Shown here: piece after piece, positions 1 through 64,000 of the stretch | Numbering within the stretch: position 1 is the stretch's first letter | Layout of the letters: every line of letters starts with the position of its first letter | NCBI RefSeq assembly: GCF_026109735.1 | Contig: NZ_CP069620.1 | Span: 1,798,001 to 1,862,000, forward strand | Source: Salinimicrobium tongyeongense | GTDB taxonomy: Bacteria; Bacteroidota; Bacteroidia; Flavobacteriales; Flavobacteriaceae | Reading direction: 5' to 3' | DNA length: 64,000 nucleotides | The notes under the pieces: model-generated | Databases searched by the model: none | What the model saw: the letters and a program-made list of their open reading frames with translations, nothing else | What the model was told of the DNA's origin: nothing | Program-made: the position numbers and the translations under genes

Positions 1-1503
1 ACTGAAAACGGCACCCTTAGTGTCAATACAGGTACTTTTACAGGCAGATCTCCACAAGACCGCTTCCTGGTAAAAGACGATTACACCAAAGACAAAGTGT
101 GGTGGGGAAATATCAATAAGCCTTTATCTTCAGAAAACTTTGGTTTACTCTACGATAAAGTGACCAAATACCTCTCTGGCAAAGAAGTATACGTACATGA
201 CGGTTATGTGTGTTCACATCCCGACTACAGAATGAACGTGCGCACCATTGCCGAGTACCCATGGTCTGCCTTTTTTGTAAAAAATATGTTTTTACGCCTT
301 AGCGAAGAAGAACTTCAGGATTTTACTGAAGAATGGCTGGTAGTTTGTGCACCGGGTTATGTTGAAACCGAACCTGCCAAATACGGCCTGCGCCAGGGGA
401 ACTTCAGTATTCTTGACTTTACCCGAAAAATTGCACTGGTAGGAGGTTCTGCCTATACAGGGGAAATGAAAAAAGGTATTTTCTCTGCCCTTAACCTCAT
501 TCTTCCCATAGAAAAAGATGTATTGCCCATGCACTGTTCTGCCAACGTGGGTAAAGAGGGAGATACTTCCATTTTCTTCGGACTTTCAGGAACAGGAAAA
601 ACCACACTTTCTGCCGATCCCGATCGTAAACTCATTGGAGATGATGAGCACGGCTGGACTTCAGAAGATGTGATCTTCAACTTTGAAGGCGGTTGTTACG
701 CCAAAGTAATTGGCCTTACCGAAGAATCTGAACCAGATATCTACCGCGCGATAAAACCGGGAGCTTTACTTGAAAACGTGATCTTCAAAAAAGGCACTAA
801 AGAAGTAGACTTTTTTGATGCCAGCATCACTCAGAATACCAGGGTGAGTTACCCCATAGATCACATTGCCGATATACAGTCACCATCTTACGCCAAAAAC
901 CCAAAGAATATTTTCTTCCTTACCTGTGATGCGTTTGGGGTACTGCCTCCGGTTTCAAAATTAACCCCGGGGCAGGCAGCATACCACTTCATTTCGGGGT
1001 ATACAGCAAAAGTAGCCGGAACAGAAGCCGGAATTACTGAACCTGTACCTTCATTCTCAGCCTGTTTTGGTGCGCCTTTCATGCCGTTGCACCCAACTGT
1101 TTATGCTGAAATGTTAAGCACCAAGATGAAAGAAGCCGGGGTGAACGTCTGGCTTGTGAATACAGGATGGAGCGGTGGCCCATTTGGAGTAGGATCAAGG
1201 ATCAAACTGAAATATACCCGTGCCATGATCACTTCTATCCTTAAAGGTGAACTTGAAAACGTAGAATTTGAAATGCACCCAATATTTGGTCTTTATATGC
1301 CGAAATATTGTCCTAATGTGCCTATCGAAATGCTGAACCCAATCAATACCTGGCTGCAAAAAGGAGCCTATATTCAAAAGTCGATCCAGCTGGCACATTC
1401 TTTCCACCTCAACTTTGAGAAATTCTCTGCTGAGGCGTCTGAACAGATTATCAATGGAGGTCCGCTAATTGACGAGCACCACCACATGGAAGCAGAATTT
1501 TAA
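1..1503 (+). CDS. pckA: Phosphoenolpyruvate carboxykinase (ATP), 5' end outside window
   Basis: ATP-dependent PEP carboxykinase converts oxaloacetate to PEP and CO2, the first committed gluconeogenic step. The frame is open from base 1 (TENGTLSVNTGTFTGRSPQD), so the start lies upstream; about 500 residues are visible against a family length near 530-540, so a few dozen N-terminal residues are missing. The TGxFTGRSPxD substrate motif lies at the very start, the kinase P-loop GLSGTGKTT near position 580-605, and the metal-binding LIGDDEHGW follows it. A GTG at 97 is only an internal Val codon. It ends in a strong terminator and converges with the sdh operon. Identification is secure from the motifs. 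Confidence 0.97.
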   Translation, partial: TENGTLSVNTGTFTGRSPQDRFLVKDDYTKDKVWWGNINKPLSSENFGLLYDKVTKYLSGKEVYVHDGYVCSHPDYRMNVRTIAEYPWSAFFVKNMFLRLSEEELQDFTEEWLVVCAPGYVETEPAKYGLRQGNFSILDFTRKIALVGGSAYTGEMKKGIFSALNLILPIEKDVLPMHCSANVGKEGDTSIFFGLSGTGKTTLSADPDRKLIGDDEHGWTSEDVIFNFEGGCYAKVIGLTEESEPDIYRAIKPGALLENVIFKKGTKEVDFFDASITQNTRVSYPIDHIADIQSPSYAKNPKNIFFLTCDAFGVLPPVSKLTPGQAAYHFISGYTAKVAGTEAGITEPVPSFSACFGAPFMPLHPTVYAEMLSTKMKEAGVNVWLVNTGWSGGPFGVGSRIKLKYTRAMITSILKGELENVEFEMHPIFGLYMPKYCPNVPIEMLNPINTWLQKGAYIQKSIQLAHSFHLNFEKFSAEASEQIINGGPLIDEHHHMEAEF

Positions 1504-1523
1504 CCAGAGCTTTTCTAACCACG

Positions 1524-1558
1524 AAAAGGCCGTCTTAGATTGTCAAGACGGCCTTTTT
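1524..1558 (+). terminator. Intrinsic terminator of pckA
   Basis: A 13-bp stem (1524-1536 paired with 1545-1557) with an 8-nt loop and a T tail lies about 20 bp after the pckA stop. Confidence 0.88.
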
Positions 1559-1578
1559 AATTGCAAAAACTTTGACCA

Positions 1579-1605
1579 AAAATAAGGGAGCCGTAAAGGC
1601 TCCCT
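1579..1605 (-). terminator. Intrinsic terminator of sdhCAB
   Basis: An 8-bp stem (1585-1592 with 1598-1605) is followed on the minus strand by a T-rich run. It lies 27 bp past the sdhB stop, back-to-back with the pckA terminator. Confidence 0.75.
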
Positions 1606-1631
1606 TGCTTGTTAAAAATGAAATATGACTT

Positions 1632-2378
1632 CTACTTTTTTGCCAGTCTAGATCTGTTGTACTCGTAGTTCATCCTGGCTATATTGAGAACAGAAATACC
1701 TTCGGGGCATTCTACCTCACAGGCTTCGGTATTGGTGCAGTGGCCAAAACCTTCTTCTTCCATCTGGTTCACCATGCTCACCACCCTGGTTGAGGTCTCC
1801 TTATCTCCCTGCGGCAGTTGCGCCAGGTGAGAGATCTTGGCACTGGTAAAGAGGGCAGCACTCGAATTTTTGCAACTGGCCACACAGGCACCGCAGCCAA
1901 TACAGGCAGCGGCATCAAAAGCAGATTCTGCTTCTTCAAAAGTTACGGGGATAGAATTTGCTTCGGGCGCCTGGCCGGTATCTACCGAAACATATCCGCC
2001 GGCAGCAATGATATGGTCCAGCGCCGATCTGTTCACTTTAAGGTCTCTCACCACAGGGAAAGCCGAAGCTTTGAACGGCTCTACATAAATAGTGTCCCCG
2101 TCATTGAAGGACCTCATGTGTAACTGGCAGGTGGTGGTGTTCTTTAAGGGGCCGTGGGCAATACCATTGATCATCACCCCGCATTGCCCGCAGATGCCCT
2201 CGCGGCAATCATGGTCAAATTCTACCGGTAACTCCCCCTGTTTTATTAATTTTATATTGAGGGTATCCAGCATTTCGAGGAATGACATATCCCGGCTTAC
2301 ATCGTCCAGGTGATATTCTTTAAATTCTCCTTTGCTCTGGCAGTCACGTTGACGCCATATATTTAATTTGATCTTCAT
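1632..2378 (-). CDS. sdhB: Succinate dehydrogenase/fumarate reductase iron-sulfur subunit
   Basis: Electron-transfer subunit of complex II. It carries the 2Fe-2S cysteines C58, C63, C66 and C84 (CREGICGQCG motif) in a ferredoxin domain. A C-terminal domain has C159/C162/C165/C169 (CIGCGACVASC) and C214/C220/C224 for the 4Fe-4S and 3Fe-4S clusters. Length 248 aa is typical of the Bacteroidota/epsilonproteobacterial class-B enzymes. It is the last gene of sdhCAB, 6 bp after sdhA. It passes electrons between FAD in SdhA and the haems in SdhC; direction (succinate oxidation or fumarate reduction) cannot be read from sequence. Confidence 0.96.
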   Translation of the reverse strand: MKIKLNIWRQRDCQSKGEFKEYHLDDVSRDMSFLEMLDTLNIKLIKQGELPVEFDHDCREGICGQCGVMINGIAHGPLKNTTTCQLHMRSFNDGDTIYVEPFKASAFPVVRDLKVNRSALDHIIAAGGYVSVDTGQAPEANSIPVTFEEAESAFDAAACIGCGACVASCKNSSAALFTSAKISHLAQLPQGDKETSTRVVSMVNQMEEEGFGHCTNTEACEVECPEGISVLNIARMNYEYNRSRLAKK

Positions 2379-2384
2379 AACTTT

Positions 2385-4307
2385 CTATTTATAACTTCTC
2401 ACCGTTGGTTTTACGGTATCAAAGACCAGGGGTTCAGGGTTTAAAATGGGTTGAGATGCGTTGCCGGTCCATTCCCAGGCTGCCGAATAGCAGAAATTCT
2501 CATCATCTCTTCTGGCTTCGCCGTCTTCAGTCTGAAATTCGGCCCTAAAATGGGCACCGCAAGATTCTTCCCGGTGCAGGGCATCAATACACATAAGCTC
2601 TGCCAGCTCCATATAATCTGAAACCCGGCCTGCTTTTTCAAGCTCGCTGTTCACTTCTTCGGCACTTCCGGGCACCAGGAGGTTGGTCTTGTATTCCTCC
2701 CTTAATTTCCTGATGTTCTCTATGGCCTTTTCCAAACCTTCTTTGGTGCGAAGAAGGCCGCATTTGTCATAGAGTTCTTTTCCGAGCTCTTTATGGAATT
2801 CTTCCGCAGTTTTTTTGCCCTTGCAGTTCAAGAAAGCCTGCATTTGCTCTTTAACCAGCTTTTCACTTTGCTCAAAAGCAGAGTGGTTCACCTCTATCTT
2901 CGGAATTTTTATTTGATCGGCTAAATAATTCTGAAGGGTATAGGGCAGAATGAAATAGCCGTCTACACAGGCCTGTAACAGGGAGTTTGCTCCCAGCCTG
3001 TTGGCACCATGATCTGAAAAATTAGCTTCTCCAATGGCAAAAAGTCCGGGTACCGAGGTCATGAGTTCATAATCTACCCACAACCCACCCATTGAAAAAT
3101 GGGCAGCAGGGGAGATCTTCATAGGTTCCTTATAAGCATCAATTCCCGTGATCTTTTTATACATGGTGAACAGGTTGCCATAGCGTTCGGCGATCACGTC
3201 TTTTCCGTATTCTTTAATAGCTCTGGAAAAGTCGAGGTAAACGGCATTTTTGAGAGGTCCAACGCCTTTGCCCAGGTCTATTTGTTCTTTGGCAGCTCTC
3301 GAAGATATGTCTCTTGGCGCCAGGTTTCCAAAGGAAGGATATTTTCTTTCAAGATAGTAATCGCGTTCTTCTTCGGGAATATCTCCGGGGGCGCGGGTTT
3401 CATTTTTATCTTTTGGAACCCAGATGCGGCCGTCATTCCGAAGGGATTCGCTCATCAGCGTTAATTTAGACTGATGCTCGCCACTTTGGGGAAGGCTGGT
3501 GGGGTGAATCTGGGTCCAGCTGGGATTGGCCATGTAGGCACCTTTTTTGTGCGCGCGCCAAATAGCCGAAGCATTACAGCCCATGGCCAAGGTAGAGAGG
3601 TAGTAGATCTTGCCAAAGCCGCCCGTTGCCAGCACCACAGTATGTGCGCCATGGCGTTCAATCTCGCCGGTGTCCAGGTTTCGTGCGATAATTCCGCGGG
3701 CCCTGCCTTCAATGATCACCACATCGAGCATTTCGTGGCGGGCATAAAGCTTTACCTTCCCGGCATGTTGCTGTCTCAAGAGGGCCTGATAAGATCCCAG
3801 GAGGAGCTGTTGTCCCGTTTGTCCACGGGCATAAAAGGTTCGGGATACCTGCACGCCACCAAAAGAGCGGTTTCTAAGATAGCCGCCGTATTCCCGGCCA
3901 AAAGGTACTCCCTGGGCCACAGCCTGGTCTATGAGATTCGCAGAACATTCGGCCAGGCGGTAGGTGTTGGCCTCACGTGAGCGGAAGTCGCCTCCTTTTA
4001 AGGTATCATAAAACATACGGTAAACGCTGTCTCCGTCATTCTTATAATTTTTTGCGGCATTCACCCCGCCCTGTGCGGCAACAGAGTGTGCCCTTCTTGG
4101 GGAATCCTGGAAGCAGAAGCTTTTTACATTGTATCCCATTTCGGCCAGAGATGCGGCCGCAGAAGCACCTGCCAGCCCGGTGCCTACTACAATTACGTCC
4201 AGTTTTTTACGATTGTTAGGGCTTACAAGACGGGCTTTTGCTTTATAGTTGTTCCATTTTTCGGCTAAAGGGCCTTCAGGAATTGGGGCTTTTAAGGTCT
4301 TGCTCAT
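2385..4307 (-). CDS. sdhA: Succinate dehydrogenase/fumarate reductase flavoprotein subunit
   Basis: Catalytic subunit with covalently bound FAD. The dinucleotide fold [17 protein letters not shown] lies at residues 42-58. The FAD-attachment histidine is H74 in [11 protein letters not shown], and the C-terminal HxxR-type region [13 protein letters not shown] is present. At 640 aa it is longer than E. coli SdhA (588), as is usual for the class-B Bacteroidota enzyme. Its ATG overlaps the sdhC stop by 4 bp (ATGA), indicating coupled translation. It faces the cytoplasm, docked on SdhC through SdhB. Confidence 0.97.
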
Positions 4308-4975
4308 GATTGTAAATTAAAATAGAGGAATAGTGGTATAATGATGTATCCTATGGTAATAATAATGGCAAAGGATTTTCCCACTACTTTTATGATTCGG
4401 TTATAAACGGGGTGGTAAATTCCCATTGTTCTGTGTGCACTAAAGACCCCGTGTAAAAGGTGGTAACCCAAAGCCAGTATGGCCAAAATGTACAGCACAA
4501 CATACCAGAGTTGCTCAAAAGCAACCACCACAATGGTGTAGAGGTCTTTGTTCCCGTTCATGTCTACCGGAAGTTCCCCAAATTTATACTGGTACCAGAA
4601 ATCTTTAAAGTGAATCACCAGGAACACAAATATGATGACGCCAAGGGCCATCATATTTCGGGAATACCAGGTGCTTCCCCTGCCCCGGCGGTCATACGAA
4701 TAGGAGCTGCCATTGGCTTTTTTTCTTTTAAAGGAAAGGTAGATGGCATCTATGCTGTGCAGCAGGATACACAGGTACAAAACGTAAGACACAAGTTTTA
4801 TAACTATGTTGCCGCCCAGTAAATGGCTGTAGGAGTTGTACTGAAGCTGTGCTTCTTCGGCGGGCAACAGTAACTGTAGATTACCCAGGAGATGAATGAT
4901 CAAAAAGAATGACAGGAACAATCCTGTTATTGCCATCAGGTTTTTCCGGGTAATGGAGTTTTTTATGAATATCAT
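4304..4975 (-). CDS. sdhC: Succinate dehydrogenase/fumarate reductase cytochrome b558 subunit
   Basis: Single large membrane anchor (223 aa) with five hydrophobic segments, the class-B arrangement in which one polypeptide binds two haems b and menaquinone. Candidate haem ligands are histidines in the segments [20 protein letters not shown] and LLHGVFSAH. It is first in the sdhCAB operon; no separate SdhD is present, as expected for this class. The terminator of the upstream CoA-transferase operon lies just before it, so sdh should have its own promoter within roughly 4976-5010 or overlapping that terminator. I saw no clean TAnnTTTG box there. Confidence 0.93.
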
Positions 4976-5000
4976 TATGAAGTGAAATTTCGGTCAGTAA

Positions 5001-5056
5001 AAAAAAAGAAAGGGAGCAAACTGCTTCAGGGTTTCGCCTGAAGCAGCAGGCTCTTT
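5001..5056 (-). terminator. Intrinsic terminator of the mutase/CoA-transferase operon
   Basis: A 10-bp stem (5021-5030 with 5037-5046) is extended by an outer GAGC/GCTC pairing. On the minus strand it runs into a long T-rich tract (5001-5010). It separates the propionate operon from sdhCAB. Confidence 0.85.
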
Positions 5057-5089
5057 TCTCAGTTTCCAATCTTTTAAAGATCAGAATAA

Positions 5090-6367
5090 TCAATATGCCA
5101 TCTCAAAAAAGGCTTTTTCAAGCTCCTCTCTGTGGTCGGGATGGGCTATAGAAATAAGTGCTTTGGCGCGTTCTTTAAGGTTTTTTCCGAAGAGGTTAAC
5201 CACGCCATATTCGGTAGCCACATAATGTACGTGCGCCCTGGTGGTGGTCACCCCGGCACCTACCTTTAGGGATGGAACTATCTTGGAAATCCCTTTGTTG
5301 GTCACAGAAGGCATTGCAAAAATGGCTTTTCCGCCTTCCGACAAAGAAGCACCGCGGATAAAATCCATCTGGCCGCCTACCCCCGAAAAATGGTATTTTC
5401 CAATGGTGTCTGCACAAATCTGCCCGGTAAGGTCAATCTCTATGGCCGAGTTGATGGCGGTTACTTTAGGATTCTGGCGAATAATTGCTGAATCGTTGGT
5501 ATAAGCAGCTTCCTTAAAATGCACTACCGGGTTGTCGTCAATAAAGTCGTACAAATTCTGACTTCCGGCTGAAAAACAGGTCACGATCTTTCCGGTCTTG
5601 ATCTTTTTTTCTTCACCGGTAATGATTCCTTTTTCAATGAGCGGTAAAACCCCGTCTGAAAATAATTCGGTATGAATTCCGAGGCGTTTGTGGTTCATCA
5701 GTTTCGAAAGCACCACGTTCGGAATTCCGCCTATGCCCATTTGCAGCGTAGCACCATCATCTACAAGCCCGGCCACGTATTCACCAACTTTTTGCTCAAT
5801 AGCCGAAGGAGCGGTGATATCGTGAATATGTATAGGCTGGTCTACTTCAATGGCCGCATGTATCTGGCTTACGTGAATGATACCATCTCCATGAGTGCGC
5901 GGCACCCGCGGATTCACCTGCGCGATCACCTTCTTTGCAGTCTGTACTGCAGGTAAAGCGATGTCTACAGACACCCCCAGGGAGCAATAGCCATGCTCAT
6001 CTGGCGGGGAGACCTGTACAAAAGCAACATCAAGCGGAAGAATATTTCTTCGGAAGAGCAGGTGGATCTCACTCAGGAAGATAGGGATGTAAGCACCTAT
6101 ACTTGAATTCACTGCCTGTCTTACATTTCCCGCCACAAAGCAGCTGTTGGTCCTGAAAGATTCGTTGTAAGGAGGCTGCGTGTAAGGTGCAGGCCCTTCG
6201 GTATGGATGTGAATAAACTCCACATCCTTTAATTCACTGTAGCGTTCAGTAAGGGTCTCTATGAGTTTATTTGGGGTCATTGCGGCACCGTGCAAAAAGA
6301 CCCTGTCTCCCGATTTTACGTGAGATACTGCTTCCTGCGGCGAAACTATGTTAAGAGAATTTCTCAT
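5090..6367 (-). CDS. Acetyl-CoA hydrolase/transferase family CoA-transferase (probable propionyl-CoA:succinate type)
   Basis: Family I acyl-CoA transferase of the acetyl-CoA hydrolase/4-hydroxybutyrate CoA-transferase group (425 aa). The catalytic glutamate matches E234 in GIHTELFSDG, preceded by the glycine-rich GIGGIPNVVL and followed by the C-terminal domain with HFSGVGGQMDF. Seen: it is third in an operon with both methylmalonyl-CoA mutase subunits, 38 bp after the large subunit. Inferred: it exchanges CoA between propionyl-CoA (or acetyl-CoA) and succinate, as E. coli ScpC does next to ScpA. Exact acyl specificity is not readable, and acetyl-CoA hydrolysis remains possible. Confidence 0.85.
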   Translation of the reverse strand: MRNSLNIVSPQEAVSHVKSGDRVFLHGAAMTPNKLIETLTERYSELKDVEFIHIHTEGPAPYTQPPYNESFRTNSCFVAGNVRQAVNSSIGAYIPIFLSEIHLLFRRNILPLDVAFVQVSPPDEHGYCSLGVSVDIALPAVQTAKKVIAQVNPRVPRTHGDGIIHVSQIHAAIEVDQPIHIHDITAPSAIEQKVGEYVAGLVDDGATLQMGIGGIPNVVLSKLMNHKRLGIHTELFSDGVLPLIEKGIITGEEKKIKTGKIVTCFSAGSQNLYDFIDDNPVVHFKEAAYTNDSAIIRQNPKVTAINSAIEIDLTGQICADTIGKYHFSGVGGQMDFIRGASLSEGGKAIFAMPSVTNKGISKIVPSLKVGAGVTTTRAHVHYVATEYGVVNLFGKNLKERAKALISIAHPDHREELEKAFFEMAY

Positions 6368-6405
6368 AATGCTGAATTTTAAAATTTGTAAATAATCCTG
6401 AAGCT

Positions 6406-8538
6406 TTATTCATCAATCAAGATCTCTAGCAGTTGAATGGCCGCTTCACTAATCTTTGTTCCGGGGCCAAAAACGGCTACGGCACCTGCGTCAAATAGGA
6501 ACTGGTAGTCCTGTGACGGGATCACCCCGCCCACAATTACCATTATATCTTCCCTGCCGTGTTTTTTGAGTTCCTCAATCACCTGTGGCACCAGTGTTTT
6601 GTGCCCTGCAGCCAGAGAAGAAACTCCCAAAATGTGCACGTCGTTTTCCACGGCTTGCTTTGCAGCTTCTGCCGGGGTTTGGAAAAGTGGCCCTATATCC
6701 ACGTCAAAACCAACATCGGCATAACCTGTAGATACTACTTTGGCACCACGGTCATGCCCGTCCTGTCCCATTTTTGCCACCATGATCCTGGGGCGACGGC
6801 CTTCCTGTTCAGCAAACCTGTCGGCCATTTCTCTCGCCTTTTTAAAGGAAGCATCGTCTTTGATCTCTTTTGAATACACTCCGCTAAATGATTTTATCTG
6901 TGCTTTGTACCTGCCGTAAACTTCTTCCAAAGCATCGCTTATCTCCCCAAGGCTTGCGCGCTTACGGGCGGCATCTACAGCCAGCGCCAGGAGGTTTTCC
7001 TGCCCCGATCTTGCTGCTTCGGTGAGTTTTTGAAGCGCCTGTTTTACTGCTTCATTGTTCCTGTCGGCTTTCAGCTGATTAAGCCGCTCAATTTGCTGCC
7101 TTCTCACCGACTGGTTATCTACCTCCAGGGTCACGATGGGGTCTTCTTTTTCCCTGCGGTATTTGTTTACCCCTACAATTATATCCTGGCCGCTGTCAAT
7201 CCTTGCCTGCTTAATGGCTGCGGCTTCTTCTATTCTTAGCTTTGGAATTCCGGCCTCGATGGCTTTGGTCATACCGCCCAGCTCTTCCACTTCCTGGATA
7301 AGCTCCCAGGCCTTATGGGCGATCTTGTCTGTGAGTTCTTCCACATAATAACTACCAGCCCATGGGTCTACAGTCCGCGTGATCTGGGTTTCCTGCTGCA
7401 GGTGCAGCTGGGTGTTCCTGGCAATCCTGGCAGAGAAATCTGTGGGCAGGGCGATAGCCTCATCAAGGGCATTGGTGTGTAAACTCTGGGTGCCCCCAAA
7501 AGCAGCAGCGGCAGCTTCTATAGAAGTACGTGCCACGTTGTTGAAAGGATCCTGCTCGGTCAAACTCCAGCCGCTGGTCTGGCTATGCGTTCTAAGCGCG
7601 AGGGATTTTTCGTTTTTCGGGTTGAACTGTTTCACCAGTTTTGCCCACAGCATCCTGGCTGCACGCATTTTGGCGATTTCAGTAAAATGATCTAAACCTA
7701 TGGCCCAGAAGAAGGACAGGCGCGGTGCAAAACTGTCGATGTTCATCCCGGCTTCGAGGCCTTTTCGGATGTATTCTAGTCCGTCGGCTAAAGTGTAGGC
7801 CAGTTCGATCTCACTGGTGGCACCTGCTTCCTGCATGTGGTACCCCGAGATACTAATGCTGTTAAAGCGGGGCATATTTTTGGAGGTGTACTCAAAAATA
7901 TCAGAAATGATCTTCATCGAAGGAGTGGGAGGATAGATGTAGGTGTTTCGCACCATAAACTCCTTTAAAATGTCATTTTGAATGGTTCCTGAAAGCAGTG
8001 CAGGTTTTACGCCCTGTTCCTCGGCAGCCACGATGTAGAACGCGAGTATGGGCAGTACCGCCCCATTCATGGTCATGGAAACCGACATCTGGTCTAGCGG
8101 GATCTGGTCAAAGAGCACCTTCATGTCTTCTACCGAGTCTATGGCCACCCCTGCTTTCCCAACGTCTCCCACCACTCTTTCGTGGTCACTGTCGTACCCG
8201 CGGTGGGTGGGAAGGTCAAAGGCTACCGAAAGCCCTTTTTGTCCCGCAGCGAGGTTGCGGCGGTAAAAGGCGTTACTTTCCTCGGCGGTTGAGAAGCCGG
8301 CGTACTGGCGAATGGTCCAGGGCCGCATCACGTACATGGTGCTGTAAGGCCCGCGCAGGTAAGGCGGAATTCCCGCAGCAAAATCGAGATGTTCAAGGCC
8401 CGCAACATCCTTTGCAGCATAAACTTTTTTAGCTTCGGCCCCTGCTTTTGGGTTCCCTGGATTTTCGGGTGCCACAGCGACCTGTGCTGCGGTCTCAGGT
8501 TCCAAAAGTGTCATATTTTGAAGTGATTTTCTTTTCAT
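6406..8538 (-). CDS. mutB: Methylmalonyl-CoA mutase, catalytic large subunit
   Basis: Adenosylcobalamin-dependent isomerase interconverting succinyl-CoA and (R)-methylmalonyl-CoA. The 710 residues show the N-terminal TIM barrel ([21 protein letters not shown], then [18 protein letters not shown]). The C-terminal B12 domain carries GQDGHDRG, whose H595 is the lower cobalt ligand (DxHxxG). The next gene upstream is the small subunit, 4 bp away, so this is the heterodimeric form. The epimerase and decarboxylase lie on the divergent operon. No cobalamin riboswitch was recognised upstream of the operon. Confidence 0.97.
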
Positions 8539-8542
8539 GGTT

Positions 8543-9940
8543 TTAGCTTTCGGTTAATACTCCCTGCTCTTTTTCAAGCCTTTCCTGTTCAAGCTTCTCG
8601 CTTAGGCGCACCGGGAAAAGGGGTTCTAAAATGCTATTTTCAGAAGAAGTTTTTGCAAAAGGATCTAATTCCAGTTCCTGTGACATGAGGTCCTGTGAAT
8701 TCTCATATTTATTGGTGCCAATAAGAATGAGTTTACCCTGGTGAAAAAGCTCCTGTTCCTTTTGCGCGCTTTCTTTGATTCTTTTCTGAAGCTCCCCTTT
8801 CAGCAAAAGTTCAAGAAAGCCGCCTTCTTCTTCAATTTGCTTGAAGATATCGAGCGCTTTATTGGCAAACTGACGGGTGAGGTGTTCAATGTAATATGCG
8901 CCATCGGCCGGGTTGGACACTTTATCGAAATAAGCCTCGTGTTTCATCACAAGAAGCTGGTTGCGGGCTATGCGCCTGCCAAAGGCACTGTCTTTATGGA
9001 AAAGTGTATCGTAGGGCAGGTTGTTCACGGCATCGGCCCCTCCCAGTACTGCGCTCATACACTGGGTGGTAGAACGAAGCAGGTTCACGTTGTAATCATA
9101 CAGGGTCTTGTCCCGGCGCGAAGGTTGGGCGAGGATAAAACAGGTTTGGGGCAGCCCGTATTCTTTTGCCAAAGAGGCGTATAGCAGGCGCAGCGCCCTT
9201 ATTTTTGCTATTTCAAAGAAGTAGTTGCTGCCTGCTGCGAGAATGAACTGTGGCCTAAATTTACCCGTATTTTCCCCTTTTTGACCCTCCAGGTTGAGGT
9301 ACTCGTTCACCTGTGCCAGGCTAAAGGCAAGTTGCTGCGGAATGCTCGCACCGGCGTTTTGATAAAGGTCGCCGTTCACACTTATTACAGAAGCAAATTC
9401 TGAAGCAGTTTCTGTAACAGATTTTAAGATATTAAAATCTCTTTTTTGGTCAAAAAACCAGTTTCCTGTAGCCGCAAGATTGCCTAAAATGTCAATTTGC
9501 AGGTATACTTCAGAATTCCTGTCCTTAAAATAAGACTTCAGCCTTTCTACATATTCCCGGGAGAGGAAGGAGAGGCTTAAGTAGATTTGCAAATTTTCTA
9601 AATTGATTCCCTCAAAAAGTACATTTGGTGTTACGCTTTCCGAAGAAATATGGAGCCAGAGGCTTTCTGCACCTTTTTGAAGAGCTTTTGCGGCCTGTAC
9701 ATTGCCCTCGCCGGCCGTGGTCACGCTTATCTTCTCACAGATGCGCCAGGGAAGTGGCGGCGGTAGCTGCATGTGGTCTTTTACATCTGCGGAAGTATAA
9801 AAGGGCTGTACTGCGATCCCGTCTTGAGATCTAAAAACTAATTTCTCATCGTAACTGGCACCTTTTAGGTCCTGTTCGATTTGATCTTTCCATTGTTCTG
9901 CTGAAACTTGTGGAAATTCCTGAAATAATGATTCCTTCAT
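8543..9940 (-). CDS. mutA: Methylmalonyl-CoA mutase, small subunit
   Basis: Structural partner of the large subunit (465 aa). It has the mutase barrel fold ([35 protein letters not shown]) but lacks the DxHxxG cobalamin-binding motif, as is normal for the non-catalytic subunit. It is the first gene of the minus-strand operon mutA-mutB-CoA-transferase. Its 5' side is the long 864-bp gap shared with the divergent epimerase operon, so that gap probably holds the control region for propionate metabolism. Sequence divergence from MutB is as expected for the heterodimer. Confidence 0.92.
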
Positions 9941-10577
9941 TGTTATCGTTTTAATGAAAGTAATTGCATCGCTGCATGAGAGATTACGGGACTGTCTCGC
10001 AATCTATTCGGTAAATATCCCCTAGGGACCTTCTTAAAAAATCTGTTTTTATTGAATTTCTGTTGAAACTTAAGGCGTCCAGCAGCTGCTTTCGGAAATT
10101 GAGTAACTTCAAAAGTTGGTCCCGGCTAAAATTCGTAGTAGCCCAAAACTGATCTCTGCTGAAATGGAACAAGATGTTCACGACCTAAATCTTAAATGAA
10201 TGATTTGTTCCGGCTGATTTTAATTCGGTTTCGAAAAATAGTGGCAGAGAAGAATGCGATCTCTTGCTGAAGTTTTTTCTTAAAGAACAAAAATCCTGTG
10301 TTTGAGGAGACGTTTTTTATCTCCCTGCACCGGCCAAAATCTTCACAGTAAATTTAATTATAACTTTTGGTAAAAAGGATTAAAATTAGGATGATTTTAA
10401 TCATTCTTTAAGAAAAAAAATCGCCCGACCTTTAGGCTTTGATTTTAAATTCGGACCCTTTGGTAAGCCTTGCTATCACTACAACGTTTGCGTTAAATTA
10501 TAAAAAATTGACGGGATTTTCTAGGGTCTAAAAGTTAAAGTTTCGTTACCTTTATAGGGCATTTTTAAAGTATCAAA

Positions 10578-10733
10578 ATGATACGCATTTTAAGTCATAT
10601 TTTCCACTGGTTTAAGTTGTGCTTTTCTTACCAACAATTGAGAATTGCCCTTCCCCCCATTTTGCCATGGAACCAGGATGACGATTTACATTTATCTCTT
10701 CCCCAAGAAGGGTTAAGTATTATTTATAGGTAA
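10578..10733 (+). CDS. Possible 51-aa small protein ahead of the epimerase operon
   Basis: I do not recognise this protein. ATG at 10578 opens 51 codons ending in TAA at 10731-10733, and an intrinsic terminator begins 10 bp later, which is how a real short gene would look. A TACCTTTA box at 10547-10554 lies about 24 bp before the ATG. The N-terminal half is aromatic and hydrophobic (MIRILSHIFHWFKLCF), then Pro-rich, then acidic (NQDDD). There is no clear ribosome-binding site. The alternative is a non-coding RNA or a chance ORF in the leader of the mce operon. Confidence is low. Confidence 0.3.
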   Translation: MIRILSHIFHWFKLCFSYQQLRIALPPILPWNQDDDLHLSLPQEGLSIIYR

Positions 10734-10742
10734 AAAAATCAG

Positions 10743-10769
10743 AAATCGCAGGAGTGCGATTTTTTTTTG
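10743..10769 (+). terminator. Intrinsic terminator upstream of mce
   Basis: An 8-bp stem (10743-10750 with 10755-10762) has a GGAG tetraloop and a T run. It lies 36 bp before the mce start and closes some plus-strand transcript arising inside the 864-bp gap. It could alternatively act as an attenuator for the mce operon. Confidence 0.7.
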
Positions 10770-10804
10770 CTCCAAACTGAAGTGAAACTAAAACTATATA
10801 AACC

Positions 10805-11215
10805 ATGAAACCAACGCATATAGAACATATAGGTATTGCTGTTGAAAGCCTTGAGGAGGCCATCCCCTTTTACGAAAAGACCTTTGGGTTGAAATGTTAC
10901 TCTGTAGAAGAAGTTAAAGACCAGAAGGTGAAAACGGCATTTTTCAAAGTAGGCCAAACCAAGATCGAATTGCTTGAATCTACAGCTCCCCAGGGGCCTA
11001 TAGGAAAGTTCATAGAGAAGAAAGGCCAGGGGGTGCACCACATTGCTTTTGCGGTAAATGACCTTCAGCAGCAGTTAGATGAACTGGAGACAAAAGAAGT
11101 AAAGCTTATAGATAAAACTCCCCGAAAAGGCGCAGAGGGCTTAAATATTGCCTTTTTACACCCAAAATCAACATTTGGTGTGTTGACAGAACTCTGTGAA
11201 GAACCTCAACAGTAA
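10805..11215 (+). CDS. mce: Methylmalonyl-CoA epimerase
   Basis: Interconverts (R)- and (S)-methylmalonyl-CoA, linking the mutase to the decarboxylase. The 136-aa vicinal-oxygen-chelate protein has two beta-alpha-beta-beta-beta modules. Metal ligands are expected at the histidines of EHIGIAV and VHHIAFAV and at the glutamates of KIELLE and VLTELCE. It is the first gene of the plus-strand operon, 16 bp before the carboxyltransferase gene. Length is normal for the family. Confidence 0.94.
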   Translation: MKPTHIEHIGIAVESLEEAIPFYEKTFGLKCYSVEEVKDQKVKTAFFKVGQTKIELLESTAPQGPIGKFIEKKGQGVHHIAFAVNDLQQQLDELETKEVKLIDKTPRKGAEGLNIAFLHPKSTFGVLTELCEEPQQ

Positions 11216-11231
11216 TTTAAATATTAGATAA

Positions 11232-12791
11232 ATGTCAAGTCAGGATAAAGTAAACGAATTGATCCAGAAACGGGAGATTGCCCGTATGGGTGGTGGTCAA
11301 AAACGTATAGACGCCCAACACGAAAAAGGAAAACTTACGGCACGAGAACGTCTGGAAATCCTTTTAGATGAGGGCAGTTTTGAAGAATTCGACATGTTTG
11401 TCACCCACAGGTGTACCAATTTTGGAATGGAAGGCAATAAAGTGCTTGGGGATGGCGTGGTAACAGGCCACGGCACCATAGACGGCCGGGTGGTGTATGT
11501 CTTTTCCCAGGATTTTACTGTTTTTGGCGGCTCACTTTCTGAAACCTTTGCCCAAAAGATATGTAAGGTCATGGATATGGCCATGAAAGCCGGTGCGCCT
11601 GTTATTGGGATCAACGACAGTGGTGGTGCCCGTATACAGGAAGGAGTGACTTCGCTCGCAGGATATGCCGAGATCTTTGAACGCAACATCCTTGCCTCCG
11701 GATTAATTCCTCAAATATCTGCCATTTTTGGGCCCTGTGCCGGGGGAGCCGTGTATTCACCGGCCCTTACAGATTTTGTGATGATGACCGAAGAGAACAG
11801 CTATATGTTCGTTACCGGTCCTAAAGTGGTCAAAACAGTGACCGGCGAGGATATTTCGGTTCAGAACCTTGGTGGTGCCAATATACACGCATCAAAATCG
11901 GGGGTTTCCCATTTCAAGGTTTCTTCCGAAGAAAATGGACTGCTGCTCATAAGAAAGCTGCTCTCTTACCTTCCGCAGAATAACCTGGAAGAAGCTCCTA
12001 TTCAAAATAACACCGATCCTATAGACAGACGGGACGATTTTCTTAACAGTATTATCCCCGATAACCCCAACCAGCCTTACGACATGCAGGAGGTGATCTA
12101 CAGTGTAGTTGATGAAGGTGAGTTTCTCGAGGTGCACAGAAATTACGCGAAGAACATTATTGTTGGATTTGGAAGAATGGATGGCCAGTCTGTAGGTATT
12201 GTAGCCAACCAGCCCAATTTCCTTGCCGGGGTGCTAGACAGTGATGCATCGAGAAAGGCCGCCAGGTTTGTGCGTTTCTGCGATTCTTTTAACATTCCAA
12301 TCCTTACCCTGGTAGACGTCCCCGGATTTTTACCCGGCAGCGGGCAGGAGTATGCCGGTATCATTATTCACGGGGCAAAACTCATGTTTGCCTATGGAGA
12401 AGCCACCGTTCCCAAAATCACAATAACCCTTAGAAAATCTTATGGCGGGGCGCATGATGTGATGAGTTGTAAACAGCTTAGGGGCGATCTTAACTACGCC
12501 TGGCCATCGGCCGAGATTGCGGTTATGGGAGCTTCGGGTGCCATAGAGGTGCTTGAAGGAAGGGCAATGAACGAGATCAAAGACCCTGAAGAAAGGGCAA
12601 AATTCAAAGCTCAGAAAGAACAGGAATATCAGGAGAAATTTGCGAATCCATATCAGGCGGCTGCTTATGGATATATAGATGACGTTATTGAACCCCGAAA
12701 TACCCGTTTCAGGATCATTAGAGGCCTTCAAACGTTGCAGACGAAGAAAGTTACCAACCCGCCGAAGAAACACAGTAATATCCCCCTATAA
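11232..12791 (+). CDS. mmdA: Acyl-CoA carboxyltransferase subunit, methylmalonyl-CoA decarboxylase alpha / propionyl-CoA carboxylase beta
   Basis: Carboxyltransferase of 519 aa with the two crotonase-like halves of the PccB/MmdA family. The acyl-CoA oxyanion glycines are at [13 protein letters not shown] and the carboxybiotin-side site at [13 protein letters not shown]. It ends in NIPL, as many family members do. The following genes encode an OadG-like anchor, a biotin carrier and an OadB-type sodium pump, and no biotin carboxylase is present. The context therefore favours decarboxylation of methylmalonyl-CoA over ATP-driven carboxylation, although the subunit alone cannot tell the two apart. 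Confidence 0.93.
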
Positions 12792-12801
12792 ATAAATAAC
12801 T

Positions 12802-13179
12802 ATGGAACATGCTTCAACAGTGGCTACAGACTGGTCACAAATATGGATCATCACAGGGGTAGGGTATGTGGTTGTGTTTTTTGCCCTTCTCCTGCTCATG
12901 TTCGTGTTCAAGAAAATGCCGCAAATCCTCAATCTCGGCATCAGTAAGAAGATCAAAGAGGTGCGGGAAAAGAACCGCTCCAAAGAGAATGGAGCTGCAG
13001 GAGAAGAGGAAGAACACTACCTCTCGGGAGAGATTAGTGCTGCCATAGCAACGGCACTGCATCTATACTTCAAGGAGCAGCACGATGAAGAGAGCGGCAT
13101 CATAACAATAAAACGAGTTGCCCGTACCTATTCTCCATGGAGTTCCAAGATCTACGGAGTAAACAATAACCCACGGTAA
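12802..13179 (+). CDS. mmdD: OadG-like small membrane subunit of the sodium-pump decarboxylase
   Basis: A 125-aa protein with one N-terminal membrane segment (about residues 15-38, rich in V, F and L) followed by a basic and then Glu-rich linker. The C-terminal region ARTYSPWSSKIYG is reminiscent of decarboxylase gamma/delta subunits. It lies 10 bp after mmdA and 12 bp before the biotin carrier. By family it tethers the soluble carboxyltransferase to the membrane pump. Assignment rests on size, topology and operon position more than on catalytic motifs. Confidence 0.75.
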   Translation: MEHASTVATDWSQIWIITGVGYVVVFFALLLLMFVFKKMPQILNLGISKKIKEVREKNRSKENGAAGEEEEHYLSGEISAAIATALHLYFKEQHDEESGIITIKRVARTYSPWSSKIYGVNNNPR

Positions 13180-13191
13180 AGAATACACAAA

Positions 13192-13617
13192 ATGAAGAAA
13201 TTCGATTTTACAATAAACGGAAATAAATATTCGGTAGATATCAAAGAATTTGAAGATGAACAAGCCACCGTTCACGTCAATGGAACCGAATACGTGGTGG
13301 AAGTACACCAGGAAAAGAAACGCGTTAAGACCCCAAAACTGGTGCGCGAGAATGTAGTGCGGCAACCCGGCGAAGGGCGTATAGAGAAAAAAGTCTCTCC
13401 CGGAGGCTTCCCTGTAGAAGCACCCCTGCCCGGCAGTATCTTTAAGATGAAGGTGAAGGTGGGAGACGCTGTTGCCAAAGGAGATTCCCTGCTTATCCTG
13501 GAAGCCATGAAGATGGAAAATGATGTGCTTGCCGACCAGGCCGGAGTTATCAAAGAAATAAAAGTTAAGGAAGGAGACGCCGTCTTACAGAATGATCTAC
13601 TCATGGTTATAGGATAG
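13192..13617 (+). CDS. mmdC: Biotin carboxyl carrier protein of the methylmalonyl-CoA decarboxylase
   Basis: A 141-aa carrier whose C-terminal biotinyl domain contains LEAMKMEND; the biotinylated lysine is K107. The domain is preceded by a charged linker (about 40-70) and an N-terminal module (MKKFDFTINGNKYSVDIKEF) common in Bacteroidota decarboxylase carriers. It moves CO2 from the MmdA site to the membrane pump. It is the fourth gene of the mce-mmdADCB operon, 41 bp before mmdB. Confidence 0.93.
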   Translation: MKKFDFTINGNKYSVDIKEFEDEQATVHVNGTEYVVEVHQEKKRVKTPKLVRENVVRQPGEGRIEKKVSPGGFPVEAPLPGSIFKMKVKVGDAVAKGDSLLILEAMKMENDVLADQAGVIKEIKVKEGDAVLQNDLLMVIG

Positions 13618-13658
13618 AGCTTTCTAAGCAAATCTTTCCCCAATTTAAAAACAAGATT

Positions 13659-14912
13659 GTGAAAAAATTATTGACTGTTATAGTTGTACTGGGCATTCTT
13701 TACCTCATCCCGACACTTTTGGGTACGGAATTAATGGCCCAGGATTTAGTTCCTGTTATCCCCGAGGAAGGAGGGGGCCTGGCTGAAGGGCTTCTCCATT
13801 TCTGGGAATATACCGGTTTTGCGAATGCGAGCCTGGGTAATTTTATAATGATAGCCGTAGGGCTGTTCTTTATTTTCCTGGCAATACGCTTTCACTATGA
13901 GCCCCTCCTGCTAATCCCCATTGGCACAGGGATACTTTTAGGGAACATTCCTTTCCCCGCAGGGGCAGGGGTTGGGATCTATGAATCCGGCTCTGTGCTT
14001 AACTATTTGTACTTCGGGGTTACCCAGGGGATTTACCCACCATTGATCTTCCTTGGAATTGGGGCAATGACCGATTTTTCATCGCTTATCTCCAACCCAC
14101 GGCTTATGTTGCTGGGAGCCGCTGCTCAAATTGGGGTTTTTGGAACCTTTATTGGTGCCGTTGCCCTGGGCTTTGAGATACACGAAGCCGGTGCGATTTC
14201 AATCATTGGCGGGGCCGATGGCCCTACGGCTATTTTCGCTTCGGCTAAAATGGCACCTCAACTAATTGGGAGTATCGCCATAGCCGCCTACTCTTATATG
14301 GCCCTGGTGCCGGTTATTCAGCCTCCTATCATGAAGCTGTTAATCAGCAAAAAGGAAAGGCTTATCAGGATGAAACCGCCTCGTGCTGTCTCTAAAACTG
14401 AAAAAATCCTTTTCCCCATTATTGGATTGTTGCTCACCACTTTTATTTCTCCGTCAGCTATTCCGCTTTTAGGGATGCTCTTCTTCGGAAACTTACTCAA
14501 AGAAAGTGGCGTAACCGATCGTCTTGCCGATACCGCCAGGACAAAGATGATAGATATTGTGACCATACTGTTGGGAGTGACCGTGGGAGCTTCAACCCAG
14601 GCCAGCGTTTTTCTAACCGGAAGCTCAATTAAGATCTTCGCCCTGGGGGCAGTCTCCTTTATCATTGCTACTGCTGGCGGACTTCTTTTTGCCAAAGTAA
14701 TGAACCTGTTCCTCAGCGAAAAGAACAGGATCAACCCCCTCATAGGTGCGGCCGGCGTTTCGGCGGTGCCTGATAGTGCCCGTGTAGTTCAACAGGAAGG
14801 GATCAAAAGCGATCCGTCAAACCACTTGCTCATGCATGCCATGGCCCCCAATGTGAGTGGTGTGATTGGGTCGGCTGTTGCCGCTGGTATTATGATCAGT
14901 TTCTTAATGTAG
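13659..14912 (+). CDS. mmdB: Sodium ion-translocating decarboxylase, beta subunit (OadB/MmdB family)
   Basis: Polytopic pump that decarboxylates carboxybiotin and drives Na+ export. It is 417 aa with about nine to eleven hydrophobic segments. The family motif GGADGPT includes D187, matching the aspartate known to be essential in Klebsiella OadB, and a second conserved segment reads VTVGASTQASVFL. Translation starts with GTG at 13659. An extra N-terminal hydrophobic stretch (residues 4-22) precedes the core. Its position last in the operon with MmdA, D and C indicates methylmalonyl-CoA as substrate. Oxaloacetate or glutaconyl-CoA are less likely given the mutase next door. Confidence 0.92.
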   Translation: MKKLLTVIVVLGILYLIPTLLGTELMAQDLVPVIPEEGGGLAEGLLHFWEYTGFANASLGNFIMIAVGLFFIFLAIRFHYEPLLLIPIGTGILLGNIPFPAGAGVGIYESGSVLNYLYFGVTQGIYPPLIFLGIGAMTDFSSLISNPRLMLLGAAAQIGVFGTFIGAVALGFEIHEAGAISIIGGADGPTAIFASAKMAPQLIGSIAIAAYSYMALVPVIQPPIMKLLISKKERLIRMKPPRAVSKTEKILFPIIGLLLTTFISPSAIPLLGMLFFGNLLKESGVTDRLADTARTKMIDIVTILLGVTVGASTQASVFLTGSSIKIFALGAVSFIIATAGGLLFAKVMNLFLSEKNRINPLIGAAGVSAVPDSARVVQQEGIKSDPSNHLLMHAMAPNVSGVIGSAVAAGIMISFLM

Positions 14913-14931
14913 AAACTATTGGTAGTTGATT

Positions 14932-14968
14932 GAAAGGGCTTCGAGATACATGGAGCCCTTTCTTTTGC
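14932..14968 (+). terminator. Intrinsic terminator of the mce-mmd operon
   Basis: A 9-bp perfect stem (14932-14940 with 14954-14962) is followed by TTTT, 20 bp after the mmdB stop. It converges with the DUF2490 pseudogene and may serve both strands. Confidence 0.8.
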
Positions 14969-14989
14969 TGCCGCCTTTCTTCCCCCGGC

Positions 14990-15658
14990 TTAGGGTTCCT
15001 TTTGTTCTAAGAACCTGGTCTTAAAAACCATTCCCAGCCTTATCCGGTCGTAATGTGCGCGCCTAAAATGGTTTTTTAGGTATCCCACTTCTATTTTGAA
15101 ATCTTTGAGCAAGCTATATCCCAAACCGGCGTGAATACGGTTTTGATTGAAATATGGCTCTTTCAGGTTTATAAAGACTTCATTAAAAGCCGTAAAATAT
15201 AAACTTTTGTACAAAGCCCGGTCAAATTTAAGGCGGTAACGCAGGCGATGGCTAAGATCGTACTCGGGCTGCTGGCGCGTCCAGGTTGACTCCAGCCGAA
15301 AACGATGAGCAATATAAGGGCTCAAAAATGGCGTTTTTAAGGTCGCTTCTTCCCATAGCCTGTGCTGCAGGGTAAAACTATCTTCGGAAAAGGCTTCGGA
15401 ATAGGTATAATCGTAGCCCACAGAAGCCGAAAAATCCTTTGAAAAGGCATAGGCGACCCCGCTGCGCAGCATAATAAACTGAAATTTACCAAACATCTCG
15501 TAATGCTGAAGTAGTGCCACAGTGGGAATGCTCCATTTTTCAGAAATGTGATGTTGGCCAATAATTTCTGTTCAGGTTCCTAAAAGATCCTCTTTGTTTT
15601 GGGCCGAAAGTGAAAAAGTGTAAAGAAAGGAGAGAAGAAAAAAAGCCTTTTTTGGCAT
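14990..15658 (-). pseudogene. DUF2490-type outer-membrane protein gene interrupted by one in-frame stop
   Basis: The intact frame 14990-15520 (from a GTG) encodes a beta-barrel-like protein with alternating strands, aromatic residues and the FNEVFINL and NRIHAGLGY segments of DUF2490 proteins. Reading the same frame upstream gives an ATG at 15658 and a good signal peptide (MPKKAFFLLSFLYTFSLSAQ). NKEDLLGT follows, then TGA at 15574-15572, then TEIIGQHHISEKWSIPT running straight into the downstream frame. DUF2490 proteins carry a Trp at this spot, so TGG to TGA is the likely lesion. Without the first part the barrel has no export signal. A sequencing error is possible. Confidence 0.85.
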
Positions 15659-15775
15659 GGTAATAACTCTTAAATAGGGAACATAAAAATACGCTATTTT
15701 TAGACCTTAACAGTGGTATACTGTTCTAAATTATACTAAGAGAAAGGAATTTTGAAGGGGTGAAAAGTGCTGAAA

Positions 15776-15805
15776 ATAAAAAAGGTGGAAAGATCCACCT
15801 TTTTT
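15776..15805 (-). terminator. Probable purF terminator
   Basis: A 9-bp GC-rich stem (15781-15789 with 15794-15802) has an AAGA loop and A/T runs on both sides, so it can work in both directions. It is about 150 bp past purF. The stretch 15806-15953 between the two shows no gene. Confidence 0.7.
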
Positions 15806-15953
15806 GCCCCAAATCTACCATGAACTTAACCTACTTATGTTATGGCTTTGTAAAAGTAGATATTAATCTTTGTTCCTGACAGCTTTTTAGATGAAGTACA
15901 TGAATTTTAGTTAAACTGCACAAAGCTCCTGTTGGCTAGCAGAAAAAGATTAT

Positions 15954-17852
15954 TTAATATGCCCTTTCTGTACTTCCTTCATAGAAATTGATAAAGGCCC
16001 GGTTCACTACCCGGTTCCCTCCAAAGGTGGGGTAATTTCCTGTAAAATACCAGTCTCCCAGGTTTTGAGGACAGGCCTTATGCAGGTTTTCTACAGATTG
16101 GAAGATGATCTTTACTTCGGCTTTTATGGTGTCGTCACTTAGCAACTGGGCAATTTTATCGGAGATCTGTTCATCTGTAAAAGGAGCGTAGACCTCTTTT
16201 ACGAAGTTTTGTACTTCCCTGTCGTCAAGTTCTACCTGTTGCTTGCATTTTTCGTAGACTTCATCTACGATATGGTACTGGTTTGTTTCCCTGAGCAGCT
16301 CTAAGGCAGCCTGAAAGGCCACCAGGTTCTCCAGTCTTGCCATGTCTATCCCGTAACAGTCGGGGTAGCGTATTTGCGGGGCCGAAGAGACCACCACGAT
16401 TTTCTTGGGTTTGGTGCGGTCCAGCATCTTCAGGATACTTTTCTTCAAAGTAGTACCGCGAACAATACTGTCATCAATGATCACCAGGTTGTCTTCAGGT
16501 TTTACCACGCCGTAAGTGACGTCATACACGTGCGCCACCAGGTCGTCACGGCTGCTGTCTTCAGTAATGAAAGTGCGCAGTTTGGCATCTTTAATGGCGA
16601 TCTTTTCAGTTCTTAGCCTGTGGGCAAGGATCTCCTGCAGGCGGGCATCGGTCAAAGACTCTTTTTCGGCAAGAATGGTGTCGTTCTTTTGTTTGTTGAG
16701 CTCATCCTGTGCGGCTTCTACCATGCCGTAGAAGGAAGTTTCAGCCGTATTCGGAATAAAGGAGAAAACGGTATTTACAGTATCGTGGTCAATTGCCTTG
16801 AGAACTTCGGGCATAAGCAGTTTTCCAAGCATTTTTCGCTCCCGGTAGATTTCAGAATCACTTCCGCGGGAAAAATAGATACGTTCAAAAGAGCATGCTT
16901 TTCTCTCTAGAGGTTCCAGGATTTGCTTGATCTTTACGTTTCCGTTCTTTTTGGTGATGATGGCGTGTCCCGGGGGCAGTTCTTTGACGTTTTCAAAATC
17001 TACGTTGAATACAGTTTGTATCACGGGTCTTTCCGAAGCAACCACAACCACCTCGTCATCACAATAATAGTAGCAGGGCCTTATTCCTGCCGGATCCCTT
17101 AACACAAAGGAATCGCCGTGCCCTAAAAGGCCGGCCATGGCATAGCCGCCATCCCAGTTCTTAGCCGATTTTTTAAGGATCTTTCCAATCTTTAACTGCT
17201 CGGCAATTAGCGGAGAGGCTTCTACTTTGGAATAGCCTTCGGTTTTAAGTTTTTTGTAGAGTTTTCTTACTTCATCATCCAGGAAGTGGCCAATTTTCTC
17301 CATTACCGTAACGGTATCGGCCTTTTCTTTTGGGTGTTGGCCCAGTTCTACAAGATTATTGAAGAGCTGGTGCACATTGGTCATGTTGAAATTTCCGGCA
17401 ACAATGAGGTTTCGGTGCATCCAGTTGTTTTGGCGCAAGAACGGGTGAACACTCTCCACGCTGTTCTTTCCAAAAGTGCCATATCTCACGTGGCCCAAAA
17501 ACAGCTCTCCCAGGTACGGGATGTGCTTTTTTTGAAGGGCAACATCTTCGGCGTATTCTGGATGCTGCTTTATTTCGTCATTGATACGGGCGTTAATTTG
17601 AGCAAAAATATCCTGAATAGGCTGTGCGGCATTAGACCTTATGCGGCTTATATAGCGGTCGCCCGGCTGGGTGTTGAGCTTGATGCTGGCAAAACCGGCA
17701 CCATCCTGCCCGCGGTTGTGCTGCTTTTCCATCATGAGGTACATTTTGTTTACCCCGTAAAATGCCGTTCCGTACTTCTCTTTGTAGTACTCTAACGGCT
17801 TTAGCAGTCGCAATTGGGCAATCCCGCATTCGTGTTTTAAAGCATCACTCAT
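15954..17852 (-). CDS. purF: Amidophosphoribosyltransferase, long (632-aa) form
   Basis: Transfers the glutamine amide to PRPP to give phosphoribosylamine, the first step of purine synthesis. The glutaminase nucleophile is C9 after an 8-residue propeptide (MSDALKHE, then CGIAQL), with the Ntn motif HNRGQDGAGFAS at residues 45-56. The PRPP site VIIDDSIVRGTTL lies at 457-469. At 632 aa it exceeds the usual 470-505 aa; insertions lie around residues 80-110 and 380-430 and at the C terminus. I recall long forms like this from other Bacteroidota. purN lies 1.5 kb upstream on the same strand. Confidence 0.88.
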   Translation of the reverse strand: MSDALKHECGIAQLRLLKPLEYYKEKYGTAFYGVNKMYLMMEKQHNRGQDGAGFASIKLNTQPGDRYISRIRSNAAQPIQDIFAQINARINDEIKQHPEYAEDVALQKKHIPYLGELFLGHVRYGTFGKNSVESVHPFLRQNNWMHRNLIVAGNFNMTNVHQLFNNLVELGQHPKEKADTVTVMEKIGHFLDDEVRKLYKKLKTEGYSKVEASPLIAEQLKIGKILKKSAKNWDGGYAMAGLLGHGDSFVLRDPAGIRPCYYYCDDEVVVVASERPVIQTVFNVDFENVKELPPGHAIITKKNGNVKIKQILEPLERKACSFERIYFSRGSDSEIYRERKMLGKLLMPEVLKAIDHDTVNTVFSFIPNTAETSFYGMVEAAQDELNKQKNDTILAEKESLTDARLQEILAHRLRTEKIAIKDAKLRTFITEDSSRDDLVAHVYDVTYGVVKPEDNLVIIDDSIVRGTTLKKSILKMLDRTKPKKIVVVSSAPQIRYPDCYGIDMARLENLVAFQAALELLRETNQYHIVDEVYEKCKQQVELDDREVQNFVKEVYAPFTDEQISDKIAQLLSDDTIKAEVKIIFQSVENLHKACPQNLGDWYFTGNYPTFGGNRVVNRAFINFYEGSTERAY

Positions 17853-17884
17853 ATCTTGTAGTTGTTTGGCCCGGATTTAGTCAT

Positions 17885-17911
17885 AAAAAAAGCCCTGAAA
17901 TTACAGGGCAC
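17885..17911 (-). terminator. Intrinsic terminator between the PfkB kinase gene and purF
   Basis: A 6-bp GC stem (17892-17897 with 17904-17909) is followed on the minus strand by a T7 run. It ends the kinase transcript just before purF. Confidence 0.72.
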
Positions 17912-17915
17912 AATA

Positions 17916-18839
17916 TTAAGTAAGTTTGATTTGGAATTGTGTTAAGGCTTTAAACTCTTCCAGGCGTTGATGCACTTCTTCTTTGGTGAGGTTCTGCATC
18001 CTTTCGGTCCCGAATTTCTCCACGCAGAAAGAGGCGAGATTAGAGCCGTAGATCACCGCATTTTTCATGTTCTTGAAAGAGATGTCTCCTGTATGCGCAA
18101 GGTAGCCTGTAAACCCGCCGGCAAAAGTGTCTCCTGCCCCGGTAGGGTCAAAAACTTCTTCTAACGGTAGGGCGGGTGCGAAAAAGATCTGCTCGTTGTG
18201 GAACAGTAAAGCCCCGTGTTCCCCTTTTTTAATCACTACATATTTAGGCCCCATTTTGGCGATCTTACGTGCGGCTTTCACCAAAGAATACTCGTCTGTA
18301 AGCTGCCTTGCTTCTTCGTCATTAATAGTAAGGGCATCTACTTTATCAATCACCTTCATAAGGTCATCCCAGGTATTGTCCATCCAGAAGTTCATGGTGT
18401 CTAACACCACCAGCTTAGGTCTTTCAATTTGTTCAAGCACACTTAGCTGCACCAGTGGGTGAAGGTTTCCCAGCATTACCACATCGGGGGATTTAAAATC
18501 TTCGGGCACCACCGGCTGAAAATCGGCAAGAACATTCAATTGGGTGTCCAGAGTATCACGCGAATTGAGGTCGTTGTGGTACTTACCGCTCCAAAAAAAG
18601 GTTTTTCCGCCTTTGATTATTTCGGTTCCGCTAAGGTTAATATTCCTGTTTTTAAGCAAGTCTAAATATTCCTGCGGAAAATCTTCTCCCACCACAGAAA
18701 CTATAGCGCTTTTAATATCAAATTGTGCTGCAGAGAGGCCAATATATGTGGCCGCACCACCAAGAATTTTATCTGTTTTACCAAAAGGGGTCTCGATAGC
18801 ATCAAAGGCAACCGTGCCCACTATTAATAACTTATTCAT
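17916..18839 (-). CDS. PfkB-family carbohydrate/nucleoside kinase
   Basis: Ribokinase-like kinase of 307 aa. The N-terminal GGAATYIGLSAAQF substrate region and the C-terminal signature DPTGAGDTFAGGF (catalytic Asp in GAGD) are both clear. It is conserved in size for PfkB sugar kinases, but the substrate cannot be told; ribose, adenosine and fructose are all possible. The genomic place between purF and rnhA-purN hints at purine or ribose metabolism, but only by neighbourhood. It has its own -7 box just upstream (18862-18869) and its own terminator. Confidence 0.85.
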   Translation of the reverse strand: MNKLLIVGTVAFDAIETPFGKTDKILGGAATYIGLSAAQFDIKSAIVSVVGEDFPQEYLDLLKNRNINLSGTEIIKGGKTFFWSGKYHNDLNSRDTLDTQLNVLADFQPVVPEDFKSPDVVMLGNLHPLVQLSVLEQIERPKLVVLDTMNFWMDNTWDDLMKVIDKVDALTINDEEARQLTDEYSLVKAARKIAKMGPKYVVIKKGEHGALLFHNEQIFFAPALPLEEVFDPTGAGDTFAGGFTGYLAHTGDISFKNMKNAVIYGSNLASFCVEKFGTERMQNLTKEEVHQRLEEFKALTQFQIKLT

Positions 18840-18861
18840 AGTGTTCTTTAAAAATGAGGTG

Positions 18862-18869
18862 CAAATATA
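18862..18869 (-). promoter_or_regulatory. Bacteroidota -7 promoter box (TATATTTG) for the PfkB kinase gene
   Basis: An exact match to TAnnTTTG on the minus strand, about 23 bp upstream of the start codon. The spacing to the nearest TTG is shorter than usual. Confidence 0.5.
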
Positions 18870-18895
18870 CGGTTTTGTTTTTCAAGGCCTGATAG

Positions 18896-19378
18896 TCAAA
18901 AAAGGCTTTTTGAATCTCCTTCAAATCCTGTGTCTACCAAAAGGCGTTTCTCTTTGGAAGCTGCTACGGCCAGGCTGTCGCAGCGCTCGTTTTGAGGGTG
19001 CTCGTTGTGGCCTTTAATCCACTGGAATTTAACCTTGTGCTTGCGGTATTCTTTTAAGAACTCTATCCACAGGTCTACGTTCTTGCGGTCTTTAAAGCCC
19101 TTTTTTTCCCAGTTGAAAACCCAGCCTTTTTCCACGGCATCGGCCACGTATTTGGAATCGGTGAAAACAAGCACGCGGGTATCGGGGTTTTTCAGTTTTT
19201 TGAGGGCTTCTATCACCGCCAGTAACTCCATCCGGTTATTGGTGGTGTGTTTGTAGCCTTTTGAGAACTCCTTGCGGTAGGGCTTTCCTACCCATTCCAT
19301 CACTATTCCGTACCCGCCGGGCCCCGGGTTTCCCCTGGCCGCCCCATCGGTATATATGTGAACACTGGCATCATTCAT
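18896..19378 (-). CDS. rnhA: Ribonuclease HI
   Basis: Cleaves the RNA strand of RNA:DNA hybrids. The four metal-binding carboxylates are D11 (IYTDGAARGNPGPGG), E51 (NNRMELLAV), D74 (VFTDSKYV) and D134 (NERCDSLA), with the loop histidine H124. Its 160 aa is the standard bacterial type-1 length without an N-terminal hybrid-binding domain. Its start overlaps the purN stop by 8 bp, so the two are co-transcribed. Confidence 0.95.
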   Translation of the reverse strand: MNDASVHIYTDGAARGNPGPGGYGIVMEWVGKPYRKEFSKGYKHTTNNRMELLAVIEALKKLKNPDTRVLVFTDSKYVADAVEKGWVFNWEKKGFKDRKNVDLWIEFLKEYRKHKVKFQWIKGHNEHPQNERCDSLAVAASKEKRLLVDTGFEGDSKSLF

Positions 19379-19973
19379 TTGGCAGCGGGAATAAAAGATT
19401 TTCTATCACCTTCGGAAAATGTTCCTGTTCCAGTTCATGGATCTTTTCAGCAATATCCTGAACAGAATCTTCGGGTTTAATAGCAGTGGTGGCCTGAAAG
19501 ATCATTTTGCCCTCGTCGTAATGTTCATTGACGTAATGAATGCTTATCCCGGTTTCTACTTCCTTCTTTTCGTGTATGGCTTTGTGAACATGCATTCCAT
19601 ACATTCCTTTTCCGCCGTATTTTGGGAGGAGTGCGGGGTGAATGTTAATTACCTTATTGGGAAATTGCTTCAGGATATTAGTGGGGAAAATCCAGAGAAA
19701 ACCTGCAAGCACAATAAGGTTGGGGTTCATGTCTTTTAATAAACGCAGCACTTCATTAGACTGGTAGATGGCCTCCCGGTCAAAATGCAGGGCTTTTACG
19801 CCCAGGCGGTGCGCTCTTTCCAGCACTTTGGCCCTTCGGTTATTGGAGAAAACGGCAATAACTTCCGCAGTATTTTTCTGCTGAAAATAGGTTATAATGT
19901 TCTCGGCATTTGATCCATTACCCGAAGCAAAGATCACTATTTTCTTTTTTCTGAATTTTTCTTGTGTTTGCAA
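19371..19973 (-). CDS. purN: Phosphoribosylglycinamide formyltransferase
   Basis: Uses 10-formyl-THF to formylate GAR, the third step of purine synthesis. It has the phosphate-binding FASGNGSNAENI near residues 15-26, the catalytic motif NIHPALLPKYGGKGMYG (with the catalytic His) and the Asp in HYVNEHYDEG. Length (200 aa) is normal apart from a short basic N-terminal extension (MQTQEKFRKKK). It is divergent from acpP across a 149-bp gap. It belongs functionally with purF 1.5 kb downstream. Confidence 0.94.
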   Translation of the reverse strand: MQTQEKFRKKKIVIFASGNGSNAENIITYFQQKNTAEVIAVFSNNRRAKVLERAHRLGVKALHFDREAIYQSNEVLRLLKDMNPNLIVLAGFLWIFPTNILKQFPNKVINIHPALLPKYGGKGMYGMHVHKAIHEKKEVETGISIHYVNEHYDEGKMIFQATTAIKPEDSVQDIAEKIHELEQEHFPKVIENLLFPLPNE

Positions 19974-20083
19974 GCCTGGGGTCTTAACAATTATTGGCAG
20001 GTAAAAATACTGGCTTTAGGCGGAAATTATGTAATTTACATTCACATTTTTAAAGTAAAAACAGGTTTTAAAATAAAGTTTTT

Positions 20084-20091
20084 TATTTTTG
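20084..20091 (+). promoter_or_regulatory. -7 promoter box (TATTTTTG) for acpP-fabF
   Basis: Matches TAnnTTTG and lies 31 bp before the acpP ATG in an A/T-rich leader. No clear -33 TTG. Confidence 0.45.
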
Positions 20092-20122
20092 CCACTTAAA
20101 TTAAAAATTAAAAACACAAGTT

Positions 20123-20359
20123 ATGTCAGACATTGCATCAAGAGTAAAAGCGATTATCGTTGACAAGTTAGGAGTTGACGAGAATGAAGTAGTAAACGAA
20201 GCTAGCTTCACCAACGACTTGGGCGCTGATTCATTAGACACTGTAGAGTTGATCATGGAATTTGAGAAGGAATTTGATATCCAGATTCCAGACGACCAGG
20301 CAGAGAACATTGCTACTGTGGGTCAGGCAATCTCTTATATTGAAGACGCAAAAAAATAA
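20123..20359 (+). CDS. acpP: Acyl carrier protein
   Basis: A 78-aa acidic helical carrier. The 4'-phosphopantetheine serine is S37 in the classic [17 protein letters not shown] motif. It shuttles acyl chains for type-II fatty acid synthesis. fabF follows after 17 bp, the same acpP-fabF-rnc order found in many bacteria. A/T-rich DNA with a TAnnTTTG box precedes it. Confidence 0.97.
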
Positions 20360-20376
20360 AAAACTAACATATCCTT

Positions 20377-21630
20377 ATGGAGTTGAAGCGAGTTGTAGTA
20401 ACTGGATTAGGTGCCCTTACCCCAATTGGAAATAATATTGAAGAATATTGGGAAGCCCTGGTAAACGGTAAAAGTGGGTCTGCACCCATTACCTATTTTG
20501 ATACCGAGAAATTCAAAACTAAATTCGCTTGCGAGATCAAAAACTTCAAGGTTGAAGACTATTTTGATCGAAAGGAAGCCAGGAAACTCGACAAGTTCGC
20601 CCAGTATGCGCTGGTAGCTTCAGATGAAGCTATTAAAGATTCTGGGCTGGACCTTGATACCATCGATAAGCTTCGTGTAGGAGTGATTTGGGGTGCCGGG
20701 ATTGGAGGTCTTGAAACTTTTCAGGATGAAGTTCTGGCTTTTGGCAAGGGAGACGGAACCCCAAGATTCAATCCTTTCTTTATTCCAAAGATGATCGCCG
20801 ATATTGCTCCTGGAAATATTTCCATTAAGCACGGCTTCATGGGCCCCAACTATACCACGGTTTCAGCATGTGCATCTGCAGCAAACGCATTAATTGATGC
20901 CCTCAATACTATTAGGCTTGGCAATAGTGACATTATTGTCACCGGGGGTAGTGAAGCAGCGGTTGCTCCTGCCGGAATGGGTGGATTTAATGCCATGCAT
21001 GCCCTTTCTACAAGGAATGAGAGCCCCGAAACTGCTTCAAGGCCTTTTGATGCAACACGCGACGGTTTTGTTCTGGGTGAAGGTGCGGGTGCGCTTGTTC
21101 TCGAAGAATATGAACATGCAAAGGCAAGAGGGGCAAAGATTTATGCAGAAGTACTGGGTGGCGGGTTATCTTCGGATGCTCACCATATGACTGCCCCACA
21201 TCCCGAAGGAATTGGAGTCGTGGCGGTAATGGAGAACTGCCTTAGAAATGCCCGGCTTAAACCCGAAGATGTAGATCACATCAATACTCACGGAACATCT
21301 ACCCCTTTGGGAGATGTGGCCGAACTTAAGGCTATTAAGAAGGTGTTTGGAGAACATGCCAAAGATATCAACATCAACTCCACAAAATCCATGACAGGCC
21401 ACCTGCTGGGTGCCGCGGGAGCTGTAGAAGCAATTGCCTCTATTCTCGCCATGAAACACGGAGTTGTGCCGCCTACCATCAATCACGAAGTTCAGGATGA
21501 GAACATTGATCCCGAATTAAATCTTACCCTTAATAAGGCGCAGAAGAGAGATGTGAGAGTGGCTATGAGCAATACCTTTGGTTTTGGAGGTCATAATGCC
21601 TGCGTTTTGTTCAAAAAACTGGACGAGTAA
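20377..21630 (+). CDS. fabF: 3-oxoacyl-[ACP] synthase II
   Basis: Condensing enzyme elongating acyl-ACP with malonyl-ACP. The Cys-His-His triad is visible as C165 (TVSACASAANAL), the histidine of THGTSTPLGD and the histidine of MTGHLLGAAGA. Its 417 aa is the family norm. It is co-transcribed with acpP upstream. rnc starts only 9 bp after the stop, and a terminator-like hairpin falls inside the first rnc codons rather than between the genes. Confidence 0.97.
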   Translation: MELKRVVVTGLGALTPIGNNIEEYWEALVNGKSGSAPITYFDTEKFKTKFACEIKNFKVEDYFDRKEARKLDKFAQYALVASDEAIKDSGLDLDTIDKLRVGVIWGAGIGGLETFQDEVLAFGKGDGTPRFNPFFIPKMIADIAPGNISIKHGFMGPNYTTVSACASAANALIDALNTIRLGNSDIIVTGGSEAAVAPAGMGGFNAMHALSTRNESPETASRPFDATRDGFVLGEGAGALVLEEYEHAKARGAKIYAEVLGGGLSSDAHHMTAPHPEGIGVVAVMENCLRNARLKPEDVDHINTHGTSTPLGDVAELKAIKKVFGEHAKDININSTKSMTGHLLGAAGAVEAIASILAMKHGVVPPTINHEVQDENIDPELNLTLNKAQKRDVRVAMSNTFGFGGHNACVLFKKLDE

Positions 21631-21638
21631 ATTCTTCC

Positions 21639-22376
21639 ATGAGTGTAATAAGAAACATATTAAATTCCCGCTCCTCCAGAGGCGGGAATTTTTTTGTGGA
21701 ATTAACAAAGATAATGGGGTTCAAACCCCGCAATATTGCACACTACAAAAAAGCATTCACCCACCGCTCTTTAAACCAGAAAGATGCAGAGGGCAACGCC
21801 ATTAACTTTGAAAGGATGGAATTTCTTGGAGATGCTATGCTAAGTGCCGTTATAGCTTCGCACCTGTTCAATGAAGTGCCAAGTGGTAACGAAGGCTACC
21901 TCACAAAAATGCGCTCCAAGATTGTAAGCCGTAAGCACCTGAATGAACTTGGGAAAGATCTCGAGTTGATCAAATATATTCAGACTAATATTCCCATAGA
22001 GCAGTTTGGCACCAACATCCATGGAAACCTTTTTGAAGCCCTTGTAGGTGCCATTTACCTTGATAGGGGCTACAGGTATACCAAAAAATTTATCTATGAA
22101 AGGGTGATTGAGCCTTATGTAGATATCGAGCAACTGGAAGGCACGGTTATAAGTTATAAGGGTCTTTTAATAGAATGGTGCCAAAAGGAGAAGAAAGAGT
22201 TTAGCTTTGAAGTCTATGAAGATACAGGAAAAGACGAGCTAAAACATTTTGCTGTAAAATTAAGGATTGAGAACAGGGTTGTGGCTAAAGCCAGGGCGAC
22301 CTCAAAGAAGAAAGCCGAAGAAAAAGCATCCAAAAGGGCATATTACGCCCTGCAGAGCAAAATAGACCACCCTTAA
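21639..22376 (+). CDS. rnc: Ribonuclease III
   Basis: Double-strand-specific endoribonuclease for rRNA and mRNA processing. The nuclease signature ERMEFLGDAML and the second acidic site LFEALVGAIYLDRGY are present. A dsRNA-binding domain occupies about residues 170-240 (KGLLIEWCQKEKKEF, then ATSKKKAEEKASKRAYYAL). The start at 21639 gives a short basic N-terminal tail typical of Bacteroidota. Codons 8-19 coincide with a GC-rich inverted repeat plus a T7 run. A later ATG at 21713 would remove this tail and still leave the nuclease fold. Confidence 0.94.
   Translation: MSVIRNILNSRSSRGGNFFVELTKIMGFKPRNIAHYKKAFTHRSLNQKDAEGNAINFERMEFLGDAMLSAVIASHLFNEVPSGNEGYLTKMRSKIVSRKHLNELGKDLELIKYIQTNIPIEQFGTNIHGNLFEALVGAIYLDRGYRYTKKFIYERVIEPYVDIEQLEGTVISYKGLLIEWCQKEKKEFSFEVYEDTGKDELKHFAVKLRIENRVVAKARATSKKKAEEKASKRAYYALQSKIDHP
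21662..21695 (+). terminator. Terminator-like hairpin inside the rnc 5' coding region
   Basis: A 10-bp perfect stem (21662-21671 with 21682-21691) has a 10-nt loop and T7 ending at 21695. By shape it is the fabF terminator, yet it lies 23-56 nt into the rnc frame. It may attenuate rnc or be an RNase III target. Confidence 0.6.
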
Positions 22377-22457
22377 AAATATAGCAGAAACTATAACGTT
22401 TTCGTAAGATATTCTGAAAATATACCCCAAAAAATTACTTTTCTGCGATGCAATAAT

Positions 22458-22465
22458 TATCTTTA
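22458..22465 (+). promoter_or_regulatory. Possible -7 box (TATCTTTA) before the IPExxxVDY gene and pyk
   Basis: Seven of eight positions fit TAnnTTTG, 20 bp upstream of the ATG at 22485 in the 108-bp rnc-downstream gap. Confidence 0.35.
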
Positions 22466-22484
22466 ACCTTTGATGTAAAATCAT

Positions 22485-22973
22485 ATGCCGGCGCATAAAC
22501 TGGTTTTAAATGACGTTTTTGAACAGCCCTACAAGCTACTTGCGGTACATTCTTCGGTAGAAGAGTACAAGCTGGCTTACCTGTTAAACAAACATTTAGG
22601 CCTTAAATTAGCCAGAACGCCAAAGGATATTGATCTTCATAAAGGAAATGAGAGCAACTATTTTGCGCATTTTATCTATGAAGATCTACGGCAATATTGT
22701 ACTTATCACCTGGTAAGTAACGTTGCCAGGCGGGAAGGAAGAACGGGTTCTAATAAGGACTCTCTTTTTTTTGCGGATGAACTGGCTGTCCAAAAATCAA
22801 TTCTTTTACCAGAATTTAAGCAGGTAGATTTTTTGCTGAAGATCGAGGATGAACTGGATGCGGTATCTTTAAAGATGCTCAACGCATTGATCCTCGAGAT
22901 CCCACAGGTTTCTACGGCGTATGCCGTTGATTTTCATCACATAAAAACTAAAGAAAATTTAATTTTTGACTAA
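22485..22973 (+). CDS. IPExxxVDY family protein
   Basis: A 162-aa protein of the Bacteroidota IPExxxVDY family, whose function is unknown. The naming motif is seen as LPEFKQVDF (residues about 105-113). It shows no signal peptide or membrane segment, so it is probably cytosolic. Its stop codon TAA shares its last base with the pyk start (TAATG), a tight coupling. Being linked to pyk suggests a constant partner role, but nothing in the sequence reveals it. Confidence 0.75.
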   Translation: MPAHKLVLNDVFEQPYKLLAVHSSVEEYKLAYLLNKHLGLKLARTPKDIDLHKGNESNYFAHFIYEDLRQYCTYHLVSNVARREGRTGSNKDSLFFADELAVQKSILLPEFKQVDFLLKIEDELDAVSLKMLNALILEIPQVSTAYAVDFHHIKTKENLIFD

Positions 22974-24403
22974 TGCCGAATACGAAAAAGACTAAAATTG
23001 TGGCCACCCTAGGGCCAGCAACGAGTTCGAAAGACGTTTTGAGAGATATGATGCATGCAGGTGTAAACGTGTTTAGGATCAATTTTTCTCACGCCGATTA
23101 TGAAGATGTAAAACAACGCATAAAGCTTATAAGGGAACTAAATGAAGAAAATGGCTTTACCGCAGCCATACTTGGTGACCTGCAGGGACCCAAATTAAGG
23201 GTAGGGAAGATGAAGGAAGAAGTGGTGGTAACCAAAGGAGATGAAATCACCTTTGTCACCGGTGAAGAATTTGAAGGCACAGCTTCAAGGGTTTACATGA
23301 ACTACAACGAATTCCCTCAGGATGTAAAAGCCGGAGAGCGAATTCTTCTTGATGATGGTAAACTTATCTTTGAAGTGGTGTCTACCAACCAAAAAGATGA
23401 GGTTCTTGCAAAAGTGATACAGGGAGGCCCATTGAGGTCTAAAAAAGGAGTTAACCTTCCTAATACAAAGATTTCCCTTCCGGCCCTTACCGAAAAAGAT
23501 ATTCAGGATGCCATTTTTGCCGTTGAGCAGGGTGTAGACTGGATTGCTCTTTCTTTTGTGAGAAACAGCGATGACCTTATTCAACTTCAGAATTTAATAA
23601 AAGAACATACAGATCACAAGATCCCAATCATTGCCAAGATCGAAAAGCCTGAAGGTGTTGATAATATCGACAAGATCGTGGCTTATTGCGACGGACTAAT
23701 GGTAGCGCGGGGTGACCTGGGAGTGGAAATTCCTGCACAGGAAGTTCCGCTTATTCAGAAGCAACTGGTGCTAAAGGCTAAAAAAGCCCGCATTCCGGTT
23801 ATAATTGCTACCCAAATGATGGAAACCATGATCACCAGCCTTACCCCAACAAGGGCCGAGGTGAACGACGTGGCGAACTCTGTAATGGATGGGGCCGATG
23901 CCGTGATGTTAAGTGGAGAAACTTCAGTAGGTAATTACCCGGTGCAGGTGATTGAAAAAATGAGCCAAATTATTATGAGCGTTGAGAATTCACCGCTTAT
24001 TAAGGTACCTCATGAGCCACCACACGTGCGTACCAAGAGATACATTACCAAATCTATCTGTTACCACGCTGCCCATATGGCCAATGAGATCAAAGCTAAA
24101 GCTATTTGTACTTTGACCAATAGTGGTTATACAGCTTTCCAGATCTCGGCCTGGAGACCAGAATCTAATATTCTTGTGTTCACTTCTAATAAAAGGATCC
24201 TTAATCAATTAAGCCTTTTATGGGGGGTACGTGCGTTTTACTACGATAAAATGGTAAGTACAGACGAGACTATTGATGATATCAACAGGATTGCTTCAGA
24301 AAATAAATTTGTTGAAAAGGGTGATTTCACCATCAACCTCGCAGCCATGCCTATTACCAGTAAAGGAATGGTGAATACATTGAGAATTTCAGAAATTGAA
24401 TAA
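22973..24403 (+). CDS. pyk: Pyruvate kinase
   Basis: Transfers phosphate from PEP to ADP at the end of glycolysis. The 476-aa sequence shows the N-terminal ATLGPATSS with the substrate arginine in VFRINFSHA, and the active-site signature IPIIAKIEKPEGVDN with its catalytic lysine. MVARGDLGVEIP follows, and then the C-terminal allosteric domain. It lies opposite in pathway direction to pckA at the left edge. A 7-nt-period repeat begins directly at the stop, followed by a strong terminator. Confidence 0.97.
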   Translation: MPNTKKTKIVATLGPATSSKDVLRDMMHAGVNVFRINFSHADYEDVKQRIKLIRELNEENGFTAAILGDLQGPKLRVGKMKEEVVVTKGDEITFVTGEEFEGTASRVYMNYNEFPQDVKAGERILLDDGKLIFEVVSTNQKDEVLAKVIQGGPLRSKKGVNLPNTKISLPALTEKDIQDAIFAVEQGVDWIALSFVRNSDDLIQLQNLIKEHTDHKIPIIAKIEKPEGVDNIDKIVAYCDGLMVARGDLGVEIPAQEVPLIQKQLVLKAKKARIPVIIATQMMETMITSLTPTRAEVNDVANSVMDGADAVMLSGETSVGNYPVQVIEKMSQIIMSVENSPLIKVPHEPPHVRTKRYITKSICYHAAHMANEIKAKAICTLTNSGYTAFQISAWRPESNILVFTSNKRILNQLSLLWGVRAFYYDKMVSTDETIDDINRIASENKFVEKGDFTINLAAMPITSKGMVNTLRISEIE

Positions 24404-24445
24404 TATTTAGTATTGAATACTTAGTATTGAGTACTGAGAATTAAT
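24404..24445. repeat. Degenerate heptanucleotide tandem repeat after pyk
   Basis: Directly after the pyk TAA the sequence splits into 7-mers: TATTTAG, TATTGAA, TACTTAG, TATTGAG, TACTGAG, AATTAAT. Comparable 7-nt-period repeats start after the stops at 46908 and 58765. Confidence 0.75.
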
Positions 24446-24448
24446 TTT

Positions 24449-24485
24449 AAAAAGCCATAGATCGCAAAGATCTGTGGCTTTTTTC
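24449..24485 (+). terminator. Intrinsic terminator between pyk and dinB
   Basis: A 15-bp stem with one G-U pair (24449-24463 with 24469-24483), loop GCAAA and T tail. A-runs on the other side let it serve convergent dinB too. Confidence 0.88.
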
Positions 24486-24517
24486 TTTATGGAATCTTCT
24501 CTCCACTTCCCACTCCT

Positions 24518-25615
24518 TCAAAAATCAAACTTTAGCTGTACTGCAATTTCCTTCTTCTCCTCTTTTTCTTCCGCTTTATCGGTATTGAGGTTAGACAGGG
24601 AAATTCCCAGCAGGCGCACGCTTTCCCTCATTTTTTCCTGGTACAACAGCTCTTTTGCGGCTTCCAGGATCAATTCTTTTGAAGAGATGTAGTAAGACAG
24701 CGTTTTACTGCGGGTTTGCAGCGTAAAATCGCTGTATTTTATCTTTAGGGTGATCGTTTTTCCAGCAACCTTACTCCGGGTAAGGCGCCGCTCAATTTCT
24801 TCGGAAATATTCTCCAGCCGCTCCAGCATAAATACTTCTGAAGATATATTCTCTTCAAAAGTGCGCTCTGCACCCAAAGATTTCCTTATTCGTGAAGGTT
24901 TTACTTCACTATTGTGAATTCCCCGCACCACCTGATAATAATATTCCCCGCTCTTTCCGAAGTGGTCATTGAGAAAATCAAGAGGTTTGGTTTTGAGGTC
25001 TTTTCCGGTAAAGATGCCCAGCCTGTACATCTTTTCGGCAGTTACCTTGCCTACCCCGTAGAACTTCCTTATTTCAAGGTCTTCCAGGAAAGCCTCCACC
25101 TCTTCGGGGTTTACGGTCTTTTGTCCGTTAGGTTTGTTGACGTCACTGGCTACCTTGGCAATGAATTTATTGATCGATATCCCTGCGGAAGCATTTAAAC
25201 CAGTCTTCTCCTTTATCTTCTGCCGAATTTCTTTGGCGATCATAGTGGCACTGGGATTGCCTTTTTTATTCTGGGACACGTCAAGGTAAGCCTCATCAAG
25301 TGACAAGGGTTCTACAAGATCTGTATACTCAAAGAAAATATTCCTTATGCGCTGTGAAAGTTCCTTGTAGCGTTCAAATCTTGGCTTTACAAAGATGAGC
25401 TCGGGGCAATTGCGCTTTGCCAGCACACTACTCATGGCACTTTTCACGCCAAACTTGCGGGCTTCATAACTTGCTGCCGCTACAACGCCGCGCTGCGAAC
25501 TACCGCCCACTGCAATAGGTTTACCGCGCAGTTCAGGGTTGTCTAACTGTTCTACCGAGGCATAGAACGCATCCATGTCTACGTGAATAATCTTCCGCTG
25601 TATGATCTCCTCCAT
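24518..25615 (-). CDS. dinB: DNA polymerase IV
   Basis: Y-family translesion polymerase (365 aa). Catalytic acidic residues sit in IIHVDMDAFYASVEQ (D13) and in PLSLDEAYLDVS. The helix-hairpin-helix region RKFYGVGKVTAEKM and the little-finger domain follow. The C terminus ends QLKFDF, a fit to the beta-clamp-binding QLxLF-type peptide. It stands alone; the divergent upstream gap holds a perfect 19-bp palindrome. No LexA/SOS box could be identified. Confidence 0.96.
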   Translation of the reverse strand: MEEIIQRKIIHVDMDAFYASVEQLDNPELRGKPIAVGGSSQRGVVAAASYEARKFGVKSAMSSVLAKRNCPELIFVKPRFERYKELSQRIRNIFFEYTDLVEPLSLDEAYLDVSQNKKGNPSATMIAKEIRQKIKEKTGLNASAGISINKFIAKVASDVNKPNGQKTVNPEEVEAFLEDLEIRKFYGVGKVTAEKMYRLGIFTGKDLKTKPLDFLNDHFGKSGEYYYQVVRGIHNSEVKPSRIRKSLGAERTFEENISSEVFMLERLENISEEIERRLTRSKVAGKTITLKIKYSDFTLQTRSKTLSYYISSKELILEAAKELLYQEKMRESVRLLGISLSNLNTDKAEEKEEKKEIAVQLKFDF

Positions 25616-25684
25616 CGCTGTAAAATTAGTGAATCTTCAGCTTCAAGTTTTGAAATGGCGCTACTTCCGAAGAAAAAATAAGTC

Positions 25685-25703
25685 TCAAAAATGCCATTTT
25701 TGA
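25685..25703. repeat. Dispersed 19-bp palindrome, perfect copy
   Basis: TCAAAAATGCCATTTTTGA: 9-bp perfect arms around one base, in the gap between divergent dinB and the oxidoreductase gene. Its internal ATG (25691) creates a false upstream start for the oxidoreductase. Confidence 0.9.
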
Positions 25704-25756
25704 CTCCCTTTGATTTGAGACAGAAATCTGCTACCTTCATAAAAAAAGAAAGAACT

Positions 25757-26419
25757 ATGAAAACTGCTATTATATTGGGAGCCACAGGCCTTACCGGTGG
25801 AGAGTTGCTCGAAAGGCTGCTTAAGGATAAGCGCTATGAAAAGATCAAACTTTTCTCCCGCTCTACCGCAGGTGTCAAAAATGACAAAATTGAAGAACAT
25901 TTAATTGATCTGTTCGAACTGGAAAAACACTCAGACGATTTTGTGGCCGATGAAGTCTACTGCTGTATTGGCACCACCCAGGCGAAAACAACCGATGAGG
26001 ATACTTACCACAAAATTGACTACGGAATTCCCGTAAATGCCGCAAAACTGGCCAAAAATAACGGAATTTCGAGGTTTTTGGTGATCTCAGCCCTGGGAGC
26101 CGATGAAGAAAGCCGCTTTTTCTACAACCGTACAAAAGGAGAAATGGAACGCGACGTAAAGGCGCAGGGCATTGCCGAAACTTACATTTTTGAACCTTCC
26201 CTTATCGCCGGGAAGCGCGATGAAAAACGCCCTTTTGAAGCCGCCTGGCAAAAGGCGATGAGTGTGGGCAACCACCTGCTTATTGGGCCGCTTAAAAAGT
26301 ACAGGAGTATTACTGCCGAAAAGATCGCCGATGCCATGATCTACGTGGCCAACAATAAATATTCGGCTACCTGTATAAAATCTTCGGAAATTAGGGAAAT
26401 TGCCGATAGTTATCGTTAA
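25757..26419 (+). CDS. NAD(P)-binding Rossmann-fold oxidoreductase (HTATIP2-like SDR)
   Basis: An atypical short-chain dehydrogenase/epimerase of 220 aa. The nucleotide motif GATGLTGGELL begins at residue 8 from the chosen ATG at 25757; the frame is open to 25691, but that ATG belongs to the palindrome and the extra 22 residues look unfolded. VSALGADEESRFFYNRTKGEME contains the YxxxK-like pair (YNRTK). The family includes HTATIP2/TIP30 and NmrA-like proteins; the substrate is unknown. It is followed 9 bp later by a CYTH protein, a likely operon. Confidence 0.8.
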   Translation: MKTAIILGATGLTGGELLERLLKDKRYEKIKLFSRSTAGVKNDKIEEHLIDLFELEKHSDDFVADEVYCCIGTTQAKTTDEDTYHKIDYGIPVNAAKLAKNNGISRFLVISALGADEESRFFYNRTKGEMERDVKAQGIAETYIFEPSLIAGKRDEKRPFEAAWQKAMSVGNHLLIGPLKKYRSITAEKIADAMIYVANNKYSATCIKSSEIREIADSYR

Positions 26420-26428
26420 CCATTACAC

Positions 26429-26914
26429 ATGCAGGAAATAGAACGCAAATTTCTCATTTTAGAGACGCCCGATTTTAAAGATAAAGCCCGAAACAAGACC
26501 AGAATCGTGCAGGGCTATCTCAACTCGGCACCCGAAAGAACCGTGAGGGTGCGCATAAAGGCTGAAAAAGGTTTTTTGACCATTAAGGGAAAAAGCAGTA
26601 GCGACGGGCTCACACGTTTTGAATGGGAAAAGGAAATTCCCCTTTTTGAAGCCGAAGAACTGCTGAAGCTTTGTGAGCCGGGTGTCATTGAAAAATTCAG
26701 GTATGAGGTTGAAGTAGGGGAGCACATTTTTGAAGTCGACGAGTTTATAGGTCTTAATGAAGGCCTGCTAATGGCTGAAGTGGAGCTTCAACATGAAAAT
26801 GAAGAATTTTTAAAGCCGGCATGGCTGGGTAAAGAAGTGACAGGAGAAAAGCGTTACTACAATTCTTACCTCAGTAAATTTCCTTTTAAGGATTGGCAAA
26901 TATCAAGACCATGA
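26429..26914 (+). CDS. CYTH domain protein (triphosphate tunnel family)
   Basis: A 161-aa stand-alone CYTH domain. It begins MQEIERKF, the ExExK metal/triphosphate signature (E3, E5, K7), followed by alternating basic and acidic tunnel strands (TVRVRIKAEKGFLTIKG, TRFEWEKEIP). Bacterial members are mostly inorganic triphosphatases; adenylate cyclase activity is known only for a few. Its TGA overlaps the next ATG (ATGA), so the downstream lipoprotein is translationally coupled. Confidence 0.85.
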   Translation: MQEIERKFLILETPDFKDKARNKTRIVQGYLNSAPERTVRVRIKAEKGFLTIKGKSSSDGLTRFEWEKEIPLFEAEELLKLCEPGVIEKFRYEVEVGEHIFEVDEFIGLNEGLLMAEVELQHENEEFLKPAWLGKEVTGEKRYYNSYLSKFPFKDWQISRP

Positions 26915-27414
26915 AAAAATTGATCTTTTTAGGGGGTGCATTTTTGTTGATCGCATCATGCAACCAGGGCCGTGACACCAGGGGAATTCCCGGGCCCGAA
27001 GAGGTGGAGGCAAGAATTCCAGATACCATCAGGGATTCTGAACAGGAAGCAGCAGCACTTCAGGAGCAGGGGTATCAAACTTTTTTATATGGAGAAGGGG
27101 AAAAGCAGCATCTCATGCAGCAGTACTTTATAGTGTTTCTGAAAAGAGGAGAAAATAGAAACCAGGATTCTCTTACAGCTGCGAAGCTTCAGCAAGAGCA
27201 CCTGGCGCATCTTGAGCGAATGGCTTCAGAAGGATATCTCAGCATGGCAGGTCCTTTTGGGGACGACGGTGATATTAGAGGAATAGCAGTTTATAATACC
27301 CCAAACTTCGAAATGGCCGACAGCCTGGCGAGGCTTGATCCCATGGTTGCGGCTGGAAGGTTAGCCATCGAAGTCTATCCATGGTGGGCAGCAAAAGGCA
27401 GTGCGCTAAAATAG
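26911..27414 (+). CDS. YCII-related lipoprotein
   Basis: A 167-aa predicted lipoprotein. MKKLIFLGGAFLLIASC ends in a lipobox with C17. The C-terminal half (YFIVFLKRG, then QQEHLAHLERMASEGYLSMAGPFGDDGDIRG) matches the ferredoxin-like YCII fold with its typical His and Asp. ATG at 26911 is chosen over the upstream in-frame one at 26893 because it gives a standard signal peptide and a 4-bp overlap with the CYTH stop. An envelope-located YCII protein is uncommon; function is unknown. Confidence 0.78.
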   Translation: MKKLIFLGGAFLLIASCNQGRDTRGIPGPEEVEARIPDTIRDSEQEAAALQEQGYQTFLYGEGEKQHLMQQYFIVFLKRGENRNQDSLTAAKLQQEHLAHLERMASEGYLSMAGPFGDDGDIRGIAVYNTPNFEMADSLARLDPMVAAGRLAIEVYPWWAAKGSALK

Positions 27415-27488
27415 GAACTGCAGCAAAAAAAGCAGCCCCGCCAAAAGGCAGGGCCACTCCAACAACTAAAAATCCAATCATGAAACCA

Positions 27489-28892
27489 TTATTGCCAGCC
27501 GCCTCCCAGCGCCTGGTATAAGTCTACTATTGAACTCAGTTCATCATATCTTATGTTAACAAGCTCCAACTGTGAATTAAGAGTATTTTCTCTTGCAGTC
27601 AATACTTCCAGGTAGTTTACCAAACCATTGTTCAGCAGTTCTTCCGAATAGGAAGTCGCCAGTTCGTAAGCTTCAAATTCATCCTGTTTAATGTCGAGCT
27701 TCTTATCGGCTGCCGCATAGTTATAAAGGGCGTCCGATACTTCTCTTGAAGCGTCCAGGATCGCTCTTCTAAACTCCAAATATGCAATCTCCTGTTGTGC
27801 CTGTGCCACTTCGTACTGGGTTCTTATTTGCCTTCTGTTAAAGATGGGCTGTGTAAGAGAACCAACAAAGCTGGCAAAAAGAGAATTGGTGTCGATTAGA
27901 TCGGCCAGGTCAAGACTCTGGAATCCGCCGTTGGCAGTAAGGCGCAGGGCAGGATAGAAATTGCTTTTAGCAACGTTCTTCAGCTGAAAAGCGTTCATCA
28001 GGTTGTATTCGGCTGCAATCACGTCGGGACGATTTCTCAACAACTGCACCGGCACACCAATTTGCAGGCGGGTATTCAACTCCTGAGCACCTAACGCTGT
28101 TCTTTCTACAGGATGCGGGGCTTCGCCCAGCAGGATAGAAAAAGTGTTTTCCAACAGCCTTATTTGATTCTGAAGATCTATAACTACAGCCTGGGCACGG
28201 TAAAGCTGTGCTTCGGTTTGCTTTACGCCTACTTCGGTAACATTCCCTGCTTCTTTAAGGGCTTTGATAGTCTCAAGGCTATTCATCCTGTTAGCAACAG
28301 TTTCCTGCGTTACTTCAAGCTGCTCGTCTAGCGCCAGGAGCTGGTAATAAAGATTCGCAATATTAGCTACCAATCTTGTTTTTACCGCCTGGTGTGCTGC
28401 TACTGTTTGCAGGTAGGCCGCTCTTTGTGCCCTTTCATTGCTTCTTATCCTTCCCCATATATCGGCTTCCCAGGACAGGTTGGCGGTAGCATCATATTGA
28501 GTAATACCACCATCAAAGAAGCTTCCAAACTGGCTGTTTTGTGCTAATTCCTGATGGGTTACCTGCGCAGAAACTCCCAGTGTTGGCAAATATGCTGCTT
28601 TTGCCTGCTTGAGATAGGCGCCTGCCGCTTCTATTTGCTGTAGGGCAATGCGAATGTCTATGTTATTCTCAAGAGCCCGGTCTATATGGTTTGTCAGTAC
28701 AGGGTCTGTAAAGAGTTCTCTCCACGAGATCCTGGCCATAGACAAAGTATCTGTAGGCAGATTATCGGTTCTGTAAGCTTCGTTTTCAACTACTTCTTCG
28801 GGCCTGGAATATTCCTTAGCTACAAAACATGACTGAAGAGATAGCAGGACCGCGGGAATTAAAATGAACTTGTATATATTTAGTCTTCTCAT
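27489..28892 (-). CDS. Outer-membrane efflux lipoprotein (TolC/NodT family)
   Basis: Outer-membrane channel of an RND tripartite pump, 467 aa. The signal ends at a lipobox with C22 (LLSLQSC), typical of NodT/OprM-type channels. The long alternating helices and repeated motif pattern (DIRIALQQIEAAGAYLKQAKAAYLPTL early and RRAILDASREVSDALYNYAA late) mark the two OEP repeats. It is the last gene of the regulator-MFP-RND-OMF series, 3 bp after the RND gene. Confidence 0.93.
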   Translation of the reverse strand: MRRLNIYKFILIPAVLLSLQSCFVAKEYSRPEEVVENEAYRTDNLPTDTLSMARISWRELFTDPVLTNHIDRALENNIDIRIALQQIEAAGAYLKQAKAAYLPTLGVSAQVTHQELAQNSQFGSFFDGGITQYDATANLSWEADIWGRIRSNERAQRAAYLQTVAAHQAVKTRLVANIANLYYQLLALDEQLEVTQETVANRMNSLETIKALKEAGNVTEVGVKQTEAQLYRAQAVVIDLQNQIRLLENTFSILLGEAPHPVERTALGAQELNTRLQIGVPVQLLRNRPDVIAAEYNLMNAFQLKNVAKSNFYPALRLTANGGFQSLDLADLIDTNSLFASFVGSLTQPIFNRRQIRTQYEVAQAQQEIAYLEFRRAILDASREVSDALYNYAAADKKLDIKQDEFEAYELATSYSEELLNNGLVNYLEVLTARENTLNSQLELVNIRYDELSSIVDLYQALGGGWQ

Positions 28893-28895
28893 TTT

Positions 28896-31800
28896 CTATA
28901 GGTTTTCATTTGCGGCTTTAGGTTGTCCCGAGATTTTTTCCTGGAGCCATTGGAACAGGATGTATAGAATTGGGATGATAAAGATTCCCAGTAGGGTACC
29001 TATTAACAATCCACCAACGGCACCTGTACCAATAGACCTGTTTCCTGCAGCTCCTGTTCCTGTAGCGAACACCAGAGGAAGAAGCCCCACAATAAAGGCA
29101 AACGAGGTCATAAGAATAGGACGTAAACGTGCTTTTGCAGCTCCAAGAGCCGAGTCAACAATTGAGTTTCCGGCATTTCGCCTTTGCACGGCAAATTCCA
29201 CAATCAAAATGGCATTTTTGGCAAGTAAGCCCAGTAGCATGATAAGCGCGATCTGGAAATAGATGTTGTTCTCCAGTCCCGTAAGGGCGGTGGTCACATA
29301 AGCCCCCATTACCCCAACCGGCAGTGACAGCAGTACTGCAAGTGGGAGCAGGTAGCTCTCGTACTGCGCTGCAAGAATGAAGAATACGAACATGATACTC
29401 AGGAAGAAAATAAAGGTGGTTTGGTTTCCTGCGGAAACTTCTTCCCTTGTAAGCCCCGAGAACCCTATGTCAAATCCTTCCGGAAGGGAGCCTGTGCCCA
29501 CTTCCTGCACGGCCGCAATAGCATCTCCCGAAGAGTAGCCGGGTGCCGTTGCACCATTCACACTGGCCGAATTGAACAGGTTGAACCTGGTAACCGACTG
29601 TGGCCCGTAAACCCTGCTTAAGGTTACAAACTGCGTGATAGGTGCCATTTCTCCCTGCGCGTTTCGCACAAAGATCGAATTAAGGTCTTCTACAGTAGCT
29701 CTGTCTTCGGGCAGGGCCTGTACATAAACCCTGTACTGTTTTCCGAAGCGGGCAAAATCGGCTGCATAAACAGATCCGATATAAGACTGCAGGGTTGAGA
29801 AAATAGTTCCTATATCTACTCCTGCTTCTTTTGCCTTCGGAATATTCAGGTCAATCTCGTACTGCGGATAGTTGGTGTTGAACGAACTGTTGGCGTACAG
29901 GATCTCGGGTCTGGCTGAAAGATCGGCCAGGTAATTTCGTGTAGCGGCATCAAGATCTTCGAAACTACCACCGGTACGGTCGAGTACCTTCAATTCAAAT
30001 CCTGAAGATGTTCCAAATCCTGGTACACTAGGAGGCTGGAAGAAGAGAATGTTGGCATCAGATATTCCTGCGGCAGTACCAAAGAGTTTTGCTATGATAT
30101 CTTCGGCAGACATGCCGTCTTCGGTCCTTTCATCCCAGGAGTCTAGCTTAATAAAGCCAATTCCGTAGTTGCTTCCGGCACCTCCAAGAAAGCTGAAACC
30201 GTTTACCACAGAAGCCATATTAACCCCGGGAATTTGTTGGGCCCTTCGGCTCAATTCCGCAGTAACCTCGGCAGTACGGTCAAGAGAAGATCCGGCAGGC
30301 AATTCGATATTGGCGAAAATCATCCCCCGGTCTTCATCGGGAACAAAGCCGGTAGGCGTTGTAGACGAAGCCCAGAAAATAGCACCTACTGCAGCTACAA
30401 TGATTGCCCCGGTGATCCATTTATTCCTGTATAGGAAAGATACCGAGTTCACATATTTCCTGGTGGTGGCATCAAAAGCCGTGTTAAAGGCTGAAAAGAA
30501 GCGCTTCAAAAAGCCTTTTCTCTTGCCTTCTTTCTCGTGGTGAGGTTTCAGGAAGAGCGCACAAAGAGCAGGGCTAAGGGTTAAGGCGTTTACTGCTGAA
30601 ATAGCGATTGCCACCATCAAAGTCACCCCAAACTGTTCGTAAAATACCCCTGTAGGCCCTGTAATAAAGGTAACCGGGATAAACACCGCACCCATCACCA
30701 GGGTAATGGAGACAATGGCACCGGCAATTTCTTCCATGGCCGAATGGGTCGCTTTTTTGGCATTTTCGGCACCCTCTTCCAGCTTGGCGTGCACCGCCTC
30801 TACAACCACAATGGCATCATCTACCACAATACCAATGGCCAGTACGAGTGCAAACAGCGTAAGCAGGTTGATGGAGTAACCAAAAAGGTTGAGGAAGAAG
30901 AAGGTTCCAATAATAGACACCGGCACTGCAATAGCCGGTATGAGCGTAGATTTAAAATCCTGCAGAAAGATGAACACTACCAGGAATACCAGCAAAAAGG
31001 CTTCAAAAATGGTCATTACCACCTTGCTTATGGAAGCATTCAGGAATTCGTTGGAGTCAAAGTTGATCACCGTTTTAAGTCCGGTAGGAAAATTTTCTTC
31101 GAGCTCATCAAGTTTATCGTGAACGGTTTCAATAATTTCCTGGGCGTTTGAACCCGGGGTTTGGTAAACAGCCATACTCACCCCCGGCTTTCCGTTGGTG
31201 AAGGAGATTACGTTATAACCCTGGGCATCGAGCTCAACTTCGGCAACATCTTCAAGTCTTAAGAACCTTCCGTCGTCCAGCGCTTTTATGACAATATTCT
31301 TGTAGTCTTCTTCGGTATTATACCTACCGCTGTAGCGAATAACATATTCAAAAGCTTCAGCATTGTTCTGCCCTAAAGACCCGGCAGCAGCCTCCTGACT
31401 TTGCTCGTTGATGGCGCCAATAACATCTGAAGGGATCAAATTGTAGGCAGCCATTTTTTCAGGCTGCAACCAAACGCGCATGGCGTAAGTCTTGGCCCCA
31501 AACACACTCACGTCTCCAACCCCGTTGATCCTTTTTAGTTCGGGGATTACGTTGATGTTGAGGTAATTCTGAATAAAGGTGGCATCGTATGCTTCATTTT
31601 CAGAAAGTACGGTAAGGAACATAAGTGCACTGGTTTGCTGTTTCTGGGTGGTAACCCCACTCTGGGTTACCTCCCGCGGAAGCAAAGGAGTGGCACGGGC
31701 CACCCTGTTCTGAACGTTTACCGAAGCAATATCGGGGTCTATGCCCTGTTTAAAGAATACATTGATACTGGCACTACCGTTGTTACTGGCAGTTGAGGTA

Positions 31801-32033
31801 ATGTAGTCCATTCCTTCCACCCCGTTGATCTGCTCTTCAATGGGAATGATCACACTTTCAAGTACCGTGGCTGCGTTGGCCCCGGCATAATTGGCATTTA
31901 CCTGTACCGTAGGAGGGGCAATATCGGGATATTGGGTCACCGGTAAAGTGGTGATGGCCAAAATTCCCAGCATAACTATAACTATCGAGACTACCGTAGA
32001 TAGTACAGGTCTCTCTATAAAAGTCTTTAGCAT
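28896..32033 (-). CDS. RND family multidrug efflux permease (HAE1/AcrB type)
   Basis: Inner-membrane proton-driven pump of 1045 aa. It starts MLKTFIERPVLSTVVSI and has 12 membrane segments with two large periplasmic loops. The proton-relay Asp pair is in AIGIVVDDAIVVVEAV, and the second repeat carries LLGLLAKNAILIVEFA. HAE1-type pumps export hydrophobic and amphiphilic drugs. It lies 9 bp after the adaptor gene. Substrates cannot be deduced. Confidence 0.95.
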   Translation of the reverse strand: MLKTFIERPVLSTVVSIVIVMLGILAITTLPVTQYPDIAPPTVQVNANYAGANAATVLESVIIPIEEQINGVEGMDYITSTASNNGSASINVFFKQGIDPDIASVNVQNRVARATPLLPREVTQSGVTTQKQQTSALMFLTVLSENEAYDATFIQNYLNINVIPELKRINGVGDVSVFGAKTYAMRVWLQPEKMAAYNLIPSDVIGAINEQSQEAAAGSLGQNNAEAFEYVIRYSGRYNTEEDYKNIVIKALDDGRFLRLEDVAEVELDAQGYNVISFTNGKPGVSMAVYQTPGSNAQEIIETVHDKLDELEENFPTGLKTVINFDSNEFLNASISKVVMTIFEAFLLVFLVVFIFLQDFKSTLIPAIAVPVSIIGTFFFLNLFGYSINLLTLFALVLAIGIVVDDAIVVVEAVHAKLEEGAENAKKATHSAMEEIAGAIVSITLVMGAVFIPVTFITGPTGVFYEQFGVTLMVAIAISAVNALTLSPALCALFLKPHHEKEGKRKGFLKRFFSAFNTAFDATTRKYVNSVSFLYRNKWITGAIIVAAVGAIFWASSTTPTGFVPDEDRGMIFANIELPAGSSLDRTAEVTAELSRRAQQIPGVNMASVVNGFSFLGGAGSNYGIGFIKLDSWDERTEDGMSAEDIIAKLFGTAAGISDANILFFQPPSVPGFGTSSGFELKVLDRTGGSFEDLDAATRNYLADLSARPEILYANSSFNTNYPQYEIDLNIPKAKEAGVDIGTIFSTLQSYIGSVYAADFARFGKQYRVYVQALPEDRATVEDLNSIFVRNAQGEMAPITQFVTLSRVYGPQSVTRFNLFNSASVNGATAPGYSSGDAIAAVQEVGTGSLPEGFDIGFSGLTREEVSAGNQTTFIFFLSIMFVFFILAAQYESYLLPLAVLLSLPVGVMGAYVTTALTGLENNIYFQIALIMLLGLLAKNAILIVEFAVQRRNAGNSIVDSALGAAKARLRPILMTSFAFIVGLLPLVFATGTGAAGNRSIGTGAVGGLLIGTLLGIFIIPILYILFQWLQEKISGQPKAANENL

Positions 32034-32042
32034 TAGTCCTTC

Positions 32043-33161
32043 TTATTTAAAGATTGGTTTAATGGAAGTGGCAATACTGTCAAAAGACACCGGCTGCGGA
32101 ATGATTGGAGTGTTGTTTCTCAACTTTCCTACTCCCTGTGCTACGATCTTGTCGCCGGGTTTAACCCCTTCTCCCACTACAATAAGGTTTTGAACCCGAT
32201 CTATTACTTCAATTGGCGCACTGGTGGCAAGGCTGTCTCCCTGCACTGCATACACGTACACGATTCCCTGTTGTTCAAAGGAAGCAGATTCGGGAACTAC
32301 CGGCACGTTTTCGTAAGTACGCGGGATTCTGATCTTCCCGCTGTTCCCGCTCGCTAAAATCCCGTTCGGGTTTGGGAACATCGCTCTAAAGCTTACTGTT
32401 CCTGTTGACGGGTCAATTTGCCCGGTTACGGTTTGTATCTCCCCGGTTTCAGAATAGATCCTGTCATTTACCAGTTGAAGCTGAACCGCAGGGAAATTCT
32501 CTATTTTTTCTGAAAGGCTTTCCCCTTCTGCATTCTGAATAAAGTTGAGGTAATCTCTTTCATTCATAGAGAAAAAGGCATATACCTCGTCAATGTCTGA
32601 AACAGTGGTGAGTGGCGTTGGGTCGCCAGGGCTAACAAGTGCCCCTTCCCTAAAATTAATTGCGCCTACATACCCGTCTACGGGGCTTTTTATGGTGGCA
32701 TAACCTATACTGGCAGCGATGCTGCTGTAACCGGCTTTTGCCTGTTCCAGCCTGGCTTTGGCGGTTTCCAGCTGCACCGGGCTTATAATCCCTTTTTCTA
32801 CAAGGGGTTTGAGCTTGTCTACCTCTACCTGCGCAGCGTTCACGTTAGCTTTGGCAGCACCAGCTTCCTGTGATAAAGACTCGGTTTCAAGCCTGAAAAG
32901 GATTTGTCCTTTGCTCACTTTTTCCCCTTCATCAACCAGCACCCTAGTGATGTATCCCGGCACTTTTGCTCTTACGGCACTGCTTACCGTACCTTCAATG
33001 CTCACCGGGTAAGAGGTGAAACCAGTAATGGTGCGTTGTGGAACCTCAATTACCGGAAACGGAGCGGCAGCGCCCGCCTGTGGCCCGGCCGCCTGCTTGT
33101 CCTGGCATGAAAAAGCCATAAAGGCAATTAGCATCAATCCTATAGAGTGTAGTTTTCTCAT
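32043..33161 (-). CDS. RND efflux periplasmic adaptor lipoprotein (MFP)
   Basis: Membrane-fusion protein (372 aa) bridging pump and channel. The lipobox cysteine is C19 (FMAFSC). It shows the lipoyl half-motifs (GTVSSAVRAKVPGYITRVLVDEGEKVSKGQ and YATIKSPVDGYVGAINF regions), an alpha hairpin between them and a beta-barrel domain. It directly follows the GbsR/MarR regulator gene (19-bp gap), so the four genes probably form one unit repressed by that regulator. Confidence 0.93.
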   Translation of the reverse strand: MRKLHSIGLMLIAFMAFSCQDKQAAGPQAGAAAPFPVIEVPQRTITGFTSYPVSIEGTVSSAVRAKVPGYITRVLVDEGEKVSKGQILFRLETESLSQEAGAAKANVNAAQVEVDKLKPLVEKGIISPVQLETAKARLEQAKAGYSSIAASIGYATIKSPVDGYVGAINFREGALVSPGDPTPLTTVSDIDEVYAFFSMNERDYLNFIQNAEGESLSEKIENFPAVQLQLVNDRIYSETGEIQTVTGQIDPSTGTVSFRAMFPNPNGILASGNSGKIRIPRTYENVPVVPESASFEQQGIVYVYAVQGDSLATSAPIEVIDRVQNLIVVGEGVKPGDKIVAQGVGKLRNNTPIIPQPVSFDSIATSIKPIFK

Positions 33162-33180
33162 ATTCTGCTTCTGTCTGTAT

Positions 33181-33699
33181 TTAGTTATTTCTTAATAAAA
33201 GTTTGGCTTTGAATTTTTTTACTGCGTTTGAAGTTTCTTCCAAATAGGTGAGAAAATCTTCCTGGAATTCCAGGTCAAATTGAAAACCGCCGGTTTCTTT
33301 GGCCTTGCAATTACACTGTTCTTTGTACTCCCGTATTTTGAGGTGCAGCTTTCGTTCGGTTTCCCATTTGGTGATCATTTCATCCATAATATTGAGGATG
33401 AGGTCTGGGTCTATCACAAAATAGCGTTTGCGGTCTCCGGGTTTAGTGAAATATTTAACTCTGTTGGTAGTTTGAAGATGATCGAGATGTGTTGAAACCG
33501 TGCTTTTTCCCGCATGTAAATCATTCACCAGCTCATCAAAAGTCACCCCTTTTCTTCCTGAAAGGATCAGAGTAGCGAGAATACGCGCCGCAAGAGGAGC
33601 AAGATTCTCCTCCTCCAGGTGCACTCCCAGTTCTTCTATTAAGGTCTTTCGCTGAATTTCTAAGTCCACGTTCTTGTTTCTCAAAATTTGAAGCTGCAA
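33181..33699 (-). CDS. GbsR/MarR-family transcriptional regulator of the efflux operon
   Basis: A 172-aa regulator with a winged helix (GVTFDELVNDLHAGKSTVSTHLDHL as the HTH, RYFVIDPD as wing) and a long C-terminal helical dimerisation arm, as in GbsR-type MarR relatives. The listed ATG is at 33699. However, a TAGTTTTG promoter box sits on 33697-33704, so a GTG at 33669 (reading MDLEIQRKTLIEELGVHLE) is a credible true start. A 22-bp inverted repeat just upstream suggests autoregulation. It probably represses the downstream adaptor, pump and channel genes. Confidence 0.85.
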   Translation of the reverse strand: MQLQILRNKNVDLEIQRKTLIEELGVHLEEENLAPLAARILATLILSGRKGVTFDELVNDLHAGKSTVSTHLDHLQTTNRVKYFTKPGDRKRYFVIDPDLILNIMDEMITKWETERKLHLKIREYKEQCNCKAKETGGFQFDLEFQEDFLTYLEETSNAVKKFKAKLLLRNN

Positions 33700-33704
33700 A
33701 ACTA
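33697..33704 (-). promoter_or_regulatory. -7 box (TAGTTTTG) of the efflux regulon
   Basis: Exact TAnnTTTG match on the minus strand overlapping the upstream start codon of the regulator. If used, translation must begin further downstream. Confidence 0.45.
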
Positions 33705-33709
33705 AGATT

Positions 33710-33731
33710 TAGTTCTGAAACTTCCGAACTA
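33710..33731. promoter_or_regulatory. Candidate operator of the GbsR/MarR regulator
   Basis: A 22-bp imperfect palindrome with half-sites TAGTTC and GAACTA, plus a third GAACTA at 33735-33740. It lies just upstream of the -7 box, where bound repressor would block transcription. Confidence 0.5.
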
Positions 33732-33776
33732 CAAGAACTATAAGGTTTTGTTAATAGCAGAAAAATCTTACAAAAA

Positions 33777-33849
33777 AAGCTGCTTTGAGCTCTCCTGCCT
33801 ACTCCTGAAGGTTCAGAAATGGCATTTTTGAGAGTTCTTAAAGCAGCTT
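33777..33849 (-). terminator. Asparaginase terminator with an embedded palindrome
   Basis: A 10-bp outer stem (33777-33786 with 33840-33849) plus a 5-bp inner stem (33790-33794 with 33830-33834), with a T-run on the minus strand. The loop holds a copy of the 19-bp palindrome. Confidence 0.7.
33813..33831. repeat. Dispersed 19-bp palindrome, one mismatch
   Basis: TCAGAAATGGCATTTTTGA, inside the loop of the asparaginase terminator. Confidence 0.8.
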
Positions 33850-33871
33850 CTTCAACTTTGGTAAAGCTTAT

Positions 33872-34948
33872 CTACTTTTCTCCATAAATCGCAACCTCCA
33901 ATGCTCCATCCTTGTTCATTTTGGCGCGATACATGCCTGCGGTGTTGAATTCCATAGCCACATTTCCCTCGTGGTCTATGGCGATGATTCCGCCGTTCCC
34001 TCCCAGGTCCACATTTTTCTTCTGTATCACTTCCCGGGCAGCTTCCTGGAGAGACAAATTTTTATATTCCATTAAGGCAGAAATATCGTAGGCCACTACC
34101 CCTCGAATGAAAAACTCTCCCCATCCCGTACCAGATATGGCAGCGGTCTTGTTGTTGGCATAAGTTCCCGCACCAATAACCGGAACATCTCCTACACGCC
34201 CCCACCTTTTGTTGGTCATGCCTCCGGTAGAGGTGCCGGCCGCAAGATTTCCATATTTATCGAGCGCGGCAGCACCTACAGTTCCATACTTGGAATCTTT
34301 GATAAAAGGATCCAGAAATGCCGTTTTTTGATCATGATCAAGTTGGGTTTTTTCCGAATCTTTTACACGCTGAAGTCCGCGGTAGCGATTCTCTGTATAG
34401 AAATATTCGGGATCTACTATTTCCATCCCTTGTTCTTTAGCAAAGGTTTCGGCTCCTTTTCCAATCATCATCACGTGTTCAGACCTGTTCATAACTGCGA
34501 TGGCAAGGTCTATGGGGTTTTTCACGGTAGTAACTCCTGCGACCGCCCCGGCGTTAAGGGTTTTGCCATCCATTACCGCGGCATCGAGCTCGTTGGTTTC
34601 AGCGTTGGTAAAAACAGCCCCTTTCCCGGCATTGAAGAGCGGGGAATCTTCCATAATGTTAATAGCCTGCTCGATTGCCTCTATTGAAGTTCCCCCACGC
34701 TTTAGTACTGCATGCCCGGCTCTCACTGCCTCTTCCAGCTTTGCCCGGTATTGCTGCTCCAGGCTGTCGCTCATATTTTCTTTCAAAATGGTGCCCGCGC
34801 CACCGTGAATTACAATCCCAAAATTGGGCAGGCTATCTTTCTCTTCGGAAGCTGCTTCGGGGGTTGCCGCCTCTACCTTACTTTGTTCTTCAGCATGATT
34901 ACATGCCAGGGTGCCAAAAATGGCAAAAACCAGAAGTATTTTTTTCAT
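33872..34948 (-). CDS. Isoaspartyl peptidase/L-asparaginase (plant-type), predicted lipoprotein
   Basis: Ntn-hydrolase that self-cleaves before the catalytic threonine T223 in YGTVGAAALDKYGNLAAGTSTGG; glycine-rich IVIHGGAGTI marks the start of the alpha subunit. It hydrolyses isoaspartyl dipeptides or asparagine. The N terminus MKKILLVFAIFGTLAC is a lipoprotein signal with C16, followed by a Glu/Ala-rich linker to about residue 40, so the enzyme should sit in the envelope, not the cytosol. 358 aa includes this extension. Divergent from HAAO over a 115-bp gap. Confidence 0.92.
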   Translation of the reverse strand: MKKILLVFAIFGTLACNHAEEQSKVEAATPEAASEEKDSLPNFGIVIHGGAGTILKENMSDSLEQQYRAKLEEAVRAGHAVLKRGGTSIEAIEQAINIMEDSPLFNAGKGAVFTNAETNELDAAVMDGKTLNAGAVAGVTTVKNPIDLAIAVMNRSEHVMMIGKGAETFAKEQGMEIVDPEYFYTENRYRGLQRVKDSEKTQLDHDQKTAFLDPFIKDSKYGTVGAAALDKYGNLAAGTSTGGMTNKRWGRVGDVPVIGAGTYANNKTAAISGTGWGEFFIRGVVAYDISALMEYKNLSLQEAAREVIQKKNVDLGGNGGIIAIDHEGNVAMEFNTAGMYRAKMNKDGALEVAIYGEK

Positions 34949-35063
34949 GATCGGAAATTTTTCAGCATAAAAGATATAAAAAATGAGCTGTTATACAGCA
35001 ACTGGTGCTTTTGGAGCTGCTTCAGAAAAAGATTGTGTAAATTTAGGGTCCAAAAACTAAAAA

Positions 35064-35585
35064 ATGGCAATTTCAAAACCTTTTAATTTAAATAAGTGGA
35101 TAACGCAGAACCGGGATCTCCTAAAACCGCCGGTGGCGAATAAAAGTATCTATCCCGAAGCCGAAGATTACATCGTAATGGTGGTGGGCGGCCCAAACTC
35201 CCGGAAAGATTACCACTACAACGAGACCGAAGAGCTGTTTTACCAGCTGGAGGGGCAAATAAAAGTGCATGTGCAGGAAGAGGGCCAAAAAAGGACTTTT
35301 GAGCTGGGGCCCGGCGATATGTACCTCAACCCTTCAAAAGTGCCGCATTCTCCCGAGCGTACAGCCGGTTCTGTGGGGATAGTGGTAGAGCGAAGAAGGA
35401 TAGAGCTCGATGCCAAAGACGGGTTGTTGTGGTTTTGCGAGAACTGTAATAATAAATTATATGAAGTCTATTTCCCGCTGAATGATATTGAGAACGATTT
35501 TCAGAAGCATTTTGACCACTTCTACAATAGCGACAAACTGCGCACCTGCAAGAAGTGCGGGACCAAAATGGAAAAGCCGAAGTAG
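35064..35585 (+). CDS. 3-hydroxyanthranilate 3,4-dioxygenase
   Basis: Non-haem iron cupin that opens the ring of 3-hydroxyanthranilate in the kynurenine route to quinolinate/NAD or to full catabolism. Seen: Fe ligands in the cupin motif DYHYNETEELFYQLEG and the later histidine in VPHSPERT, and a C-terminal rubredoxin-like zinc/iron site with WFCENC and CKKC. These paired CxxC motifs are typical of bacterial HAAO. Its 173 aa is the family length. The ALDH gene follows after 80 bp. Confidence 0.92.
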   Translation: MAISKPFNLNKWITQNRDLLKPPVANKSIYPEAEDYIVMVVGGPNSRKDYHYNETEELFYQLEGQIKVHVQEEGQKRTFELGPGDMYLNPSKVPHSPERTAGSVGIVVERRRIELDAKDGLLWFCENCNNKLYEVYFPLNDIENDFQKHFDHFYNSDKLRTCKKCGTKMEKPK

Positions 35586-35665
35586 GGCTTAAAACAAGGC
35601 TTTCCTCTTTAAATTTTTTATATTCGCAACTATCCAAACAAAAACATACTAAAACAACAACAAGA

Positions 35666-37225
35666 ATGAGCGCAATTGCTGAAAAATTCGGAATAAATCA
35701 AGCTTTAAAAGATCTTGGCCTTAATGTAGACCAGGTGAACAAGGGTACCTCTACCGGGAATGAATGGTTTTCTTCGGGGGAGGTTATCGAATCTTATTCG
35801 CCGGTAGACGGAGCTTTAATTGGAAAAGTAAAAGCCACCACCCGCGAAGATTACGACCGCACCATCAAAACCGCACAGGAAGCTTTTAAAACCTGGAGAA
35901 CCATGCCTTCACCTCAAAGAGGGGAAATAGTAAGGAAGTTTAATGACGAATTGCGCCGTTTAAAAGAGCCACTTGGAAAACTGGTTTCTTATGAAATGGG
36001 GAAATCTTACCAGGAAGGCCTGGGCGAGGTGCAGGAGATGATAGATATCTGTGATTTTGCAGTAGGGCTAAGCCGACAGCTGCACGGTGTCACGATGCAT
36101 TCTGAACGGCCCGGTCACCGCATGTACGAACAATACCACCCGCTTGGGGTTGTGGGAGTGATTTCTGCCTTTAACTTTCCTGTAGCCGTATGGTCGTGGA
36201 ACACTGCCCTTGCCTGGGTATGTGGCGATGTGTGCGTGTGGAAAGGATCTGAAAAAACACCTTTAACCTCTGTGGCCTGCCAGAATATTGCTGCAAGAGT
36301 ATTTTCTGAAAACAATCTTCCCGAAGGGATTTCCTGCCTTATCACCGGCGACTACAAAGTGGGGGAAATGCTCACCAAAGATGAAAGGGTGCCATTGATC
36401 TCGGCTACCGGTTCCATTAGAATGGGGAAAATCGTTGCCCAGGCTGTTGCGGCACGTTTAGGGAAGTCCCTGCTTGAACTGGGTGGAAATAATGCCATTA
36501 TCGTAACGCCCGATGCCAACATAAAAAATACCGTGATTGGTGCCGTTTTTGGAGCCGTGGGAACTTGCGGACAGCGTTGTACTTCAACCCGTAGATTGAT
36601 CGTGCACGAAGAGGTTTACGATCAGGTGAAAAACGCCATTGTTGATGCTTACCAGCAGTTGAGAATTGGAAATCCGTTAGATGAGAACAACCACGTGGGG
36701 CCACTTATCGATAAGGATGCCGTGAAGAACTACCAGGCTGCGCTTGATAAAGTTGTTGAGGAAGGCGGAAAAATAATCGTGGAAGGCGGAGTGCTTGAAG
36801 GGGAAGGCTATGAAAGCGGATGTTATGTGAAGCCTGCAATTGCCGAAGCTCAAAACCACTACGAGATTGTACAGCACGAAACCTTTGCGCCCGTACTTTA
36901 TCTTATGAAGTACAGCGGAGACCTTGAAAATGCCCTTGAACTTCAGAATGGTGTAAAACAGGGGCTTTCTTCTGCAATTATGACCAATAATCTCAGAGAG
37001 GCCGAAAGATTCCTTTCTGTGGAAGGATCTGACTGCGGAATTGCCAACGTGAACATAGGAACCTCGGGTGCCGAGATTGGCGGGGCCTTTGGAGGTGAGA
37101 AAGAAACCGGAGGCGGAAGGGAATCTGGTTCTGATGCCTGGAAGATCTACATGCGCCGGCAGACAAATACCATCAACTACACTACCGAACTGCCACTGGC
37201 ACAGGGAATCAAGTTCGATTTATAA
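35666..37225 (+). CDS. Aldehyde dehydrogenase, ALDH7 (antiquitin)-like
   Basis: NAD(P)-dependent aldehyde dehydrogenase of 519 aa. ATG 35666 (MSAIAEKFGINQALKDLGL) is chosen; the in-frame start at 35555 lies inside the HAAO gene. The catalytic glutamate is in LLELGGNNA and the nucleophilic cysteine in VGTCGQRCTSTRR. The sequence style is that of ALDH7A1/alpha-aminoadipic semialdehyde dehydrogenase, which acts in lysine breakdown. The neighbour HAAO instead suggests a tryptophan/kynurenine aldehyde, so substrate is open. A possible -7 box TATATTCG lies at 35619-35626. Confidence 0.88.
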   Translation: MSAIAEKFGINQALKDLGLNVDQVNKGTSTGNEWFSSGEVIESYSPVDGALIGKVKATTREDYDRTIKTAQEAFKTWRTMPSPQRGEIVRKFNDELRRLKEPLGKLVSYEMGKSYQEGLGEVQEMIDICDFAVGLSRQLHGVTMHSERPGHRMYEQYHPLGVVGVISAFNFPVAVWSWNTALAWVCGDVCVWKGSEKTPLTSVACQNIAARVFSENNLPEGISCLITGDYKVGEMLTKDERVPLISATGSIRMGKIVAQAVAARLGKSLLELGGNNAIIVTPDANIKNTVIGAVFGAVGTCGQRCTSTRRLIVHEEVYDQVKNAIVDAYQQLRIGNPLDENNHVGPLIDKDAVKNYQAALDKVVEEGGKIIVEGGVLEGEGYESGCYVKPAIAEAQNHYEIVQHETFAPVLYLMKYSGDLENALELQNGVKQGLSSAIMTNNLREAERFLSVEGSDCGIANVNIGTSGAEIGGAFGGEKETGGGRESGSDAWKIYMRRQTNTINYTTELPLAQGIKFDL

Positions 37226-37247
37226 GAGGTTAAATACGCTAAAAATA

Positions 37248-37279
37248 AAAAGAGGCTGTCTTTTAGGACAGCCTCTTTT
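37248..37279. terminator. Bidirectional terminator between ALDH and OYE genes
   Basis: A 13-bp perfect stem (37248-37260 with 37267-37279) flanked by A and T runs. Its GGCTGTC/GACAGCC core recurs in the terminator at 40233. A half copy of the palindrome (GGCATTTTTGG) abuts it at 37283. Confidence 0.88.
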
Positions 37280-37297
37280 TTTGGCATTTTTGGAACC

Positions 37298-38416
37298 TTA
37301 TTGCAAAGCAGGTTCTCTTTCAGTTTTTACCGGGTAATCTAAATATCCTTCTTTACCGGGGGTGTAGAAAGTTTTTTCATCCCATTCGGTTAGTTCAACG
37401 CCCTGTTCAAAGCGTTCTACCAGGTCGGGGTTTGAAACGTAAGGCTTTCCGAAGGCCACAAGATCGGCATTGCCTGCTTCCAGAACGGCATTTCCGCTTT
37501 CCTGGTCAAAGTTGGTATTGATCATTAAAGTCCCGTTATACATAGGCCTGTACCGTTTCGCGATCTCAGTTTCAGCAAAAGGAAGCTCAGAAACATCATT
37601 AAAAGGTTCGGAAAGGTGAAGATAAGCCAGGTTGTAATCATTCAGTTTTTTGACGATATAGTCAAAAGTAGGAATGGTTTCTTCATCCATGCTCATTCCA
37701 AAGATCCCGTGCAGGGAAGGGTTAAGGCGCAGGCCAATCTTCTCTTCGGGCATTACTTCTTTAATGGCGTCAATCACTTCAAAAAGAATCTTTGCGCGGT
37801 TTTCAATGCTGCCACCATACTCATCGGTGCGCTGGTTTGAGGTCCCGTTAAAGAACTGGTGCAGCAAATACCCGTTTGAAGAATGAATTTCTACCCCGTC
37901 AAACCCGGCTTTCATGGCGTTTGCAGCGGCCTGTTTAAAATCCTGAACGGTAGATTTGATTTCCTCCACGCTCATTTCTTTTGGCGTGACCGTGTCTTTT
38001 AAACCTTCGGAAGTAAAGGATTTTGAATTTGGATTTATGGCTGAAGGGGCCACGGGTAAATTTCCGTTGTGAAAATCGGGGTGAGACATGCGCCCCACAT
38101 GCCAAAGCTGTATGAAGATCTTTCCGTTGGCTTCATGAACTTTTTCGGTCACTTCTTTCCAGCCTTTCACCTGTTCTTCGGAATGTATTCCCGGGGTATT
38201 GATGTAACCCACGGCCTGTTTGGAGATCTGCGCACCTTCGGTAATGATGAGTCCGGCGCTGGCGCGCTGTTTATAATACTCCCCCTGAAGTTCTGCGGTG
38301 GGTTTGTTCTCGGGGTTGTTGGCGCGGCTTCGCGTCATGGGCGCCATGACCACGCGGTTTTTAAGGTTGAGGTTTCCTTTATTATAAGCCTGTAACAATG
38401 CTTGTTCTTTACTCAT
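37298..38416 (-). CDS. Old yellow enzyme family NADH:flavin oxidoreductase (alkene reductase)
   Basis: FMN-dependent ene-reductase of 372 aa. The N-terminal NRVVMAPMTRSRA, the FMN/substrate region IFIQLWHVGRMSHPDF and the active-site HSSNGYLLHQFFN match the NemA/OYE class. It reduces activated C=C bonds of electrophiles such as quinones, maleimides or nitrate esters; the physiological substrate is unknown. It is monocistronic and divergent from a small lipoprotein gene; no TetR/NemR-type regulator is adjacent. Confidence 0.93.
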   Translation of the reverse strand: MSKEQALLQAYNKGNLNLKNRVVMAPMTRSRANNPENKPTAELQGEYYKQRASAGLIITEGAQISKQAVGYINTPGIHSEEQVKGWKEVTEKVHEANGKIFIQLWHVGRMSHPDFHNGNLPVAPSAINPNSKSFTSEGLKDTVTPKEMSVEEIKSTVQDFKQAAANAMKAGFDGVEIHSSNGYLLHQFFNGTSNQRTDEYGGSIENRAKILFEVIDAIKEVMPEEKIGLRLNPSLHGIFGMSMDEETIPTFDYIVKKLNDYNLAYLHLSEPFNDVSELPFAETEIAKRYRPMYNGTLMINTNFDQESGNAVLEAGNADLVAFGKPYVSNPDLVERFEQGVELTEWDEKTFYTPGKEGYLDYPVKTEREPALQ

Positions 38417-38587
38417 ATCTATAGCTTAATCAGCTCGTTTTTAGGTTAATATTCTTTTCTTCAAAGGTAAGGAAGGCGTTGCGCGCAGGAATTGATGTAT
38501 GTCAAAGGAAAGGGTTAAAGTATGTTAAGTTATGAGTTTGGAAAGCCTTCCGCAGAAAAAGCACTTCTTTTAGAGAGACAGTTTCTT

Positions 38588-38595
38588 TATCTTAG
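38588..38595 (+). promoter_or_regulatory. Possible -7 box (TATCTTAG) for the 38.6-kb lipoprotein
   Basis: Partial TAnnTTTG match 22 bp before the ATG, within the 200-bp gap between divergent genes. Confidence 0.35.
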
Positions 38596-38616
38596 AACAA
38601 ACTAAACCAACTATTC

Positions 38617-38994
38617 ATGAAGAAAATATTTACACTCCTGTTTTTTATCGGCTCAATTTTCTCCTGCGTTCCCGAAGACCATGTACTGGAACTTGAACTG
38701 GTGAATAATACTTCGGAAGCAGTTAAAAACCTGAAAGTTTTCACGGCCGGCGAAAAAGTGAGTTTTGAAGTTGATGTTCTGCCTGCGGGCGAAGAGATTG
38801 CGCACAGCCTGCAGGTGCCCAAAGATGCTGTTGACGGGAAATACACCTTCAGGTTTACCCGAAGTAACGGAAAACAAGAATCGGTTACCGGAAGCTATCT
38901 CAAAGAAGGGGAAGATTATCTGAAGAAGACGTTGGTTTTCGATATTCAGCAAAATGCTGTGAACGTGAACCACAAAATGCTGGAGGTGAAGTAA
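38617..38994 (+). CDS. Small lipoprotein of unknown function
   Basis: A 125-aa predicted lipoprotein (MKKIFTLLFFIGSIFSC, C17). The mature part reads as a small beta-sandwich: alternating hydrophobic strands (VLELELVNNTSEAVKNLKVF, KYTFRFTRSNGKQESVTGSY) without catalytic motifs. The C17-VPED pattern puts acidic residues close to the lipidated Cys, which in Bacteroidota can favour surface export. I do not recognise the family. It is monocistronic; the downstream gap carries a 19-bp palindrome. Confidence 0.7.
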   Translation: MKKIFTLLFFIGSIFSCVPEDHVLELELVNNTSEAVKNLKVFTAGEKVSFEVDVLPAGEEIAHSLQVPKDAVDGKYTFRFTRSNGKQESVTGSYLKEGEDYLKKTLVFDIQQNAVNVNHKMLEVK

Positions 38995-39044
38995 ACCTCA
39001 GGCTAAACCTTCAGAATTCTTCCGAAAAAATTCTGCCAAAGCTG

Positions 39045-39063
39045 TCAAAAATGGCATTTTTAG
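39045..39063. repeat. Dispersed 19-bp palindrome, convergent gap
   Basis: TCAAAAATGGCATTTTTAG with a perfect 15-nt core, between convergent lipoprotein and EamA genes. Confidence 0.88.
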
Positions 39064-39071
39064 CACTCGAT

Positions 39072-40013
39072 TTAATTTTTCTTCAGAAAGGTAGATGCTT
39101 TGCTGGTGAAGCGTGAAAGCACGACCAGCTTCTTTTTGGTGTTTATGAAATAGACCCCGGTGAGCAGTACAGCCGCGGCAATGGCCGACTGGCTGGTGAT
39201 TTGCTCGTCTAAAAAGTACCAGCCCAAAATCATGGCAATAACCGGGTTTACGTAAGTTGAAGTGGCCACTTTTTCGGGAGAGATCACCTTTAGCAGGTAG
39301 TTAAAAGCCGTAAAGGCCACAATACTTCCGAAGATGATGAGCAGCAGCATCGAATATTGTACCTGGCTGCTCCAGCTGAAAGGAGAACTCCAGGATTCGT
39401 TAAAAGCCAGGCTCGAAAGGGCTAAAATGATGCCTGCGCAGAACATTTGGTAACCGGTATTGACAAAATGGTTACTGGGTAAATTGGCTTTTCCCACAAA
39501 AAGGCTTCCGTAAGACCAGCTTAGCAGGCAGCAGAAGATCATTACAATTCCAAGAATGGAGTTTTCCTGAGAGGTAACTTCTTTTTGGCTCACCAGTAAA
39601 TAAATCCCACTTAGGCCCAGAGCGACTCCCAGCATAGACATGGGCAGGATCTTTTTACCTTCAAAGATTCGCATGAAGATCAGCACTACCAGGGGTTGTG
39701 CCGAAATTACCAGGGCTGCAAAGCCGCTGTCTACAAATCTTAGCGCCCAAACCACCACGCCGTTTCCAAAAGCGAGGAACAAAAATCCTGCTATTGCGGT
39801 ATTAAAGAACTGGGCGCGGGTAATTCTAAGGCTTTTGCCCATGGCGCGGCTAATTCCAAAAATGAGCAGCCCGGCGGTGGCAAACCTGATGGCAGCCAGC
39901 ATGAAGGGCGGCAGCTCGGTCACCGCAATCTTGTTGAGCAGGTAAGTAGACCCCCAGATCACGTAAATGGAGAAAAAGGCCAGAACAATAAAAAGCGGAT
40001 TTTTTGAGCTCAT
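39072..40013 (-). CDS. EamA/DMT-family membrane transporter
   Basis: A 313-aa protein with ten predicted membrane segments in two EamA repeats. The repeat starts show FFSIYVIWGSTYLLNKIAVTELPPFMLAAIRF and later VNTGYQMFCAGIILAL. It resembles the RhaT/YdcZ-like drug/metabolite exporters, which move amino acids or other small metabolites. The substrate is not readable. It has a good promoter box close upstream (40031-40038) and no operon partners. Confidence 0.9.
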   Translation of the reverse strand: MSSKNPLFIVLAFFSIYVIWGSTYLLNKIAVTELPPFMLAAIRFATAGLLIFGISRAMGKSLRITRAQFFNTAIAGFLFLAFGNGVVVWALRFVDSGFAALVISAQPLVVLIFMRIFEGKKILPMSMLGVALGLSGIYLLVSQKEVTSQENSILGIVMIFCCLLSWSYGSLFVGKANLPSNHFVNTGYQMFCAGIILALSSLAFNESWSSPFSWSSQVQYSMLLLIIFGSIVAFTAFNYLLKVISPEKVATSTYVNPVIAMILGWYFLDEQITSQSAIAAAVLLTGVYFINTKKKLVVLSRFTSKASTFLKKN

Positions 40014-40030
40014 GCTGAAAATTTGCTGTG

Positions 40031-40038
40031 CAAACTTA
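40031..40038 (-). promoter_or_regulatory. -7 box (TAAGTTTG) for the EamA gene
   Basis: Exact TAnnTTTG match, 18 bp upstream of the start codon. Confidence 0.5.
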
Positions 40039-40181
40039 GCAATAAAACGGCTGCCTCAGCTATGGGGATTTTTTCTTAAAATAACAGGATTCCTGGGGAT
40101 GGGTTTTGAAAAATCTTCAGCAGGAAAACTCATTTACTTCTCACGTATTGCTTTCTGAAAAAAATTCGGGAAAAAACCTGC

Positions 40182-40200
40182 TCAAAAATGCCATTTTTGG
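40182..40200. repeat. Dispersed 19-bp palindrome upstream of the desaturase terminator
   Basis: TCAAAAATGCCATTTTTGG, perfect 15-nt core, in the 252-bp gap between the EamA start and the desaturase stop. Nothing else was seen in that gap apart from the EamA promoter and the terminator. Confidence 0.88.
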
Positions 40201-40230
40201 AAGTAAACTTCCGCAGAAAACAAGGCAAAA

Positions 40231-40257
40231 AAAAGGCTGTCTTTTTAAGGACAGCCT
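40231..40257 (-). terminator. Intrinsic terminator of the acyl-ACP desaturase gene
   Basis: A 7-bp GC stem (40235-40241 with 40250-40256) followed on the minus strand by a T9 tract. Core sequence shared with the 37248 terminator. Confidence 0.82.
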
Positions 40258-40265
40258 CCCAATGC

Positions 40266-41270
40266 TTATAATTTTCCGTTTGGTGTGACCCAGGCAAACT
40301 GGTGCGGGTCTTGCGGAACTTTGATCCTTTCGGCGATTCTCGTCATCCTGTCCGGAAGTTTCATGAGATAATCGCGGGCTTTTTCGGCTTTATCGGTAAG
40401 GGAAGTCATTTTGTCGATCTCCCAGAAGTCATTCAGTTTTTGAAGGATATCAATATAATCCTGCGTGGTGTAGACGCCAAGTCTTTGTGCTGCATTGGAA
40501 AAGTTTTCAAATGCCTCGCCAATGCCCTGGCCGCTCTCCCTAATGAACTGGGCGGGCATAACGATCTTTTTCTTCATCATGTCTTCAAAAGCCAGCATCA
40601 TTTCACTTGGGTCGTATTCAAAAATGGTCTTTACAAACTCCCTGTAGGCCAGGTGGTGGCGCATCTCGTCTCCGGCAATGATGTTGCACATTTTAGCGAG
40701 CATCTTATTCCCCTTTTTTCGGGCAAGCTGGCCCACGCGTTTATGAGAAATGTTGGTGGCTAGCTCCTGGAAGCTGGTGTACACAAAATTGCGGTAGGGA
40801 TCGCGGCCTGTTCCTATGTCAAAACCGTCATTGATGAGGTATTGGGTGGTTTTTTCTACTTCCCTCATATTTACCCTGCCCGAGAGGTAAAGGTATTTGT
40901 TAAGGGTGTCGCCGTGGCGGTTCTCTTCCCCGGTCCAGTGGCGAATCCATTTTGCCCAGCCATTTTGCAATCCTTTTTGCTGCCCATGCTGCTCAACCCC
41001 TTCCATATCCATTAACCAGGATTCATAGGTTGGCAGAGCTTCTTCGGTCACCATATCGGCTACCAGTACTACCCAGAAATCATATCCCAGTTCCTGAGCT
41101 TCTTCCCGGATTTGTGTCACTTCTTCAAAGAAATTCTCTTGCTGCGAATTGGGTAAAAGATCTGTAGGCTGCCAGATCTCTTCCACCGGAATGAGATACT
41201 TCTCCACAAATTCATCAATAGACTTCTCAACAGTCTTCATTACTTCTAATCTGATATTCTCTAGCGCCAT
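40266..41270 (-). CDS. Acyl-ACP desaturase (soluble di-iron type)
   Basis: A 334-aa soluble stearoyl-ACP desaturase homologue that inserts a cis double bond into acyl-ACP. The di-iron carboxylate/His motifs are GEENRHGDTLN and AGDEMRHHLAY, i.e. the two ExxH elements of the ferritin-like four-helix bundle. There is no membrane segment, unlike the DesA/FADS type. It likely adjusts membrane fluidity. It has its own TATCTTTG promoter and a leader hairpin at 41291-41309. Monocistronic. Confidence 0.93.
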   Translation of the reverse strand: MALENIRLEVMKTVEKSIDEFVEKYLIPVEEIWQPTDLLPNSQQENFFEEVTQIREEAQELGYDFWVVLVADMVTEEALPTYESWLMDMEGVEQHGQQKGLQNGWAKWIRHWTGEENRHGDTLNKYLYLSGRVNMREVEKTTQYLINDGFDIGTGRDPYRNFVYTSFQELATNISHKRVGQLARKKGNKMLAKMCNIIAGDEMRHHLAYREFVKTIFEYDPSEMMLAFEDMMKKKIVMPAQFIRESGQGIGEAFENFSNAAQRLGVYTTQDYIDILQKLNDFWEIDKMTSLTDKAEKARDYLMKLPDRMTRIAERIKVPQDPHQFAWVTPNGKL

Positions 41271-41334
41271 ATAGGTAGGGTGTTTTTCATGGTTCTTTTC
41301 TCAAGAACCGAACCATTATAATTTTGGTAATCTA

Positions 41335-41342
41335 CAAAGATA
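41335..41342 (-). promoter_or_regulatory. -7 box (TATCTTTG) for the acyl-ACP desaturase gene
   Basis: Exact TAnnTTTG match 65 bp upstream of the ATG. The predicted 5' leader carries a GGTTCTT/AAGAACC hairpin at 41291-41309, a possible control point. Confidence 0.55.
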
Positions 41343-41375
41343 GAAAGTTCAAAGAGGAGGACGTTAAAAAATTTC

Positions 41376-42104
41376 TTAATTTCTACCCGATTCGTCAGGA
41401 TAAAGGCTGTGTACCGGGTCACTTTGAACCACTTCTTTTGAGTTTACATCGAGTAAAGACAGCTTTCCCATAAAGGCCGCACCTGTGTCTATGTTAAAAA
41501 CATTTGCAAAATTGGCAGGTTTGTCTTCTCCAATCCTGGTGACCGGCGTATGGCCAATATATATTTCCCGGAACAGTTCCAGGCGTTTTGGGTAATGCGT
41601 TTCTCCCGGCTTTAATGCCGGATTAACAGCCATGGCCATCTCCCACAGGGTGCGGTCCCAATAGAAAGGCGTGGGCGTATATTCCTCCTCGGGGCCTTTT
41701 TGGTTGGTGAATCCGGCGTGTACAAAAAGCCGGTTTTCAGCATCAATATAATAATTGACCATTTCTTCGAAGAACTTGATGTGCTCCTGTTTTTCTTCAC
41801 TGGTGAACCGGCGGTAAGCGTCAATGCTTGATTGCCCGCCGTGTTGCAGCCATTTGTCATTCAATTCGCCGGTTTTTAACCAGCGATGGGTGAGGTCGTC
41901 GTGGTTTCCGCGTAAAAAGATGCAGGTATTTTGTTTGGAAAATTTTATGAGATAGGAAACCACATTGGCCGAATCGCTCCAGCCATCTACGTAATCTCCC
42001 AAAAAAATTACAGTATCTCGGGGCGTAATCTTTGCCCTTTCCAGCAATTGAATGAGTGCTTTTAAACCTCCATGTATGTCTCCTATTACCAGAGTCCTTT
42101 CCAT
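41376..42104 (-). CDS. Serine/threonine-type metallophosphatase
   Basis: A 242-aa calcineurin-like phosphoesterase. The metal motifs GDIHGG (residues 8-13), GDYVDGWSDS and RGNHDDL are in the usual order, with the later HAGF and GHTPV histidines. Proteins of this size act as protein or small-molecule phosphatases; some are Ap4A hydrolases. Its ATG is directly next to the stop of the AlbA_2 gene upstream, so both are translated from one mRNA. Confidence 0.9.
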   Translation of the reverse strand: MERTLVIGDIHGGLKALIQLLERAKITPRDTVIFLGDYVDGWSDSANVVSYLIKFSKQNTCIFLRGNHDDLTHRWLKTGELNDKWLQHGGQSSIDAYRRFTSEEKQEHIKFFEEMVNYYIDAENRLFVHAGFTNQKGPEEEYTPTPFYWDRTLWEMAMAVNPALKPGETHYPKRLELFREIYIGHTPVTRIGEDKPANFANVFNIDTGAAFMGKLSLLDVNSKEVVQSDPVHSLYPDESGRN

Positions 42105-43241
42105 TTAATTGTATTTTACTTTTCTCAATATCCGCAGGCTTTCCTTGTACTGCTGATAAATCCTTTCATCAAAATTCCTGAGTTCTTCCTTTGCGTCTTC
42201 AAGGCGGTCTAGTGCCTCGCTGAAGCCGTTAAAATGACACAGTAAATACGTGGCTGGCAAATTATATAAATCTTTTTCTTCGGAAGGGGTTAATTGCAAA
42301 TTTTGTTTCAGCTTGTGCACCAGTGCAATATTCGAATTATAGATGTGGTACAGCGTTCTTTTTTCAAACTGCGGAGGCTTAAAAAGCATATTTGTCTTGA
42401 TCTCATAAGTGGCATTGTCTTTAAAGTGGATCTTTACTTCTTCCAGCGGATAGTATTTAAACCTGTCGTTAAGCCCCAGCTTTACATACTCTAAAATGCT
42501 AAAAAGGTCTTCCGAAATCTCGATGCTCACCTCGTCAAGATCTGAATAAAAGAGTTTTACCTGTTCGTTGATGAGCTCAATGTCTACTCTTGAAAAATAG
42601 ACTTCTTCATTGGCCTCTTTCTTCTTGCCGCTCCAGCACACCACAAAATATTCTTTAAAAACCTTGTATTCGGGCCTAAGGTTCTCATGCTTTCCCATGA
42701 AGTCAAAAACCCCGTCTAGCGTGAGCTGTATGTTGTTCTGGGAATGTGCTTCAATGGCATTTACCACGGCTGAATTATCGCTTTGTGAACCCCGCGAAAA
42801 CTCCGAAGCTATGCTAATACTGCCCTCCCTGAAGAAGATGCTTTGTGCAGGGTACTTCCAGATGGCTTTTTTCAAAGCACAGGTTTTGCCTTTGTTGGGT
42901 TTTATGGTGACCAGCCCCACCACCAGGTCGTGTGGCAAATGCGGAAACGGGATGTTTTCATAGGCCACCAGCGGCGGATTTTCGAGGTAGGCATTTACCA
43001 GGTTCTGTATCTTGCTGTCGTCAAAAAAGTCAACTCCTTTAATCTGGTTGTCGGCATCTTCAACCCCAATGACCATATAAGAATTATTGTTGGGGTTGGA
43101 ATTGGCCAGGGCGCAAATGTGCTTTAGAAATTTGGCCTTTCCTTCTTTTTCTCCCAGGTTGATCTGGCGCTTTTTATCATAAAAACTGTTTTCGCTGTTA
43201 TGCGCGAGCAGATTTTTAATAAGAAGGCGCTTGTTGATCAT
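42105..43241 (-). CDS. AlbA_2 (Schlafen-type) putative ATP-binding protein
   Basis: A 378-aa cytosolic protein. Residues about 15-130 fit an AlbA_2 domain: an early acidic/aromatic segment, then FLKHICALANSNPNNNSYMVIGVEDADNQIKG, the conserved ALAN...GVED core found in Schlafen-like proteins and in many bacterial HTH-linked regulators. No C-terminal winged helix is obvious. The remaining 250 aa contain a beta-rich part and a C-terminal coiled coil (EALDRLEDAKEELRNFDERI). It is fused transcriptionally to a phosphatase gene. Function unknown; RNA or nucleotide binding is an inference from the fold. Confidence 0.75.
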   Translation of the reverse strand: MINKRLLIKNLLAHNSENSFYDKKRQINLGEKEGKAKFLKHICALANSNPNNNSYMVIGVEDADNQIKGVDFFDDSKIQNLVNAYLENPPLVAYENIPFPHLPHDLVVGLVTIKPNKGKTCALKKAIWKYPAQSIFFREGSISIASEFSRGSQSDNSAVVNAIEAHSQNNIQLTLDGVFDFMGKHENLRPEYKVFKEYFVVCWSGKKKEANEEVYFSRVDIELINEQVKLFYSDLDEVSIEISEDLFSILEYVKLGLNDRFKYYPLEEVKIHFKDNATYEIKTNMLFKPPQFEKRTLYHIYNSNIALVHKLKQNLQLTPSEEKDLYNLPATYLLCHFNGFSEALDRLEDAKEELRNFDERIYQQYKESLRILRKVKYN

Positions 43242-43246
43242 GCCTG

Positions 43247-43999
43247 CTATTCCTTATGTACAATAGTAGAAGTTGCCTGTGCGGTGGGCAGCACCAGCAG
43301 GTCGGCAATGTTCACATGCCGGGGGCGGCTCACTACAAACACCACGAGTTCGGCGATGTCTTCGGGCTTTAGGGCCTGGTAACCCTGGTAAACCGATTTT
43401 GCCTTTTCTGAATCCCCTTTGAACCTCACCTCGCTAAAACCGGTCTCTACCAGCCCCGGGTTTATGGCACCTACGCGTATGCCTTTCCCGTTTAGGTCAA
43501 TGCGCATTCCCTGGTTAATGGCGTCTACGGCGTGTTTGCTGGCGCTGTACACGTTCCCGTTTGGATAAACTTCTTTTCCGGCCAAAGAACCAATGTTGAT
43601 AATATCTCCCGAGCCTCTTTTTAGCATCTGCGGAATGATCTCCCGGCTCACGTACAGCAGGCCTTTCACATTAATGTCTATCATTGCATCCCAGTCGGTC
43701 ACACTTCCGGTTTGAATGGGGTCGAGGCCATGGGCATTTCCGGCGTTGTTAATGAGTACATCTATAGTTTTGAATTGCTGCGGAAGGCTTTGAATAGCCT
43801 CACTTACTTTTTCTTTATCTCTCACGTCAAACTGAAGGATGTGTACTTCGGTTTTAGCGCTAAGCTCATTTTTTAAAGATTCAAGGGCGTCTTTTCTTCG
43901 GCCGCAAATAACAAGGCGGTAACCTGCGGCTGCCAGGGCAATTGCAGTTGCTTTCCCAATTCCACTGCTGGCGCCGGTGACTAAAGCTGTTTTGTTCAT
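43247..43999 (-). CDS. SDR-family NADP-dependent oxidoreductase (YdfG-like)
   Basis: Classical short-chain dehydrogenase, 250 aa. TGASSGIGKATA binds the cofactor near residue 7, with GRRKDAL after the second strand. NNAGNAHG, the catalytic Ser in NIGSLAGKE and the YSASK pair follow. The family includes YdfG, which acts on malonic semialdehyde, serine and 3-hydroxy acids. The ATG at 43999 is chosen; an in-frame ATG at 44017 comes from the palindrome. It probably shares a transcript with the AKR-like gene just upstream. Confidence 0.9.
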   Translation of the reverse strand: MNKTALVTGASSGIGKATAIALAAAGYRLVICGRRKDALESLKNELSAKTEVHILQFDVRDKEKVSEAIQSLPQQFKTIDVLINNAGNAHGLDPIQTGSVTDWDAMIDINVKGLLYVSREIIPQMLKRGSGDIINIGSLAGKEVYPNGNVYSASKHAVDAINQGMRIDLNGKGIRVGAINPGLVETGFSEVRFKGDSEKAKSVYQGYQALKPEDIAELVVFVVSRPRHVNIADLLVLPTAQATSTIVHKE

Positions 44000-44004
44000 A
44001 GGTG

Positions 44005-44023
44005 TCAAAAATGTCATTTTTAA
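44005..44023. repeat. Dispersed 19-bp palindrome between AKR-like and SDR genes
   Basis: TCAAAAATGTCATTTTTAA, perfect 15-nt core. It supplies the TAA stop of the upstream gene (44020-44022) and a false ATG for the downstream one. Confidence 0.88.
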
Positions 44024-44784
44024 AGTCTTTCCGGCAGCTTTTTAAAGTCCTCATCAATTAGGGAGGTGTGAAAAGCTTTGTGTGCCGAATCTATGCCTGC
44101 TTCAGAATTTCCTTTGATAACGGCGTGAAACTGGGCTTTATGCTGAAGCAGCCACGCAAAAAGCAGCTCTTTTGGCCGCAAATTGTACTTAGTGGCGGCC
44201 TTTTTGAGCTCTTCGTGCTCATTTTCCCAGTCTTCGCTTTCGGGAATGATCATTTGGGTGACCCCTTCCGAAGCAGCTTCAGCTAAGGTAAGGCTTTTCA
44301 CGGCTGCGGGCGTTAGCCTTACACTAGAAAGTGTGGCACTGGCAGGGAATTCTTCTAAAAATGCCTTTTTCTCCCCCGGCCTTTTTTCCAGGACCCCAAT
44401 CTCCACGATTTTACCGCGGGCGCGTAATTTCTGGATATTTGAAAGCAGTTCATTTGCGGGAGCATTAAAAGTAAGGAGCAGGAGGTCGAGATAGTCGGTA
44501 TCAAGAAGCTCAAGAATGTGCTCTACCTGCCCGGGAATATCCTGCCCGCCAGGGTCTGCGTCAATTGCGGCGGCCAGTTGCACCTGGTCGCGGCTTAGCC
44601 CGCTTTCGCTAAATGCCGTTCCCAGGCCATGGGTATAGGTTTTGGCCCTGGTGTGGTCTATCAAAAAAGTAGTGATGCCTTTCTCGACGCAGTGGTGAAA
44701 AAGCTGGATTTTTTTGCCTTTTGAAAGGGGTTCCCAGGATTCAGGATCCTGAATGATACGGGAATAGGAATTTCTTTGCCTCAT
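44020..44784 (-). CDS. Aldo/keto reductase-like protein with degenerate active site
   Basis: A 254-aa TIM-barrel protein of the AKR superfamily, shorter than usual (about 290-330). The region FLIDHTRAKTYTHGLGTAF aligns with the D-x4-Y motif, but the tyrosine position is a lysine and the Tyr lies two residues later. The strand normally ending in the catalytic Lys reads VQLAAAIDAD, and the usual LIHxP histidine region reads LLLTFNAP. So two or more of the Asp-Tyr-Lys-His tetrad appear lost. It may be inactive or have another role. Its stop lies in the palindrome. Confidence 0.75.
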   Translation of the reverse strand: MRQRNSYSRIIQDPESWEPLSKGKKIQLFHHCVEKGITTFLIDHTRAKTYTHGLGTAFSESGLSRDQVQLAAAIDADPGGQDIPGQVEHILELLDTDYLDLLLLTFNAPANELLSNIQKLRARGKIVEIGVLEKRPGEKKAFLEEFPASATLSSVRLTPAAVKSLTLAEAASEGVTQMIIPESEDWENEHEELKKAATKYNLRPKELLFAWLLQHKAQFHAVIKGNSEAGIDSAHKAFHTSLIDEDFKKLPERL

Positions 44785-44933
44785 TTTTTAAAAGTAAGGA
44801 ACTCTATTCTTCTACGCAGGAGGCGGATTGTTAAAGAATGCGAAGGATAGTTAAAAAGAGTTAAACTTCATTTATCGGGAGATTAAAGCCTTTAATCGAG
44901 CGTTATCATGCCTAAACCTAAAACAAATCATTT

Positions 44934-45752
44934 ATGAAAAAGTATCATTTATTTTTATTCCTTTTTGCTCTGGTTTCCGGGCTTGTTAGTTGTAGTTCAG
45001 ATGACGATGGCAGTGGCGCCAGTAAGGGTACTGCAAGAGTGGCAGTAGAGTTGACCGATGCTCCCGGTGATTTTAAGCACGTTTACGTGGAAGTTGAAGA
45101 TGTAATGATAAAAACAACCAACGAAGGTAGTGACGAAGAAGGCTGGACCAGCCTTGAAGGGGTGAACACAGGGGTAATTGACCTTCTAAGCCTTACAGGT
45201 GGAGTGACCAAATTACTGGTAGATACCGAAATTGAGGCCGGTTACCTTCACCAGATCAGGCTGGTGCTTGGCGGTGACAACAGTGTGGTGGTCATGGATG
45301 GTGATGTGGAGCAGGAATTTGCCCTTAAGACTCCAAGTGCACAGCAATCTGGTTTAAAAGTGATGGTGGGGCAGGAACTCGAAGCCAACGCCGAATACAC
45401 TTTTATCCTCGATTTTGATGTAGACCAGTCTGTGAAAAGCACCACTGCCGATGGCTACAACCTTCACCCCGTGATTAGAATGGCCGTTGAAGAAAATTCA
45501 GGTTCTATTGTGGGCAGCATCCACCCAACTACAGAGCAGGCTTTGATCAAAGTTCAAAATGCCACGGTAAATGCTTCTGCCTACACCGATGCCAACGGGA
45601 AATTTGAGGTGCACGGGCTGCCTGCCGGTACTTACAAAGTGACTGCCACCGTTGCCGAAGGTTCTGGGCTTAATTCTTCCGTAGTGAATAACGTGGTGGT
45701 GGAACAGGGTGAAACTGTAACTCTTGATCCCATGTTTTTGGACGGAGAATAA
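44934..45752 (+). CDS. DUF4382 lipoprotein with C-terminal carboxypeptidase-regulatory-like domain
   Basis: A 272-aa envelope lipoprotein. The signal ends at C20 (SGLVSC) followed by SSDDDG, a Ser/Asp pattern like the surface-export signal of Flavobacteria. Residues about 30-180 form the DUF4382 domain (VAVELTDAPGDFKHVYVEVEDVMIK, VVVMDGDVEQEFALKTPSAQQSG). Residues 185-272 form a beta-sandwich like carboxypeptidase regulatory domains (GSIVGSIHP, GKFEVHGLPAGTYKVTATV). It is probably surface-exposed. Binding partner unknown. Confidence 0.85.
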   Translation: MKKYHLFLFLFALVSGLVSCSSDDDGSGASKGTARVAVELTDAPGDFKHVYVEVEDVMIKTTNEGSDEEGWTSLEGVNTGVIDLLSLTGGVTKLLVDTEIEAGYLHQIRLVLGGDNSVVVMDGDVEQEFALKTPSAQQSGLKVMVGQELEANAEYTFILDFDVDQSVKSTTADGYNLHPVIRMAVEENSGSIVGSIHPTTEQALIKVQNATVNASAYTDANGKFEVHGLPAGTYKVTATVAEGSGLNSSVVNNVVVEQGETVTLDPMFLDGE

Positions 45753-45760
45753 TAAATGCT

Positions 45761-45780
45761 GAAAAATATGCCATTTTTGA
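45761..45780. repeat. Degenerate 19-bp palindrome before a terminator
   Basis: GAAAAATATG then CCATTTTTGA: the right arm is exact and the left arm has a 2-nt change. It abuts the DUF4382 terminator. Confidence 0.65.
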
Positions 45781-45806
45781 AAGCAGCGGTAATCCCGCTG
45801 CTTTTT
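45780..45806 (+). terminator. Intrinsic terminator of the DUF4382 gene
   Basis: A 10-bp perfect stem (45780-45789 with 45795-45804), 5-nt loop, T tail, 28 bp after the stop. Confidence 0.88.
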
Positions 45807-45903
45807 GTTTTAACATAAATTTAAGATAATTTGGTTGAATATTTGCTGAAGTTGCGCCGTTGACTATAGATAAGTATCTTCACCTAAATAAAATTTTTTA
45901 CCA

Positions 45904-46908
45904 ATGCAGGAAAACAACAGCTCGGTAGACATAGCCAGTATCAATGAAAAAATTGAGCGCGAAAGTGCCTTTGTTGATATTTTAAGTTCAGAAATGAAGA
46001 AGGTCATTGTGGGCCAGAAGCATATGGTTGAACGTCTGTTAATTGGCTTACTGGGCCAGGGGCATATACTTCTGGAAGGAGTTCCGGGGTTGGCAAAAAC
46101 CCTTGCCATCAACACCCTGTCTCAGGCGGTGCACGGTAGCTTCAGCCGTATACAGTTCACGCCCGATCTACTTCCGGCAGATGTGGTGGGTACGCTCATT
46201 TATAATATGAAGCTGAATGATTTCAGCATAAAAAAAGGCCCCATCTTCGCAAATTTCGTACTTGCCGATGAGATCAACAGGGCACCTGCCAAAGTGCAGT
46301 CGGCTTTGCTCGAAGCCATGCAGGAAAAACAGGTGACCATTGGGGAAGAGACTTTTGTGCTCGATAAGCCATTTCTGGTAATGGCCACTCAAAACCCGGT
46401 GGAGCAGGAAGGAACCTATCCGCTGCCTGAAGCCCAGGTTGACCGTTTTATGCTTAAAACCGTCATTAAATATCCCGAAATGGCCGATGAGCAGATGATC
46501 ATTCGCGCCAATTTAAAAGGCAGTTTTGAAAAGGTGAACCCGGTAGTGAGCCTGGATCAAATTGCCCGCGCCCAGCAATCGGTGCGAGAGGTGTACATGG
46601 ATGAAAAGATCGAAAAATATATCCTTGATATCGTTTTTGCCACACGTTTTCCTGAAAAATACAGGCTTGAGAGCCTGAAGCCTCTTATCAATTTTGGTGC
46701 TTCCCCGCGGGGAAGTATCAACCTGGCAACGGCGGCAAAATGCTACGCCTTTATAAAGCGCCGCGGCTACGTGGTGCCCGAAGACGTGCGTGCCGTGGTG
46801 CACGATGTGCTTCGCCACAGGATTGGGATCACCTACGAAGCCGAAGCCGAAAATGTAACTTCCGAAGATATCATCAACAAGATCGTAAACGAGATTGAAG
46901 TACCTTAA
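45904..46908 (+). CDS. MoxR-family AAA+ ATPase
   Basis: Chaperone-like ATPase of 334 aa that opens the Bat operon. Walker A is GVPGLAKTLA, Walker B LADEINRAPAKVQ, and the sensor region is MATQNPVEQEGTYPLPEAQVDRF. MoxR proteins act with VWA-domain partners, here the DUF58, BatA and BatB proteins downstream. The gene is followed by a 92-bp gap made of a 7-nt-period repeat, after which the DUF58 gene begins. Confidence 0.94.
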   Translation: MQENNSSVDIASINEKIERESAFVDILSSEMKKVIVGQKHMVERLLIGLLGQGHILLEGVPGLAKTLAINTLSQAVHGSFSRIQFTPDLLPADVVGTLIYNMKLNDFSIKKGPIFANFVLADEINRAPAKVQSALLEAMQEKQVTIGEETFVLDKPFLVMATQNPVEQEGTYPLPEAQVDRFMLKTVIKYPEMADEQMIIRANLKGSFEKVNPVVSLDQIARAQQSVREVYMDEKIEKYILDIVFATRFPEKYRLESLKPLINFGASPRGSINLATAAKCYAFIKRRGYVVPEDVRAVVHDVLRHRIGITYEAEAENVTSEDIINKIVNEIEVP

Positions 46909-46999
46909 ACAATGAACAATTAACAATGAACAGAATTGAACATCTGTCACCTGTTAATTAGTTACTGATAATTGTTTATTGATCATTGTCAATTGAAGA
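46909..46999. repeat. Heptanucleotide repeat filling the MoxR-DUF58 gap
   Basis: From the first base after the stop, the gap splits into 13 units of 7 nt: ACAATGA, ACAATTA, ACAATGA, then less regular units. It ends in CTGATAA, TTGTTTA, TTGATCA, TTGTCAA, TTGAAGA. The late units are roughly the reverse complement of the early ones, so the whole can fold into an A/T-rich hairpin within the operon. Confidence 0.8.
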
Positions 47000-47000
47000 A

Positions 47001-47864
47001 ATGGATACTAAGGAGTTACTCAAGAAAGTTCGAAAAATAGAGATCAAGACCCGCCGGCTGAGTGATCACATCTTTGGCGGGGAATACCACTCTACCTTTA
47101 AGGGGCGTGGAATGACTTTTAGCGAGGTGCGCCAGTATCAGTTTGGGGATGATGTAAGGAATATTGACTGGAATGTTACTGCCCGCTATTCTGAACCTTT
47201 TGTAAAGGTGTTCGAAGAGGAGCGGGAGCTCACCATGATGCTGGTGGTAGATGTTTCCGGCTCTGGCCTGTTTGGTACCCGCAACGGGTTCAAGCAGGAT
47301 ATTATTACTGAAATTGCCGCTACTCTGGCATTTTCGGCTACCCAGAACAACGATAAGATCGGGCTCATCCTGTTCTCCGATATCATTGAGCTTTATATTC
47401 CGCCTAAAAAGGGACGTTCACATGTGCTTCGGATTATTAGAGAGCTGTTGGAATTTGAGCCTAAAAGTCAGAAGACCAATCTCGAAAATGCGCTCAGTTA
47501 CCTTTCGCGCGTGATGAAGAAAAAAGCCATTGTTTTTGTGCTTTCCGATTTTATTGCTGAAGATTATCAGCGTACGCTCAAGATCACCAGCGGCCGGCAT
47601 GATGTTACCGGTATCCGGGTTTATGATGAGCGCGAAGAAGAGATACCAAACCTTGGAATGGTGGCCATGCAGGATGAAGAAACCGGGAAAAGGATACTTG
47701 TAGATACCTCTTCAAGGTCGGTGCGCCGCAACTATGCTAAATATTACCACGAGAGAGTGGAGTATTTTAGCGAGAGCTTCCGCAGAAGTGGGGCAGGAAG
47801 CCTTAGCACCCGTGTAGATGAAAGTTATGTAAAAAAATTACTGGGCTATTTTAAAGCCAGATAA
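47001..47864 (+). CDS. DUF58 domain protein (Bat operon)
   Basis: A 287-aa cytosolic protein of the DUF58 family. The VWA-like core has FGDDVRNIDWNVTARYSEPFVKVFEEERE and the metal-site-like VVDVSGSG (DxSxS). ATG 47001 is chosen; a TTG at 46986 would extend into the heptad repeat. DUF58 proteins are constant partners of MoxR ATPases in Bat/aerotolerance-type clusters. It is followed by a two-TM protein gene 10 bp later. Confidence 0.9.
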   Translation: MDTKELLKKVRKIEIKTRRLSDHIFGGEYHSTFKGRGMTFSEVRQYQFGDDVRNIDWNVTARYSEPFVKVFEEERELTMMLVVDVSGSGLFGTRNGFKQDIITEIAATLAFSATQNNDKIGLILFSDIIELYIPPKKGRSHVLRIIRELLEFEPKSQKTNLENALSYLSRVMKKKAIVFVLSDFIAEDYQRTLKITSGRHDVTGIRVYDEREEEIPNLGMVAMQDEETGKRILVDTSSRSVRRNYAKYYHERVEYFSESFRRSGAGSLSTRVDESYVKKLLGYFKAR

Positions 47865-47874
47865 AAGAATAACA

Positions 47875-49509
47875 ATGCAAAAAATAGTAAGGCAGAATGG
47901 CATTTTTGACACCCCCGTGAAGAGTGTTCTCTTTTTCTGCCTGTGTGCAATTTTTCTGCTGCTCAACAGTTTTGCGGGACAGGCACAGGAGGTTTCTGCT
48001 TCCGTAGACACAACTACTATAAAAATAGGGGAGCAGATCACCTATAAACTTGCTGTGGAAACTAACCGTGAAGACCTGGTGGTGTTTCCGGAAGGGCAGA
48101 GCTTTTCTCCGCTCGAAATGATAGAGGCACTGGCCATAGATACCAGTGAAATTAGCGACAGGTACCGCCTCACACGCGAATACGCGCTTACACAATTCGA
48201 TTCGGGCAGCTATACCATTCCGCGGCAGCGGGTGTTGATCAACGACAGGGAATTTCGCACCGATTCATTTCAGGTAGTAGTGAATGATGTGGTAGTTGAT
48301 ACTACCAAGCAGAAAATGTTTCCCATAAAACCGGCTGTTGAAGTGCCACCGGCTTTTGGCGTTCCTGCCTGGCTCTGGTGGCTGCTTGGCCTGGCGCTTC
48401 TGGCAGGTGTTATTTACCTGTTGTACAGGAGCAGGAAAAAAAGAAAAGAAGCTACAAAACAACTTCCGCCTTATGAACGCGCACTCTTTGAGCTGAAGCA
48501 ATTAGATGATTCCCGGCTTTTGGAGCAACGGGAGATCAAGGAGTATTATTCCCAGCTTTCGGCGGCGGTAAGGAGGTATTTAGATGGCGAGGTCTACGAT
48601 CATGCGCTCGAAAGTACCACCAATGAGCTTATCACTTATCTTGAAGCTGAAAGAGATAAGGGTAAACTAAAGCTCGAAAACACCACTATAAGCAGGCTGA
48701 AAGAGATTCTCGAAAGAGCCGATCTTGCAAAATTCGCAAACTCCAAACCCGATGTGCTTACGGCAAAAGAAGACCGCAGCAGTGTTGAAAATGTTATAAA
48801 AGATACTAAAGCTTCTATCCCGCAGCCTACCGAAGAAGAACTCTTAAGAGACCGCGAATACCGGGAAAGGCTGGAGCGAAAAAAGAAGGTCAAAAAGATC
48901 ATTTTTGGAATCCTTGCGGTAGTGTTGCTCATAAGTGCAGGTACGGCTTATATTATTTCTACCCGCGGGTTTGAGTATTTTACTGATACTTACTTTGGAA
49001 ACACCAGTAAGGAGATGCTGGAGAGCGACTGGATCTCCAGTGAATACGGTACTCCATCGGTCACCATTGCCACGCCCGATGTGCTGGTGAGAGATCTCAG
49101 CGATGCTGAAGGAATGGCTGCTGGCCGTGAGACTTTCAGGTATGGCAGCCTTAATGCCAATCTCTTTGTGAATGTAAGCACCCGCCCGGCCAATGATGAT
49201 TTTAACGTAGACCTGGCCGTAGAAGAGGTTTATGCTTACCTGGAAGCCAATGGCGCTAAAAACATTATTACCAAGCAGGAAGATTACGAAACGCTCAACG
49301 GCGCTCCCGGATTTAAGATCTTTGGGACCATGAGCCTGCAAAAAGATGAAAAATCACCACCTGTGGCCAAGGAGTATATCATCCTTAACTTCGGAATGGG
49401 ACAGGGATTCCAGCAGGTAGTGGTGATCTACAATGAAAATGATAAATATGCCGATGAGATCGCGCAGCGCATCTCAGATTCGGTTGAACTTATAAACAAC
49501 AGCAATTAA
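47875..49509 (+). CDS. Bat-operon two-TM membrane protein with extra C-terminal periplasmic domain
   Basis: A 544-aa protein. A signal peptide is clearest when counted from a GTG at 47917 (MKSVLFFCLCAIFLLLNSFAGQAQ); the listed ATG adds 14 residues that overlap a palindrome copy. A BatD/DUF4381-like beta region (to about residue 140) is followed by a TM at 165-184. A cytosolic helical segment (185-340) resembles the DUF4381 arm, a second TM lies at 342-362, and then a 180-aa periplasmic tail I do not recognise. Its last base is shared with the batA start (TAATG). Confidence 0.75.
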   Translation: MQKIVRQNGIFDTPVKSVLFFCLCAIFLLLNSFAGQAQEVSASVDTTTIKIGEQITYKLAVETNREDLVVFPEGQSFSPLEMIEALAIDTSEISDRYRLTREYALTQFDSGSYTIPRQRVLINDREFRTDSFQVVVNDVVVDTTKQKMFPIKPAVEVPPAFGVPAWLWWLLGLALLAGVIYLLYRSRKKRKEATKQLPPYERALFELKQLDDSRLLEQREIKEYYSQLSAAVRRYLDGEVYDHALESTTNELITYLEAERDKGKLKLENTTISRLKEILERADLAKFANSKPDVLTAKEDRSSVENVIKDTKASIPQPTEEELLRDREYRERLERKKKVKKIIFGILAVVLLISAGTAYIISTRGFEYFTDTYFGNTSKEMLESDWISSEYGTPSVTIATPDVLVRDLSDAEGMAAGRETFRYGSLNANLFVNVSTRPANDDFNVDLAVEEVYAYLEANGAKNIITKQEDYETLNGAPGFKIFGTMSLQKDEKSPPVAKEYIILNFGMGQGFQQVVVIYNENDKYADEIAQRISDSVELINNSN

Positions 49510-50513
49510 TGTTCGAAAGATTAGTTTTTGAAGATCCGCAGTTCTTTTGGCTATTGCTGCTTTTGCCGCTGGCCCTGGGTTGGTACATCTGGAAACGCAA
49601 CCGGCAAACCGCCGAGCTCAGGATCTCTAGCATTAAAGGTTTTGAGGCCAAACCCGGTTTGCTGGGAAAATTCCGCCCCCTGCTCTTCATACTCAGGCTG
49701 CTCGTACTGGCTTTGGTCATCACTGCCCTTGCAAGGCCGCGAAGTGTAGATGTTTCTTCGCGTACCAGCAGCAATTTTGGGATTGATATAGTAATGGCCA
49801 TAGATGTTTCTGCCAGTATGCTGGCCCGTGACCTGGAGCCCAACCGGCTTGAAGCAACTAAAGAAGTGGCTGCCGATTTTGTGAAAAACCGTCCTGCCGA
49901 CAGGATTGGGCTGGTGGTATACGCGGGTGAAAGTTTTACCCAAACCCCAATTACGAGCGATAAAAGCATCGTGTTAAGCGCCCTTGAGAATATTGAGTAC
50001 AACAATGTGCTCGAAAATGGTACGGCAATTGGAATGGGGCTTGCCACGGCAGTGAACCGGCTCAAAGACAGTAAAGCCGAAAGTAAGGTAGTGATCCTTC
50101 TTACCGACGGGATGAACAATGCCGGTTTTATAGATCCAAAGATCGCAAGTGAACTGGCCCTGGAATTTGGAATCAAGGTATATACCATTGGCGTGGGAAG
50201 CAACGGCACGGCCCTTTCTCCCATAGCTATCCTGCCTAACGGGAATTTCCAGTATGGCAGGGTGCCGGTTGAGATAGATGAAGCTTTACTAAAGGAAATT
50301 GCCGATGCTACCGGCGGAAAATACTTCCGGGCTACCAATAACCGCTCTCTAGAAGAGATCTATGCCGAAATTGATGAACTTGAAAAGACGGAGATAGAAG
50401 AATTCAGGTTTTACAACTATGAAGAGAAATTCAGGCCATTAATATTGCTGGCAGGATTACTGTTGTTGGTAGAAGTGCTGTTGAGGTTTACTATTTTCCG
50501 AAGTTTTGTTTAA
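49509..50513 (+). CDS. batA: BatA-type VWA membrane protein
   Basis: A 334-aa inner-membrane protein with N-terminal TMs (about residues 12-26 and 57-76), a VWA domain and a C-terminal TM near 305-325. The MIDAS signature AIDVSASMLARDLEPNRL (DxSxS) is complete, with later T and D residues in LLTDGMNNAG. It is a paralogue of the next gene. By family it binds divalent metal and protein partners at the membrane. Confidence 0.93.
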   Translation: MFERLVFEDPQFFWLLLLLPLALGWYIWKRNRQTAELRISSIKGFEAKPGLLGKFRPLLFILRLLVLALVITALARPRSVDVSSRTSSNFGIDIVMAIDVSASMLARDLEPNRLEATKEVAADFVKNRPADRIGLVVYAGESFTQTPITSDKSIVLSALENIEYNNVLENGTAIGMGLATAVNRLKDSKAESKVVILLTDGMNNAGFIDPKIASELALEFGIKVYTIGVGSNGTALSPIAILPNGNFQYGRVPVEIDEALLKEIADATGGKYFRATNNRSLEEIYAEIDELEKTEIEEFRFYNYEEKFRPLILLAGLLLLVEVLLRFTIFRSFV

Positions 50514-50524
50514 AAAGGTACAAC

Positions 50525-51565
50525 ATGTTTTTGTTAGAAGATAAGACTTACTTATGGTTATTGATAGGCATCCCGGTCATTGTGCTGCTGTATGCCATGG
50601 TCATCTTTTGGCAAAAAAGGACACAGCGCAAATTTGCCGATAAGGAGTTGCTGGACAGGCTGAGCCCCAACCGCTCTACCGGAAAGCAGGTGCTAAAAAT
50701 AGTACTGCTGTGCCTTGCTATCGCCAGTTTGGTAATTGCGCTGGTGAACCCGCAGTTTGGCACAAAATTGGAAACTGTGAAAAGGGAAGGTGTAGATGTA
50801 GTTTTTGCCATAGATGTGTCAAAAAGTATGCTGGCCGAAGACATTGCGCCCAACAGGCTTGAGAAATCGAAGCAACTGGTAACCCAGATCATAAATAACC
50901 TGGCCAGTGACCGGGTGGGGATCATCGCCTATGCCGGGAGTGCATTTCCGCAGTTGCCCATCACCACAGATTATGCTGCGGCAAAAATGTTCCTGCAAAA
51001 CATGAATACAGATATGCTTTCTTCGCAGGGAACTGCCATTAGGGAAGCGATTGAGCTGGCAAAGACCTACTTTAATGATGACGAGCAAACCAATAGAGTT
51101 TTGTTCCTTATTAGTGACGGCGAAGATCATGAAGGGAATATTGAAGAAATTGCTGCTGAAGCTGCCCGCCAGGGAATAAGGATAGTGACTATTGGGGTGG
51201 GAACACCCAAAGGGGGCCCAATTCCCGTCAGGCGCAACGGAGTGGTTCAGAATTATAAAAAAAACAATCAGGGGGAGACGGTGATCACCCGGCTTGAGCA
51301 GGAAACCCTGAAGGAAATAGCTTCCGAAGCAAACGGAAGATATATAGACGGCAGTAACACGGCGCAGGTAGTTGAAGAGGTGACAGAGATCCTTCAAAAT
51401 ATGGATAAGAAAGAGTTTGAGTCCCAGCAAATCGCAGAATACAAAAGCCAGTTCCAGTGGTTTTTGGGACTGGGGTTACTTTTCCTGTTGCTGGACATTC
51501 TTTTACTTGAGCGACAAACCTCCTGGTTAAAAAGGCTAAATTTGTTTAACGAAAAAAGAAGCTGA
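50525..51565 (+). CDS. batB: BatB-type VWA membrane protein
   Basis: A 346-aa paralogue of BatA with the same plan: N-terminal TMs, VWA domain and a C-terminal TM (WFLGLGLLFLLLDILLLE). The MIDAS motif is AIDVSKSMLAEDIAPNRL with LISDGEDHEG. The gene starts 11 bp after batA and its stop overlaps the batC start (TGATG). BatA and BatB probably form a hetero-complex gated by the MoxR ATPase. Confidence 0.93.
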   Translation: MFLLEDKTYLWLLIGIPVIVLLYAMVIFWQKRTQRKFADKELLDRLSPNRSTGKQVLKIVLLCLAIASLVIALVNPQFGTKLETVKREGVDVVFAIDVSKSMLAEDIAPNRLEKSKQLVTQIINNLASDRVGIIAYAGSAFPQLPITTDYAAAKMFLQNMNTDMLSSQGTAIREAIELAKTYFNDDEQTNRVLFLISDGEDHEGNIEEIAAEAARQGIRIVTIGVGTPKGGPIPVRRNGVVQNYKKNNQGETVITRLEQETLKEIASEANGRYIDGSNTAQVVEEVTEILQNMDKKEFESQQIAEYKSQFQWFLGLGLLFLLLDILLLERQTSWLKRLNLFNEKRS

Positions 51566-52437
51566 TGATGATGAAAACATACCTGCCAAAAACGCTGTTT
51601 TTGGGCCTGCTTTTTTCTTTTCCTTTTATTGCAGGCGCACAGGAAGATACTAAAGCAGCAGCCAAAGCTGCCCGGAAATACATGCAGGAAGCCGAAGCTG
51701 CTTTAGCCGATAACGACCCGGCAACGGCCGAGGCTTATTATCGTAAGGCCATAGCAAAAGACCCGGCTAATGCCGAAGCAAAATATAATTTAGGAAATCT
51801 TTACTACAATAAGGAGGTTACGAGTCAGGCACTTGAGCGGCATCGTTCGGCGGCCAGCACAGCCAAAGAAAAGCCTCTGAAGCACGACGCTTTTCACAAC
51901 CAGGGCAACGCTTATATGAAGCAGAAGAAATACAGCGAGGCGGTTGAGGCTTACAAGCAGTCGCTGCGCAACAACCCTGAAGACGATGAGACCCGCTATA
52001 ATTTAGCCCTGGCTAAAAAGATGCTCGAGGAAGAGCAAAAGCAGGGTGGCGGTGGCGACAGCAAGGAAAAAGATCAACAAGACCAGCAAAAGCAAGACGA
52101 TAAACAGGAGCAGCAGGACGGCGAAGGCGAGAAAGAGCAAAATGAAGATGGCCAGCCCGATGATAAAGCAGGTGGCGACAAGAAAGAAGATGAAAATAAG
52201 GAAGGCGAGCAAAAGAAAGATAAAGCAGGCCAGCCCGATGATAAAGAGCAGAAAAAAGAGGAGCAGCCAAAAGAAGGCGAGCAGCCTAAACAGCCACAAC
52301 AGCGGCCGGGCCAGCTTTCACCGCAACAGGTAAAGAACTTGCTCGAAGCCATGGGAAATGAAGAAAAGAAAGTTCAGGAAAGGATAAATGCCAAAAAGGC
52401 AAAAGGTGTTCCTGTACAAACAGAAAAAGACTGGTAG
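51565..52437 (+). CDS. batC: BatC-type TPR protein with charged repeat tail
   Basis: A 290-aa secreted or periplasmic protein with a signal peptide (ending FPFIAGAQ). About three TPRs follow (EAYYRKAIAKDPANAEAKYNLGNLYY and AVEAYKQSLRNNPEDDETRYNLALAKK). Residues roughly 155-255 are a low-complexity Lys/Glu/Gln/Asp tract with internal copies of QPDDKAG/AGQPDDK. A conserved C-terminal segment SPQQVKNLLEAMGNEEKKVQERI closes the protein, as in other BatC proteins. Antisense open frames over this tract are composition artefacts. Confidence 0.9.
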   Translation: MMMKTYLPKTLFLGLLFSFPFIAGAQEDTKAAAKAARKYMQEAEAALADNDPATAEAYYRKAIAKDPANAEAKYNLGNLYYNKEVTSQALERHRSAASTAKEKPLKHDAFHNQGNAYMKQKKYSEAVEAYKQSLRNNPEDDETRYNLALAKKMLEEEQKQGGGGDSKEKDQQDQQKQDDKQEQQDGEGEKEQNEDGQPDDKAGGDKKEDENKEGEQKKDKAGQPDDKEQKKEEQPKEGEQPKQPQQRPGQLSPQQVKNLLEAMGNEEKKVQERINAKKAKGVPVQTEKDW

Positions 52438-52441
52438 TCAC

Positions 52442-54208
52442 ATGATGAAACACAAACTGGTACTTTTAATGATGTTACTTGCCTCAGGCCTTGCCATTGG
52501 GCAGGTGCAGTTTGAGGCTAAGGTAAGCAAAGACAAGCTGGGGGTAAATGAGCGCCTTAGGGTAGATTTTGAGATGAACCAGGACGGCGACAATTTTAAT
52601 CCGCCCCCGTTCACCAATTTTACCGTGGTGGGAGGTCCCAACCAGGCAGTGAGCAACAGCTGGATAAACGGCAAAAGGACTTATTCCAAAACCTACAGTT
52701 ATTTTCTTGCCCCAAAGAGCCGGGGAAATTTTACCATTGGACAGGCAGAGATCACCATTGACGGCAATATTTATAAAACCACGCCCGTACAGGTGGAGGT
52801 AACCGCTGCCGTAGACCAGCCTACCGATGGGGAGAATTCAGAATACATAGCTTCAGAGAACATCCACCTGGTGGCAGAAATCTCCAATACCAATCCGTAT
52901 CTCAACGAAGCCATTACCGTAGTTTACAAACTTTACGTAAGCCCCCGTATTAACGTGAGCGACTGGCGGCAGCTTGACAGCCCCAAGTTTAGTGACTTTT
53001 GGAGCCAGAATATCGATATTAGAAGACTTCAGGTTGAAAACGGCACTTATGAAGGTGAACCTTATCGCTTTGTGGTGCTTCGGAAAACGGTACTTTACCC
53101 ACAAAAGACCGGGAAACTCAATATTGAGCCGCTTACACTGAATATTTCAGTAGAAGTTCCGGGCAACCGAAGGGATATCTTCGGAAACAGGTTTTATGAA
53201 ACCGTTGACAAAGTAGTGGCCGCAGGCAACAGGGTGATCAATGTGAAGCCCCTGCCGCAGGAAGGCCGCCCAGCCGATTTTACAGGTGCAGTGGGTAAAA
53301 ACCTGGACCTCGAAGTTTCCACCGATAAAAATGCCCTAAGGGCTACCGAATCTTTACAGGCCACTGTAAAGGTGACAGGGCAGGGGAATTTAAAGCTGTT
53401 TGATCTTCCGCCTTTAACCGTGCCTGCCTCAATGGAGAAGTACGAGCCGGAATACATTGAAAATGTAAATACCACGATCAACGGGATGCAGGGAAGCATT
53501 GCCAATCAATATACCCTTGTGCCACAGGCCAAAGGCAAGGTTCCCATTCCGCCGGTGAGCTTCAGTTATTTTGATCTTAACACCCAATCATATAAAACCC
53601 TTACTTCAGAAGAGATCCTGCTCGATGTTGAGGCAGCGCCGGCAGGAAGCCGAGCCAGGCCGGGCAGTAACGAGGCTGCGGTAGCGCAACAGGTGCCAGC
53701 TGCGACAAACCAATTCAGGTACATAAAGCTCAATACTTCTCTAAAAACTGTTGGAGAGGCACCATTTATGGGATCGGCTTTGTTCTGGACGTTGTTTTTG
53801 AGTCCGTTGCTTTTCATTCCGCTGGTAATTCTCTTCGGAAAAAAGAGACAGGCAAAAGCGGGAGACGTGCGGGGTAACCGAATTAGAAAAGCCGACCGGC
53901 TGGCCCGTAAATATCTGTCGGAAGCTAAAAAGAACCTGGGTGACCAAACCAAGTTCTATGAATCTTTGGAAAGGGCGCTGCACAATTATTTAAAGGCAAA
54001 GCTGCACATACAAACCAGCGAAATGAGCAAGGAGCGCATTAAGGAACTGCTGGAGAGTAAAGGAGCCAACGCCGGTACGGTAGCCGATTTCAACGAGCTG
54101 CTTAGAAGCTGCGAATTTGCCCGTTACACCCCGGCATCAAATGTGGCCATGCAGCAGGATTATGATAAGGCAGTACGTGTAATTTCAGAATTGGATAAAC
54201 AAGTATGA
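52442..54208 (+). CDS. batD: BatD (oxygen-tolerance) protein
   Basis: A 589-aa membrane protein from ATG 52442, 4 bp after the batC stop; the frame is open upstream to 52388 but that part lies within batC. Signal peptide MMKHKLVLLMMLLASGLAIGQ, then several Ig-like beta domains (GVNERLRVDFEMNQDGDNF, TYSYFLAPKSRGNFTIGQAEITIDG). A TM near residues 450-470 (LFLSPLLFIPLVILF) and a helical cytosolic tail follow. The beta domains face the periplasm. Its stop overlaps batE by 4 bp. Confidence 0.93.
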   Translation: MMKHKLVLLMMLLASGLAIGQVQFEAKVSKDKLGVNERLRVDFEMNQDGDNFNPPPFTNFTVVGGPNQAVSNSWINGKRTYSKTYSYFLAPKSRGNFTIGQAEITIDGNIYKTTPVQVEVTAAVDQPTDGENSEYIASENIHLVAEISNTNPYLNEAITVVYKLYVSPRINVSDWRQLDSPKFSDFWSQNIDIRRLQVENGTYEGEPYRFVVLRKTVLYPQKTGKLNIEPLTLNISVEVPGNRRDIFGNRFYETVDKVVAAGNRVINVKPLPQEGRPADFTGAVGKNLDLEVSTDKNALRATESLQATVKVTGQGNLKLFDLPPLTVPASMEKYEPEYIENVNTTINGMQGSIANQYTLVPQAKGKVPIPPVSFSYFDLNTQSYKTLTSEEILLDVEAAPAGSRARPGSNEAAVAQQVPAATNQFRYIKLNTSLKTVGEAPFMGSALFWTLFLSPLLFIPLVILFGKKRQAKAGDVRGNRIRKADRLARKYLSEAKKNLGDQTKFYESLERALHNYLKAKLHIQTSEMSKERIKELLESKGANAGTVADFNELLRSCEFARYTPASNVAMQQDYDKAVRVISELDKQV

Positions 54209-54954
54209 AAAAGCTGATCTTTTTACTGGCCCTGTGTTTCAGTTTCATGGCAAGCGCACAAAATGCGCAGGTTTTTAAAGCTGCCAATGAGGCTTATGCC
54301 GCAGGGAATTACGAGGAAGCCATTGCGCAATATGAACAGATCCTGGAAAGCGGACAAACTTCGGCAGCATTGCACTACAATCTGGGAAATAGCTACTACA
54401 AACTGAACCGGGTTGCGCCGAGTATTTACCACTACGAAAAAGCATTGCGGTTGGAGCCCGGGGATGAAGATGTGCAAAATAATCTGGGCTTTGCCAGGAA
54501 TATGGCCATTGACGCCATTGGCGAGGAAGAACAAACCGGCTTTAGAGGCATTTTTGAGACCTCTACGGCGGCATTCTCTGCTTCGGGCTGGGGCTGGGTC
54601 GCTATTTTTTGTATGCTTGTTTTTGTAGTCTTTTTCCTGGTGTATTATTTCAGTAGTAGAACCTTTACGAAACGTTTGCTGTTTATTGGTTCCATGTTAT
54701 TTCTGCTGATGGCAATATCTTCAGTAATAGTGGCTGTGACCAAAGAAAGCTATAGTGAGGAGGGCGAATATGCGATTGTTTTTTCTGAAGAAGTGGAGAT
54801 AAAGAACGAGCCGTCACCACGTGCCGATGATGCCTTCCTGCTGCACGAAGGGGCTAAAGTGAAGATCACTGAAGATTTCCAGGATTGGGTAGAGATTCGA
54901 TTGCCTAACGGGAGTACGGGATGGCTGGAAGAAAACCATCTTAGGAGGTTGTAA
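54205..54954 (+). CDS. batE: BatE-type TPR and SH3-domain membrane protein
   Basis: A 249-aa last gene of the Bat operon. It has a signal peptide (MKKLIFLLALCFSFMASAQ), two or three TPRs (YEEAIAQYEQILESGQTSAALHYNLGNSYYKL), two TMs near residues 130-175 and a C-terminal SH3-like domain (ALHEG-type AFLLHEGAKVKITEDFQDWVEIRLPNGSTGWLEENHLRRL). TPR plus SH3 modules suggest a scaffold role. Coupled by a 4-bp overlap to batD; no terminator hairpin is obvious within 100 bp. Confidence 0.9.
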   Translation: MKKLIFLLALCFSFMASAQNAQVFKAANEAYAAGNYEEAIAQYEQILESGQTSAALHYNLGNSYYKLNRVAPSIYHYEKALRLEPGDEDVQNNLGFARNMAIDAIGEEEQTGFRGIFETSTAAFSASGWGWVAIFCMLVFVVFFLVYYFSSRTFTKRLLFIGSMLFLLMAISSVIVAVTKESYSEEGEYAIVFSEEVEIKNEPSPRADDAFLLHEGAKVKITEDFQDWVEIRLPNGSTGWLEENHLRRL

Positions 54955-55067
54955 CTCAGCTTCCGGTCACTTCGGGAAAATGAATTAATAACAAAAAAAT
55001 AACTAAAAATATGCCTTTTTTGATGTATGTAGGGCATTTCAGATTACAATTAAATTTGCAACACCTC

Positions 55068-55086
55068 TCAAAAATGCTATTTTTGT
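55068..55086. repeat. Dispersed 19-bp palindrome, two mismatches
   Basis: TCAAAAATGCTATTTTTGT, ending 5 bp before the TTG start of the following small gene. A related half copy (AAAAATATGCC, then TTTTTT) lies at 55004-55021. Confidence 0.72.
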
Positions 55087-55091
55087 AAGCT

Positions 55092-55382
55092 TTGAAAAAG
55101 GTTGCATACATATTATCCTTTATTTTCCTCAGCTTTATTGCAGGGCCTACTACCATCGCTCTTATAGATGATTCTGTAGATGTTTCTTACGCCTTTACTG
55201 CAAATGAGGAAGAAAATTCTTCAAAGAACCTGGCTTCTTTTGAATCTGTGATTGAAGACATTTATTCAAACCACGCCAGTATCGAGTATCTTAAATCTCA
55301 CCAGAAGGAAAATTATTCCTACAAGAAAAACTATCACCAGGTGTACCTGGAGGTGATTTCCCCCCCGCCCAAGAACATATAA
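55092..55382 (+). CDS. Small exported protein of unknown function (TTG start)
   Basis: A 96-aa protein from TTG at 55092, giving the signal-like LKKVAYILSFIFLSFIAGPTTIALI. The mature part is acidic then basic (EENSSKNLASFESVIEDIYSNHASIEYLKSHQKENYSYKKNYHQ) and ends in SPPPKNI. I do not recognise a domain. It precedes the SulP transporter and carbonic anhydrase genes on the same strand, so a link to anion/bicarbonate transport is possible, but a structured segment lies between them. Confidence 0.6.
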   Translation: MKKVAYILSFIFLSFIAGPTTIALIDDSVDVSYAFTANEEENSSKNLASFESVIEDIYSNHASIEYLKSHQKENYSYKKNYHQVYLEVISPPPKNI

Positions 55383-55396
55383 TTATATCCGTTTTT

Positions 55397-55480
55397 AAGG
55401 TTCGCAACAGGTGGCTGCATTCTCGTGGCCCAGGCACTGTATTGCCCTTTTTGGGCAGTTTGGCAGAACCTTCTTTTTTA
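55397..55480 (+). promoter_or_regulatory. Folded leader/terminator-like element upstream of the SulP gene
   Basis: Outer stem AAGGTTC (55397-55403) with GAACCTT (55466-55472) encloses an inner TGCCC/GGGCA hairpin and a GC-rich region, and is followed by CTTTTTTA. It ends about 65 bp before the SulP start and could be a terminator of the small gene or a transcription attenuator for SulP. Confidence 0.45.
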
Positions 55481-55542
55481 TCAAGTTTTAATAACCAGTT
55501 GCAGGAGCAAAAGAAGTTCCTGTGAGTAAACGTATATATTTT

Positions 55543-57093
55543 ATGTTCAAGCAACTCAAAAGTGATTTGCCGGCAAGTGTTGTAGTATTTTTTGTCGCCT
55601 TGCCACTTTGTTTAGGTATCGCCTTAGCCAGTGGCGCGCCATTATTTTCAGGATTAATAGCCGGGATTGTCGGCGGAATTGTGGTTGGGGCCATAAGTGG
55701 TTCCAATGTGGGGGTGAGCGGCCCCGCTGCCGGGCTGGCTGCGATCGTACTGGCCGCAATTGCCAGCCTTGGAAGTTACCAGGATTTTCTTTTAGCCGTG
55801 GTTTTGGCGGGAGCTATGCAGATCTTGTTTGGTGTTCTAAGGGCCGGGATCATTGGGTATTATTTCCCATCATCGGTAATTAAAGGAATGTTGACCGGTA
55901 TCGGGATCATCATTATCATCAAACAGATCCCGCACTTCTTTGGATATGACGGCAATATTGGGGATATTTATTCTCTTGAAGGAATAGGAAATGCTTTTAA
56001 TAGTATAAGTGTGGGAGCCACTTTAATTGCTTTAATAGGAATGGGAATCCTGGTTTTGTGGGATTCGGTGCTTACCAAAAAAAGCAAAATTTTCAGGCTT
56101 ATTCAGGGGCCGCTGGTGGCAGTAGTTGTGGGGATTGTTTTTTTCCTGTTAACCCGCGATTCGGCGATGTTTGCCATAGATGAAAAGTTCCTGGTAAATG
56201 TGCCGGTGCCCGATAGCTTTGATTCCTTTATAGGGCAGTTCACTTTTCCGTCTTTCAAACTGATTGGAAGTGCAGAGATTTGGGTCACTGCTTTTACCAT
56301 AGCACTTGTTGCCAGTTTGGAGACCCTGCTTTGTGTAGAAGCTACAGATAAGCTTGACCCTCATAAGAGAACCACACCTACCAACAGGGAACTTTTTGCC
56401 CAGGGAACCGGAAATTTGATCTCAGGGTTTATTGGAGGCCTGCCCATTACGCAGGTAATTGTAAGAAGTTCTGCCAACATACAGTCGGGTGGGCAAACAA
56501 AACTTTCTGCCATCCTTCATGGGTTTTTACTGCTTATTTCGGTAATCATCATTCCCACGATCCTGAATTATATCCCGCTGTCGGTACTTGCGGCCGTATT
56601 GTTTCTTGTAGGCTATAAACTTGCAAAGCCACAGCTTTTTGTACAAATGTACAAGGCCGGGTGGAAACAATTTGTACCGTTCATGGTCACTGTAGTGGGA
56701 ATTATTTTTGGAGACCTGCTGGTAGGCATCGCCATGGGGTTACTGGTTGGTATTTGTGTGATCCTTATCAAGAGCTACCAGAATTCTTACTTCCTGCACA
56801 AAGAAGATGTAGAAAACGGGCAAAAGACCGTAAAGATGAGGCTGGCCGAAGAAGTTACCTTTATCAACAAGGGGGCAATTATAAAAGAACTCAACAGGCT
56901 CGAAGAAAATTCAAATCTCATTATGGATGTGAGCAAAACTCACTATCTTGATAGTGATATTATAGAAATACTTGATGACTTCAGGATCAAGGCCGAAGAG
57001 AAAAATATTAACATTAAAATTATTTCTCAAAGAGGTACGGTAGATAACCCTCCGAGTTATCAGCAGTTCTTTATGAGGCCAAAAACAGCTTAA
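55543..57093 (+). CDS. SulP-family anion transporter with STAS domain
   Basis: A 516-aa membrane protein from ATG 55543 (MFKQLKSDLPASVVVFFVALPLCLGIALASGAP); the GTG at 55522 would add seven residues. The SulP core spans about 10-14 segments (GLIAGIVGGIVVGAISGSNVGVSGPAAGLAAIV, then LIQGPLVAVVVGIVFF). The C-terminal STAS domain lies at about 420-516 (LIMDVSKTHYLDSDIIEILDDF). With the carbonic anhydrase gene 70 bp downstream, bicarbonate import (BicA-like) is the likeliest role. Sulfate transport cannot be excluded. Confidence 0.9.
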   Translation: MFKQLKSDLPASVVVFFVALPLCLGIALASGAPLFSGLIAGIVGGIVVGAISGSNVGVSGPAAGLAAIVLAAIASLGSYQDFLLAVVLAGAMQILFGVLRAGIIGYYFPSSVIKGMLTGIGIIIIIKQIPHFFGYDGNIGDIYSLEGIGNAFNSISVGATLIALIGMGILVLWDSVLTKKSKIFRLIQGPLVAVVVGIVFFLLTRDSAMFAIDEKFLVNVPVPDSFDSFIGQFTFPSFKLIGSAEIWVTAFTIALVASLETLLCVEATDKLDPHKRTTPTNRELFAQGTGNLISGFIGGLPITQVIVRSSANIQSGGQTKLSAILHGFLLLISVIIIPTILNYIPLSVLAAVLFLVGYKLAKPQLFVQMYKAGWKQFVPFMVTVVGIIFGDLLVGIAMGLLVGICVILIKSYQNSYFLHKEDVENGQKTVKMRLAEEVTFINKGAIIKELNRLEENSNLIMDVSKTHYLDSDIIEILDDFRIKAEEKNINIKIISQRGTVDNPPSYQQFFMRPKTA

Positions 57094-57163
57094 AACAAAC
57101 TAAATTCAAATAAAATATGCCTGCTAAAACAGGTAAATCTAAAACACTAAATAAAAAAACAAA

Positions 57164-57799
57164 ATGGCTAAATTTTTTGATCATCTGCTAGAGAATAATA
57201 AAGAATGGGTACAACAGGAGCTGAATAAAGATCCTGAATTTTTTAAAAGGCTCGAAAATGGGCAGCAGCCCCCGCTTCTTTGGATAGGTTGTGCAGATAG
57301 CCGGGTGCCGGCCAACCAGATTATTGGGGCGCAGCCCGGGGAAGTCTTTGTTCACCGGAACATTGCAAATATGGTTATACACAGCGATATGAACATGTTA
57401 AGTGTGCTGGATTATGCTGTGAACCACTTAAAGGTAAGGCACGTAATGGTTGTGGGGCACTATGGCTGTGGAGGTGTGCAGGCTGCAATGAAGAACCAGT
57501 CAATTGGGCTTATAGACAACTGGATTCGTCACATCAAAGATGTGTACCGCGTGCACAAAGAAACCCTTGACAATATTGCCGATGAAAAAGAGCGTTTTGA
57601 CAGGTTTGTAGAACTGAACGTGGTGGAGCAGGTTTATGACCTGGCTAAGACCACTATTGTTCAAAATGCGTGGAACAACAATCAGGACCTGTTCCTGCAT
57701 GGCGTGGTGTATGGAGTAGGATCGGGAATTATTAAGGATCTGGGCGTAAACATCAGCAACAATTCTGAACTTGATGAAGTTTACCAGCTAAACTTCTAA
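57164..57799 (+). CDS. Beta-class carbonic anhydrase
   Basis: Zinc enzyme interconverting CO2 and bicarbonate, 211 aa. The zinc ligands are C43 (IGCADSRVPANQIIG, with the D45-R47 dyad), H99 and C102 (VVGHYGCGGVQAA). It belongs to the type-II beta-CA length class. Co-directional with SulP, it would keep imported bicarbonate and CO2 in balance for carboxylases and for pH control. Confidence 0.94.
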   Translation: MAKFFDHLLENNKEWVQQELNKDPEFFKRLENGQQPPLLWIGCADSRVPANQIIGAQPGEVFVHRNIANMVIHSDMNMLSVLDYAVNHLKVRHVMVVGHYGCGGVQAAMKNQSIGLIDNWIRHIKDVYRVHKETLDNIADEKERFDRFVELNVVEQVYDLAKTTIVQNAWNNNQDLFLHGVVYGVGSGIIKDLGVNISNNSELDEVYQLNF

Positions 57800-57830
57800 T
57801 ATAGCTTTCAAAAAGGGGATTTTTCAGGGA

Positions 57831-58361
57831 TTATTTTGGAGTTGTTTCAGCTTCCGAAGAAGTCTCAAAAAGATCCCCTTCTTTTATTTTCTCAATTATT
57901 GTAGGCAAAATAGCCGGAGCCAAAACCCGTACCGGGTCATAGAGCACAGATTCTTCTTTTGTGGCTTCTTCGGCATCAAAGACTTCAAAGCCGTCTACGA
58001 ACATCATAAAAACACTTGCCAAAAATGCCATTTTCAACACGCCTAAAGCTGCACCGGCCAATCTGTTAATCACCCCCAGGGCCACCATGTGCACCATTTT
58101 TGTGAGGAAACTCCCGGCGAGAGAAATAATTAGGGCTACCATAAAAAAGGTTAGGGCAAAAGATAGGATACTCAGGTATTTTACATCCCAGTCTATAAAA
58201 GAAGCCAGGAAAATATAGGTGTTGCCCGAAAAATGAATGGCGGCATATATTCCTAAAATAAGAGACAATAAGGCTGCAAGTTCGGCAAAGAAACCTTTGA
58301 AGAGCCCTCTTACGAGCCCTAAAAGCAGAAAAATGCTAAGCAGCAGGTCCAGGATATTCAT
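57831..58361 (-). CDS. CvpA-family membrane protein
   Basis: A 176-aa protein with four hydrophobic segments (MNILDLLLSIFLLLGLVRGLFKGFFAELAALLSLI opens it) and the family pattern of a glycine-containing third helix (VINRLAGAALGVLKMAFLASVFMMF). CvpA proteins support colicin V production and envelope homeostasis in other bacteria; mechanism unclear. Converges with the carbonic anhydrase gene; a palindrome-like sequence lies inside at 58019-58037. Confidence 0.85.
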   Translation of the reverse strand: MNILDLLLSIFLLLGLVRGLFKGFFAELAALLSLILGIYAAIHFSGNTYIFLASFIDWDVKYLSILSFALTFFMVALIISLAGSFLTKMVHMVALGVINRLAGAALGVLKMAFLASVFMMFVDGFEVFDAEEATKEESVLYDPVRVLAPAILPTIIEKIKEGDLFETSSEAETTPK

Positions 58362-58408
58362 ATTCCCAAAGATAGCAATTTCCGGTTCTTAGTAATTATC
58401 TTTGCGGC

Positions 58409-58765
58409 ATGTCTAGAGATGAACAATTAAAACAACGCTGGGCCGAGGTGGAAAACAAATTGTCAAAGCAATTTGCAGACGGTGAAAAACTCGAGCTCGA
58501 TGCCATAATATATATAATCGGGCTCCAGGAACTGGGGCAGCTACACCGGAAATTCAAAAAAGATCACAAGCTCGATCTTATGCACATCGCGATCTGCCGA
58601 CTTCTGGAACCCTACGGGTACTATGAATTCGAATATTTTGATGATGAAGGCTGGCCTCATTATAAGGTAGTGGAAAACCTGCCGACTTTAAAAGCCGGGG
58701 AGCAGGCTGTGCTTATGAAAGAAGCTATAGTGCAGTATTTTTTGGAAAAAGAGTATATTGAGTAG
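58409..58765 (+). CDS. Conserved hypothetical protein, 118 aa
   Basis: Soluble, mostly helical and acidic protein with no signal peptide or membrane segment. Features: an N-terminal helical segment (SRDEQLKQRWAEVENKLSKQF), IIYIIGLQELGQLHRKFKKDHK, and an aromatic acidic turn (YYEFEYFDDEGWPHYKVVENLP). I do not recognise the family. It is divergent from cvpA (47-bp gap) and followed by a heptad repeat beginning at its stop. Confidence 0.7.
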   Translation: MSRDEQLKQRWAEVENKLSKQFADGEKLELDAIIYIIGLQELGQLHRKFKKDHKLDLMHIAICRLLEPYGYYEFEYFDDEGWPHYKVVENLPTLKAGEQAVLMKEAIVQYFLEKEYIE

Positions 58766-58807
58766 GAAAAGGAAGAATCAAGAACCAAGAGCCAGGACTT
58801 GATTATT
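58766..58807. repeat. Heptanucleotide tandem repeat after the 118-aa gene
   Basis: From the base after the TAG: GAAAAGG, AAGAATC, AAGAACC, AAGAGCC, AGGACTT, GATTATT. The middle units differ only at positions 5-7. Confidence 0.72.
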
Positions 58808-58824
58808 CCACTGAAGTAATAAAA

Positions 58825-59007
58825 ATGATCAGGTTTTTTTATATCATAGTGGCATTAGGATTTCTTGCAATTGTTTATGCCTACATTTTTGATTCGAAAT
58901 TAGCGGGAGTATCCACCGAAATCTTCTTATTGATATTTTCTGTTCTGGGTTTTATCGTATTAATTCTGGATTACAGGAATAAGAAAAGAAAGCAGACAAA
59001 AGGTTAA
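58825..59007 (+). CDS. Small two-TM membrane protein, 60 aa
   Basis: A 60-aa protein with two hydrophobic segments (MIRFFYIIVALGFLAIVYAYIF and TEIFLLIFSVLGFIVLILDY) and a basic tail (RNKKRKQTKG), so both ends face the cytoplasm. Function unknown. It sits after the heptad repeat and before the pheS promoter region. Confidence 0.6.
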   Translation: MIRFFYIIVALGFLAIVYAYIFDSKLAGVSTEIFLLIFSVLGFIVLILDYRNKKRKQTKG

Positions 59008-59078
59008 TGAAGTAGTTCCCGAGGGAACAATGCATTTAAGTTTCTTATTCAGGGAAATCACATCCCATTTACTTTTCA

Positions 59079-59086
59079 TAAATTTG
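59079..59086 (+). promoter_or_regulatory. -7 box (TAAATTTG) for pheS
   Basis: Exact TAnnTTTG match 23 bp upstream of the pheS ATG. A small GTTCCC/GGGAAC hairpin (59015-59028) lies further upstream. Confidence 0.55.
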
Positions 59087-59108
59087 CGCTTCCTAAAGAC
59101 AAGGAACC

Positions 59109-60128
59109 ATGACAGAAACCATTAAGGAACATATCTCTGAAATTGAAGCCTTCACGGCAAATACCAAAGAAGAAGTTGAAAATTTCCGTATAAAATACCT
59201 TGGCAAAAAAGGCATTTTGAACGGGTATTTTGCCGAATTCAAAGCGGTACCCAATGAGGAGAAAAAAGCATTTGGGCAGGCGGTGAATGAGCTGAAGGAT
59301 GCAGCTGCCAGTAAAGTTCAGAAATTAAAAGAGGAGCTGGAGGGCCGCGAAGAGGAGAAAGGGGTCTATGGAGACCTTACCCGTCCCGGCGAGCCGGTTG
59401 AAATTGGTGCCCGCCATCCTATTTCCATTGTAAAGAACCAGATCATCGAGATCTTTTCCAGCATTGGCTTTAATGTTTCTGAAGGGCCCGAAATGGAAGA
59501 TGACTGGCATAATTTTACTGCGTTAAACCTTCCCGAGTACCACCCGGCAAGGGATATGCAGGATACTTTCTTTATCCAGACAAACCCCGATGTGCTGTTG
59601 CGCACGCACACTTCTTCGGTACAGGTGCGGTATATGGAGAACAACACCCCGCCAATAAGAACAATCTCTCCCGGAAGGGTTTTCAGAAATGAAGCGATTT
59701 CGGCAAGATCACACTGTATCTTTCACCAGGTAGAGGGCTTGTATGTAGATAAAAATGTGTCGTTTGCAGATTTAAAGCAAACTTTGTTGTACTTTACAAA
59801 GCAGTTGTTCGGAAAGTCGAAGATAAGGTTACGGCCTTCTTATTTTCCGTTTACAGAGCCAAGTGCAGAGGTTGATATCTACTGGGGCCTTGAAACCGAA
59901 ACCGATTACCGCATCACAAAAGGTACGGGCTGGCTGGAAATCATGGGCTGCGGGATGGTAGATCCTAACGTGCTTCGCAACTGTAACATAGAGCCTTCAG
60001 AATATTCGGGTTTTGCATTTGGAATGGGAATAGAAAGAATTGCCATGCTGCTTTACCAAATTGGGGATATTCGAATGTTCTATGAAAACGACATGAGATT
60101 TCTGGAACAGTTTAAATCGTCTATATGA
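59109..60128 (+). CDS. pheS: Phenylalanine-tRNA ligase, alpha subunit
   Basis: A 339-aa class-II synthetase subunit. An N-terminal coiled coil (about 1-90) is followed by [34 protein letters not shown]. Motif 2 reads [28 protein letters not shown] and motif 3 [21 protein letters not shown]. It pairs with PheT, which is not in the window. Its TGA overlaps the ATG of a 55-codon membrane-protein ORF. Confidence 0.96.
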
Positions 60129-60292
60129 AAACTACAGGCCTGGTATTTATTGGGATCATCGCCATTGCGATCATCATTCTTTTAGTAGCCATTGAGATCA
60201 TTGAATTTACCATAGGGGCAATCCTGCTGGGAGTTGCTGCTTTAGTAATATGGGGCTTGTACCGCTGGGCCAAAAGCAAAATTGATCGTTAG
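60125..60292 (+). CDS. Small membrane protein, 55 aa, coupled to pheS
   Basis: This ORF is below the usual length cut-off. ATG at 60125 overlaps the pheS stop (ATGA), and its own stop TAG shares its last base with the GTG start of the next gene (TAGTG), so it is embedded in tight translational coupling. The 55-aa product is two hydrophobic helices ([20 protein letters not shown] and [18 protein letters not shown]) with a basic end (RWAKSKIDR). Function unknown. The coupling on both sides is the best evidence that it is real. Confidence 0.6.
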
Positions 60293-60687
60293 TGAAAAAG
60301 GATATTGATATCCCCCAGGTTAAAGATGTTTTTGTTGCTGCCGTTCGCGAAAAGCATGAAGAATACGGCAGCCTTGACTGGAATGCTTACCTGATTAACG
60401 ACCGTGCCGAAGCTATTGAAGGCGTGCTAATCGTTTCAAAAGGCTACGACGGAACAAAGGAAACTTCAACCATGAGGCACAGTATCACCACTTTGCCCCC
60501 AAAGTCTTTTGCTAAAGTGGAATTTTTGCAGGATGACGTGTTGCAGCTGAACAATGAATTCTCAGTTTCTTTTTTTGCTGAAGGAAAGATGTTTCACAAG
60601 AAATTTGTCTTCAGGAAGAACAGCATTAACGAAAAAGCACTGCAAGACCTCCCGGTAATGCCAAAGAAAGGCGTGCTGCTTAAGTAG
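60292..60687 (+). CDS. Conserved hypothetical protein, 131 aa (GTG start)
   Basis: A 131-aa soluble protein starting at GTG 60292, sharing one base with the preceding stop. It looks like a single beta-rich domain (AYLINDRAEAIEGVLIVSKGYDG, TTLPPKSFAKVEFLQDDVLQLNNEFSVSFFAEGKMFHKKFVF). No signal peptide, no catalytic motif that I can name. It is placed behind pheS and is followed by a 15-bp palindrome that ends the convergent gpsA. Confidence 0.7.
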   Translation: MKKDIDIPQVKDVFVAAVREKHEEYGSLDWNAYLINDRAEAIEGVLIVSKGYDGTKETSTMRHSITTLPPKSFAKVEFLQDDVLQLNNEFSVSFFAEGKMFHKKFVFRKNSINEKALQDLPVMPKKGVLLK

Positions 60688-60733
60688 TTAATCCAAGATT
60701 ACTTACTGGTTAATTGGAGGGAATAAATTCAAA

Positions 60734-60766
60734 AGACCTGCGAGGTTTCTAAAACCTCGCAGGTCT
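60734..60766. repeat. 15-bp perfect palindromic repeat between convergent genes
   Basis: Arms 60734-60748 and 60752-60766 pair perfectly over 15 bp around a 3-nt loop, starting AGACCTGCGAGGTTT. On the minus strand it is followed by TTTT, so it probably terminates gpsA. I recall similar AGACCTGCGAGG hairpins as intergenic repeats in other Bacteroidota, which suggests a dispersed element. Confidence 0.8.
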
Positions 60767-60771
60767 CAGTA

Positions 60772-61767
60772 TCAATCCAGTTTCTCTGCTAATTTCTTGA
60801 ATACCTTTTTGGGTTCCTTCCCCTGGTATAGAATTCCGTAAACGGCGTTAATAATGGGAGTTTTGGCCCCTGTTTCCTGCACTATTTTAAAAGCGCTGTC
60901 TGTAGCGTAATAACCTTCGGCTACCATGCTCATTTCCATTTGGGCGCTCTTTACCGTATAGCCTTTCCCAATCATATTCCCAAACATCCTGTTTCGGCTA
61001 AAGGTAGAATATCCCGTTACCAGGAGGTCGCCCAGGTAGGCAGAGTCATTGATGTTTCGTTTCATCTTATGCACCTTTTTGATGAATTTCTTCATCTCCC
61101 TAATGGCGTTGCTCATTAAAACACTCTGGAAGTTATCACCGTAACCCAGGCCGTGGGCAATTCCGGCGGCAATGGCGTAAATATTCTTGAGCATGGCCGC
61201 ATACTCGGTCCCCACAATATCATCACTGGTCTTGCAGGTGATGTAATCGCTGCTAAGGTGTTTGGCTACAAGTTTTGCCTTCTCTTCATCAGAACAGGCA
61301 ATGGTGAGGTAAGAAAGACGCTCCAGCGCCACTTCTTCTGCGTGGCATGGTCCTGTGATCACGCCAATATTCTCGTAAGGAATGTTGTAGGTCTTGTGGA
61401 AATGTTCGCCTACAATAAGGCTGGTTTCGGGCACTATACCTTTAATTGCTGAAAAAATGATCTTCTCCTGCAGAGATTCGGTGAGATGGTCGAGTTCCCG
61501 CTTCAGAAAAGCCGAGGGTATTGCGAAGATAAGCACATCTGCCCGTCTAACGGCCTCGTTTATGTCACTTGTAAGATAGAGTTGGGAATTGTCAAATTCA
61601 ACCGAACTTAAATAATTTGGGTTATGGTCCTGCTTTTTGATATGTTCAATGGCATATACACTGCGCATGTACCAGGTAACCTCGTCAAGGTTCTCACAAA
61701 GCATTTTTACATTAGCTGTAGCCCAGCTCCCTCCGCCTATAACGGCAAATTTCGGCGATTTCTCCAT
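60772..61767 (-). CDS. gpsA: NAD(P)H-dependent glycerol-3-phosphate dehydrogenase
   Basis: Makes sn-glycerol 3-phosphate for phospholipids from DHAP. 331 aa. The cofactor motif is IGGGSWATANVKML at residues 10-24. The catalytic lysine region is VGTEYAAMLKNIYAIAAGIAHGLGYGDN, and GDLLVTGYSTFSRNRMFG is the family signature. It is monocistronic, and the upstream gap up to nadD is 251 bp. Confidence 0.95.
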   Translation of the reverse strand: MEKSPKFAVIGGGSWATANVKMLCENLDEVTWYMRSVYAIEHIKKQDHNPNYLSSVEFDNSQLYLTSDINEAVRRADVLIFAIPSAFLKRELDHLTESLQEKIIFSAIKGIVPETSLIVGEHFHKTYNIPYENIGVITGPCHAEEVALERLSYLTIACSDEEKAKLVAKHLSSDYITCKTSDDIVGTEYAAMLKNIYAIAAGIAHGLGYGDNFQSVLMSNAIREMKKFIKKVHKMKRNINDSAYLGDLLVTGYSTFSRNRMFGNMIGKGYTVKSAQMEMSMVAEGYYATDSAFKIVQETGAKTPIINAVYGILYQGKEPKKVFKKLAEKLD

Positions 61768-61980
61768 AGAACGGTAATTGTGTCTCCAAAAATAAGCAAA
61801 ATAAAGGGCTTGATAAGAATAGCCGTAGCAAAGAATAGCTTAAAAAGCTGAGGATAGCCTCTAAAACTTTAACATTTTGAGCCTGTTAATGATGTACTAT
61901 TAAGACCTTAACTGCGTTATGGAATAAGAAAGATTATAATAAAAGAAGAGTTTTCTTTTTTGGTTGGTTAGTTAGTGAGG
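61768..61980. other. Gap upstream of gpsA, possible small RNA
   Basis: No ORF. The plus strand ends in the terminator described next, so a short plus-strand transcript may arise somewhere in this gap; a TTTTG at 61875-61879 and TACTATTA at 61895-61902 form only a weak promoter. A T/G-rich strip (about 61954-61976) precedes the hairpin. The gpsA promoter must also lie here. Confidence 0.4.
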
Positions 61981-62020
61981 ATTGCCTCCGGGAGCTAAAG
62001 CTTGGGAGGCAATTTTTTTT
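61981..62020 (+). terminator. Orphan plus-strand intrinsic terminator beside nadD
   Basis: A 9-bp stem (61981-61989 with 62005-62013) topped by AGCT/AGCT, followed by T8. The minus-strand side lacks a T run. It overlaps the nadD stop (62019-62021), yet no plus-strand gene precedes it. Confidence 0.7.
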
Positions 62021-62603
62021 AACGGTAAAAGCCCATTTGGTCTATATACTTCCAGACGCTGGGAGGTAATAAAGGTCGAACATCTTTTCCTTCTTTGATG
62101 GCTTTTCTTATAAAGGTGGAAGAAATCTCCACTCTTGGAGCATCGGTAAGTGTGATTCCAGGATGCTCCAGCAAGTCGGGGTGATTTTCTCCTTCAGAAT
62201 ATCTCGGGTACACCAGGATATCGTGTCTTTCTAGAATGACCTCATAATTCTTCCACTTCGGAAAGCTCTTCAGGTTATCTTCGCCCATGATCAGCACGAA
62301 ATCGTAATTTGGATATTTTTCTTCCAGGTGCGCCAGCGTGTACACCGTGTAATTGGGTTGCGGAAGGTTGAATTCTATATCGCTGGGCTTAATGTTAGAG
62401 TATTCTTCACACAGCTGCCACACCATTTCAAAGCGGTGATGGTTATTTAAAAGGCTGCTTTTCTTTTTGAACGGGTTGTGCGGGGTCACTACCATCCAGA
62501 CCTCGTCTAGCTTTGAATACTGCAGCAGGTGATTGGCCAGGATGAGGTGCCCTACGTGTACCGGGTTAAAAGTGCCAAAAAATAAACCTATTCTTTTTTT
62601 CAC
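62019..62603 (-). CDS. nadD: Nicotinate-nucleotide adenylyltransferase
   Basis: Adenylates nicotinate mononucleotide in NAD synthesis. 194 aa. The nucleotidyltransferase motif FFGTFNPVHVGHLILAN (H16, H19) and the ISSTFIRKAI motif at the C terminus are both present. The start overlaps the gmk stop by 4 bp, giving the operon yicC-gmk-nadD. Confidence 0.95.
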   Translation of the reverse strand: MKKRIGLFFGTFNPVHVGHLILANHLLQYSKLDEVWMVVTPHNPFKKKSSLLNNHHRFEMVWQLCEEYSNIKPSDIEFNLPQPNYTVYTLAHLEEKYPNYDFVLIMGEDNLKSFPKWKNYEVILERHDILVYPRYSEGENHPDLLEHPGITLTDAPRVEISSTFIRKAIKEGKDVRPLLPPSVWKYIDQMGFYR

Positions 62604-63190
62604 TTTTTTGGGGCTTTAGCAGCCCCCACAAAATCAGATACCAGAGTGTAGGCCTCTTCAAGGGCTGTATTGAGGTCATTGTTGATTATAATATGATCAA
62701 ACTGGGGCGCAGTGGCCAGTTCAATAGAGGCTTTTGCCACCCTCATGCTAATCTTGTCGGCCGATTCGGTTTTGCGCTTCTTCAGGCGTATTTTTAGCTC
62801 TTCAATACTGGGGGGTTTCACAAAAACGGCCAGGGTTTTTTCAGGGTAAATATTCTTAATATCCAGCCCGCCAACCACATCGATGTCAAAAATGACATTT
62901 TTGCCATGCGACCAAATGCGTTCTACTTCGCTCTTAAGCGTTCCGTAGAAGTTATCGCGATAGACTTCTTCCCATTCAAGGAATTCTTCGTTCTTGATCT
63001 TATTTTTGAATTCTTTCAGGTCTAAAAAATAGTAATCTTTAGCGTGCACTTCTGTGCCCCTTGGTGCCCGCGAGGTTGCAGAAATAGAGAATTCCAGGTT
63101 TAGTTCTTCCTGGGCAAGCAGGTATTTTACGATAGTGGTCTTTCCCGATCCCGATGGTGCCGAAAAGACGATTAATTTCCCATCTGCCAT
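62600..63190 (-). CDS. gmk: Guanylate kinase
   Basis: Phosphorylates GMP/dGMP. 196 aa. P-loop APSGSGKTT at residues 11-19, GMP-binding SISATSRAPRGTEVHAKDYYFL, and GKNVIFDIDVVGG as the conserved central strand. A copy of the dispersed palindrome lies within the codons for KNVIFDID. One-base coupling to yicC (both share base 63190), typical of the yicC-gmk pair. Confidence 0.96.
   Translation of the reverse strand: MADGKLIVFSAPSGSGKTTIVKYLLAQEELNLEFSISATSRAPRGTEVHAKDYYFLDLKEFKNKIKNEEFLEWEEVYRDNFYGTLKSEVERIWSHGKNVIFDIDVVGGLDIKNIYPEKTLAVFVKPPSIEELKIRLKKRKTESADKISMRVAKASIELATAPQFDHIIINNDLNTALEEAYTLVSDFVGAAKAPKK
62886..62904. repeat. Palindrome copy inside gmk
   Basis: TCAAAAATGACATTTTTGC, perfect 15-nt core, encoding the conserved NVIFDI of guanylate kinase. 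Protein constraint may explain this copy. Confidence 0.7.
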
Positions 63191-64000
63191 TAGAGTACGT
63201 TTAAAAGTTGTTCTTTGATCTTTTCCAGTTCGTCTTTCATTTGCACCACCAGCTGCTGCATGGGAGCATAATTTGATTTACTGCCAATGGTATTGATCTC
63301 ACGGCCCATTTCCTGCGAGATGAACCCGAGTTTTTTTCCGTTGGAATCTAATGACCCAAGCGTTTTCTGAAAGTAGTCCATATGATTTTCAAGCCTTACT
63401 TTTTCTTCGGTAATGTCGAATTTTTCAATGTAGAAGATCAACTCCTGCTCAAAGCGGTTCTGGTCAACATTTTCTTTGAGTTCGGCTACTCCTTTTTGCA
63501 GGCGTTCTCTCACGCCGGCAATCCTTTCGGGATCCATGGCAATTACTTTTTGCAACAGCTGCTGAATGTTTCCGGCTCTTTGCTCAAGTTCGTCTTCGAG
63601 CACCTTCCCTTCAGCCGACCTAAAATCGTTGATCTCCCTAAGGGCTTGGTCAACAGCTTCTTCTATGGCTTTGAATTCATTCTCGTCAATTTCTTCTCTT
63701 TCAGTCTTAAAGGCATCGGGCATGCGCACTGCCATTTGGAGCAGGTCAACATCTGAGGCCGGGTAAATCTCCCGCAATTGATTCATGTATTTCTTCACTG
63801 CAGCCGTATTTACGGCCGAGCTGGTTTCTTCTCCCGTAACTTCAACATAAACCGAAAAATCAACTTTTCCGCGGGTGAGTTCGCGTGAAATTTTATTGCG
63901 CAGCTGCAACTCCTTTTCCCTGTACTGGGATGGGATGCGGGCATTTAAATCTAAATTCTTGCTGTTGAGGGATTTGATCTCTACGGTGATCTTTTTGGAA
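63190..64000 (-). CDS. yicC: YicC/YloC-family endoribonuclease, N-terminus outside window
   Basis: The frame is open to the right edge, reading ...KKITVEIKSLNSKNLDLNA before the TTG at 63909. That TTG is therefore internal and the start lies beyond 64000 by roughly 20 residues. The visible part covers the N-terminal YicC domain and the C-terminal DUF1732 region (GKKLGFISQEMGREINTIGSKS). YicC-type proteins are endoribonucleases that affect stationary-phase RNA and sRNA decay. It leads the operon with gmk and nadD. Confidence 0.92.
   Translation of the reverse strand, partial: SKKITVEIKSLNSKNLDLNARIPSQYREKELQLRNKISRELTRGKVDFSVYVEVTGEETSSAVNTAAVKKYMNQLREIYPASDVDLLQMAVRMPDAFKTEREEIDENEFKAIEEAVDQALREINDFRSAEGKVLEDELEQRAGNIQQLLQKVIAMDPERIAGVRERLQKGVAELKENVDQNRFEQELIFYIEKFDITEEKVRLENHMDYFQKTLGSLDSNGKKLGFISQEMGREINTIGSKSNYAPMQQLVVQMKDELEKIKEQLLNVL

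Follow-up and report, generated by a model that had tools for sequence, protein, structure and literature searches.

Mirrored 7-nt repeat arrays in the gap between moxR and the DUF58 gene of Salinimicrobium and at other operon junctions of Flavobacteriaceae

REP/BIME elements are palindromic, extragenic, high-copy families of alike sequences with a linked RAYT transposase. The STRR of cyanobacteria are heptanucleotide repeats in tandem direct arrays and, to our knowledge, are not tied to particular operon junctions. In the following we write out in full, as Gramella, a genus name that we take to lie behind an abbreviated species name.

The TAACTGA heptamer repeats (MacGregor 2015; PMC4679880), according to the parts of that paper used here, are mostly intergenic, often near gene starts, in five Bacteroidetes, and consist of a single unit in direct copies that are not predicted to form an RNA structure by themselves. 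The same parts mention 'other heptamer direct repeats' in gaps of Gramella forsetii and Aequorivita, note that close relatives have shorter gaps in which no repeat is obvious, and refer to long simple sequence repeats (LSSR). The ribosome termination structure (RTS) is a sequence-independent mRNA structure directly after the stop codon in many bacteria (Chemla et al. 2020; PMC7518266). In the portions of the paper used here, it is reported to be depleted on average after first and middle operon genes, enriched behind terminal ones, and to reduce re-initiation at the gene that follows. We compare with these systems a gap in the window (the whole 64,000-nt stretch of Salinimicrobium tongyeongense DNA that was analysed).

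The moxR-DUF58 gap in the window and the genus

The gap occupies positions 46909-47000 (92 nt), between a MoxR-type AAA ATPase gene and a DUF58 gene with its ATG at 47001 (Table 1). A reading made from the letters and open reading frames of the window (the sequence-only reading) had described a mirrored heptamer repeat starting at the first base after the stop with ACAATGA, ACAATTA and ACAATGA. These units are present, followed by ACAG. The 7-nt period and the reversed right side were also borne out; the extent was overstated. Instead of period 7 over 13 units, we found three to four units on the left (three of them clean), a unique middle of ~17 nt and about six degenerate units on the right, where TRF returned rows at 46951-46989 and 46966-46996. 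The right part, said to be nearly the reverse complement of the left, is so at 75-88% over arms of 16-28 nt. The lag-7 match fraction of the gap (0.565) was equalled by 0 of 5000 dinucleotide shuffles, in agreement with the claim that the period is unlikely by chance. The hairpin that had been proposed is also predicted by folding: the minimum free energy (MFE) of the gap alone was reached by 64 of 2000 shuffles and, when the gap was folded with its flanks, 12 of 200 shuffles were equally low (z = -1.83).

Table 1. Features of the moxR-DUF58 gap and its flanking genes, in window positions
Feature	Positions	Strand	Basis and remarks
MoxR-type AAA ATPase gene	45904..46908	+	Upstream neighbour; ORF; Pfam AAA_3 1.1e-64, AAA_lid_2; stop TAA 46906-46908
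Left arm, forward heptamers ACAATGA ACAATTA ACAATGA ACAG	46909..46933	+	Sequence, inverted repeats, TRF
Unique middle (inner loop region), ~17 nt	46934..46950	+	Sequence, inverted repeats, fold
Right arm, left-arm unit type reversed, degenerate	46951..46996	-	Inverted repeats, TRF
Predicted mRNA hairpin, from first base after MoxR stop	46909..46989	+	MFE -19.3 kcal/mol, gap alone
Short unpaired stretch ahead of DUF58 start codon	46990..47000	+	Fold of gap alone
DUF58 protein gene (VWA_2)	47001..47864	+	Downstream neighbour; Pfam DUF58 3.4e-85; start codon kept in relatives

Rfam 15 covariance models gave no match in 46700-47200 at E up to 1. The dyad symmetry of the gap resembles that of operators, and one weak sigma-70-like match is present. 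However, promoter-like matches at the gap are at shuffle level (1 vs 0.9), no intrinsic terminator (G+C-rich stem followed by a T run) was found in 46800-47100, and the same layout occurs at rpoB-rpoC and atpD-atpC (see below), junctions at which a terminator would presumably carry a high cost. It is therefore highly improbable that the gap acts as a terminator, promoter or DNA operator within the operon.

Two other stretches of the window deserve mention. A second 7-nt array, of TATTGAG-type units in one direction, lies at 24404-24442 in a convergent gap, directly before a G+C-richer stem. Upstream of MoxR, the stretch at 45860-45883 (around ATAAGTATCTTCAC) can also be seen upstream of MoxR in five Salinimicrobium loci (L113-L117), and is possibly part of the operon promoter or leader.

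The genus sample consisted of 12 Salinimicrobium genomes including the window's own, 11 of them with a full-length DUF58 gene. A mirrored ACAATTA-type array was present at nine of the 11 loci (L111-L119), in gaps of 81-100 nt with the same stop and start, and the DUF58 start ATGGATACT is common to all nine. The two loci without the array (L120 and L121) are the most distant (88 and 82% identity). A comparison of relatives for changes in unit number had been proposed; in the nearest relative (G004) the left arm is longer by 8 nt, a difference that we read as one 7-nt unit plus one base.

In the consensus fold of the nine gaps, the CAAT cores of the left arm pair with the ATTG cores of the right arm. 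Standard pairs fill 149 of the 153 cells of the alignment, with one both-sided change; since most pairs are invariant, the alignment carries little information on pairing as such. Core columns were 99.1% identical among the nine species with a core mask derived from the same alignment (the mask shifted by 1 to 6 columns gave 0.89, 0.86, 0.77, 0.72, 0.84 and 0.87), arm spacers 72.8%, the inner part 64.9% and four-fold sites of the 100 codons flanking the gap on either side 54.3%; the unit-to-unit alignment of repeats may inflate all these figures. Whole-gap identity for Salinimicrobium was 0.743, with 0.609 for shuffled gaps and 0.507 at four-fold sites. By the same mask, 23 of 24 core columns and 11 of 25 spacer columns were invariant. 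At two loci (L031 and L033) we noted by eye that two reversed segments are each a possible partner of the left arm, so that competing inner and outer hairpins are possible.

Arrays elsewhere in the genome were surveyed in 400 kb plus the window (~464 kb). Eleven of 101 same-strand gaps of 40-250 nt, the MoxR gap included, had a lag-7 match above shuffles at z7>3, as did 4 of 31 convergent gaps; many unit families are represented, and by eye most arrays run in one direction. In samples of two other genera, 4 of 112 and 0 of 106 same-strand gaps reached z7>3, and the moxR-DUF58 gaps of these genera do carry arrays (z 5.1 and 4.7). The proposed search for ACAATKA arrays gave six exact two-unit matches, two in the window array and four elsewhere (reversed control 1), and not the many alike copies of a REP family. 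Three-unit matches with up to 3 mismatches numbered 24, several of them in the window array (reversed control 14), and none of the matches read was a near-identical copy of the CAAT array. The idea that each genome uses one unit family does not hold: the MoxR gap here is of CAAT type and the rpoB-rpoC gap of the same genome of CAGT type. Mirrored CAGT arrays also occur at two further sites in this genome (L332 and L335; C1:2205565 and C1:3064568). They are near-identical to each other, and each lies in one copy of a longer duplication whose copies are themselves almost the same (score 2717 in a local alignment).

The sequence-only reading had suggested that the repeat is slippage-born or mobile. 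The 8-nt length change and the other arrays in the genome argue for the former; a mobile element did not find the same support. Relatives that repeat the same bases free of a 7-nt indel, in a genome free of other arrays, are not what we found.

Period 7, unit families and replacement at the orthologous gap

Named relatives were the best 80 of 574 candidates from a DUF58 search, the top three being Salinimicrobium (94-97% identical), in agreement with the assignment of the window to that genus. Gaps were cut in 90 of 91 named and genus loci (L076 left out; four duplicates among the 90), and lag 7 exceeded shuffles at z>2 in 72 of them. Among the named loci, 53 of 76 moxR-DUF58 gaps reached a lag-7 match of 0.42 or more, vs 7 of 67 other same-strand gaps.

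A more even sample was drawn from 149 genomes, one per genus (148 genera), of which 147 had DUF58. After typing of 122 places and removal of 10 for low completeness, the first 100 of 112, ranked by similarity to the window protein, were taken with ~10 kb each; 93 were parsed, giving 92 gaps of at least 40 nt. Period 7 was found in 53 of these 92 genera (z7>2; 50 and 52 in reruns with fresh shuffles), compared to 5 of 92 for z6>2 and 4 of 92 for z8>2. The other gaps of 40-200 nt within these 10-kb stretches served as controls, and z7>2 held for 15 of 152 same-strand, 2 of 58 divergent and 0 of 23 convergent ones. Predicted folding was less discriminating: fold z<-2 was reached in 39 of 92 moxR-DUF58, 51 of 152 same-strand, 14 of 23 convergent and 4 of 58 divergent gaps, with a mean fold z of -1.68 for moxR-DUF58 vs -1.21 for other same-strand gaps. 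The moxR-DUF58 gap is distinguished by period and mirror layout, not by fold strength. In a fold set of 83 gaps (four duplicate gaps removed), the largest paired domain covered at least 75% of the gap in 57 cases, vs 36% of shuffles, and began a median of 1 nt past the stop.

Outside Flavobacteriaceae, the gene was present in 89 genomes of a phylum sample, of which 40 were fetched and 25 parsed. Two of the 12 gaps of 40-200 nt had z7>2, and one locus of the same class (L434) carries a clear mirrored array. In this small outside sample of 12 gaps, the pattern is concentrated in Flavobacteriaceae.

Heptamer arrays were also seen beside this junction. One-directional AAAGT-type arrays lie ~865 nt downstream of the DUF58 start at four loci (L084, L089, L091 and L162), in the next gap of the same operon. 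At L110 and L183, about eleven near-perfect tandem copies of TTCACTA occur ~2.1-2.4 kb upstream of the DUF58 start (lag-7 match 0.94 at L110; z 13.7 at L183).

Approximate word-based rules sorted the gaps at 179 loci into CAGT (47), GATT (25), AATTG (10), AGTT (10), CAAT (10), G-rich (7) and REP-like (7) types and a short type (14), with 49 gaps falling into none of these. Across the CAAT, CAGT, GATT and AATTG families, left-hand units run forward and right-hand units backward. In 40 non-redundant CAGT gaps, a type assigned partly by the CAGT/ACTG words themselves, the left half contained 119 CAGT and 9 ACTG, and the right half 1 CAGT and 154 ACTG.

Whole-gap identity, given as gap, shuffled gap and four-fold sites, was 0.626, 0.560 and 0.381 for CAGT; 0.707, 0.596 and 0.463 for CAAT; 0.679, 0.587 and 0.393 for GATT; and 0.821, 0.667 and 0.408 for AATTG. 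Once the alignment baseline is allowed for, whole CAGT and CAAT gaps show no clear excess over four-fold sites. The AATTG gaps look better conserved.

A FastTree phylogeny of joined DUF58 and MoxR sequences (178 loci; 38 of 165 inner branches well supported) required 82 changes of gap-type label, compared to a shuffled mean of 109, indicating that the types are clustered. Label changes among the repeat and palindrome classes alone numbered 45. Replacement of the gap was clear in 2 of 13 aligned pairs. Confluentibacter citreus and C. flavum have 300-nt flanks that are 92 and 90% identical (97 and 98% in the nearest 60 nt), with gaps at 0.52 vs 0.55 for shuffled sequence; L164 and L070 have flanks at 97 and 94%, with gaps at 0.53 vs 0.53. 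Other pairs of different type are less clear (for example L084/L092, 0.63 vs 0.57).

Replacement of this kind could point to mobile palindromic elements (REP or MITE-like) inserted repeatedly at gene ends, with the arrays as decayed copies. Some gaps are indeed REP-like (GTCATTCC...GGAATGAC) or G-rich palindromes, and at rpoB-rpoC the long gaps resemble the short ones with a palindrome added. However, the genome matches read included no near-identical copy of the CAAT array, and of the mirrored CAGT sites read there, the two that are near-identical sit in a longer duplicated segment. We consider this origin unlikely.

The pairing of the two arms was analyzed by swapping arms between gaps (four duplicate gaps removed). 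In 63 mixed gaps of the 'other' class, arms paired better with their own partner (-14.2 kcal/mol) than with swapped partners (-10.3 kcal/mol; 0 of 2000 permutations), suggesting that both arms switch family together. Swaps within a type revealed no fine co-adaptation of arms in CAGT (own -25.4 vs swapped -26.7 kcal/mol), CAAT (-21.5 vs -23.8), GATT (-14.2 vs -14.5) or AATTG (equal). Own arms were even slightly worse for CAGT and CAAT, with 1950 and 1942 of 2000 permutations lower. Within types, own partners thus had no advantage over swapped ones, and perfection of the palindrome by copying from arm to arm is unsupported.

The lack of fine pairing covariation, together with conserved cores and freer spacers, would be consistent with cores that are bound as single strands by an RNA-binding protein of the cold-shock, S1 or a similar kind, the mirror being secondary. 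Such a protein was proposed for the TAACTGA repeats in the parts of MacGregor's paper used here (PMC4679880). However, the cores differ by lineage (CAAT, CAGT, GATT and others), and the CAGT word stands on the left with its reverse complement on the right, a mirror that single-strand binding does not need. Protein binding is accordingly quite improbable as the primary role.

Mirrored arrays and hairpins at other operon junctions

Mirrored CAGT arrays (exact pattern) were found in 36 of 149 genomes, vs 1 of 149 for the reversed control; 54 of the 149 genomes have direct arrays of four CAGT units. We read 33 mirrored sites (30 loci cut from the genome survey and three sites of the window's own genome). 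Thirty lay in same-strand gaps and three beyond the gene caller, while the same-strand share of control gaps was 152 of 233. The 30 sites fell at moxR-DUF58 (7), sufC-sufD (6), atpD-atpC (5), rpoB-rpoC (3, one from the window's own genome), nqrD-nqrE (3), trpD-trpC (2) and other junctions (4), with one site per named junction confirmed by HMM (for moxR-DUF58 that of the window) and the rest identified by eye from gene ends. The sequence-only reading had suggested that the gap tunes expression between the ATPase and its DUF58 partner. A MoxR-specific role is rejected, as the layout recurs at other junctions; because it does so at rpoB-rpoC, atpD-atpC and sufC-sufD, a role at the mRNA level is plausible that would not be specific to the ATPase and DUF58. 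The gap may still tune MoxR/DUF58 expression in this general manner.

Three of these junctions were analyzed in the 30 best-scoring loci each for rpoC, atpC and sufD (of 140, 144 and 147 genomes with a match), a sample that favours arrays since all queries came from array-bearing genomes. We parsed 28 rpoB-rpoC, 30 atpD-atpC and 30 sufC-sufD gaps. Their lengths are bimodal, either short (at most 37, 29 and 13 nt, respectively) or at least 55, 42 and 59 nt. Short gaps made up 6 of 28 at rpoB-rpoC (30-37 nt), 10 of 30 at atpD-atpC and 8 of 30 at sufC-sufD. Among the long gaps, fold z<-2 was reached in 19 of 22, 18 of 20 and 15 of 22, and period 7 was present in 4 of 22, 15 of 20 and 17 of 22, respectively. 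The rpoB-rpoC hairpins are mostly ordinary stems, often leaving ~30 conserved nt ahead of rpoC. This A/T-rich stretch, the last ~30 nt before rpoC (L338-L367), is conserved in many of the 28 parsed genera, whether a hairpin precedes it or not.

Gaps with heptad period reached fold z<-2 in 15 of 15 cases at atpD-atpC, 12 of 15 at sufC-sufD and 4 of 4 at rpoB-rpoC; two background sets gave 4 of 17 and 3 of 11. At moxR-DUF58, 26 of 52 did so and 26 of 52 fell short. Gaps without the period reached this threshold in 50 of 135 and 21 of 69 background cases and in 12 of 40 at moxR-DUF58.

Bridging of stop and start, whereby the hairpin would shorten a long gap, fails as a general mechanism at rpoB-rpoC and atpD-atpC. 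At moxR-DUF58 and sufC-sufD, the median unpaired outer distance was below that of shuffles (11 vs 17.2 nt and 13.5 vs 17.5 nt, respectively), and at rpoB-rpoC and atpD-atpC it was above that of shuffles (28.5 vs 16.8 nt and 18 vs 15.6 nt, respectively).

Proposed origin and comparison with known systems

The best explanation at present is that opposed 7-nt arrays are born by slippage and kept mirrored since a hairpin after a mid-operon stop is useful; we put its probability at roughly 0.45. It draws on the computed period, mirror layout and predicted hairpin, on their recurrence across genera and families, on gap replacement and on the conserved cores within the genus. The gap would be an intercistronic mRNA hairpin made of two opposed arrays of 7-nt units, in which 4-nt cores (CAAT on the left, ATTG on the right) would pair while the 3-nt spacers vary. 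Both the birth of arrays and their later changes would be due to 7-nt slippage and wholesale replacement, and the mirrored layout would be retained at moxR-DUF58 and a few other mid-operon junctions. In cells, the hairpin would have to form and be selected, probably through an effect on translation: a stem directly after the upstream stop that leaves the next start region free would suit translation, and might halt ribosomes that run on or scan and prevent spurious starts within a long spacer. Alternatively, the benefit may be a spacer that stays folded and protected from nucleases.

The 7-nt step, the length change and the many unit families argue for slippage-born material. A neutral account would go no further: slippage and strand switching would make arrays and palindromes in any spacer, harmlessly, and the hairpin would have no role. 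Arrays of many families in other same-strand and convergent gaps of the genome (11 of 101 and 4 of 31) fit this account, as do the 8-nt difference between close relatives, the similar fold strength at moxR-DUF58 and in other same-strand gaps (39 of 92 vs 51 of 152) and the relatives with short, hairpin-free gaps. However, period 7 is concentrated at particular junctions (53 of 92 vs 15 of 152), the mirror there is strict whereas background heptad gaps are seldom hairpins (4 of 17 and 3 of 11), and the cores are nearly invariant in the genus (with the mask read off the same alignment). Slippage alone does not account for the place and the mirror layout. We regard the neutral account as possible but doubtful.

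With respect to a hairpin kept by selection, our trust is lowered by the fold strength at moxR-DUF58, which is near that of same-strand controls. This near-background folding, together with the short hairpin-free gaps in relatives, is the main evidence against a necessary role.

Tentatively, and with something short of an even chance, the junctions may belong to one 'ladder hairpin' family in Flavobacteriaceae: 4-bp rungs every 7 nt after mid-operon stops (moxR-DUF58, rpoB-rpoC, atpD-atpC, sufC-sufD, nqrD-nqrE and trpD-trpC), with layout and position conserved and the letters swapped wholesale between close relatives. If so, selection would act on repeat architecture and be blind to sequence. 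A selected hairpin of this kind would be a non-coding element kept by its layout (7-nt step, mirror and place) and not by its sequence, and searches for RNA families based on sequence would therefore miss such elements. It would also bear on how long spacers between genes of core complexes are handled in bacteria that rely little on Shine-Dalgarno pairing. If neutral, the gaps would still allow the natural turnover of palindromes and 7-nt repeats to be followed at fixed places across many genera.

Compared with known systems, the window array shares with the TAACTGA repeats its intergenic place near a start codon and its 7-nt step. It differs in that its units are ACAATKA, mirrored, lineage-dependent and predicted to form a hairpin, and are not direct TAACTGA copies. 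A heptanucleotide step and slippage-like growth are common to STRR/LSSR, which in contrast are tandem direct. REP/BIME elements are likewise palindromic and extragenic, whereas here the letters differ by site and the layout and step are common. As with RTS, the window gap folds better than most shuffles directly past the stop (by shuffle MFE of the whole gap). In contrast to the mid-operon depletion given in the portions of PMC7518266 used here, the present hairpins lie between genes of conserved operons and, if selected, would run contrary to that average trend. The main text of PMC7518266 has no 'palindrom', 'bacteroid' or 'flavobacter' and uses 'repeat' in other senses, and so gives no mirrored 7-nt make-up; titles and abstracts of the open-licence PMC literature yielded no description of mirrored heptamer hairpins at these junctions. 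In conclusion, a hairpin after a mid-operon stop is known in kind, and its build from mirrored heptamers is new.
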